Source: Azoarcus sp. (GTDB taxonomy: Bacteria > Pseudomonadota > Gammaproteobacteria > Burkholderiales > Rhodocyclaceae). From it: DNA of 38,967 nt. The notes beneath the pieces are model-generated. The model worked only from the letters and a program-made list of their open reading frames with translations, was not told the DNA's origin and did not search any database. The first letter of the stretch is position 1; the number at the start of each line of letters is the position of its first letter. This document shows positions 1 through 38,967 of this stretch, one piece after another. The stretch spans positions 1-38,967 of the forward strand of contig JAIRMC010000049.1 of NCBI GenBank assembly GCA_031258965.1, written 5' to 3'. Position numbers and translations under genes: made by a program.

Positions 1-128
1 ACGGTGGTGGCGGGGTTCTTGCCGAGGACGCGCGCCAGCAGTTCGGTGACGCCCGCGATGAGTTCGGCTTTCTGCGCCGGGGTGGGCGCTTCCGCGCCGC
101 CGGTGACTTTGATGTTGACATAGGGCAT
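1..128 (-). CDS. 4-oxalocrotonate tautomerase family protein (5' part only)
   Basis: Only the first 42 codons are in the window; the gene runs off the left edge. The product starts MPYVNIKVTGG. After removal of Met this leaves the N-terminal proline that acts as general base in the tautomerase superfamily. The following segment (PTPAQKAELIAGVTELLARVLGKNP) has the helix pattern of the short 4-oxalocrotonate tautomerase-like proteins of about 60-75 residues. It lies downstream of the restriction gene on the same strand, 30 bp away, but shows no functional link to it. The substrate cannot be told from the sequence. Confidence 0.8.
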   Translation of the reverse strand, partial: MPYVNIKVTGGAEAPTPAQKAELIAGVTELLARVLGKNPATT

Positions 129-158
129 GGGGTTTCCTGACCGAAGGCATGAACCGGA

Positions 159-1157
159 CTATGAATTGACCGACACTGTGGGAATGGCTGTAAGAGACAG
201 TACCCGGCGGCGGAAATCGTCGTACTCATCGCCGACTCTCGGGAGTAAAGATGCCAGCGAATAGAAACGGTCGGTCGATGGCGATTCGCTGCGAGCCTTT
301 ACCATGTCCAGCCGACTGACATTGACTATTGTCCAGCACTCGGTAAAGCCGCGTTTACGCGCCTTCTGGTGACTCTTTTCGGCCTCGCCGATGCGGTTGT
401 GTATGTTAGAAGCGTCCGTACCGCTCTTGACCTCAATGGCAACCACGTTGCGATAATGCTGGCGCGCCATTTCTTCCCGAATGATGATGTCTGGATCAGG
501 CGCAAACTCGATCAGAAACGGGCGGCCCGTGGCACTGTCAACCCTGATGGCGCTTTCCCGTACTTCGGCGATGGCGTGGGCAACGATCTCCCGGATGATC
601 TCAAATACTTGTACGATGCCGTCAACGCCGCGCCGGTTGTTGGCCCCGCCGCGTAGCTGCGGGCCAACCGTCAGCAGGGTCAGGTCATCCAGCAATTCCC
701 GTCCGATGCACAACGGGCCTATGCCAGCCAGCAGCGCCGATGCCGCAGCACAAAAGGCCGCGCACAAATCGGGCAGGTTTGCCGCCGCAGCCTTGCTCAC
801 TTTGCCCTTTTCTTCCATCGCCTTGAAAGGGGCGGCGCCGAAACCCTTGTCGCGCCCGTAAAACTCTTTCTGGCTGTAGCCCATCAGCAACCGGTAATAG
901 CCCAGAAGATAAGGGTTCCGCTCCAGCACGGCGGGTACGGCAAACAGCAGTTCGGCCCGCAAGCCGTGCCGCGCGAGGATTGCCAAGTCCGACGGGGGAG
1001 TATACTGGGCAAGCTGTTTGTCCAGTTCGGCAATGTCCATGCCACGTACCGTTTCCAGCAACGCGTTTTGTAGACAGACGTTCCGTAACCGCTTGAGAGT
1101 AAGAGAAAAATCTATTTGCAGCGTCGGTGGCGGGAACTCGATCTTGTTAGTCGTCAT
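159..1157 (-). CDS. Type II restriction endonuclease, XcyI/Cfr9I-like
   Basis: A 332-residue protein immediately downstream of a DNA methyltransferase gene; the ATG overlaps the methylase stop by 4 bp (1154-1157). The C-terminal half holds a PD-(D/E)XK-type core: APDPDIIIRE, then AIEVKSG about 20 residues later, followed by a conserved-looking NIHNRIGEAEKSHQKAR segment. Length and these segments match my memory of the XcyI/Cfr9I family, which cuts CCCGGG; the specificity is inference. At least one CCCGGG is present in the window (23948-23953), as expected if the partner methylase protects the genome. The gene appears intact. The lower GC content compared with the neighbouring cys genes suggests acquisition by transfer. 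Confidence 0.82.
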   Translation of the reverse strand: MTTNKIEFPPPTLQIDFSLTLKRLRNVCLQNALLETVRGMDIAELDKQLAQYTPPSDLAILARHGLRAELLFAVPAVLERNPYLLGYYRLLMGYSQKEFYGRDKGFGAAPFKAMEEKGKVSKAAAANLPDLCAAFCAAASALLAGIGPLCIGRELLDDLTLLTVGPQLRGGANNRRGVDGIVQVFEIIREIVAHAIAEVRESAIRVDSATGRPFLIEFAPDPDIIIREEMARQHYRNVVAIEVKSGTDASNIHNRIGEAEKSHQKARKRGFTECWTIVNVSRLDMVKARSESPSTDRFYSLASLLPRVGDEYDDFRRRVLSLTAIPTVSVNS

Positions 1158-2056
1158 GCGGCGGCGATCTTTATCACGTTGCTGTTTTGCCCTTGCAGGC
1201 GACTAGCTGCCATGGCTACATATTCGGGATTGAGTTCGATTCCCACGTACTGCCGGTTTTCTTCCTGGCAGACGAGGCCCACGGTTCCCGATCCAAAAAA
1301 CGGATCAAGAACGTAATCTCCCGGCCCGGTCGATGCTTGGATGCAGGGGCGGATCAGGTCAGGCGGAAAAGTAGCGAAATGCGCACCGGCAAAAGGCTTT
1401 GTGTTTACATGCCATACCGAACGGCGATTGCGTAGCCCGCCGCCATCCGCAAGCTCCCGAACAGCCTGCCAATCGTAATAATATTTTTCTGACTTCGTGA
1501 GCATGAATAAGTACTCATGCGAACGGGCCGGGCGATCTTTGACGCTCTCCGGCATCGCGTTTGGCTTGTGCCATACGATGTCGCTACGCAGATACCAGCC
1601 GTCCGCCTGTAAAGCGAAAGCCAGCCGCCACGGAATGCCGATCAAATCCTTGGATTTCAATCCCTCTGGCGTGTCCGGACGGATTTCCATTGCCCGTGCC
1701 GGATTTTTCTTGTCCGGTGCTCGGTAGCCGCGATTGCCGCTCGTATAACCATCGCCGATGTTCAGCCAGAGGGTGCCGTCATCGGACAGTACGCGCTTGA
1801 TCTCGGCGAATATCGCTACCAAGCGGTGCAGAAATTGGGGCATGGTGGCCTCAAGGCCGATTTGCTCTTCGATACCATAGTCACGCAGTCCCCAATAGGG
1901 CGGTGAAGTAACCACACAGCGCACAGATTTGGAGAGCAGGCGGCGTAGCACGGTCAGCGCGTCTCCTTCAAAAAGCACTGAGCCACGTAAAGTGAGCAGT
2001 TCAGGGTGCCGGATTCGCTCCACGCTGGATGATAGGGCTGTTTTTACTTTTGGCAT
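1154..2056 (-). CDS. DNA methyltransferase of type II R-M system (N4-cytosine type, beta class)
   Basis: This is the modification partner of the adjacent nuclease. Motif IV appears first as TSPPYWGLRDYG; SPPY is typical of N4-cytosine enzymes. Motif I (VLDPFFGSGTVGLVCQ) comes near the C-terminus and is followed by YVGIELNPEYV, giving the beta-class order. The frame is open to 2104, but I prefer the ATG at 2056 (MPKVKTALSSS), which gives about 300 residues, the usual size for this group; the extra N-terminal residues of the longer form (MYMHRMCDRARIEKNS) look unlike a domain. The methylase is upstream of the nuclease, so protection can be made first. No controller (C) protein gene is visible. 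If the nuclease is XcyI-like, the target would be CCCGGG. Confidence 0.9.
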   Translation of the reverse strand: MPKVKTALSSSVERIRHPELLTLRGSVLFEGDALTVLRRLLSKSVRCVVTSPPYWGLRDYGIEEQIGLEATMPQFLHRLVAIFAEIKRVLSDDGTLWLNIGDGYTSGNRGYRAPDKKNPARAMEIRPDTPEGLKSKDLIGIPWRLAFALQADGWYLRSDIVWHKPNAMPESVKDRPARSHEYLFMLTKSEKYYYDWQAVRELADGGGLRNRRSVWHVNTKPFAGAHFATFPPDLIRPCIQASTGPGDYVLDPFFGSGTVGLVCQEENRQYVGIELNPEYVAMAASRLQGQNSNVIKIAAA

Positions 2057-2192
2057 GCTATTTTTCTCAATCCTCGCTCGGTCGCACATACGATGCATGT
2101 ACATTGCCTGCCTCGTTTATGTCAAGCCGCAAAAGGCGCTAACGCCACTTCGCTTGCTGGACGCCTCTTGCCGACAAAGCTTATCAGGACTT

Positions 2193-2951
2193 TCATGGTT
2201 TTACGTGCAGCCCGCATTCCTTGCCCTCCGGCGCTTCCCACCACCAGCGTCCGGCGCGCAGGTCTTCGCCGAGGCTGATGGCGCGCGTACAGGGGGCGCA
2301 GCCGATGCTGGGGTAGAAACGTTCGTGCAGGGCGTTGAAGGGTACATCGTGGAGGCGGATGTAGGCCCAGGTTTCGGCTTCCGACCAGTCGGCGAGGGGG
2401 TTGAGTTTGACGAGGCCGGTGTTGGCGTCGGTTTCGCGGCGGGCGAGGCCGTCGCGGGTGGGCGATTGCGCGGCGCGCAGGCCGGTGATCCAGGCTTTTT
2501 TGCCGGCGAGCGCGCGTTGCAGGGGTTCGAGTTTGCGCACCCGGCAGCAGGCGCGGCGCAGTTCCGCCGAGTCGTAGAAAGCGTTGATGCCGTGCGCGCG
2601 CACGTAGTTTTCCACTGCGGCGGCCTCGGGGAAGAAGAACTGGAGCCGGATGTGGTAGCGCGCTTCCAGTTCGGCGAGCAGGGCATGGGTTTCGGCGGGC
2701 AGCCGCCCGGTGTCGAGCAGGAAGATGTCGATGGGCAGGCGGGCGGCGAGGAGGATGTCGGTGAGCGCGACATCTTCGGCGCCCAGGCTGTTGGCGAAGG
2801 TGAGCGCTTCGCCGAATTCGGCGGCGGCGGCGATGAGGAAATCGCGCGCCGCCGCGGCCTTTTCCGCCACCGCCGCGCGCAGGGCGTCGGTGAGGGCGGG
2901 GCGGGTGGCGGGATTGCGGGCGGGCGGAGAGGGGAGCGGGTTTGAGTTCAT
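2193..2951 (-). CDS. cysH: Assimilatory adenylyl-sulfate/PAPS reductase CysH
   Basis: A 252-residue cytoplasmic reductase that converts activated sulfate to sulfite with thioredoxin or glutaredoxin as donor. The phosphosulfate-binding core includes TFANSLGAEDVAL (about 51-63) and LLDTGRLPAET. Cysteines C135-C136 (RRACCRVRK) and C218/C221 (GCAPCTR) form the 4Fe-4S ligand set of bacterial APS reductases, and C246 lies in the C-terminal KECGLH motif that holds the catalytic cysteine. The cluster cysteines favour APS rather than PAPS as substrate; that is family knowledge. It is the third gene of the minus-strand group cysI–DUF934–cysH and starts 72 bp after the DUF934 stop. Confidence 0.93.
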   Translation of the reverse strand: MNSNPLPSPPARNPATRPALTDALRAAVAEKAAAARDFLIAAAAEFGEALTFANSLGAEDVALTDILLAARLPIDIFLLDTGRLPAETHALLAELEARYHIRLQFFFPEAAAVENYVRAHGINAFYDSAELRRACCRVRKLEPLQRALAGKKAWITGLRAAQSPTRDGLARRETDANTGLVKLNPLADWSEAETWAYIRLHDVPFNALHERFYPSIGCAPCTRAISLGEDLRAGRWWWEAPEGKECGLHVKP

Positions 2952-3023
2952 CGAACGGAGGCGTTTGCGGCACGGGCAGCATGCACGCGATTTATTTCAA
3001 TCATGTTGCGATCGGATGCTCCT

Positions 3024-3656
3024 TCAGGGGGCATGTATTCCTTGCGCGCGCCGCACCCGCCGCCACAGCGGCAGGGGATCGTCGACCGCGCCCTGGTAGG
3101 GATGCGGGAAGAGGCCGAGGCTGGCGATGGCTTCTTCCAGTTGCGCGCGGGCGTAGCGTCCGGCGCGGGGGAGAAGTGTATCGAAACCGCAGCGGAACAT
3201 GAAGGCGAAGTAATCCCGCTGCACGTCGCCGATGGCCCACAGCGGCCCGCGATAGTGGAAGCGATTGCGCAAGAGCGCGGCGCTGGAATAAGCGCGTCCG
3301 TCCCCGGCCTTGGGGAAATCGAGCGCGAGCAGCGGCGCGGCGGCGAGGTCGACGGCCGCGGCCAGGGTTTCGACTTCTTCGCAGGCGTCCAGCCAGGGCG
3401 CGAGTTCTCCGGCGTCGAACCGGGCTTGCAATTCGGCGCGGCGGGACTGCCACAGGGCGAACGGCACGATGACCTTGCCCGTCGCGGGCACGGCGAGGCT
3501 GGCGAGCAATTCCGCCGGCGCGGCGGCCTCGCCCGTGTTGCGCGCCAGCCCCGCCTTGCCGGTGGCCTTGGGTTGGGGGGCGTTGCTGGCCGGGTAGGGG
3601 ACGAGCGTCCAGTCTGTTTCCACGATGCGCCCGTCGGCGCGGATGATCTCAGGCAT
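3024..3656 (-). CDS. DUF934 family protein of the sulfite-reductase operon
   Basis: A 210-residue protein starting MPEIIRADGRIVETDW at 3656, overlapping the 3' end of cysI by 8 bp. Recognisable family segments are ALDFPKAGDGRAYSSAALLRNR, LWAIGDVQRDYFAFMFRCGFDTL and a C-terminal IASLGLFPHPYQGAVDD. DUF934 genes commonly sit between cysI and cysH in betaproteobacteria, and a role as accessory or redox partner of sulfite reductase has been suggested, but no biochemical function can be read from the sequence. No transmembrane segment or cofactor motif is seen. The open frame extends upstream to 4118 inside cysI; the shorter start is chosen because it begins the conserved domain. Confidence 0.85.
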   Translation of the reverse strand: MPEIIRADGRIVETDWTLVPYPASNAPQPKATGKAGLARNTGEAAAPAELLASLAVPATGKVIVPFALWQSRRAELQARFDAGELAPWLDACEEVETLAAAVDLAAAPLLALDFPKAGDGRAYSSAALLRNRFHYRGPLWAIGDVQRDYFAFMFRCGFDTLLPRAGRYARAQLEEAIASLGLFPHPYQGAVDDPLPLWRRVRRAQGIHAP

Positions 3657-5358
3657 GCCGGGCCTCCCGGTTTTCCTTTTCCTTTTCCTTGACACCGCCA
3701 TAGACCCGAACCTTGAAAGGCGCGATGCCGATGCGGCGGAAAGTGTCGATGAAGCGTTCGCCGGGCTGGCGGGCATCGAGGTAGACAGCGAGGATTTTTT
3801 CGACGATGCCGGGGATTTCTTCGGCGGGGACGGCCCGGCCGATGATTTCGCCCAGGCTGGCGTCGCCCCCCTGCGCGCCGCCGAGCAGGACCTGGTACCA
3901 CTCGCGCTCGCTGCCCTCCTTATCCACGCCAAGGATGCCGATGTGGCCGATGTGGTGGTGGCTGCACGAGTTGATGCAGCCGGAGATGTTGAGTTCGATG
4001 TCGCCAATCTGGAATTGGCGGGCGGGATCGGCGAATTTCTCCTGCACCGCCAAGGCGAGCGGCACGGAACGGGCGTTGGCCAGCCCGCACAGATCGCCGC
4101 CGGGACAGCAGATGACATCGGTCAGCAACCCCGTATTGGGCGTCGCCAGCCCCTGCGCGCGGGCGTCCCGCCAGAGATCGAACAGGGCGTCCAGGCGCGC
4201 TTCGCCCAGGATCAGGTTCTGGTTGTGCGCGCTGCGGATGAGACCGAAACTGTAACGGTCGGCCAGGTCGGCGATCGCCTCCATCTCCTCGGAAGTCACA
4301 TCCCCCGGCGCGCGCCCCGCCCGCTTGAGCGAGAGCGTCACCGCGCGGTAGCCGGGCTGCTTGTGGGGGTGGACGCAGCGTTCCAGCCAGGCGGCGAATC
4401 CGGCGTGTTCGGCTTGCAAGGCGTGCAGGCGGGCGAGCGCGGCGGTCTCGTCCACGGCTTTTTCATACGGCGGCGGGGCGAAGAAGGCGCTGACGCGCGC
4501 CAGTTCCTCGCCGGTCAGCGTCGAGGGGCCGTCCTGGAGATGCGCCCATTCGGCATCGACCTGCTCGCGCAACTTTTGCGCCCCCAGGCTTTGCGCGAGG
4601 ATCTTGATCCGCGCCTTGTAAAGATTGTCGCGCCGCCCATAGCGGTTGTAGACGCGCAGGATCGCCTCGCAGTAATTCAGCAATTGCCGCCACGGCAACG
4701 CCTCGTGCAGCGTCACGGCCAGCGCCGGGGTGCGCCCCAGCCCGCCGCCCGCCAGCACCCGCGCCTTCACCTCCCCGTCTCCGTCCTTGTAGAAGGCAAG
4801 GCCCACGTCATGGACGCGCAACGCGGCGCGGTCTTGTTTCGCGCCGCTGACAGCGAATTTGAACTTGCGCGGCAACTGGGAAAATTCCGGATGCAGGCTG
4901 CTCCACTGGCGCAGGATTTCGGCGAACGGGCGCGGGTCGACCTCCTCATCCGCCGCGATGCCCGCCAGATGATCGGCGGCGATGCTGCGAATACAACTGC
5001 CGGAGGTCTGGATGGCGTGCATCCCGGCCTTCGCCAGATCGGCCAGGATATCGGGCACGTCGGCGATCCTGGGCCAGTTCAGTTGCAGATTCTGGCGCGT
5101 GGAAAAATGGCCGTAGCCCTTGTCGTAGACGCGGGCGACGCGGGCCAGCGCGCGCAACTGCGGGCTGGAGAGCAACCCGTAGGGGATGGCGATGCGCAAC
5201 ATTGGCGCATGGCGCTGCACATAGAGGCCGTTTTGCAGGCGCAGGGGGCGGAACTCGTCTTCCGTCAGTTCGCCCGCGAGGTAGCGGCGCGTCTGGTCGC
5301 GGAACTGCGCCACGCGGGCGTCGACGAGCGCCTGATCGTAGGCATCGTATCGGTACAT
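3649..5358 (-). CDS. cysI: Sulfite reductase hemoprotein subunit (siroheme/4Fe-4S)
   Basis: A 569-residue member of the nitrite/sulfite reductase family that reduces sulfite to sulfide in six electrons. Two ferredoxin-like half-domains are visible (first at about 50-110 with GHFSTRQNLQLNW, second at about 365-450 with FGLIRSAHNQNLIL). The 4Fe-4S/siroheme ligands are C418-x5-C424 (CPGGDLC) and C461-x3-C465 (CINSC). No cysJ flavoprotein lies nearby, so electrons may come from ferredoxin or another reductase. The C-terminus ends in a lysine/glutamate tail (VKEKEKENREARHA) encoded by a hexanucleotide repeat. It is the first gene of the operon; on the minus strand a weak promoter-like TTGACC (5485-5490) with TCAAAT lies about 100 bp upstream. 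Confidence 0.93.
   Translation of the reverse strand: MYRYDAYDQALVDARVAQFRDQTRRYLAGELTEDEFRPLRLQNGLYVQRHAPMLRIAIPYGLLSSPQLRALARVARVYDKGYGHFSTRQNLQLNWPRIADVPDILADLAKAGMHAIQTSGSCIRSIAADHLAGIAADEEVDPRPFAEILRQWSSLHPEFSQLPRKFKFAVSGAKQDRAALRVHDVGLAFYKDGDGEVKARVLAGGGLGRTPALAVTLHEALPWRQLLNYCEAILRVYNRYGRRDNLYKARIKILAQSLGAQKLREQVDAEWAHLQDGPSTLTGEELARVSAFFAPPPYEKAVDETAALARLHALQAEHAGFAAWLERCVHPHKQPGYRAVTLSLKRAGRAPGDVTSEEMEAIADLADRYSFGLIRSAHNQNLILGEARLDALFDLWRDARAQGLATPNTGLLTDVICCPGGDLCGLANARSVPLALAVQEKFADPARQFQIGDIELNISGCINSCSHHHIGHIGILGVDKEGSEREWYQVLLGGAQGGDASLGEIIGRAVPAEEIPGIVEKILAVYLDARQPGERFIDTFRRIGIAPFKVRVYGGVKEKEKENREARHA
3671..3688. repeat. Hexanucleotide repeat TTTTCC x3 in the cysI tail
   Basis: Three exact copies of TTTTCC on the plus strand encode the K-E-K-E-K-E stretch near the C-terminus of CysI, just before the start of the DUF934 gene. 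A change in copy number would keep the reading frame. Confidence 0.85.
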
Positions 5359-5490
5359 GGAAACATCCTGTGTTCATCCGGGCCGCAGGCGCCGGTGGAT
5401 TGCAAGGCATCGTAAGCAAGATGTTAAGAAGAGAAACGAGATTTGAGTTAGTCTTTAAGAAGATTTGATTATTAAGAAAACGCTGGTCAA

Positions 5491-5530
5491 GCGTCATTGC
5501 GAGACCCGAAGCCCCGTGGTAATCCAAAGC
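5491..5530. repeat. Dispersed palindromic repeat copy (CGTCATTGCGAG family)
   Basis: This copy reads GCGTCATTGCGAG, then CCCCGTGGTAATCC. The same core recurs at 29835, 30079 (inverted), 30766 (inverted) and 33731, always between or at the edge of genes. It lies in the cysI–nrdA divergent spacer, between the cysI promoter region and the NrdR-like boxes. Confidence 0.7.
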
Positions 5531-5558
5531 GCCGTTCGCACGGCCCATCTTTTCTGAC

Positions 5559-5574
5559 ACACCGTATATTGTGG
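5559..5574 (+). promoter_or_regulatory. NrdR box 1 (putative)
   Basis: ACACCGTATATTGTGG closely resembles the NrdR consensus ACACWATATNTWGTGT. A second, similar box begins exactly 31 bp downstream, the three-turn spacing usual for NrdR box pairs. Both lie just upstream of the nrdAB promoter. Confidence 0.75.
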
Positions 5575-5589
5575 TCCCGTGCGTTCCAT

Positions 5590-5605
5590 ATACCGCATAT
5601 TGTAT
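5590..5605 (+). promoter_or_regulatory. NrdR box 2 (putative)
   Basis: ATACCGCATATTGTAT shares most positions with box 1 (A-ACCG-ATATTGT) and sits 31 bp from it, immediately before the TTGACA hexamer. NrdR is an ATP/dATP-sensing repressor of ribonucleotide reductase genes; cooperative binding to the pair would block the promoter. Confidence 0.72.
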
Positions 5606-5612
5606 CCAGCCC

Positions 5613-5642
5613 TTGACAGCCGCCGCCGCGCGGCCCTAGACT
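5613..5642 (+). promoter_or_regulatory. Sigma70-type promoter of nrdAB
   Basis: A perfect -35 TTGACA (5613-5618) is followed after 18 bp by TAGACT (5637-5642). The predicted transcript start near 5649 falls right at the 5' edge of the cobalamin riboswitch, which supports the assignment. Confidence 0.65.
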
Positions 5643-5649
5643 CGCGCCT

Positions 5650-5805
5650 CGTGACGGTCAAGGGAATCCGGTTCAGCGTCTGTCTGCTGTTTCATTCCGG
5701 AGCTGCCCCCGCAACTGTAACCGGCGAGCTTCGCGCCTCATCGCGCCACTGGATTTTCCGGGAAGGCAGGCGCGGGCGATAACCCGGAAGCCAGGAAACC
5801 TGCCG
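5650..5805 (+). ncRNA. Cobalamin (B12) riboswitch in the nrdAB leader
   Basis: Conserved elements appear in order: GTCAAGGGAATCCGGT near 5657-5672, the B12-box core GAGCTGCCCCCGCAACTGTAA (5700-5720), CCACTGG–GGGAAGG near 5746-5767, and the 3' element GGAAGCCAGGAAACCTGCC (5786-5804). This is the classic cobalamin aptamer layout. It precedes nrdA by about 140 nt. Binding of adenosylcobalamin normally lowers expression by hiding the ribosome site or by forming a terminator; no strong T-run terminator is seen after it, so control of translation is more likely (inference). Confidence 0.93.
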
Positions 5806-5947
5806 TTGTTTTCTTTTTGTCCGATGGAGCGGGGCGCTTCCGGGGACGATGATGGCTTCGTCATATCCCGTGCCTTGCGGGATTCCCAGCCCCGCGTCCT
5901 TCGATCTTCTCCGCGCCATCTCCATCATTGCCGGGGAGCGTTGGGAG

Positions 5948-8773
5948 ATGCAGCAGAATTCATTGGTTTCGGGCGGCCAGCCTGTGCAGGAGGCCATTGG
6001 CGTCCATGAGTCCGGCGCGACCGGCCACGGGACGGTTTCGGCGGCACAGGCCGGGCTGGAGGTTATCCGCCGCAATGGCCGCATCGCGCCATTCCAGCCG
6101 GAGAAGATCGCGCTGGCCTTGTCCAAGGCGTTCTTGGCTGTGGCGGGCGGGCAGGGCGCGATTTCCGCCCGCATCCGCGAGGCGGTGACGCGGCTGACCC
6201 GGAATGTGGTGGACGCGCTGACGCGCCGTCATCCAGCCGGGGGCGTGGTGCATATCGAGACGATCCAGGATCAGGTGGAACTGGCCCTGATGCGTGCCGG
6301 AGAGCACGATGTGGCCCGCGCTTACGTGCTTTACCGGGAACGCCGGGCAGAGGAGCGCGCCGCCGCCGCAAGGGCTGCCGCCGGTTCCGGGAAGGAGGGC
6401 GCGGCGGCCGCTGTGTTGCACGTCGTGGTGGACGGGGAGCGCCGCCCGCTGGATGTGCAGGCTTTACAGGCGCGTGCGCAGGCCGCTTGCGCCGGTCTGG
6501 AGCCAGAGGCATCGGCGCAGACGGTGCTCGACCTGACCCTGAAAAGCCTTTATGACGGCATGCCCTTGTCCGAAGCGCACGCGGCCATGACGCTCGCCGC
6601 GCGCACCTTGATCGAACAAGACCCGGCCTATGACAAGGCGACGGCCCGGCTGCAATTGTTCGCGCTTTTCCGGGAAGTGCTTGGCCGGGAGATTCCACCC
6701 GGATCGGCGGCGGAGCAGACGCGGGAGTATTTTCCCCGCTTCGTCGCCCTGGGTATCGAGGCCGGATTGCTGGACGAGCGCCTCGCCGAATTCAATCTGC
6801 CCCGCCTCGCGGCGGCGCTGCGGCCAGAGCGGGATTTGCAGTTTGGTTATCTGGGCCTGCAAACGCTTTACGACCGCTATTTTCTGCACATCGACGAGCG
6901 CCGCATCGAACTGCCGCAGGTGTTTTTCATGCGCATCGCCATGGGGCTGGCGCTGAACGAGATCGACCGCGAGGCCCGCGCCATCGCGTTCTACGACCTG
7001 ATTTCCAACTTCGATTTCATGTGTTCGACGCCGACGCTGTTCAACGCGGGCACGCGGCATCCGCAGCTTTCTTCCTGCTATCTGACGACGGTGACGGACG
7101 ATCTGGACGGGATTTTCCAGTCGATCAAGGAAAACGCGCTGTTGCAAAAGTTTGCGGGCGGCCTGGGCAACGACTGGACGCCAGTTCGCGCGCTGGGCAG
7201 CCGCATCCGGGGCACGAACGGCAAGAGCCAGGGAGTGATCCCTTTCCTGAAGGTGGTCAACGACACAGCGGTGGCGGTCAACCAGGGCGGCAAGCGCAAG
7301 GGCGCGGTGTGCGCGTATCTGGAGACCTGGCATCTGGACATCGAGGAATTCCTGGAACTGCGCAAGAATACCGGCGACGAGCGCCGCCGCTGCCACGATA
7401 TGAATACGGCGCACTGGATTCCCGATCTCTTCATGGAACGAGTGCTGGAAAACGGCGAGTGGACGCTGTTTTCGCCCGACGAGGCGCCGGAACTACACGA
7501 GAAGTACGGGCGCGCCTTCGCCGAAGCCTACGTCGCCTGCGAGGAAAGAGCGGCGCGCGGCGAGATACGCCTGTTCCGCAAGCTGCCCGCCGTGCAGTTG
7601 TGGCGGCGCATGCTCACTATGCTGTTCGAGACGGGGCATCCGTGGATCGCGTTCAAGGACCCCTGCAATCTGCGCTCGCCGCAGCGGCACGCGGGTGTGG
7701 TGCATAGTTCCAATTTGTGTACCGAGATCACGCTCAATACCTCGGCGGGGGAAACCGCCGTGTGCAACCTCGGCTCGGTCAATCTGCCCGCGCATCTGAA
7801 GGACGGCGCGCTTGATCTGGAAAAGCTCAGGCACACAGTCGGCACGGCCATGCGGATGCTGGACAATGTGATCGACCTCAACTATTACGCCATCCCCAAG
7901 GCGCGTAACGCCAATTTGCGCCACCGTCCCGTGGGGCTGGGCATCATGGGTTTCGCGGACTGCCTGCACGTCATGGGCATGCCTTACGCATCGGAAGAAG
8001 CGGCGGAATTCGCCGACCGCTCCATGGAAGCCGTATGTTATCTGGCCTACTGGGCTTCTACGGATCTCGCCGAAGAGCGTGGGCGCTATTCCAGCTTCGC
8101 GGGCAGCCTGTGGGATCAGGGCATCCTGCCGCCGGATTCCATCGCCCTGCTGGAAGCGGAGCGCAGCCGCCCCGTCGCGCAGGACAGAAGCGCCACGCTC
8201 GATTGGGAGGCGTTGCGCGCGCGCATCCGCGCGGTGGGCATGCGCAATGCCAACTGCGTCGCCATCGCGCCGACTGCCACCATTTCCAACATTGTCGGCG
8301 TCTCGCAGGGCATCGAGCCGGACTACCAGAATCTGTACGTCAAGTCCAATCTCTCCGGCGAATTCACCATCGTGAATGCCCACCTCGTGCGCGAACTCAA
8401 GGCCTTGGACTTGTGGGACACGGTGATGGCGGGCGACCTCAAATATTTCGACGGTTCGCTTGCCCGCATCGACCGCGTGCCGGAAGACATCCGCGCCCGC
8501 TACGCCACCGCCTTCGAGATCGACGCCAAATGGCTGGTGGAAGCCGCATCCCGCCGCCAGAAGTGGATCGACCAGTCCCAGTCCCTCAACCTCTATCTGG
8601 CCGCGCCTTCGGGCAGGAAGCTCGACGAACTCTACAAACTGGCCTGGGACAAGGGACTCAAGACCACTTACTACTTGCGCACGCTGGGCGCGTCCCAGGC
8701 GGAAAAGCTTGCCGCCGACGATACCCCGCGCTTCTGCGCCATCGACAATCCCGACTGCGAGGCCTGCCAATGA
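5948..8773 (+). CDS. nrdA: Class Ia ribonucleoside-diphosphate reductase, alpha subunit
   Basis: The large catalytic subunit, which reduces NDPs to dNDPs. The frame is open from 5849, but the ATG at 5948 (MQQNSLVSGG) has a GGGGAG about nine bases upstream and gives 941 residues. One ATP-cone lies at about 39-130 (VIRRNGRIAPFQPEKIA), the site of overall activity control. Redox cysteines are C377 (LSSCYL) and C606 (TAVCNLGSVNL); N589, C591 and E593 in NLCTEI form the active site. The C-terminal tail ends FCAIDNPDCEACQ, with the shuttle cysteines. Its stop overlaps the nrdB start by 4 bp (ATGA). Upstream lie paired NrdR-like boxes and a B12 riboswitch. Confidence 0.96.
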   Translation: MQQNSLVSGGQPVQEAIGVHESGATGHGTVSAAQAGLEVIRRNGRIAPFQPEKIALALSKAFLAVAGGQGAISARIREAVTRLTRNVVDALTRRHPAGGVVHIETIQDQVELALMRAGEHDVARAYVLYRERRAEERAAAARAAAGSGKEGAAAAVLHVVVDGERRPLDVQALQARAQAACAGLEPEASAQTVLDLTLKSLYDGMPLSEAHAAMTLAARTLIEQDPAYDKATARLQLFALFREVLGREIPPGSAAEQTREYFPRFVALGIEAGLLDERLAEFNLPRLAAALRPERDLQFGYLGLQTLYDRYFLHIDERRIELPQVFFMRIAMGLALNEIDREARAIAFYDLISNFDFMCSTPTLFNAGTRHPQLSSCYLTTVTDDLDGIFQSIKENALLQKFAGGLGNDWTPVRALGSRIRGTNGKSQGVIPFLKVVNDTAVAVNQGGKRKGAVCAYLETWHLDIEEFLELRKNTGDERRRCHDMNTAHWIPDLFMERVLENGEWTLFSPDEAPELHEKYGRAFAEAYVACEERAARGEIRLFRKLPAVQLWRRMLTMLFETGHPWIAFKDPCNLRSPQRHAGVVHSSNLCTEITLNTSAGETAVCNLGSVNLPAHLKDGALDLEKLRHTVGTAMRMLDNVIDLNYYAIPKARNANLRHRPVGLGIMGFADCLHVMGMPYASEEAAEFADRSMEAVCYLAYWASTDLAEERGRYSSFAGSLWDQGILPPDSIALLEAERSRPVAQDRSATLDWEALRARIRAVGMRNANCVAIAPTATISNIVGVSQGIEPDYQNLYVKSNLSGEFTIVNAHLVRELKALDLWDTVMAGDLKYFDGSLARIDRVPEDIRARYATAFEIDAKWLVEAASRRQKWIDQSQSLNLYLAAPSGRKLDELYKLAWDKGLKTTYYLRTLGASQAEKLAADDTPRFCAIDNPDCEACQ

Positions 8774-9897
8774 ACGCCACAGCGAACACGCTTTTCGACG
8801 ACTGGGACGACGCGCCCGTTGCCACGCCTGCACGTTCCGAAAGTCCCGCCGCTCCCGAAAACGCGACGGACGCGGAAAACACGGCGGCCAGCCTTGCCCC
8901 GGTCAAGGCCGCCGACAAGCGCATCGTCAATGGCCGGGGCGACATCAACCAGCTCGCGCCTTTCAAATACCCCTGGGCCTGGGACTTCTTCCTTACCGCC
9001 AACCGCAACCACTGGACGCCCACGGAAATCAACATGGCGCAGGACGTGCAGGACTACCGCCACAAGCTCACCCCGGCAGAGCGGCACATGTTCGAGAACG
9101 TGCTGGCCTACCTCACCACTTCCGACATCCTTGCCATGCGCAACATCGGCCTGGCCGTCATGGAAAAGATGACCGCGCCGGAACTCCAGATCTACCAGGC
9201 GCGCCAAGTCTACGAAGAATCCCTGCACACCTGGACGTACCAGCATTGCATCGAGACCCTGAATCTCGACCAGGAGGACATCTACAACCGCTACCGGATC
9301 GTGCCCGCCATCCATGGCAAGATCGCGCTCGCCAACCGCCGTCTGGAAAAAGTGCTGTGCTCGGGGCTTGATCTCACTAACCGGGAGACCTTGCACGAAT
9401 TCGCCCTTTCCTACCTTTTCTTCGCGGGCATCTTCGAGGGCTGCTGGTTCTACAACGGTTTTTCCCCCATCTTCGCCCTGCAACGGCGGGGCCTGATGAA
9501 AGGCACGGCAGAGCAGTTCCAGTACATCATGCGCGACGAAGTGTTGCATTGCGCCTTCGGCATTCGCGTCATCCGCGAACTCATGCACGAGGAAAACCTG
9601 ACGCTCGACCCGGAAGCCGTGGCCGACCTGTGGCGCGAAGCGGAGGCGGCGGAAAACGCCTATGCCCATTACGTGCTGCGCGACCCCGTCCTCGGCTATT
9701 CCGCCGATCTGCACATGGAGCAGTTCCGCTTTGTTGCCAACCGCCGTGCCCGTCAGCTCGGTCTCGCGGAACCTTTTCCCGGCGCGGAAGCCGCGCTGCC
9801 CTGGCTGGACGAACAGGCCAATTTGCGGAAAGAAAAGAATTTCTTCGAGACGCGGATCACCGAGTATCAAACGGGGGGAAGCCTGGCGTGGGAGTAA
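8770..9897 (+). CDS. nrdB: Class Ia ribonucleotide reductase, beta subunit (diiron-tyrosyl radical)
   Basis: A 375-residue radical-generating subunit that pairs with NrdA. All diiron ligands can be placed by spacing against E. coli NrdB: D119, E150 and H153 (EESLHTWTY), E223 (FEGCWFY), E257 and H260 (RDEVLH). The radical tyrosine is Y157, seven residues after E150, as in class Ia enzymes. The first 55 or so residues are an acidic, Ala-rich and probably disordered extension before the conserved INQLAPFKYPWAW. It starts inside the nrdA stop (ATGA), so the two are translationally coupled. No nrdG, nrdI or ferredoxin gene follows. Confidence 0.96.
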   Translation: MNATANTLFDDWDDAPVATPARSESPAAPENATDAENTAASLAPVKAADKRIVNGRGDINQLAPFKYPWAWDFFLTANRNHWTPTEINMAQDVQDYRHKLTPAERHMFENVLAYLTTSDILAMRNIGLAVMEKMTAPELQIYQARQVYEESLHTWTYQHCIETLNLDQEDIYNRYRIVPAIHGKIALANRRLEKVLCSGLDLTNRETLHEFALSYLFFAGIFEGCWFYNGFSPIFALQRRGLMKGTAEQFQYIMRDEVLHCAFGIRVIRELMHEENLTLDPEAVADLWREAEAAENAYAHYVLRDPVLGYSADLHMEQFRFVANRRARQLGLAEPFPGAEAALPWLDEQANLRKEKNFFETRITEYQTGGSLAWE

Positions 9898-9992
9898 GGA
9901 TTTTCGCGCGGGCGCGGTGGAATGGCGCAGGGAAACGCCGGTCGAGCGCAGCCCGCATCGCAAGGCGGATCGGCCGAGCGTAATCCGCCGGT

Positions 9993-10347
9993 TCAATTCA
10001 GACTTTCCACCTCGAATCCCACTACATTACGCGCCTTCCTGCTGAACTCCACCCCAATCAGGTGGATGGGCTGATTCAGCGAACGGTATTTGCTGGCGTA
10101 TTGCTTTTCCCTGATCCGCGCCAGGGCCTTCCCTTCGACCTCTTCCTCTACAACATTGAATTCAAATAGATATATCTGTTCTTCACGATTGGGATAGGCG
10201 GGCGTAAACATAATGTTGCCGCCCGGATTTTTTTCGCGGGCGATGGTCAGGTAGCCCGACTGAAACATCAGGGCTTCAGTAGGAATTGCCCCCACCTCGA
10301 AAGTGGAAATGAGTTCGGAGGAACTTTCCAGCTTCAGGCGCGTCGGC
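9993..10347 (-). pseudogene. Relic of AAA-ATPase-like / DUF1703 (PD-(D/E)XK) protein
   Basis: The reading frame holds two pieces of a large bacterial family (PF09820 AAA-ATPase-like plus DUF1703). The first is EVGAIPTEALMFQSGYLTI ending AYPNRE. The second is IYLFEFNVVEEEVEGKALARI through IHLIGVEFSRKARNVVGFEVES. In full-length members these are separated by well over 100 residues that carry the nuclease core; here they are joined directly at about 10180-10195, so an internal in-frame deletion has removed the core. The ATPase half is also missing. The frame stays open further upstream to 10580, but that part shows no family similarity. It is probably non-functional. Confidence 0.75.
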
Positions 10348-10358
10348 AACGTCGATCC

Positions 10359-10387
10359 TTGACGACAATGGCAGCGGACACTATCAT
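10359..10387 (+). promoter_or_regulatory. Sigma70-like promoter, possibly for the DnaJ-like gene
   Basis: TTGACG (10359-10364) and TATCAT (10382-10387) are separated by 17 bp, each hexamer one mismatch from consensus. The next plus-strand gene starts 240 bp downstream; the long untranslated leader leaves the link uncertain. It lies at the upstream edge of the decayed minus-strand gene. Confidence 0.45.
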
Positions 10388-10627
10388 CCGCCCATTGCCG
10401 TTTGCATCCATTATGATAATTGGCGCGTCGGCCCGCAGCCCCGGAAGGGGCTTTGTCTTTTCCTTTATCCATGCGCGTCCTGGCGCGCTCTTGTTTCCGT
10501 CCGTGAATGGCAAGATAGCGCAACTGGCGGATTCCGGGTCCGCCACGTATATCGATTCCACCCGCGGGGAATGGCCGCACAGGGGCATCCCCCCGCGCGG
10601 CGGGCGGCTGGATGCCGGAGGGGTACC

Positions 10628-11605
10628 GTGAAAACGCTCGAAGCGCGAAAACTGCTTGGGGTCGGCCCGGACGCTTCTCCCGAAGCGATCAAAAAAGCAT
10701 TTCGTCATCTGGCGATGCTCTGGCACCCGGATCGCAATCCCGCCCCCGATGCGGGCGAGGTTTTCGCGCGTCTCTCCACGGCCTGCGACTATCTGCTGGA
10801 GAGGGTTCCGGCCCGGGGCGGGGCGGGCAAGACCGCATCGCGCGGCGAGGATCGCCATCAGGACATCGAGATCGAAATCGAGCGGCTTTGCCTTGGCGGC
10901 CAAGCCGAAGCCGTTCTCGAATCCCGCCGCGAGTGCGCGGCATGTGGCGGTGCGGGGCATGTCGAGTCTGGGCACAGCCAGTTGTGCGCCATTTGCCAGG
11001 GAAGCGGGCGCGTGCGCCATGGGCGCGCCCTGTTCCGCTGCGAGGCATGCGGCGGACGCGGCTACACCCGGCGCGCCCCTTGCCCGCATTGCGAAGGTAC
11101 GGGCGAGTCGGTCGAGCGGCGCGTGCTGACCGTCAACGTTCCGCCGGGCGTGCTGCCGGGCGACGAATTGCGCCTCGAAGGCGAAGGCTACCCAGCCGCT
11201 GGCAAAGGTCGTCCCGGCGATCTGCGCCTACGCATCCGGCTGCGCCCCCATCCGCTCTACACTCTTGATGGCGGCGATCTGTTGCTCGAACGCCCGGTCA
11301 GTGTCTTTACGCTGCTTGGCGGCGGCATGGTCGCCGTGCCTTCGCCCGCCGGGCCGCGTTACCTCGAAATCCAACCCGGCACGGGAGAAGCGCGCGAACA
11401 GAGCATCCCCGGCGCGGGTGTTCCCGCTCGCGGCAAGCGCGCGGCGGGCAGACTGCGCGTGCGCTTTGTTCCTGTCCTGCCCACCGCGCAAACGCCCGCA
11501 CTCGTCAAGCTTTACCGCGCCCTCCAAGCCGAAATCGACCGCGCGGGGCAAGATTGCCTGCCGGAACTCGCCGCGTGGGAAAAGCACTGGTTGCCGAAGC
11601 CTTGA
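10628..11605 (+). CDS. DnaJ-like co-chaperone without G/F region
   Basis: Starts at GTG 10628 behind a strong GGAGGGG site; the frame is open to 10571, but the longer N-terminus has no domain. The 325-residue product has an N-terminal J domain with HPD at residues 33-35, a four-pair zinc-finger block (C103/C106, C120/C123, C138/C141, C152/C155, each CxxCxGxG-like) and a C-terminal substrate-binding domain (LTVNVPPGVLPGDELRLEGEG). The glycine/phenylalanine linker of canonical DnaJ is absent; instead there is a short charged linker (about 60-100). With no dnaK or grpE nearby, this is a second J-protein rather than the main DnaJ. Its client is unknown. Confidence 0.85.
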   Translation: MKTLEARKLLGVGPDASPEAIKKAFRHLAMLWHPDRNPAPDAGEVFARLSTACDYLLERVPARGGAGKTASRGEDRHQDIEIEIERLCLGGQAEAVLESRRECAACGGAGHVESGHSQLCAICQGSGRVRHGRALFRCEACGGRGYTRRAPCPHCEGTGESVERRVLTVNVPPGVLPGDELRLEGEGYPAAGKGRPGDLRLRIRLRPHPLYTLDGGDLLLERPVSVFTLLGGGMVAVPSPAGPRYLEIQPGTGEAREQSIPGAGVPARGKRAAGRLRVRFVPVLPTAQTPALVKLYRALQAEIDRAGQDCLPELAAWEKHWLPKP

Positions 11606-11611
11606 GTTTTG

Positions 11612-12109
11612 CTACCCGGCGTGTCGCCGGTATTCGACGAACTCGACCGCGTGATCGTTATCCGCGTCGGCGGGACGGCATTTGCGGGAGATTTCCCTGA
11701 AATGCGCGCGGTCGAAAGTGGGAAAGCAGGCGTCGCCTTCCACGTCGGCGGCGACTTCGGTCAGGAGCAGCGTGTCCGCCCAAGGCAGCAGGGCGTGATA
11801 GATTTCCCCGCCGCCAATGACGAACAGACGCGCGGCCCCGGCGGCGGCGTCCAACGCCTCACGGGTCGAGACGAAGACTTCCGCGCCCCGCGCCACGTAG
11901 CCCGGTTGCCGGGTAAGCACGAGGTTGCGGCGGCCTGGCAGCGGCTTGCCGAGGGATTCCCAGGTTTTGCGGCCCATGAGCACTGGATGCCCAAGGGTGG
12001 TTTCGCGGAAATGGCAGAGATCGGCCTTCAGCCGCCAGGGTAGGACATTGTCGCGCCCGATGACGCCGTTGCGGGCGACGGCGGCGATCAGGATGATTTC
12101 GGTTGTCAT
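11612..12109 (-). CDS. folA: Dihydrofolate reductase
   Basis: A 165-residue enzyme that regenerates tetrahydrofolate with NADPH. Visible family segments are [18 protein letters not shown], the active-site acid D30 (equivalent to E. coli D27), [20 protein letters not shown] and [17 protein letters not shown]. The ATG overlaps the thyA stop by 4 bp (12106-12109), so it is coupled to thymidylate synthase, whose reaction yields the dihydrofolate it uses. It converges with the DnaJ-like gene, with 6 bp between the stops. Confidence 0.96.
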
Positions 12110-12900
12110 ACGGCCACGGGCGCCTTGATGTGAGGATGGGGATCGTAGCCGCTAAGGGTAAAGTCCTCGAAACGAAAGGCGAAAATATCTTCGACAGCGG
12201 GATTGAGCGTCATGGCGGGAAGCGGGCGCGGCTCGCGCGCGAGTTGTTCGCGCGCCTGTTCGACGTGGTTGAGATACAGGTGGCAGTCGCCCCCCGTCCA
12301 GATAAAATCGCCCGGACGGTAGCCGCACACTTGCGCGGCCATGAGGGTGAGCAGGGCGTAGGAGGCGATGTTGAAGGGCACGCCAAGAAAAATGTCGGCG
12401 CTGCGCTGGTAGAGTTGGCACGATAATTCGTCATTGCAGACATGAAACTGAAACAGCACGTGACACGGGGGCAAGGCCATACGGTCGATTTCGCCAGGAT
12501 TCCACGCCGTGACAAGGTGGCGGCGGGAATCCGGGTTGTTCTTCAGTCCGGCGATGAGCGTGGCGATCTGGTCGATGCGGCGGCCATCGGCGCTTTCCCA
12601 GCAGCGCCACTGTTTACCGTAGACCGGCCCCAGGTCGCCGTTCTCGTCCGCCCATTCGTCCCAGATCGACACGCCATTATCCTTGAGGTAGCGAATGTTG
12701 GCGCCGCCTTGCAAGAACCACAGCAATTCATGGATGATCGAGCGTGTGTGCAGTTTTTTCGTGGTGAGCAATGGAAACCCCTCCCGGAGCGGGAAGCGCA
12801 TCTGCCAGCCGAAGACCGACAAGGTACCGGTGCCGGTGCGGTCTGTTTTTTTGCCGCCGCATTCGAGGACGCGGCGCATCAGATCCAGATATTGTTTCAC
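12106..12900 (-). CDS. thyA: Thymidylate synthase
   Basis: A 264-residue enzyme converting dUMP to dTMP with methylene-tetrahydrofolate. The length equals that of E. coli ThyA. The nucleophile is C146 ([10 protein letters not shown]). Other family blocks are [42 protein letters not shown] and [12 protein letters not shown]. It is transcribed ahead of folA and divergently from the 464-residue gene, with a 70-bp spacer. Confidence 0.97.
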
Positions 12901-12970
12901 GAGAGGCTCCGGTTAAAACTCGTGGATTCTATCTTCTATCGGGGTTGCGGGTTATCCCAGGGAGCGGGAA

Positions 12971-14365
12971 ATGACGGCAAATTTCATGAATGAATTTTCT
13001 GACCAGGCCTCCGCGCCTGCGGACGAGGCGAGTGCGCCGCACATTAGCCGCGCCGAAGGAATCGCGGCGGCGGCGAAGATGTATATCGCGGATTTGCAAC
13101 AGGAGAATCCGGATTCGATGCTTTCCGTGGCGGAGCGGGCGGCGTTCGTCCTGGAAAGTTTTCTCGATGCGTTGGCGTTGCTGTGCCCCGAGCGGGAAAC
13201 CGGGCCGGATCGCGCGCACTGGTCGGCGACGGCGCGTTTGTCGATGCGCGATGTCGTCAATGCCTTGCGGGATCTCGAGCGTGCCGCGCCGGGTTCGGTG
13301 CCCGCCGTATTGCTGGCGCGGGCCGGCGCCGAGGCGGCAAGGTGGGATCTCGTCGATCGCCATGCGCCGGACGCGGAATTGTGGTCATGGCTCGGGGAGT
13401 TGTTCGCCGCCGAGTATGGCGATGAAATTTCGCGGGCATCGGACGCGGCCGGTACGGTGGGACGCGAATATCTCCGGGCTGTCGCCTATCACGCCGCGGC
13501 GCTGGACCAGCAGACCTTGAAGGCGGGGTTTGCCGTCGCGCGGCTTGTCGAACTGTCGTTGCCGTATCTGTTCCTCACGCGCGAACACACGGAAGCCGCG
13601 CTTTACGGCGTCGATGTGGCGGGGCGCGGGATTCCCGTGCGGCTGGCGCGTTCGGATTCTTTCGAGGGCTGGCGTTTTGTGACCGTGCCCGCGGCGGATA
13701 TGTTGTCCGATATCCATGGCGAACTGACCCGCGGGCATCGTCCGTCCGGTCTAGAGAAAACGGATCTGGCAGAGTTGCGGAGCGCCGTCACCCATCTGCG
13801 CCGCCAGTGGTCGGCCAGGCCGCCAACGCGCCGTTTCCGGCGTTATTCTTTCAGCGCGCATTTGAGCGTCGTGGGCGGGTACGATGACGTCATGAACCTG
13901 CTGGGCGAAGCTTCTCCGGAGGGTGTGGCCCTGGGCACGGGGGGCTGGCGGATTACCGACCTGAGCCGTGGCGGCGTGGGGGCGATGACTTCGCGCACCA
14001 CGGACGGCGGCGCGCCCGCGGCGGGCGACCTGGTGGCCTTCTGTCCCGAGGAGGGAACGCGATGGCATATCGGGGTCGTGCGCCGGGTGCGTCTCTCGAA
14101 ATCCGGCATTGAGATCGGCATCGCCACGTTGTCGGTGCGTCCCGACCTTGCCCGCGTGGACGATGGTCGCGCCGCGCATGAATTGTTCATTTGCGAGCCG
14201 GTGCGCCGGGGCGAGGCGATCCGCCTCGTCGGCCCCGTGGGCAGTCTGGAGGAGGACGATCCGTTGTTCGTGATGGCGAAAGGTTCCGTTGTCTGCAAGC
14301 TGCGGCCCCTGGCGGATGCACTGAGAGGCAAGAGCTTCGATCTGCGCGTCTATCAAGCCATGTGA
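12971..14365 (+). CDS. Uncharacterised protein with possible PilZ-like C-terminal domain
   Basis: A 464-residue protein with a clear GGGAGCGGGAA ribosome site before ATG 12971. No signal peptide or membrane helix is obvious, so it is probably cytoplasmic. The first 290 residues are mainly helical and unrecognised. The last part starts near RRFRRYSFSAHLSVVGG and continues WRITDLSRGGVGA, then GDLVAFCPEEGTRWHIGVVRRVRLSKSGIEIGIATLS. The arginine cluster followed by D-x-S-x-x-G resembles the c-di-GMP-binding PilZ signature; this is a pattern match, not a proven domain. It sits between thyA (divergent) and hpnE (convergent, 4 bp between stops), so context gives little clue. Confidence 0.6.
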   Translation: MTANFMNEFSDQASAPADEASAPHISRAEGIAAAAKMYIADLQQENPDSMLSVAERAAFVLESFLDALALLCPERETGPDRAHWSATARLSMRDVVNALRDLERAAPGSVPAVLLARAGAEAARWDLVDRHAPDAELWSWLGELFAAEYGDEISRASDAAGTVGREYLRAVAYHAAALDQQTLKAGFAVARLVELSLPYLFLTREHTEAALYGVDVAGRGIPVRLARSDSFEGWRFVTVPAADMLSDIHGELTRGHRPSGLEKTDLAELRSAVTHLRRQWSARPPTRRFRRYSFSAHLSVVGGYDDVMNLLGEASPEGVALGTGGWRITDLSRGGVGAMTSRTTDGGAPAAGDLVAFCPEEGTRWHIGVVRRVRLSKSGIEIGIATLSVRPDLARVDDGRAAHELFICEPVRRGEAIRLVGPVGSLEEDDPLFVMAKGSVVCKLRPLADALRGKSFDLRVYQAM

Positions 14366-14369
14366 TCTT

Positions 14370-15662
14370 TCACCGTGCCGCGCTGGCGGCGGCGATGCGG
14401 CGCGCGCATTCGACGCCTGCCCGCGCGGCGGCTTCCAGCGTGGCGGGGTAGTCGCTTTCGACGTAATCCCCGGCCAGCCACAGCCCTGGCAACGACGTCA
14501 CGATGCCGGGGCGGACAAGGCCGGGTCGGCAGGCGAAGGTCGCGCGTTTTTCGACGATGACTTGTGTCCATTGCGCTTCGGGCAGGCGGCGGTCGAGTTC
14601 GCGTTCGAGCTGGCCGAGGATGGCGCTGCCCAATACCTCGCGGTCTTGCGCGCCGGAGGCGCTGATGACCGCGGCGATCAGCCCTTCCGGGCCGCCGCAC
14701 TGGCCTCGGTCGAAAGCCCACTGCGCTGGGCCGTTGACAAGGCCGATCATTGGCGCGGGCAGGCGCACGCCCGCGCCGAGCGCGAGATAAACCGTGGTGA
14801 TGGCTTCGGCGGGCAAGGCGGCGATCCGGGCGGCGAGGTCCTCGCACGCGCCGGTGGCGGCGAGCAGGGAGGCTGCGTGATGGGGCGCGGTGGCGATGAC
14901 GACCTGCGGCCATGGATGTCCGCCGGGGTCGCCCGCGAGGCGAAAACCGCTTTCTTCCGGGACAATGGCGGCGATGGCGTTGCCGGTGAGGATGCGCCCG
15001 TCACGGGTGGCGAGGTATTGCGCCGCCGGGACGGGGAAAAGTTCCGAAAGGTCGACGCGGGGAATCAGCAATTCACTTGCGCTGGCGCAAGCGCCCAGCG
15101 TGTCGCGCAAGACATTGGCGAACACCTGCGCCGAAGCTTCATGCGCGGGCGTGTTGAGCGCGGCCAGGCACAGCGGCTCCCAGACCAAGTTACGCAGTTT
15201 CGCGGGCTGGCGGCAGGCGTTCAGCAGGTCGGTGACGGTCATTTCAGCGGGAAGCCGGAAATGACCGCGCCTGAGATGGCGCAACAGGGTGGGCATGGCA
15301 AAGCGTTCGCGCCAATCCAGGCCGCGCGCGCGCGCGAGTCCCACAGCCAGGCTGATCGGCGCGGGCAGGACGGCGGCGCGGAACCGAAGCCGTCCGGGGA
15401 TATGCAAGGTGAGCGGCAAGTGTTCGAGCCGACGCGGCGAAACGCCGGTAAGGCGTAACAGGCGGGTCAGCTCGCTGTAAGCGCCAAGCAGCAGATGCTG
15501 GCCGTTATCGACCGTCCAGCCGTCTTTGCGCACCACGCGCGCGCGCCCGCCGAGCGTGGCGGATCTCTCGAACACAGTCGTTTCGATGCCATGCCGGGCA
15601 AGCTCGACCGCGCAGGCGAGACCGGCGTAACCCGCACCGATGACAGCGACCTCGTGTTTCAC
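14370..15662 (-). CDS. hpnE: Hydroxysqualene dehydroxylase HpnE
   Basis: A 430-residue FAD-dependent amine-oxidase-like enzyme. The N-terminus holds the dinucleotide-binding motif VIGAGYAGLACAVELARHG, followed by the ERSATLGGRAR block; a C-terminal FAD segment LWLAGDYVESDYPATLEAA is also present. In the three-enzyme bacterial squalene pathway HpnE converts hydroxysqualene to squalene. It is the last gene of the hpnC–hpnD–hpnE group, 4 bp after hpnD. Older annotations call it a squalene-associated desaturase. Confidence 0.93.
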   Translation of the reverse strand: MKHEVAVIGAGYAGLACAVELARHGIETTVFERSATLGGRARVVRKDGWTVDNGQHLLLGAYSELTRLLRLTGVSPRRLEHLPLTLHIPGRLRFRAAVLPAPISLAVGLARARGLDWRERFAMPTLLRHLRRGHFRLPAEMTVTDLLNACRQPAKLRNLVWEPLCLAALNTPAHEASAQVFANVLRDTLGACASASELLIPRVDLSELFPVPAAQYLATRDGRILTGNAIAAIVPEESGFRLAGDPGGHPWPQVVIATAPHHAASLLAATGACEDLAARIAALPAEAITTVYLALGAGVRLPAPMIGLVNGPAQWAFDRGQCGGPEGLIAAVISASGAQDREVLGSAILGQLERELDRRLPEAQWTQVIVEKRATFACRPGLVRPGIVTSLPGLWLAGDYVESDYPATLEAAARAGVECARRIAAASAAR

Positions 15663-15666
15663 CGTT

Positions 15667-16500
15667 TCAGCCTCTCAGCCAGGTCAGCCCGGCGAGCCAG
15701 ACCTTGCGCAAAGGCGTGAGCGAAGTACGGCGGTCGAGCACGAGAAAACCGCCGCGGACGATTTCGTGCAGCAACTTGCGGTAGATCGCCGCCATGACCA
15801 AGCCCGGACGCTGCTTTTTGCGATCCACGGCGGGCAATCCGGCAAGCGCCTTTTCGTAAAAGGATTCGGCCCGCCTGGCCTGGAAATCCATCAGGGCGCG
15901 GAAGTTGTCGCTGTAACGGGCAGTGCGCAGATCGGCGGCGGAAACCCCGAAACGTTGCAACTCGTCGGCGGGCAGGTAGATGCGGTCGCGGCGGGCATCC
16001 TCGCCCACATCGCGGATGATGTTGGTAAGTTGAAGGGCAATGCCGAGGTTGTGGGCGTAGTCCAGCGTACGGGGGTCGTCGTGGCCGAAGATGCGGGCGG
16101 CGAGCAGCCCGACGGCGCTGGCGACGTGGTAGCAATAGTCTTGCAGGGCGGGGAAATCGGCGTATCGGCTGTTTTGCAGATCCATTGCCATGCCGTCGAT
16201 GATTTCGGCGAAATGTTCGCGCGCAAGATCAAACTGGCCGCGCACTTCCTGCAAGGCGATTCCAGCCGGGTGAGTCGCCGCGTTCCCGAAAATGCGCTCG
16301 ACCTCCTGTCGCCACTCGTCCAGCCTGGCGTAGGCGAGCGCCGGGTTGCGGCACTCGTCGACCACGTCGTCGACCTCGCGGCAAAAAGCGTAGAGCGCGG
16401 TAATGGCCCGCCGCCGCGCCGGGTCAAGGAACAGGAAGCTGTAGTAGAAACTCGATCCGCTAGCGGCGGCCTTATCCTGGCAATACTGATGTGGCGTCAT
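15667..16500 (-). CDS. hpnD: Presqualene diphosphate synthase HpnD
   Basis: A 277-residue member of the squalene/phytoene synthase family that joins two farnesyl diphosphates into presqualene diphosphate. The first aspartate motif is D44-D45-x-x-D48 (EVDDVVDE) and the second is NIIRDVGEDARRDRIYLP. The start is placed at ATG 16500 (MTPHQYCQDKAA), which overlaps the hpnC stop by 4 bp; the frame also opens at 16533, but the coupled start is typical for the family. The product feeds HpnC. Confidence 0.94.
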   Translation of the reverse strand: MTPHQYCQDKAAASGSSFYYSFLFLDPARRRAITALYAFCREVDDVVDECRNPALAYARLDEWRQEVERIFGNAATHPAGIALQEVRGQFDLAREHFAEIIDGMAMDLQNSRYADFPALQDYCYHVASAVGLLAARIFGHDDPRTLDYAHNLGIALQLTNIIRDVGEDARRDRIYLPADELQRFGVSAADLRTARYSDNFRALMDFQARRAESFYEKALAGLPAVDRKKQRPGLVMAAIYRKLLHEIVRGGFLVLDRRTSLTPLRKVWLAGLTWLRG

Positions 16501-17333
16501 GCACTTGCACGCGGATAATCCAGTGCGCGCCATGCGGCGAGCATTTTATCGGCAGCGCCGAGACGGGGCCGAAGGGCGAAAACATCGTAGCCGATGGCCT
16601 CGATGCGTTCGAGGACGCGCAAGCCGCCCATCACGATCAGACGCAATTCCCAACCGATGCGTCCAGGCAGGCGGCGGGCGAGCGGCGCGCCCGCATTCAG
16701 GGTTGCCCGCGCGCGCGCCACCTCGAATGCGAGCAAGGCGCGCCAGCGGTCATCGCAACGGCAGGCGGCGACGTCTTCTTCCGTGAGCTTGAAGCGGGCG
16801 AGGTCCTGCCGCGGCAAATAGAGGCGTCCCTTTTTCCAGTCGTGCGCCACATCCTGCCAGAAATTCGCCAGTTGCAGTCCGGTGCAGATGCAGTCGGCGT
16901 ACGGAAAATTTTCGACCGCCGCCGCGCCGAAAAGCGTGAGCAGCAAACGCCCGACAGGATTCGCCGAGCGTCGGCAATAGTCGACGAGATCGTTGAAATC
17001 CTCGTAACGATTTTTTTTGACATCCTGCTGGAAAGCATCGAGCAGATCGTGGAAAGGCTTCAGCGGCAAGTGATGATCGACGATGGTACGGGCAAGGCGC
17101 GCAAAGAGCGGCGGCAAGCCTCGCGCGGCCGCCACGCCTTCCGCGTCGATGGCATCGAGTGTGGCGCGATAGTCGGCGAGCTGCTTCAGGCGCTGCTCGG
17201 CGGGGGCGTCGCCCTCGTCGGCGATGTCGTCTGCGCTGCGTGCGAAGGCATAGAGGGTCTCGACCGGCTCCCGCAGACGGGCGGGCAGGAGCAGGGAAGC
17301 GACGGGGAAGTTTTCGTAGTGATCAATGGGCAT
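16497..17333 (-). CDS. hpnC: Hydroxysqualene synthase HpnC
   Basis: A squalene/phytoene synthase-like protein that converts presqualene diphosphate to hydroxysqualene. Aspartate motifs are RSADDIADEGD and NFWQDVAHDWKKGRLYLP. I chose the ATG at 17333 because family members start close to xxxDHYENFPVASLLLP; the frame is open to 17390, and an ATG at 17348 is also possible, since none has a clear ribosome site. It is the first gene of the hpn operon. The squalene made would supply a squalene-hopene cyclase outside this window. Confidence 0.92.
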   Translation of the reverse strand: MPIDHYENFPVASLLLPARLREPVETLYAFARSADDIADEGDAPAEQRLKQLADYRATLDAIDAEGVAAARGLPPLFARLARTIVDHHLPLKPFHDLLDAFQQDVKKNRYEDFNDLVDYCRRSANPVGRLLLTLFGAAAVENFPYADCICTGLQLANFWQDVAHDWKKGRLYLPRQDLARFKLTEEDVAACRCDDRWRALLAFEVARARATLNAGAPLARRLPGRIGWELRLIVMGGLRVLERIEAIGYDVFALRPRLGAADKMLAAWRALDYPRASA

Positions 17334-17489
17334 GGCGGTATGGCGCATCTGGACTTGGGCTATGTCGCAGTATAACGAATCATCCGGCATCGGCGGCTTA
17401 CATTGAAAACACGAACGCTGTTGTGAGTTTTTGAAATGGTCCGGTCGAGCGGCGGACGTGCAGGGCCGTCTTTCATGTTGCGCCTGGCT

Positions 17490-17921
17490 CTAGGGTCGGC
17501 TTCGCCGCGCCAAGTTTTCGAGGGCGGCGCGCAAGGGAGCGTTTTCCGGCAAGGTGGCGGCGAAAGTTTCGATCCGCGCCCGCGCCTCGTCCGAAATGGC
17601 GCGCGTGGGCGGGGCGGGGCGCTCGGGCGAGGATTGCGGCAATTCAATTTTGATCTTGATGCCTTGCAGCGGATAACCAGCGCGGGCGAAATGCGCCAGC
17701 AGGCTCGGAATCGTCTGTTTGAGCCGCACCGCCATGGCGCTGCCGCGCACGTTCACGACTAGGGTTTCATCCTTCAGGTTGGCAACGCGGCAGGCGAATT
17801 GACATTGCGCCGGAAGGCCCGCCGCGAGCACGCCTTGCAGGCGCCCGAGGCGGGCGGCATGATCCTGGAGGCGGGCAAGAGGCGTATCGCGCCCAAGGTA
17901 GCGGTGCAAAAGGGTGCTCAT
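17490..17921 (-). CDS. DUF721 / DciA-like protein
   Basis: A 143-residue protein with the DUF721 core: [45 protein letters not shown], followed by a Pro-rich linker and a helical tail ([16 protein letters not shown]). DUF721 includes DciA, the ancestral loader of the replicative helicase DnaB, which replaces DnaC in most bacteria. Its position, divergent from secA, is a common arrangement in betaproteobacteria. The role here is inferred from family and position. Confidence 0.8.
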
Positions 17922-18000
17922 TGAATTGATAGGCTGCCGGGCGGACTGCCCCCGGCATGATAGACTTTGCCGTTTTCCATGTCGATTCTGGTTTCATTCC

Positions 18001-20730
<2,730 letters not shown>

Positions 20731-20772
20731 AACCACGACGGTCTTGGCGGCAAGGCATTTCGAGGCAATGAC

Positions 20773-22014
20773 ATGGCGGTCAATCTGAAAGCGCCGGAAC
20801 CGGCGGATTTATTACCTGTCGCGGGCGTGCGGCTGGGCGTGGCGGAGGCTAGCATCCGCCACGCGGGCCGCCGCGACCTAACGGTCATCGAACTGTCGCC
20901 CGGCAGCCGGGCGGCGGGCGTTTTCACGCAAAACCGCTTTTGCGCCGCGCCGGTCGCGGTGTGCCGGGAGCATCTGGCGGCGGGCGGCATCCGCGCGCTG
21001 GTCATCAATACCGGCATCGCCAATGCGGGCACGGGCGAACAGGGGCTGCTCGACGCCCGCGCCGCCTGCCGGGCGCTGGCGGAAACCCTCGCCGTCGACG
21101 CCAAGGAGATATTGCCGTTTTCCACCGGCGTGATCCTGGAACCCCTGCCGATGGAGCGCCTGCTCGCCGGGCTGCCGCGCGCGGCGGCGGACTTGCGGCC
21201 CGACGGCTGGTTCGATGCCGCGCACGCGATCATGACCACCGATACCGTCGCCAAAGCCGCCTCGGCGCGGATACGAATCGGCGGCAAGACCGTCACCCTC
21301 ACCGGCATCGCCAAGGGCGCGGGCATGATCCACCCCGGCATGGCGACCATGCTCGGCTTCATCGCCTGCGACGCGGCGGTGAGCCAATCGGCGCTCGAAG
21401 CCATCATCCGCGAAGCGGCGGACGCCTCCTTCAACAGCATCACCGTCGATGGCGACGCCTCGACCAACGATTCCTTCATCCTCATCGCCACCGGGCGAGC
21501 GGGCAACGTCGAAATCGCCGCCGGCGGCATGGAGGCTGAATACCGTCTCCTTGCCGATGCCATTGGCGCGCTCGCCGCGCGTCTGGCGCAATCCATCGTC
21601 CGCGACGGCGAGGGCGCCACCAAATTCATGAGCATCGTGGTCGAAGGCGGCGCGAACCGTGAAGAATGCCGCCGCGTCGCCTACGCCGTGGCGCGCTCGC
21701 CGCTCGTCAAGACCGCGTTTTTCGCCTCCGACCCCAACCTGGGCCGCATCCTCGCCGCCATCGGCCATGCGGGCATTGGCGATCTCGACGTCGACCGCCT
21801 GCGGGTCTGGCTCGGCAACCCGGACGAAGAAGTCCTCGTCGCCGAGCGCGGCGGCCGGGCGGCAGGCTACACAGAAGAAACCGGCGCGAGAATCATGCAG
21901 CGCGCCGAACTCACCGTGCGCGCGGACCTTGCGCGCGGGCAGGCGAAGGCGACCGTCTGGACTTGCGATCTTTCTTACGACTATGTAAAGATCAACGCTG
22001 ACTATCGTTCGTAA
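20773..22014 (+). CDS. argJ: Bifunctional ornithine acetyltransferase / N-acetylglutamate synthase
   Basis: A 413-residue enzyme of the cyclic arginine pathway that moves acetyl from N-acetylornithine to glutamate. The autocleavage and nucleophile site is the threonine of [16 protein letters not shown]. Other family blocks are [39 protein letters not shown] and [17 protein letters not shown] site lies seven bases before ATG. It is 42 bp downstream of secA in the same direction. A hairpin with a T-run follows at about 22197. Confidence 0.96.
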
Positions 22015-22196
22015 CGGCCGCCGCGCCGCCTGCCGGATTCTTCCCGCCCGTCGCAACGACCGCTGGTCCAGGCGGGGCTTCCGGGATACCGCAGGCATCC
22101 GATCCCCCGCCCCGTCATTGCTCGGGCTACGAGAAAGCGCGGCGGGAGGCAAACCTTTCCTCGCATCCCGGATTGTCTTGCAACAACGCCAGCCCC

Positions 22197-22216
22197 ATAC
22201 GGCGTATCCGTATTTT
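22197..22216 (+). terminator. Possible rho-independent terminator after argJ
   Basis: ATACGG (22197-22202), a 5-base loop and CCGTAT (22208-22213) form a 6-bp stem followed by TTT on the plus strand. It lies 180 bp after the argJ stop and directly abuts the stop of the convergent minus-strand gene; on the minus strand there is no T-run. The stem is short, so confidence is moderate. Confidence 0.45.
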
Positions 22217-22701
22217 CAGAGCGCGTTTTCCAACACCGTCTGAATCTGCTTGGCGCGTTCCTTCATGGGCGTTTCGTCAACGTTGGCGTAAGGTTGATAA
22301 TTGAGCGTCAGCACCCCATTCTCGAATACCGCGCCTCGATTGCCGTTGTCGTCATACGTAATAACAACGCTCTTGAGCTTGGCGACGAGCGCTTTCTTGC
22401 CCATGTCGTCCGAGGCAACCGCGGCCAGGGCGTTCTTGAGCGGGATGAAATAGACCTTCGTCCAGTATTCATCCTTGCCGTAGTTTTCGGCTTCGCCCGG
22501 CTTGGCGATGGTGTTCCACTTCACATCCAGCGCCAGCGCAAAACCTGCCGCGGCCTGTATCTGCTTCTGATAAGCGGGGAAAGTGTTTTGCTGATAAGCG
22601 CTAATGGCGCGACGTTCCGCCAATGACGGTTCGGCCTGAACCGAAGCCGCGCAAAGCGCAAACAACAAACCAGTGCACAAGGAACGCATGTTGTATTTCA
22701 T
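22216..22701 (-). CDS. Small exported protein of unknown function
   Basis: A 161-residue product starting at ATG 22701 behind a good AGAGGAG site; the frame is open to 22737 but that part lacks a ribosome site. A Sec signal peptide is clear (MKYNMRSLCTGLLFALCAASVQAE, cleavage after VQA). The mature part contains WNTIAKPGEAENYGKDEYWTK and ends NYQPYANVDETPMKERAKQIQTVLENAL. No known domain is recognised. A perfect -10 TATAAT (minus strand, 22819-22824) occurs upstream without a good -35. Confidence 0.75.
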   Translation of the reverse strand: MKYNMRSLCTGLLFALCAASVQAEPSLAERRAISAYQQNTFPAYQKQIQAAAGFALALDVKWNTIAKPGEAENYGKDEYWTKVYFIPLKNALAAVASDDMGKKALVAKLKSVVITYDDNGNRGAVFENGVLTLNYQPYANVDETPMKERAKQIQTVLENAL

Positions 22702-23475
22702 GTGAAACTCCTCTCGGAAAAACCCCGGATGGGGCAAAGTTAAGCAGTGCCTCCACTGCGGTAGAAACTTCCGGACGTTGCCCTAACACCGAAATGGCGA
22801 GCGGAGAGCGGACTAAAGATTATAAAGGATCATCTGAACAAGCTCTGCGGTTTTTATTTTGGGTTAAACATTTGTCGAAATGACGAAACCCAATCAATTG
22901 ACAATAAGTACAAAAATGATGACTTTCAGGGGAGATATGCGCCTTCATCCCAAAGTAATATTGATTACCCTTCTTCGTCTAGCTCATCCCGGGGTCGCGT
23001 CTGTTGTCCTGGTTCTTCGTCGAAGACAGAGCCGCTACGAGGCTTGCGCGATGCGGGCGCGGGAATTGGCGATCTCGCGGGAAAAGCTGGAATGGGATAT
23101 TGCTTCGCGGGAAGAGGGCGCGGAGCAGAGGGGGATTGGAAGCGGGCTTGAAGAAAGGCCGGAGCGAAGCGCGGCGGGCCATTGCTCGGAATCTTTTGAG
23201 GTCGGGCCTGCCGCTTGAGGACAACATTGCGCAAACGACTGGTTTGTCCCAGGCCGATCTTTTGCGGCTTCAGCCAGAGAGGTATCCCCAGCATTGACGG
23301 TTTGGTTTGCCGCTGGGCGGTGCTTGGAAGGGCGAAGTTTTCCCGCGCGGGGCGGGCGATCGCATTGATGTCAAGAAAAATTTCACCACAACCGCATTTT
23401 GGGTTAGACTCCGCGACCCTCGTAACTGAGAATTGTTTTCTTATCCAATCTCGATTCCTTAGAAGGAATACCAAC
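22702..23475. other. Long spacer without a supported gene
   Basis: About 770 bp between the small exported protein (divergent) and the TonB receptor. The first 250 bp are unusually AT-rich for this window. Open frames at 22880-23218 (plus) and 22965-23489 (minus) lack a good start or similarity to any family I know, and cover the same bases on opposite strands. The region probably holds the promoters of both flanking genes and possibly decayed sequence. Confidence 0.5.
23427..23446 (+). promoter_or_regulatory. Possible Fur box upstream of TonB receptor
   Basis: GAGAATTGTTTTCTTATC matches the outer hexamers of the Fur 6-6-6 pattern (GATAAT..ATTATC) with about one change each, but the middle hexamer fits poorly. 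It is 30 bp before the receptor start, a suitable place for iron-dependent repression. Confidence 0.3.
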
Positions 23476-25785
23476 ATGCAGGCAAGCATCTTCTCCCATG
23501 CGGCATTACCCGCCAGAAGGGCTGTAGACGGCCTTGTCGACGCGCATCCCGGCGCAAGGCCCCCCCCTAAACGTCAAATAACGGCCATTCTAGCCGCCTT
23601 CCTGGGCATTTTTTGTAGCGGGATCGCCCAGGCGCAAGATACCGCCTCGCAACCTGCGTCTTCGTCCGCGCCTGCCGACGAAACCCTCCTGCCGGAAGTC
23701 ACCGTCCAGGCAACGGAAGAACCCGGCCTCACCGAAAACAGCGGCGCTTACACCACCCCGCAAGTCGACGCCGCCACCCGTCTGCCGCTCTCCATCCGCG
23801 AGACGCCGCAATCCGTCACCGTCATCACCCGCCAGCGCATCGACGATCAGGGACTCGACACCTTGGGCGAGGTGCTGACGCAAACACCCGGTATCTCGAC
23901 CAACAATAGCAGCGGCGCGGAAGTCGGCGGCTATCGGCCCTTTTATTCCCGGGGCTACATGCTCAACAATTACCAGCTCGATGGCGCGCTCGCGTCGTCA
24001 TCCGCCTTCGGTAGTAGTAGCGGCTGGCAGGGAAACGGTTCCCTGGATACCGCCCTTTACGATTCCATCGTGGTGGTGCGCGGGGCGACGGGACTGCTCA
24101 CCGGCGCGGGCGACCCGGCGGGCAGCATCAACCTCGTGCGCAAGCGCCCGACGCGCCAGTTGCAGGCGTCTGTCGAACAGGGTCTTGGCCGCTGGAACAA
24201 GAGCCGCAGCGTGGCCGATGTGGGTTCCCCCCTGAACGAGGCCGGGACCTTGCGCGGGCGCTTCGTCGCCGCCTACGAGGAAGGCAATTCCTGGCAGGAT
24301 CACTACAAGGGCTACAAGCGTCTCGCCTATGGCGTGCTGGAGGCCGACCTCGGCCCCGCCACCGAAGTGTCGTTGAGTCTGGAACATAGCGATCAGAATG
24401 CCAACGGCGGCGGCGCTTATACCGGCTTCGAGGTCGGTTTCACCGATGGCACGAAGACACCCTTTTCCCGTTCGGACAACGCCATGGCCGACTGGAGCAC
24501 CTTCAGCGCCCGGCGGACGAGCGCCTCGCTTGCTCTCACCCACCGCTTCAGCGAAGACTGGCGCGCGCGCCTGAATTACACCCATGGGCGCATGGAACAT
24601 AGCTCGAAATTCGCTTACGCCGGAGTGGTACAAGCCACGCCGGACGGCATGGGCGATCTGATGCTGCGCAAATTCAAGGACGAATACCAGACGGACGCAT
24701 TGGATGCGAGTCTGGAGGGACGCTTCACGCTTTGGGGCCGGCAACACGATGTCGCGGCCGGGGTGAACGGCTCTTCTTCCATACTCGACAGCCCTTTACT
24801 TATCAATACTTGGGCGGCGGATAAGGTGCAGACGCTCACCTGGGACGGCCATGTGCCGGAACCGGACTGGTCGGCCTACACCAGTAGTCCTCCACGAAAA
24901 ACAACCACCCGGCAGCACGGCGCGTTTGCCGTGCTGCGCCTGCGTCCCGCCGAGCCGCTCTCCGTCATTCTGGGCGGGCGTCTCAGCACCTGGGAAATCC
25001 GCGCAAAAAATCGGAGTACGGGCGCCATCACCGACGACCGGAAAGAGACGAACGTCTTCACCCCCTACGCGGGCATCGTCTATGACTTCAACCAGCAGCT
25101 ATCGGCCTACGCGAGCTACACCAGCATCTTCAAGCCGCAAAACTACAAGGATGTCGACGGCGGCATCCTCGACCCGGAAGACGGGGAAAACTACGAACTG
25201 GGCTTGAAAGCCGAGTGGTTCAATGGCCGCCTCCAGAGCAACGCCGCGTTCTTCGAGGTGAAGAAGGACAACCTCGCCGTGGCCGACGGCGCCCGCCTGA
25301 CGCCCGAGGGCAATCAGGCTTACGTCGCCGCGAACGGCACGAAAGGCCGGGGCTGGGAAGTGGAACTGACCGGCGAACTCGCGCGCGGCTGGCGGGCGCA
25401 GGGCAGCTACGCCCGGATCGTGACGCGCGGCGAGGACGGCGACCGCCTGAACACGGGCACCGTGCCCAAGCATCAAGTCAAGCTCTTCTCCACCTACACG
25501 CCGCCGCGCCTCCCGCGCCTGACAGTGGGCGGCGGCGCGCTCTGGCAGAGCGAAATCTACGATAACAGTCCCAGCCGGGGCGGCGCGAGCGCCCTCGCCC
25601 GCAAAACCAATACGCAAGAGGCGTATACCGTGGTGAACCTGATGGCGCGTTACGTTTTTACCGACCACCTGAGCCTGACGGCGACGCTGGACAACGTTTT
25701 CGACAAGACCTACCGCACGCATGCTACCCGGCACGAATACGGCGCGCCGCGCAACCTGACCGCCACGCTGCGCTATGAATTTTGA
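23476..25785 (+). CDS. TonB-dependent siderophore-type outer-membrane receptor
   Basis: A 769-residue outer-membrane barrel for energy-dependent uptake. ATG 23476 follows AGAAGGA by about 8 bases. A long signal peptide is predicted (hydrophobic stretch at about 35-52, cleavage after AQA at 53). A TonB-box-like LLPEVTVQAT lies at about 71-80, then the plug domain (LPLSIRETPQSVTVITRQRIDDQGL, and VVVRGATGLLTGAGDPAGSINLVRKRP). The barrel ends with a C-terminal phenylalanine (LTATLRYEF), as required for insertion. Sequence style is that of FoxA/FecA/FhuE-like siderophore receptors; the ligand is not deducible. A DUF4198 gene follows. Confidence 0.93.
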   Translation: MQASIFSHAALPARRAVDGLVDAHPGARPPPKRQITAILAAFLGIFCSGIAQAQDTASQPASSSAPADETLLPEVTVQATEEPGLTENSGAYTTPQVDAATRLPLSIRETPQSVTVITRQRIDDQGLDTLGEVLTQTPGISTNNSSGAEVGGYRPFYSRGYMLNNYQLDGALASSSAFGSSSGWQGNGSLDTALYDSIVVVRGATGLLTGAGDPAGSINLVRKRPTRQLQASVEQGLGRWNKSRSVADVGSPLNEAGTLRGRFVAAYEEGNSWQDHYKGYKRLAYGVLEADLGPATEVSLSLEHSDQNANGGGAYTGFEVGFTDGTKTPFSRSDNAMADWSTFSARRTSASLALTHRFSEDWRARLNYTHGRMEHSSKFAYAGVVQATPDGMGDLMLRKFKDEYQTDALDASLEGRFTLWGRQHDVAAGVNGSSSILDSPLLINTWAADKVQTLTWDGHVPEPDWSAYTSSPPRKTTTRQHGAFAVLRLRPAEPLSVILGGRLSTWEIRAKNRSTGAITDDRKETNVFTPYAGIVYDFNQQLSAYASYTSIFKPQNYKDVDGGILDPEDGENYELGLKAEWFNGRLQSNAAFFEVKKDNLAVADGARLTPEGNQAYVAANGTKGRGWEVELTGELARGWRAQGSYARIVTRGEDGDRLNTGTVPKHQVKLFSTYTPPRLPRLTVGGGALWQSEIYDNSPSRGGASALARKTNTQEAYTVVNLMARYVFTDHLSLTATLDNVFDKTYRTHATRHEYGAPRNLTATLRYEF

Positions 25786-25812
25786 TTTTTTCACACCATG
25801 AAAGGAAGCGAC

Positions 25813-26568
25813 ATGAAACAAGAAAACCTCGCACGAATCCTTGGCGCGGGCATCGTGGCCCTCGGTCTTTGCGCCACGGCGCAAGCGCATCAAATCTGGC
25901 TGGAACAGCCGGAAGGCGAAAACGCCGTCATCCGCTTCGGCGAATTCGGCTATAACCTGCGGGAAACCTCCCCCGGCCTGCTGGATAATTTCGGCACGCC
26001 CGCGGCGAAGCTGTTCGCACAAGGCAAAGCCAAGGCGCTGACGCCCGTCAAGGCTGAAACCGGCCTTACCCTGCCAGTCCGGCTCGCCTCCGGGGAAAGC
26101 CTGACCGCCGAAGACGCCCGCTTCCCGATCCGCGCCTCCAAGCGGGAAGGGCGGGAAGGGCAGGAAGTGCGAAGCTGGTACTGGCCCGCCGCGCGCTTCA
26201 TTACGGATTTCTCCAGCCAGAAGCCGAGCCTGGCGCTCGACATCGTCCCGGCCGGGAAGCCCGGCGTATTCAGGATCACATTCAAGGAAAAACCGCTGCC
26301 CAAAACGGAAGTCCAGATCCTCGTCCAGTCCGGTTGGGGCAAGAAGGTCTACACCAACGAAGACGGCGAAGTCACCTTCGACCTGCCTTGGCAGGGGCAA
26401 TACGTTGTCGAGACAAGCCACATCGAGCGCACGCCGGGCGAGCGCGACGGGGAAAAATACGACAGGATCAACTACGTGACGACGCTCACGTTCGTGCAAT
26501 CCACCGGCGCCACGCCGCCTCCCGCCGGCCCCGCGGCAAAGCCGAATCCGGGGAAACCGACGCAATAG
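25813..26568 (+). CDS. DUF4198 periplasmic protein, probably metal-uptake related
   Basis: A 251-residue product with a signal peptide cleaved after AQA (residue 25). The mature chain begins HQIWLEQPEG, the histidine-first start common to DUF4198 proteins. A C-terminal beta-sandwich segment contains EVQILVQSGWGKKVYTNEDGEVTFDLPWQGQYVVETSH, and a Pro-rich tail ends the protein. ATG 25813 is preceded by GGAAGCG; an in-frame ATG at 25798 is weaker. It is 27 bp after the receptor, so it is likely co-transcribed. DUF4198 members often sit beside nickel or cobalt transporters or TonB receptors, so a role in metal capture is plausible but unproven. Confidence 0.82.
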   Translation: MKQENLARILGAGIVALGLCATAQAHQIWLEQPEGENAVIRFGEFGYNLRETSPGLLDNFGTPAAKLFAQGKAKALTPVKAETGLTLPVRLASGESLTAEDARFPIRASKREGREGQEVRSWYWPAARFITDFSSQKPSLALDIVPAGKPGVFRITFKEKPLPKTEVQILVQSGWGKKVYTNEDGEVTFDLPWQGQYVVETSHIERTPGERDGEKYDRINYVTTLTFVQSTGATPPPAGPAAKPNPGKPTQ

Positions 26569-26604
26569 ACATTCATCGCCACGTCGCGCAATGACGGGCC
26601 CGGC

Positions 26605-26632
26605 GGACAGAGGACAGAGGACAGAGGACAGA
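26605..26632. repeat. Heptanucleotide tandem repeat GGACAGA x4
   Basis: Four exact copies of GGACAGA in tandem in the 187-bp spacer between the DUF4198 gene and the convergent HDOD gene. No coding frame crosses it convincingly. Confidence 0.95.
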
Positions 26633-26755
26633 AAAGTTTGCGGCGCTGCGCGCCGGATGGTTGGAACTGGATTGCCGCGTCCCTTCGGGCCTTGCAATGA
26701 TGCTTGGTCGTCGTTTCCTGTATCTATATGCAGATACTCCCTTCGCCGGAAAACT

Positions 26756-27892
26756 TCAGGCTTGAAGGGTATCGGCAAAGCCAAGCGCTGCCAGTTGCGC
26801 CCGGTTGAGCCGCTCCGGGGCGATGTGCAATGCGTCCGCCGCCTTGACGAGCGCGCCAGGGTCGAAGCTCTCACAGGCGCGAGCCAAGCGCAGGAACGGC
26901 GCATGATCGCCCTCGCCGTAAAGCAGGGCATCCGCGACCGGCGCGGGGAGCGTCATTTCTTCGAGCACGGTGTCCATCGAAGCGCCGAGCAGTGTGTCCA
27001 GCATCGAAAACGCGCCGGTAATGAAAAGGTTGCCGCAGGCCGTCTCGTCGAAAAAATCGGCGCCGATCTCTTCCATGAAGCGGCCCCGCGCAATGGCGGT
27101 CTGCATCATCGCCGGCGCGCCCGGATCGCGGCTGGCTGTCACCAGCAACAGCGACAGCCACTTGTTGAGTTTCTCGTAGCCAAGAATACTGACCGCGTGG
27201 CGGAAGGATTGGATTTCAACCATCAACCCAAAACCGGCGGAATTGATATAGCGCAGCAGCTTGTACGACAGCGCCACGTCCTGCTTCAACACGCTTTCGA
27301 TGTCACGAATATCCTCATCGTTGCGCACCATGTTGAGCAGGCGAATGATCTGCGCATGACCGGGCGAGAGTTCTTTCGCGGGCGGATTGCCGTGAAGGAA
27401 GAACCAGCCCGAAGCGCCGTCGTAACCGGCATTGACCGCCTGCCTGAACGCAGGCACATCGGCAAGCCCCCAAGCCAGACTCAAACCCGGCGAGCCGTCC
27501 GGGGACGGATGCTGGCGGCCATTGATGAGCACGAAGCGCCAGTCGATGCCCGCCGGCAAGGCCGCGCCCGCGCTGAACCAGGTCAGGCACATGCCAATAC
27601 CCGCCGCCCGGAGTTGGGGCAACAAGGCCTGGGTCTGGGGATGACCGAGGGTCTGGGCCGGAATTTCGATATACGTGTTCGACGGCGCTTGCCAATCCAT
27701 CAGCTCAGGCGTGGGGACGAGGCGGCCCAGGCTGAGGAATACCGGATATTGCCCCGGCCAGTATTCGCCAACGGCCTTGAGCGCATCGACCACCGAAGCG
27801 ACACTGGGGCCATGCGCAATCAGACGGTTGGCGGTAATCGCCCGCTTCTTGTTGACCACAGGCTCGCGGGTCAGAAGGGTGGTCTGGCTCAT
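26756..27892 (-). CDS. HDOD-domain signalling protein with degenerate EAL-like N-terminus
   Basis: A 378-residue cytoplasmic protein. Residues about 175-375 form a HDOD domain (IIRLLNMVRNDEDIRDIESVLKQDVALSYKLLRYINSAGFG, FRHAVSILGYEKLNKWLSLLLV). The first 170 residues resemble the decayed EAL half of YuxH-type EAL–HDOD proteins: an opening like REPVVNKKRAITANRLI and a closing YDGASGWFFLHGNPP, but no ExLxR or other catalytic metal residues, so it should not hydrolyse c-di-GMP. HDOD proteins take part in stress, motility and surface-behaviour signalling. The start is 11 bp after the stop of the reductase, so they form an operon. Confidence 0.83.
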   Translation of the reverse strand: MSQTTLLTREPVVNKKRAITANRLIAHGPSVASVVDALKAVGEYWPGQYPVFLSLGRLVPTPELMDWQAPSNTYIEIPAQTLGHPQTQALLPQLRAAGIGMCLTWFSAGAALPAGIDWRFVLINGRQHPSPDGSPGLSLAWGLADVPAFRQAVNAGYDGASGWFFLHGNPPAKELSPGHAQIIRLLNMVRNDEDIRDIESVLKQDVALSYKLLRYINSAGFGLMVEIQSFRHAVSILGYEKLNKWLSLLLVTASRDPGAPAMMQTAIARGRFMEEIGADFFDETACGNLFITGAFSMLDTLLGASMDTVLEEMTLPAPVADALLYGEGDHAPFLRLARACESFDPGALVKAADALHIAPERLNRAQLAALGFADTLQA

Positions 27893-27903
27893 CGGCTAAG
27901 TCC

Positions 27904-28941
27904 TTATCGCGTCTCCTCCGGCGGCGGGACGGCGGCAAAGGTGAAAACGTCCGCGTAAAAAGCCTCGGCGGGCAATCCCCGCTCGCGCGTGAAGCACTCG
28001 CGAGCGGCCTCGATCATCGGCGGCGCGCCGCAAGCGTAAACCTCATGCCGCGACAGATCGTCGAAATCGGCAAGCACCGCCTCATGCACCCGCCCCCGAC
28101 GCCCCGTCCAGCCGTCGTCCGCCTGATTGCCGGAGATGGCTGGAATGTAGCGGAGACCCGGAAGCATGGCGTGCCAACTTTGCGCCATTTCGTGCAGATA
28201 TAAGCCCTCGGGCGAACGCGCGCCCCAATAAAACGCAATGGGTCGTTCGAGACCGATATGAATCGCGTGCTCGACCAGCCCCTTGAGCGGCGCGAAGCCC
28301 GTGCCGCCGCCGATCATCACAATGGGGCGGCCGCTGTCTTCCCGCAGCCGGAAATCGCCGTGCGGGCCTTCGATGCGCAGGATGTCGCGCGCCTTCATGC
28401 TCTCGAACACATGCCCGGTGAAACGCCCGCCGGGCACACGGCGGATGTGCAGTTCCAGGCTGCCCTCCCTGCAAGGCGCGTTGGCGATGGAAAAACTGCG
28501 GCGCCCGCCATCAGGGAGGAGGATGTCGATATATTGCCCCGCGCGAAAGGTGAAAGATTCCGTCGCGGGCAATTGCAGATCGACCCGCATCACGTCTTCG
28601 GCCAGACGTTCCAGATGACTCACGCGGCACGGAATCTGTTTGACCGGCGCCGCCACGGTCTGCGCCGCCGTGGGGATTTCGATGGTGAGATCGGAGCGCG
28701 CCCGCGCGCGGCAAAGCAGCGCGTACCCTTCGGCGCGCTCGGCCTCCGGCAAGGCATGCGCGGCATAAACGCCCGGATCGACGCTGCCCTGGGTGATCCG
28801 GGCCTTGCAGGCGCCGCAAACACCCGTGCGACAGCCGCATGGCAGCGCGAGACCGGCGGCCAGCGCCGCTTCGAGCAAGGTATGATCGTCACCGGCGGTA
28901 AAGGTCTGACCGCCGGGCTGAAGCTGAATGTGATATGACAT
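27904..28941 (-). CDS. 2Fe-2S ferredoxin/FAD/NAD(P) reductase (CDP-6-deoxyglucoseen-reductase-like)
   Basis: A 345-residue flavoprotein. An N-terminal plant-type ferredoxin domain holds C37, C42, C45 (CRTGVCGAC) and C77 (LLCRAR). The FAD-binding barrel contains RSFSIAN and the NAD-binding domain contains IGGGTGFAPLKGLVEHA and VYACGAPPMIEAA. The layout matches AscD/RfbI-like reductases and oxygenase reductase components, which pass electrons from NAD(P)H to a partner; the partner is not in the window. The start at 28941 overlaps the start of the divergent epimerase-like gene. The frame stays open upstream to 29223, but the ferredoxin domain begins at MSYHIQLQPGG. Confidence 0.88.
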   Translation of the reverse strand: MSYHIQLQPGGQTFTAGDDHTLLEAALAAGLALPCGCRTGVCGACKARITQGSVDPGVYAAHALPEAERAEGYALLCRARARSDLTIEIPTAAQTVAAPVKQIPCRVSHLERLAEDVMRVDLQLPATESFTFRAGQYIDILLPDGGRRSFSIANAPCREGSLELHIRRVPGGRFTGHVFESMKARDILRIEGPHGDFRLREDSGRPIVMIGGGTGFAPLKGLVEHAIHIGLERPIAFYWGARSPEGLYLHEMAQSWHAMLPGLRYIPAISGNQADDGWTGRRGRVHEAVLADFDDLSRHEVYACGAPPMIEAARECFTRERGLPAEAFYADVFTFAAVPPPEETR

Positions 28942-29941
28942 GATGATGAACAGGATTCTCGTTATTGGCTGCGGCGACATCGCGCGGCGCGCGATTCCGC
29001 TCCTCGTTCCCCGCTTTCGCGTCTTTGCGCTCGTGCGCCGTCCACAGGCGATGGCGGCCATGCGCGCGCTCGGCGCGGTGCCGCTCCAGGGCGATCTCGA
29101 CGACCGCCGCAGCCTTGCGAGGCTGGCGGGCATTGCCGACGCGGTGTTGCATTTCGCCCCGCCGCTTGCGGCGGGGGATCCCCCTTCGCGCGGCGATGGA
29201 CAAAACACACAGGACATTCGCACCCGTCATTTTCTGGCGGCACTGGGAAACCGGCGCAGTCTACCACAGCGCCTCATATATCTAAGCACGACAGGCGTTT
29301 ATGGCGATTGCGGCGGCGCGCTGGTCGACGAAACCCGTCCTTGCCGGGCATCGAGCGCGCGGGCGCGGCGGCGGCTCGATGCCGAGCACCGCCTGCGCGC
29401 CTTTGGCCGTCGCTGTCAGGTGTCGGTGGCAGTGCTGCGCGCGCCGGGCATCTACGCCGCCGATCGCCTGCCCATCGAGCGCCTCGCGCGCGGCGATCCC
29501 GTTCCGGCGGACGAAATCTTCACCGGCCACATCCACGCCGATGATCTCGCCCGTCTCGCGGTCGCGGCCCTATTCCGCGCCCGCCCCGGACGGGTCTATA
29601 ACGCCGTCGACGATAGCCGTCTGCCCGTGAGCGACTATTTTGACCTCGTCGCCGACGCCTGCGGCCTGCCGCGTCCGCCGCGCCTGCCGCGGGCGGCGCT
29701 GGGCCCATCGCCCTTCATGAAAGAATCTCGCCGCGTCGGTAGCACCCGCCTGGTGCGCGAACTGGATTTCCGGCTCCGCTACCCGACCGTGGCGCACGGG
29801 CTGGCGGCCATGCGCCCGTCACCCCGCTCCATTCCCGTCATTGCGAGCGCAGCAATCGCCCGCATCGAAGCACTCGACACCATACAAAGCAACGTAACCC
29901 GCCTGCGGCGGGAAGTGCGGGGCCGTCGAACGGCTGTTTGA
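28940..29941 (+). CDS. NAD(P)-binding epimerase/dehydratase-like protein with repeat-derived C-terminus
   Basis: A 333-residue extended short-chain-dehydrogenase-like protein. The nucleotide-binding motif is VIGCGDIARRAIPLL, and YLSTTGVYGD is the typical strand and Ser/Thr–Tyr region. Later segments are VLRAPGIYAADRLPIERLARGD, HIHADDLARLAVAAL and VYNAVDD. It resembles the bacterial YeeZ/SDR-a group; the substrate is unknown. Three ATGs in a row (28940, 28943, 28946) could serve as start. The usual end of the fold is near LRYPTVAHGLAAM; the last 35 or so residues (from VIASAAIARIEALD) are read from an inserted inverted-repeat element. Confidence 0.83.
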   Translation: MMMNRILVIGCGDIARRAIPLLVPRFRVFALVRRPQAMAAMRALGAVPLQGDLDDRRSLARLAGIADAVLHFAPPLAAGDPPSRGDGQNTQDIRTRHFLAALGNRRSLPQRLIYLSTTGVYGDCGGALVDETRPCRASSARARRRLDAEHRLRAFGRRCQVSVAVLRAPGIYAADRLPIERLARGDPVPADEIFTGHIHADDLARLAVAALFRARPGRVYNAVDDSRLPVSDYFDLVADACGLPRPPRLPRAALGPSPFMKESRRVGSTRLVRELDFRLRYPTVAHGLAAMRPSPRSIPVIASAAIARIEALDTIQSNVTRLRREVRGRRTAV

Positions 29942-30091
29942 AACCTCAGCCAGCAGTTCAAAATACAGGGACGTGAAATCGGAGAACGTGTGCCTGTGGC
30001 AATCCATACGGCCTTGCCGTCTACTCCGACGCTTCAGAAGGCTGAACCGCCATATGGGATTGTCACGGGGCTGCGCTCCTCGCAATGACGG
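29835..30091. mobile_element. MITE-like element with 13-bp perfect terminal inverted repeats
   Basis: The left end CCGTCATTGCGAG (29835-29847) and right end CTCGCAATGACGG (30079-30091) are exact inverted copies; the similarity continues inward (GCGCAGC). The 257-bp interior codes for nothing recognisable and includes a second repeat block, GGCAATCCATACGG. The element covers the end of the epimerase-like gene and supplies its stop codon. No clear target-site duplication is visible, so it could also be two repeats of the CGTCATTGCGAG family in opposite orientation. Confidence 0.55.
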
Positions 30092-30196
30092 TTTTCAGGG
30101 AGCCATCAACGTGATGCTAGTTTTCCTGGACCCTTGATGGGCAGCTATTTGCCTTTACAATGCCGCTACACATTGTCACACGAGGGGGGCTGTACC

Positions 30197-30670
30197 ATGG
30201 CGTCTGCTTTTTCCCGTCTTGCCGCATACCTTGTCAGCGGCGTCTTACTGTTTTCCGCCTCGGCCTGGGCGGCCGCGTCCGAGTCGGAATTTCCCGATGA
30301 TGTGATACAGGGGCGAAACCTCGTAAACAATCTCAAATGGGGCAAGAAACGGTGCGAAGACGAAATCGTATTGGCAACCAAGCCGCGTTTTGACTATGTA
30401 GGTAACTTCGCCGCCAATGGTCTGGCGTGGGTCGTGGTGAATGGCAAATACGGTTACATCAATGAAAAGGGCGAGGAAGTCATCACGCCGCGGTTTGACG
30501 ATGCAGGGAGCCACGTCATCGTGGTTCCGTGTAAGTATTTTATTGACCTTGATCTGATCTCCGGTGGTGATGATGCATGGGACTTCGCTGCCACTGGTCT
30601 GGCGCGGGTCAGGGTGAATGGCAAATACGGTTACATCCCAGCCCCACCCGGATACCAAACCCCCAAATAA
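30197..30670 (+). CDS. WG-repeat protein, exported, short form
   Basis: A 157-residue product starting at ATG 30197 after GAGGGGGG; an in-frame upstream ATG (30134) lacks a ribosome site. The signal peptide is MASAFSRLAAYLVSGVLLFSASAWA. The mature part carries two WG/KWG-type repeats: GLAWVVVNGKYGYINEKGEEVITPRFDDAG and GLARVRVNGKYGYIPA. Most WG-repeat proteins carry many copies; here there are only two, and the second stops early at a Pro-rich end, so it may be a shortened copy. The role is unknown; such repeats probably mediate protein contacts. Confidence 0.72.
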   Translation: MASAFSRLAAYLVSGVLLFSASAWAAASESEFPDDVIQGRNLVNNLKWGKKRCEDEIVLATKPRFDYVGNFAANGLAWVVVNGKYGYINEKGEEVITPRFDDAGSHVIVVPCKYFIDLDLISGGDDAWDFAATGLARVRVNGKYGYIPAPPGYQTPK

Positions 30671-30722
30671 CCACCGCCCTCACCGCAGCGGCGGCGGGCG
30701 ACGACCGTCCGCCCCGACGCGC

Positions 30723-30800
30723 CAGAAGGCTGAACCGCCGCATGGCACACCACGCCGCTTCGCTCCTCGCAATGACGGGGTGGAGGGATTGCCACGGCGC
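30723..30800. repeat. Dispersed repeat copy, inverted orientation
   Basis: Contains CTCGCAATGACGG (30766-30778) and the block CAGAAGGCTGAACCGCC (30723-30739). The same block is at 30035-30051, and the same 13-mer at 30079-30091. It lies between the WG-repeat gene and the kinase gene, followed by GGATTGCCACGGCG, the partner arm of the family. Confidence 0.7.
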
Positions 30801-30810
30801 GCGAGCAGCC

Positions 30811-32106
30811 TCAAACCTCCGAATTGGCGATGCGCGAACTGGCCAGCGAAAGCCTCGTCGCCAACACTTCGAGGAACGCCTTGTAAAAGTGCATCCGGCA
30901 AGTGTCGGAAGCGCTTTCCAGCGCGCTGGCATGGATAGTAATCAGGCGCACCGTCGTCACCGCCTCCACTGAAGCGGAACGCCCCCCCTTGCCCACCGAG
31001 AACAGTGCAACCTCGCCGAAGCAGTCGCCGGGCGTAAAAACGCCGAGCAGGGCGCCGTTTCGCTTGACCCACGCTTCGCCTTCGGCGAGAACGCAAAAAT
31101 GATTGCCCGCCTCGCCTTCCTTGAAGATCAGGGTGCCGGGCTGGATCCGGCTCCAGCGCGCGAAGCCGACGGTCTCCCACAAATTAGCGTCGCTGAATTC
31201 GCGGAAAAACGCGATGCCGCGCAGAAACTGGAACTTGCGGGTCTCGGATAATGCCTTGCGGCTGGGTTCGATCGCACAGTTCCGGAAAGCAAGAGTGAGA
31301 TCGTGCGAAAACTCGGCCCAACTCTGGTAGCGGCGGTCGACATCCTTTTCCATAGCGCGGCCCACGATGGTACTCAGCGCCTCGGGAATATCCGGTCGAT
31401 GCTGGATGACGGGCGGCGGCAACTCGTTGGCGATACGGTAAACAAGGTCGTAGCGGTTATTGGTCTCGAACGGCAGGCGCCCGGTGAGCAACTGATACAT
31501 CACCACACCGAGCGAATAAATATCCGTGCGGTAGTCGAGCGGCATTTCGCGCACCTGCTGCGGCGACATGTAGGCGGGCGAACCAAGATTAGCGATCTGT
31601 GTGGAATCGCCCGCCCCCTGGAGCGCGGCCCCGAAGTCCGAAATGCGGATGTCGCTGCTCTCCGGCGTGGTGAGCAGGATGTTGGCTGGTTTAATGTCTC
31701 GATGAGTGACGCCCTTGTGGAAAGCATGGTCGAGCGCGCGCGTACATTTGAAAACGATCTCGATCACGCGCTCGAACGGCGCGAGGCCGCCGGGGCGCGC
31801 CAGCCGTTCGAGCGTACCGCCGGGAACGTATTCCATCACCACGTAAGCTTCCTCGTCATTCACCGCCGCATCATGGATTTGCACGATGTGGGGATGGGAG
31901 AGCTTCCCGGCCAGCGCCGCCTCGTTGAGAAAAAGCTGACGAAAAAGACGGCCGCGCCGGGGATGGCGGAAAAAATCGGGTTCAAGCTGCTTGGCCGCGA
32001 CCTCGCGGCGGCGGAACGGATCCCAGGCCAGATAAACGCTGCTCGTCGCCCCGGTACCGAGCAGGCGGCGAACTTCATATTTGCCGATCCGTTCCGGCGC
32101 GGTCAT
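30811..32106 (-). CDS. Ser/Thr protein kinase fused to a cyclic-nucleotide-binding domain
   Basis: A 431-residue cytoplasmic protein. The kinase domain (about 7-275) has the glycine loop [10 protein letters not shown]39 (VAAKQL), E62 of helix C, H135-R136-D137 with K139 and N142 (HRDIKPANI), and D157-F158-G159. The usual APE is replaced by SPQQ. The CNBD (about 298-395) includes [19 protein letters not shown] and the phosphate cassette [18 protein letters not shown] with R376. All catalytic residues are present, so it should be active; the CNBD could gate it with cAMP or cGMP (inference). It has no transmembrane helix or PASTA domain. Its start overlaps the argH stop by 4 bp. Confidence 0.9.
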
Positions 32107-33560
32107 CGAATAGTGCTTGCCGCCTGCGCGAGCGCCGCGCGGGCTACGGCAATGGCGGCGCGCACGGCGTCCGGCGCGGCCCCGCCCGCGTGCACCCGCG
32201 CGGCGAGCGAATTTTCAATGGTCAATGCCGCCAATGCGCCGGCGTCGAGCAGCCCGGCCGCGCCGGGAACCGGCCCCACCGCCGCTTTCAGTACATCGAG
32301 ACCGAGGCGGGAAAGATCGCATCCGCGCGCTTCCGCCTCGCGCACCGCCAGCGCCACGGCTTCGTGCGCGTCGCGGAAAGGCAGTCCTTTCTTCACCAGA
32401 TAATCGGCAAGATCCGTGGCCGTGGCGTGGCCCTGCGCGAGCGCCGCCCGCATGTTGCCCGCCCTGACCTGGATGCCGCCGATCATGTCCGCATAAATGC
32501 GCAGCGTGTCGATCAGCGTGTCCGCCGTGTCGAACAGCGGCTCCTTGTCCTCTTGGTTATCCTTGTTATAAGCGAGCGGCTGCCCCTTCATCAGCGTGAG
32601 AAGCGCCACGAGGTGGCCGTTGACGCGCCCCGTCTTGCCGCGCACGAGTTCGGGCACATCCGGGTTTTTCTTCTGCGGCATGATCGAAGATCCGGTGCAG
32701 AAGCGGTCGGGCAAGTCGATAAAGCCCACGCGCGGATTCATCCACAGGATGATTTCTTCCGACAGGCGCGAAAGGTGCGTCATGAGCAGCGCGCTCGCGG
32801 CACAGAATTCGATGGCGAAATCGCGGTCGCTCACCGCATCGAGCGAATTGCGGCACACATCCTCAAAGCCCAGGTCGGCGGCGACGGATTCGCGGTCGAT
32901 CGGGTAGCTCGTGCCCGCCAGCGCCGCCGCGCCCAGCGGCAGGCGGTTTGTACGGCGGCGGCACTCGGCAAAGCGTTCCGCATCGCGCCGGGTCATCTCG
33001 TAATAGGCGAGCAAATGATGGCCGAAAGTCACGGGCTGCGCGACCTGGAGATGGGTGAAGCCGGGCATGGGCGTATCGGCGTGCGCCTCGGCGACATCCA
33101 GCAGGCGGCGCTGGAACGCCGCGATCAGCGCAAGCGCCTGGTCGATGGCGTCCCGCAGCCACAAGCGGATGTCGGTGGCGACCTGATCGTTGCGGCTACG
33201 CCCGGTATGCAGACGTTTACCGGCGTCGCCCGCCAGCGCGGTCAGGCGTTTTTCGATGTTGAGGTGAACATCCTCGTCGCCAAGATTCCAAGCGAATTCA
33301 CCGCGCGCGATTTCGTCCGTGATCTGCGCCATGCCGCGCTCGATGGCGGCGAGATCGGCATCCGCGATGATGCCCTGCCGGGCAAGCATCCTGGCATGGG
33401 CCAGCGAGCCGCGAATATCCTGCGTCGCCATGCGCTGGTCGAAGAACACCGAGGCGGTATAACGTTTGACGAGATCCGCCACCGGCTCGGTGAAGCGTCC
33501 CGACCAGACTTCGGCGGCGCTGGCGGCAGGCAGGGAAGAAGGTTTGTTTTGTGCGGTCAT
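32103..33560 (-). CDS. argH: Argininosuccinate lyase
   Basis: A 485-residue enzyme of arginine synthesis that splits argininosuccinate to arginine and fumarate. The start at ATG 33560 ([23 protein letters not shown]) leaves the family's usual N-terminus; the open frame to 33626 has no added domain. Signature blocks are [41 protein letters not shown] and the catalytic-serine loop [15 protein letters not shown]. It is upstream of, and overlaps, the kinase gene. argJ, of the same pathway, lies 11 kb away, so the arginine genes are scattered. Confidence 0.97.
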
Positions 33561-33858
33561 GAAGTATTGCGGGTCGAAAAAAATACCGCCGGGGCGGCGT
33601 TCCAGATTATTCCGATGGCTTCGCACCGCGAACGGTTCCGGCAGGCGCGGCGCAAGGGGGTAAGTATAATCCTCCCCTTCTTCCGACGACGATAGCCTCT
33701 CTCCGTTGACTTCGGGGAAGTCCGGTTATCGCCATTGCGAGCGAAGCGCGGCAATCCATGTGCTGCATGGGCCGCCGCGGCGGTTCGCAATGACGGCTAT
33801 CTTTATCCGGGTGCGACCGCCAATGGATGCGGGCGCGTCCGATCCTTGACGACGGTAT
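33561..33858. other. Spacer between argH and the RcnB-like gene, with a repeat
   Basis: This 298-bp stretch has no supported gene. It would hold the promoter of the argH–kinase operon (no strong hexamers recognised) and the end of the minus-strand RcnB-like transcript. Its middle is taken up by a dispersed palindromic repeat (33731-33796). Confidence 0.6.
33731..33796. repeat. Dispersed palindromic repeat, nearly self-complementary
   Basis: The left arm GCCATTGCGAGCGAAGCGCGGCAATCC and right arm ending TTCGCAATGACGG are inverted copies, apart from a 3-base difference, so the unit can fold on itself. Same family as 5491 and 29835. Confidence 0.7.
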
Positions 33859-34416
33859 TCAGTCGAAGATGTCTTGGATGGCGTCGATTACCATGCCGGT
33901 GCCGAGCGTGATGAGCAGGATGTCACCCGCCACGCGCACGTAGCGATGCCCGTGAGGCGGCGGCGGCAGTTCGTGGAGCAGCGGCGCGGGTACGTCGTAG
34001 TAAACCACCGTGCGCGGCAGCGCCCGTCCCCGCGACCAGGCGCGCGGGCCGGACACGCAGCGCGAGCCACGGCGGGTAAGTCCGGGCGGGCAATGCCGCT
34101 TACCGTATTCGCGCAGGAAATACGCATGGGCATTGCCGCGGTGGCGGTCTTCAAAATGCGCCGCTCTCGGCGGCGGCGCGGGGTGGCGGCGGGCGGCTTC
34201 ACGTCGCGCGGGTTCGGCGCGGCGCTTTGGCGCTTCGACGCGGCGCGGCTGTGGTTTGGCTTGAACGCGCGCCGGTTCGGCGCGATGCGGCTGCGAACGG
34301 TGATTGCGGTCTTTCTTGTCGTGATCAGGCGGCGCGGCCAGCGCCGAAGCGCTGGCAAACGTGCCAACGGCCAGCAATATGCCCAGCAAGGCGCGTGAGG
34401 ACATGCGATGTTCCAT
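33859..34416 (-). CDS. RcnB-like exported protein
   Basis: A 185-residue product starting at ATG 34416 with an AGGAG site eight bases before it. A Sec signal peptide is clear (LLGILLAVGTFASASALAA). The middle is strongly basic and rich in Arg, Pro, Ala and His. The C-terminal domain (TVVYYDVPAPLLHELPPPPHGHRYVRVAGDILLITLGTGMVIDAIQDIFD) matches the RcnB/CigR family, first known from nickel and cobalt homeostasis in E. coli. Metal binding here is inference. It is divergent from urtA. Confidence 0.8.
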   Translation of the reverse strand: MEHRMSSRALLGILLAVGTFASASALAAPPDHDKKDRNHRSQPHRAEPARVQAKPQPRRVEAPKRRAEPARREAARRHPAPPPRAAHFEDRHRGNAHAYFLREYGKRHCPPGLTRRGSRCVSGPRAWSRGRALPRTVVYYDVPAPLLHELPPPPHGHRYVRVAGDILLITLGTGMVIDAIQDIFD

Positions 34417-34678
34417 GGTTTGTTCTCCTGATGGTTGCTTGCCCGCGTCGGCTTGACTGTGTGCCCCGGCGGGCGGGTGATGAATGGGCATCACTGTAGC
34501 GCGCCCGTATGGGCGTGTCTTGTCGCGCGTGTATCGGCGGGTATTCGTTTGTAGGTTTTTTGCGCGCGCCGGGCGGCTGCCGCTTTTCTACGCCATCTTG
34601 CGTATTCCTCCGGCGCGAAGCCCTGCCTACATTTGAGCGCGTGGCGCAAAGAGTGCGCCGTTCATCCGGGAGACTTTC

Positions 34679-35935
34679 ATGCAATCTCGTCGCAGCTTCA
34701 TCAAGGTTTGTATCCTTTCCGCTTCCATCGCCGCCATGGGCGCGCCGTCTGGCGCGCTGGCCGCCGATACGATCAAGGTCGGCGTGCTGCATTCGCTCTC
34801 CGGAACCATGGCGATTTCCGAGACCGCGCTCAAGAACACGGCGCTGATGACCATCGAGGAAATCAACGCCAGCGGCGGCGTACTCGGCAAGAAACTCGAA
34901 CCCGTGGTGGTCGACCCCGCCTCCGACTGGCCGCTCTTCGCCGAAAAGGCGCGCCAGCTCATCGCGCAGGACAAGGTTGCGGCGGTGTTCGGCTGCTGGA
35001 CATCCGTTTCGCGCAAATCGGTCAATCCGGTATTCAAGGAACTCAATGGCCTGCTGTTCTACCCGGTGCAGTACGAGGGCGAGGAGCTGGAAAAGAACGT
35101 CTTCTATACCGGCGCCGCGCCCAACCAGCAGGCCATTCCCGCCGTGGAATACCTGATGAGCGAGGAAGGCGGCGGCGCGAAGCGTTTCGTGCTACTCGGC
35201 ACCGACTATGTGTATCCGCGCACGACCAACAAAATCCTGCGCGCCTTCCTCAAGAACAAAGGCGTGGCGGAAGCCGACATCCTGGAGACCTACACCCCGT
35301 TCGGCCACAGCGACTACCAGACCATCATCGCGGACATCAAGAAATTCGCTTCGGCGGGCAAGAAAACAGCGGTGATTTCGACCATCAATGGCGACTCCAA
35401 CGTACCTTTCTACAAGGAACTGGGCAATGCCGGGCTGAAGGCGACCGACGTACCAGTGGTGGCCTTCTCGGTCGGCGAAGAGGAACTGCGCGGCGTCGAT
35501 ACCAAGCCGCTGCTCGGGCACTTGGCGTCGTGGAATTACTTCATGTCGCTCAAGAACTCGCAGAACGAGACCTTCATCGGCAAGTACAAGGCGTGGGCGA
35601 AGAAAAACGGCGTACCCAACGCGGATACCGTCGTCACCAACGATCCCATGGAAGCCACCTACGTCGGTCTCCACATCTGGAAACAGGCGGTAGAAAAGGC
35701 GGGTTCCACCGACACCGACAAAGTCATCGCGGCGCTTTCCGGCCAGACCTTCAAATCGCCCTCGGGCTTCACCCTGACCATGGACAAGACAAATCATCAT
35801 TTGCATAAACCCGTGTTCATCGGCGAAGTGCGGGCCGATGGTCAATTCGACGTGGTGTGGAAAACCAAGGCGCCGATCCGCGCCCAACCGTGGAGTCCTT
35901 TCATCCCCGGTAACGAGGGCAAGCAGGGGCTTTGA
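34679..35935 (+). CDS. urtA: Urea ABC transporter, substrate-binding protein
   Basis: A 418-residue periplasmic binding protein. The N-terminus has a twin-arginine-like signal (SRRSFIK, then a hydrophobic stretch and cleavage near ALA-ADTIKVG). Family blocks are GVLHSLSGTMAISETALKNTALM, AVFGCWTSVSRKSVNPVFKE and LLFYPVQYEGEE. The W-T-S and Y-P-V-Q-Y segments mark the UrtA/FmdD group for short-chain amides and urea. A GGGAG site lies eight bases before ATG. It is first of urtA–urtB–urtC. Expression is expected under nitrogen limitation. Confidence 0.93.
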   Translation: MQSRRSFIKVCILSASIAAMGAPSGALAADTIKVGVLHSLSGTMAISETALKNTALMTIEEINASGGVLGKKLEPVVVDPASDWPLFAEKARQLIAQDKVAAVFGCWTSVSRKSVNPVFKELNGLLFYPVQYEGEELEKNVFYTGAAPNQQAIPAVEYLMSEEGGGAKRFVLLGTDYVYPRTTNKILRAFLKNKGVAEADILETYTPFGHSDYQTIIADIKKFASAGKKTAVISTINGDSNVPFYKELGNAGLKATDVPVVAFSVGEEELRGVDTKPLLGHLASWNYFMSLKNSQNETFIGKYKAWAKKNGVPNADTVVTNDPMEATYVGLHIWKQAVEKAGSTDTDKVIAALSGQTFKSPSGFTLTMDKTNHHLHKPVFIGEVRADGQFDVVWKTKAPIRAQPWSPFIPGNEGKQGL

Positions 35936-35959
35936 GCGCCTGCCGGGACGGGCAGTCTG

Positions 35960-37600
35960 ATGAATCGCAAGAGCCGGTCTTTTCTCCGGGCGGCGCGGCG
36001 GATTCGCCTTGCGGCGGCGGCCTGCCTGGCTTGCCTGGGCCTGTCTGCACAGGCCGCGCCGACGCCTGGCGCGCTGACCGGTCTTGCCGGTGATTTCTCC
36101 AGCCGCGTCGCCGCCATCGAGGCGCTCGGGATCGACGGCGGCGACGATGCCAGCCGTGTACTTGATGCGCTCGAAGCAGGCAAGCTCGGCGTCTGGAAGG
36201 ATCAGGTCTATATCCTGGGAGACCAAGGAATATTCGATGCCGCCAGCGGTGAGAAAACCCAGGTCGATCCGGTCACCGTTGAAACCATCACCGTCAACAA
36301 CCGTATCCGCCGCGCCCTCAGCAGCGCCCGGGCCGCGATTGCGCTGACTTCGGGCAATCCCGCCGAACGGCTGGCAGCCGCCAACACCCTCAACGAATCG
36401 CCTTCTTCCGCCCTGCTGCCACTGTTCGGGCGCGCGCTCGCCACGGAAAGCGACGAGGCCGTGCGCGCCATGCTCGTGCTGGCGGCAGCGCGGATAAAAC
36501 TCACCGATGCCGACCCCGCCGTGCGGCGGCAAGCGGCGCAGGATCTGGGCGCGGCATCCGATGCCGCCGTGCGCAACCTGCTTGCAGGCCTGCTGGCAAA
36601 AACTGGCGAGGGCGCGGCGGCATGGGTCGAACCGGACGTCGGCGTGCGAGAAGCCGCCGCCGCATCGCTGCGCGCCATCGACCGCCGCATCGCGCTTGCC
36701 GAAACGACGGGCGCGGTCTTTACCGGCCTGTCGCTAGGCTCCATCCTGCTGCTGGCCGCGCTCGGTCTGGCGATCACCTACGGCGTAATGGGCGTCATCA
36801 ACATGGCGCACGGCGAACTGCTGATGATTGGCGCTTATGCCACCTTCGTTGTGCAAAACGTGTTCCGGCAGTACTTCCCCGAATGGCTCGACGCCTACAT
36901 CATCGCGGCCATTCCCGTGGCCTTCCTCGCCGCCGCGCTGACCGGCGTGGCGATGGAGCGTCTGGTGCTGCGCCATCTGTACGGCAGACCGCTGGAGAGT
37001 CTGCTGGCGACCTGGGGCCTTTCGCTGGTGCTGATCCAAGCGGCGCGCGTCACCTTCGGCCCGCAAAACCTGGAACTCGCCAATCCGGGCTGGATGTCCG
37101 GCGGCATCAGCCTGGCTGCCGGAGTCGTACTGCCGTTCAATCGCATCGTCATCGTGTTCTTCGCCGCCCTCGTCCTCCTCCTCATCTGGCTGACGATGCA
37201 AAAAACGCGGCTCGGCATGTTCGTGCGCGCCGTCACGCAAAACCGTGCCATGGCCGGATGCGTGGGCGTGCCCACGGCGCGGGTGGATACGCTTGCTTTC
37301 GCCATCGGCGCCGGCGTGGCCGGGCTGGGCGGCGCGGCGCTGTCGCAGATCGCCAACGTCGGCCCCGCAATGGGACAAGGCTACATCGTCGATGCCTTCA
37401 TGGTGGTCGTACTGGGCGGCGTCGGACAACTGGCCGGAGCGGTGTGGGCGGCGCTCGGCCTGGGGATCGTCTCCAAATTCCTGGAAGGTCTGGCGGGCGC
37501 GGTGATCGCCAAGATTCTCGTACTGATCTTCATCATCATATTCATCCAGAAACGGCCACAGGGAATTTTCGCCCTCAAGGGGCGCTTCGCGGACGATTGA
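35960..37600 (+). CDS. urtB: Urea ABC transporter, permease UrtB
   Basis: A 546-residue membrane protein. It starts with a signal-like segment (RIRLAAAACLACLGLSAQAA) and a long, Ala-rich, HEAT-like extracytoplasmic part of about 240 residues that is usual in UrtB. A LivH-type permease follows with several hydrophobic helices (LGSILLLAALGLAITYGVMGVINMAHGELLMIGAYATFVVQ) and ends KRPQGIFALKGRFADD. It follows urtA by 24 bp. Confidence 0.94.
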   Translation: MNRKSRSFLRAARRIRLAAAACLACLGLSAQAAPTPGALTGLAGDFSSRVAAIEALGIDGGDDASRVLDALEAGKLGVWKDQVYILGDQGIFDAASGEKTQVDPVTVETITVNNRIRRALSSARAAIALTSGNPAERLAAANTLNESPSSALLPLFGRALATESDEAVRAMLVLAAARIKLTDADPAVRRQAAQDLGAASDAAVRNLLAGLLAKTGEGAAAWVEPDVGVREAAAASLRAIDRRIALAETTGAVFTGLSLGSILLLAALGLAITYGVMGVINMAHGELLMIGAYATFVVQNVFRQYFPEWLDAYIIAAIPVAFLAAALTGVAMERLVLRHLYGRPLESLLATWGLSLVLIQAARVTFGPQNLELANPGWMSGGISLAAGVVLPFNRIVIVFFAALVLLLIWLTMQKTRLGMFVRAVTQNRAMAGCVGVPTARVDTLAFAIGAGVAGLGGAALSQIANVGPAMGQGYIVDAFMVVVLGGVGQLAGAVWAALGLGIVSKFLEGLAGAVIAKILVLIFIIIFIQKRPQGIFALKGRFADD

Positions 37601-37641
37601 TTCCGACGCGCCGGTTTTGAACACGAACACGGAGGGCGCAC

Positions 37642-38778
37642 ATGCGCACCCCACTGAGCCTCAGATGCCTCCAAAACCTGCCGCGCGGCGGCTGGATCGC
37701 GCTGGCGGCATTCGCCGCCGTGGCCTGGATTGGCGTACCGCTGGCGCATCTTGCCTTGCCCGAGGGCCACCCGTTGCATATCCCGGCCTATACCGTGAGC
37801 CTTTCCGGCAAGATCTTATGCTATATGACAGTAGCCGTCGCCATGGACCTCGTCTGGGGCGTCGCGGGCGTTCTCAGCCTCGGACACGGGCTTTTCTTCG
37901 CGCTCGGCGGCTACGCCTTCGGCATGTACCTGATGCGCCAGATCGGGCGCGACGGCAGCTACGGCACGGATTTGCCCGACTTCATGGTGTTTCTCGACTG
38001 GAAAGAACTGCCATGGTACTGGATCGGCTCGGACGTCTTCCTGTGGGCGACATTCCTCGCCATGGCCCTGCCTGGCGCGGTGGCATTCGCATTCGGCTGG
38101 TTCGCCTTCCGCTCGCGGATCAAGGGAGTATATTTCTCCATCATCACCCAGGCCCTGACCTATGCTGCGATGCTCCTGTTTTTTCGCAACGAAACCGGCT
38201 TTGGCGGCAACAACGGATTCACGGACTTCAAGCGTATCCTCGGCTTCGACATCACCGCGCCGCAGACACGGGCCGCGCTATTCGCGCTCTCGGCCACGCT
38301 GCTGGCAGCCTGCCTGATGCTCGGGCGCTATCTAGTCGCTTCGCGCTTCGGGCGCGTACTCGCTGCCATCCGCGACGCGGAAAGCCGGGCGATGTTCATC
38401 GGCTACGACCCGCTGTACTACAAACTCTTCATCTGGACGCTTTCCGCCATGCTGTGCGGGTTGGCCGGAGCGCTTTACGTACCGCAGACCGGCATCATCA
38501 ACCCTTCGGAAATGAGTCCGGCCAACTCCATTGAAATCGCTGTCTGGGTCGCCGTCGGCGGGCGTGGCACCCTCACCGGCGCGGCGCTCGGCGCGGGCAT
38601 CGTCAACTTGGCCAAGAGCTTCTTCACCGTGACCCTGCCGGAATACTGGCCGTTCTTCCTGGGCGGCATCTTCATCGTGGTAACGCTCTGGCTGCCGAAC
38701 GGCGTAGCCGGACTGTGGCGGCAATGGCGCGCGCGCCGCGCGACGGAAGACGGGGAAGCCTCATTGCGGATGCAGTAA
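37642..38778 (+). CDS. urtC: Urea ABC transporter, permease UrtC
   Basis: A 378-residue LivM-type permease with about ten hydrophobic segments; visible blocks are VAMDLVWGVAGVLSLGHGLFFALGGYAFGMYL, NNGFTDFKRILGFD and WVAVGGRGTLTGAALGAGIVNLAKSFF. A strong GGAGGG site lies seven bases before ATG. The ATPase genes urtD and urtE would normally follow at once, but no frame for UrtD opens in the remaining 190 bp. Confidence 0.94.
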   Translation: MRTPLSLRCLQNLPRGGWIALAAFAAVAWIGVPLAHLALPEGHPLHIPAYTVSLSGKILCYMTVAVAMDLVWGVAGVLSLGHGLFFALGGYAFGMYLMRQIGRDGSYGTDLPDFMVFLDWKELPWYWIGSDVFLWATFLAMALPGAVAFAFGWFAFRSRIKGVYFSIITQALTYAAMLLFFRNETGFGGNNGFTDFKRILGFDITAPQTRAALFALSATLLAACLMLGRYLVASRFGRVLAAIRDAESRAMFIGYDPLYYKLFIWTLSAMLCGLAGALYVPQTGIINPSEMSPANSIEIAVWVAVGGRGTLTGAALGAGIVNLAKSFFTVTLPEYWPFFLGGIFIVVTLWLPNGVAGLWRQWRARRATEDGEASLRMQ

Positions 38779-38865
38779 AGCCGCTCACGACCTGTTGGTT
38801 ATCCACCCGCATGGCGCTGCCCGGCGTATCTCTTTTTCGCCACGCGCCACAAAAAAAAGTCACAC

Positions 38866-38909
38866 ATGCAGAAAGATCGGGCGTAAGCTGCCGGACAGCT
38901 TTTCTGCAT
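38866..38909. repeat. Nested inverted repeat downstream of urtC
   Basis: An outer 9-bp perfect inverted repeat, ATGCAGAAA (38866-38874) and TTTCTGCAT (38901-38909), surrounds an inner 6-bp stem, AAGCTG (38885-38890) and CAGCTT (38896-38901), which shares one base with it. The inner stem followed by TTT could act as a terminator for urtABC; the outer arms suggest a structured or mobile element. Confidence 0.6.
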
Positions 38910-38930
38910 ATCCGTTGTCACTTAACGGAT
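38910..38930. repeat. Second hairpin downstream of urtC
   Basis: ATCCGTT (38910-38916), a 7-base loop and AACGGAT (38924-38930) form a perfect 7-bp stem immediately after the nested repeat. A further inverted pair, TGTCAC (38916-38921) and GTGACA (38936-38941), overlaps it, giving alternative folds. Confidence 0.6.
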
Positions 38931-38967
38931 GCGAGGTGACATACCCTCCGATACCTTCCCCGATGAC

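Follow-up and report, generated by a model that had tools for sequence, protein, structure and literature searches.

A probable adenosylcobalamin riboswitch upstream of nrdAB in Azoarcus sp. and its damage in relatives without a NrdJ match

The nrdAB transcript of this Azoarcus sp. appears to start with a riboswitch for adenosylcobalamin. We consider it likely, with a probability of about 0.85, that this element turns nrdAB off when vitamin B12 is imported, at which point the B12-dependent class II ribonucleotide reductase NrdJ would make the deoxynucleotides, and that it most likely does so at the level of translation. The class I enzyme would be produced when B12 is in short supply. At the DNA level, the promoter is probably also under NrdR, the general repressor that senses dNTPs. 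The elements recognised by sequence are the aptamer, genes for both enzymes, an uptake gene with a riboswitch of its own, an nrdR gene with candidate boxes, and damage to the switch in relatives that lack a NrdJ match. Throughout, the window is the whole stretch of DNA analysed, 38,967 nucleotides in length.

A cobalamin aptamer directly upstream of nrdA

When the whole window was searched with Rfam covariance models at gathering thresholds, the sole match was the cobalamin riboswitch RF00174, located directly 5′ of nrdA. The match spans the full model (1-189 of 189) with 98.0 bits (gathering 31.5) and an E value of 1.9e-23, and therefore is not due to chance. The first-pass annotation had read a B12 aptamer in the nrdAB leader and had proposed this covariance-model search, and its reading is confirmed by the strong score. 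The features of the leader and the operon are as follows.

5638..5821, forward strand: cobalamin riboswitch aptamer (RF00174)
5702..5717, forward strand: conserved GCUGCCCCCGCAACUG (L5)
5745..5767, forward strand: B12 box GCCACTG...GGGAAGGC
5806..5819, forward strand: U-rich stretch UUGUUUUCUUUUUG, directly 3′ of the closing helix of the aptamer
5826..5841, forward strand: switch hairpin GGAGC-GGGGC-GCUUCC, present in the leader alignment, with a loop complementary to L5
5889..5895, forward strand: GCCCCGC, a 7-bp exact complement that is a candidate for pairing with the L13 loop when no ligand is bound
5933..5938, forward strand: Shine-Dalgarno (SD) sequence GGGGAG of nrdA, kept in close relatives
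5948..8773, forward strand: nrdA, class I ribonucleotide reductase alpha subunit (NF005544 1601 bits, cut-off 965; TIGR02506 708 bits)
8770..9897, forward strand: nrdB, beta subunit (NF005550 351 bits, cut-off 309; PF00268 222 bits)

The conserved element at 5702 is what we take to be L5, the partner of the regulatory kissing loop. Its motif GCCCCCGCAAC is matched in 28/28 intact nrdA-leader aptamers and in 0/3 aptamers of genus members without a NrdJ match. The hairpin at 5826 (GGAGCGGGGCGCTTCC) presumably corresponds to an L13-like switch hairpin; judged by sequence only, its loop GGGGC pairs with GCCCC of L5, and the switch-hairpin motif GCGGGG is present in 27 of the 28 intact nrdA leaders. 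The segment GGGGACGATGATGG at 5842-5855, 3′ of this hairpin, recurs in much the same form in most of the nine close leaders that were aligned. U-rich tails 3′ of the aptamer are likewise found in the other genus leaders that were printed alongside the window.

The nrdB gene overlaps nrdA by 4 bp. NrdA carries an ATP-cone at residues 38-134 (PF03477, 75 bits), and NrdB contains the motifs TSD, ESLHTWTY, FEGCWFY and RDEVLH, which we take to hold the metal ligands and the radical tyrosine expected in a class I beta subunit. The earlier description of a class Ia operon with its ligands present agrees with the ATP-cone and these expected motifs. Both the SD and the ATG at 5948 are conserved in close relatives. 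A start at 5849, which would give a 974 aa frame that is open in the window, was rejected: of the six relatives in which the spacing of this ATG from the conserved nrdA start could be measured, five do not preserve that spacing modulo 3. Two to three kb from nrdAB, at window positions 11612-12900 on the reverse strand, there are frames that by eye resemble dihydrofolate reductase and thymidylate synthase, so that several dNTP-supply genes would lie close together near nrdAB.

Promoter and candidate NrdR boxes

Upstream of the aptamer are a promoter-like site and two candidate boxes for NrdR.

5559..5574, forward strand: candidate NrdR box 1, 16 bp, with direct repeat ACCGTATATTGT / ACCGCATATTGT
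5590..5605, forward strand: candidate NrdR box 2, 16 bp, with the same direct-repeat pair
5613..5642, forward strand: sigma-70-like promoter, TTGACA - 18 nt - TAGACT, 10/12 consensus bases

The −35-like hexamer TTGACA (5613-5618) and the −10-like hexamer TAGACT (5637-5642) form the sole promoter-like site in the region 5500-6000, where 0.2 would be expected. Of 28 nrdA leaders, 17 have a similar pattern 5′ of the aptamer, among them all seven from the genus. Given the position of this promoter, transcription should start at about 5649, at the base of the aptamer. The leader as delimited in the first-pass annotation (5650-5947) fits such a transcript, since it runs from approximately this start to the last base before the ATG.

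The candidate NrdR boxes consist of two 12-bp direct repeats, 31 bp from start to start, inside two 16-bp boxes that are 15 bp apart. The same two-box arrangement is described for E. coli nrdHIEF and nrdDG in the available part of PMC12176259. The pair in the window scores 19/28 (10 + 9) compared to a best score of 18 in 100 shuffles, a difference that is weak when taken alone, and a 33-bp register scores equal to the 31-bp register. Across 28 riboswitch-bearing nrdA leaders, the pair score exceeds the shuffle maximum in 19, equals it in three, and falls below it in six (L150, L151, L085, L143, L115 and L142). The genome also encodes NrdR (TIGR00244 172 bits, cut-off 125). The nrdJ leader of the same genome (L006, 4373-4632) contains ACACTATATCTAGTAT, which resembles an NrdR box, as well as a second palindrome upstream, and yields no cobalamin riboswitch match, the genome holding only two. 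Thus both reductases may be under NrdR.

A class II reductase and a probable B12 uptake gene in the same genome

The assembly that contains the window comprises 2.71 Mb in 145 contigs and is 93.7% complete. A class II NrdJ encoded elsewhere in it, beside a trpS-like gene, scores 604 bits to TIGR02504 (cut-off 400), a model to which NrdA itself gives 390 bits. This NrdJ is 96% and 93% identical to those of the two closest genus relatives and 86-90% identical to those of the other genus members compared, and its contig has a similar GC content (0.621 against 0.634); it is therefore not an obvious contaminant. Judged by its predicted genes, the genome holds two reductases, the class I NrdAB and the class II NrdJ, and no NrdD was found in it.

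The second cobalamin riboswitch (109 bits) is located 5′ of a btuB-like gene for a TonB receptor, whose best match is the B12 receptor model at 420 bits, below the model cut-off of 600. Two markers of B12 biosynthesis, CbiC and CobS, gave no match in the 93.7% complete genome, and B12 is therefore probably imported. The first-pass annotation had predicted nrdJ and a locus for B12 synthesis or uptake elsewhere in the genome, and the former is present, as is the latter in the form of uptake. Its reading of the leader as an isozyme switch gains support from the strong covariance-model match combined with the presence of NrdJ.

Translational or transcriptional control

The ligand, the direction of control and the translational mode are what we infer. 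In the translational mode, the loop of the switch hairpin would dock on L5 of the aptamer when ligand is bound, and the downstream sequence would then be free to cover the ribosome binding site of nrdA. The region from the switch hairpin to the SD was compared in 22 leaders and in 200 shuffled sets. For the L13 loop, the longest complement there has a mean length of 5.77 nt, where shuffles give 5.22 (sd 0.18) and the best shuffled set 5.59; for the SD, the corresponding mean is 6.05, where shuffles give 5.12 (sd 0.18) and the best set again 5.59. Because the leaders are related, these comparisons do not represent probabilities, and both means include the damaged leaders L147 and L149. For the window, the 7-bp complement to the L13 loop is reached by 12% of shuffles and is not significant alone, and the SD complement of 5 nt is reached by 87%.

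Folding was examined in 22 of 29 leaders; six others are without the frame motif used and one is without GCGGGG. The shuffles were made by a home-made swap scheme in the fold test and by an Euler shuffle in the complement test. In both tests the rows for L149 are unreliable, as a later in-frame start was taken for it than the one conserved in relatives. The damaged L147 and L149 count towards the fold mean as well. When the L13 loop was masked, SD accessibility changed by a mean of 0.039 over the 22 leaders compared to 0.019 (sd 0.026) in shuffles, which is not significant, and the two-state fold was consequently dropped as proof of SD sequestration. The SD of the window does move as predicted on masking, from 0.55 to 0.32, an outcome reached by 7% of shuffles. 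In either state its start codon is largely paired. A consensus fold (7 of 9 aligned close leaders) contains the switch hairpin and a few short stems.

The riboswitch might instead act on transcription, through Rho-dependent or intrinsic termination in the leader, and we give this a sizeable chance, about one in three. Both published nrdAB cases, in Streptomyces and Cutibacterium, point to transcription in the available portions of the reports, the fold test over the 22 leaders gave no significant signal of SD switching, and the U-rich stretch directly follows the aptamer. The terminator scan called no terminator at that stretch, which may nevertheless be part of one. Against termination, the longest T run within 110 bases 3′ of the window aptamer is 2, the scan found nothing on the forward strand in 5690-6000, and complementarity to the SD over the leaders exceeds that of shuffles. 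On balance, translational control is favoured over transcriptional control by somewhat under two to one.

Distribution of the nrdA-leader riboswitch among relatives

The first-pass annotation had regarded a betaproteobacterial case as less familiar. This view does not hold, as RF00174 is present in the nrdA leader at 24 of 80 loci in the relative set, which consists of the best 80 of 582 nrdA relatives. By batch the counts are 11/17, 13/16, 0/17, 0/17 and 0/13, and three of the 80 loci (L084, L094 and L134) have little or no upstream DNA. Among the 24 carriers are Rhodocyclus gracilis, Tepidiphilus margaritifer, an Accumulibacter MAG, Methylotenera, Methylomonas koyamae and Methylomicrobium, and the carriers in this set thus extend to Methylophilaceae and gammaproteobacterial methanotrophs. 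The nearest named nrdA relatives within the best 80 of 582 are MAGs named Azoarcus sp. and Zoogloeaceae bacterium, which we suppose from their isolate codes to come from termite guts.

Co-occurrence with NrdJ was counted in 75 genomes, after L084, L094, L134 and L070 had been left out and L115 and L130, which come from a single genome, had been counted once. NrdJ is present in 19 of 22 genomes with an nrdA riboswitch compared to 31 of 53 without one (Fisher one-sided p 0.017, with relatedness ignored). Matches of approximately 480 bits or more were counted as NrdJ, together with split pieces and pieces at contig ends; among the 31 positive genomes without a riboswitch, G091, G107, G112 and G132 rest on pieces lacking an over-cut-off flag. 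Matches of 400-411 bits at nrdA-type genes were not counted as NrdJ, and these lie over the model cut-off in several Nitrosomonas-like genomes. Three entries in the count, G060, G061 and G082, appear to be the genus members G018, G007 and G006, with which they share identical coordinates. Because NrdJ occurs in so many of the nrdA genomes that are free of the riboswitch (31/53), the pairing of riboswitch and NrdJ is not obligatory. The three genomes with an nrdA riboswitch and no NrdJ match are G061, which has the same contig as G007 with a damaged aptamer, and the more distant G073 and G081, whose aptamers look intact.

Several further arrangements were observed in these genomes. One Methylotenera genome (G074) has two nrdA loci, L115 and L130, each with its own cobalamin riboswitch. 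Second cobalamin riboswitches occur near nrdAB in Tepidiphilus margaritifer (L081, 940-1154) and in the Accumulibacter MAG (L085, 8493-8716). In the order-level relative G059, a 61-bit cobalamin riboswitch (L154, 4067-4477 on the reverse strand, G059:C11) precedes a divergent reductase that scores 166 bits to the NrdJ model, and this genome has NrdJ as well. In the same-genus bin G012, which is 7% contaminated, a 101-bit cobalamin riboswitch (10-173) is located directly before a class III nrdD (778-2388) on C203, which may be a contaminant contig. Finally, the NrdJ matches of G024, G047, G056, G071, G094 and G113 are interrupted at one profile position (281-282), each within one long open frame of 1118-1581 aa, as would be expected of inteins at a shared site.

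Damaged nrdA riboswitches within the genus

A sample of 21 genomes of the genus includes five with both nrdA and NrdJ (G000, G001, G010, G017 and G018), nine with NrdJ only, a tenth with only an NrdJ fragment, two with neither, and four with nrdA and no NrdJ match (G002, G004, G006 and G007). The nrdA leader of G002 is cut off by a contig end, leaving three readable leaders in the last group. In each of the five genomes that encode both enzymes, the nrdA riboswitch is intact (85-118 bits) and retains its six core elements, which is the case in 0/3 genomes whose leader is readable and where nrdA occurs without a NrdJ match. The association between leader state and NrdJ has p 0.018 by genomes and 0.048 counting two events. 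Two damage events were counted because the affected genomes fall in separate branches of the NrdA tree, where G006 is placed with G000 and G018 (support 99/95), and G004 pairs with G007 (100/100).

The three leaders are damaged to different degrees. In G004, L5 is one base short and the sequence departs from GGGAAGGC, so that two of the six elements are off, and the aptamer still scores 91 bits. G007 (61 bits) has lost the GCGGGG loop along with part of the L5 region, and in G006 only a 3′ remnant is recognisable, with no Rfam match. The btuB riboswitches of the same three genomes score 111-114 bits and keep L5, GCCACT, GGGAAGGC and GCGGGG, and the genes behind them are 55-59% identical to the receptor of the window genome. 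Element counts at btuB loci used fixed windows that missed elements in L015, L031 and L032 and, at many loci, overlooked motifs one and five; these counts were therefore used only for L021, L023 and L027, where L5 and the B12 box were confirmed separately. No NrdD match was found in G002, G004, G006 or G007, which makes nrdAB the only reductase found in these four genomes; their completeness is 98% for G007, 87% for G006, 87% for G002 and 78% for G004.

The simplest reading is that, without NrdJ, silencing the last reductase in response to B12 is harmful, and the switch was broken. We consider it slightly better than an even bet that the riboswitch was broken at least twice in the genus because NrdJ had been lost, with the damage selected since repression by B12 would stop DNA synthesis. 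The occurrence of such damage in relatives without a NrdJ match also lends support to the interpretation of the intact element as a switch to the B12-dependent enzyme.

There is a considerable, if lesser, chance that the damage has nothing to do with NrdJ and reflects coincidence, assembly gaps that hide nrdJ, or a relaxed general need for B12. Only two tree events are available, G004 and G006 are 78% and 87% complete, and the absence of nrdJ rests on missing matches in drafts and not on an empty site. Furthermore, the G004 aptamer retains its 91 bits with two of six elements off, and G073 and G081 combine apparently intact aptamers with no NrdJ match. Against this explanation, neither G007, at 98% completeness, nor its sister G004 yields a NrdJ match, and the intact btuB riboswitches in the same three genomes speak against a general loss of B12 sensing. 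That the aptamer in the window genome is an inherited relic without present use is very improbable: the damage in close relatives does indicate that the element is not always under selection, but its six core elements, including the switch-hairpin motif, are intact here and in four genus members with both enzymes while the intervening sequence varies.

Relationship to known systems

A B12-repressed nrdAB operon beside nrdJ is already known from Streptomyces and Cutibacterium, as far as the available text of the reports extends. In Streptomyces coelicolor, the class Ia operon nrdABS is under a B12 riboswitch beside the class II NrdJ (available parts of PMC4991794 and PMC5962746), and its control is reported as transcriptional in the title of Borovok 2006 as cited in both. 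The window genome shares the class Ia operon, the B12 riboswitch and NrdJ. It differs in that S. coelicolor is an actinobacterium with a third operon gene, nrdS, and with reported transcriptional control. In Cutibacterium (Propionibacterium) acnes, nrdAB has an annotated cobalamin riboswitch and one promoter nrd-box, with nrdJ elsewhere, and RNA-seq suggests termination before the first gene (PMC3848588, in the sections available). The same three-part design of riboswitch, nrd-box and nrdJ is found here, with the box a candidate. In C. acnes, unlike in the window genome, where NrdD was not found, nrdDG is under a riboswitch too.

For nrdDG of delta-proteobacteria, a proposal of this kind is reportedly to be credited to earlier work by Rodionov et al. 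in 2003. B12 elements upstream of these genes were proposed to repress the B12-independent isozyme where a B12-dependent one exists (PMC545781, in the portion available, which credits earlier work); the isozyme logic is the same as for the window, and the enzyme there is of class III. In mycobacteria, loss of metH made B12 inhibitory, and riboswitch mutations were present in 17/22 colonies on B12 (available part of PMC10924821). This is a laboratory parallel to the damage in the genus, differing in that it concerns the methionine synthase pair metE/metH and laboratory-selected mutants. Cobalamin regulons have been mapped in 24 lineages, including Burkholderia and Ralstonia, with a category for 'isozymes of B12-dependent enzymes' (PMC3766115, as far as available). 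Cupriavidus metallidurans has nrdAB, nrdJ and nrdDG, and the riboswitch discussed for it, in the passages available, is at a cobalamin operon. Among the literature matches listed, we recognised no description of riboswitch decay after nrdJ loss or of a betaproteobacterial nrdAB riboswitch. What is added here is the parallel riboswitch damage in relatives without a NrdJ match, which we did not meet among those matches.

Among the betaproteobacterial relatives the nrdAB riboswitch is widespread, and some methanotrophs carry it too, probably with NrdR acting at the promoter as well. In a set of near relatives, the switch appears to have been lost together with the enzyme that it served. If this is true, G004, G006 and G007 would be the natural counterpart of the metE/metH laboratory escape mutants, with the intact btuB riboswitch as an internal control. 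The old 'isozyme switch' hypothesis would thereby be open to evolutionary tests in addition to reporter assays.
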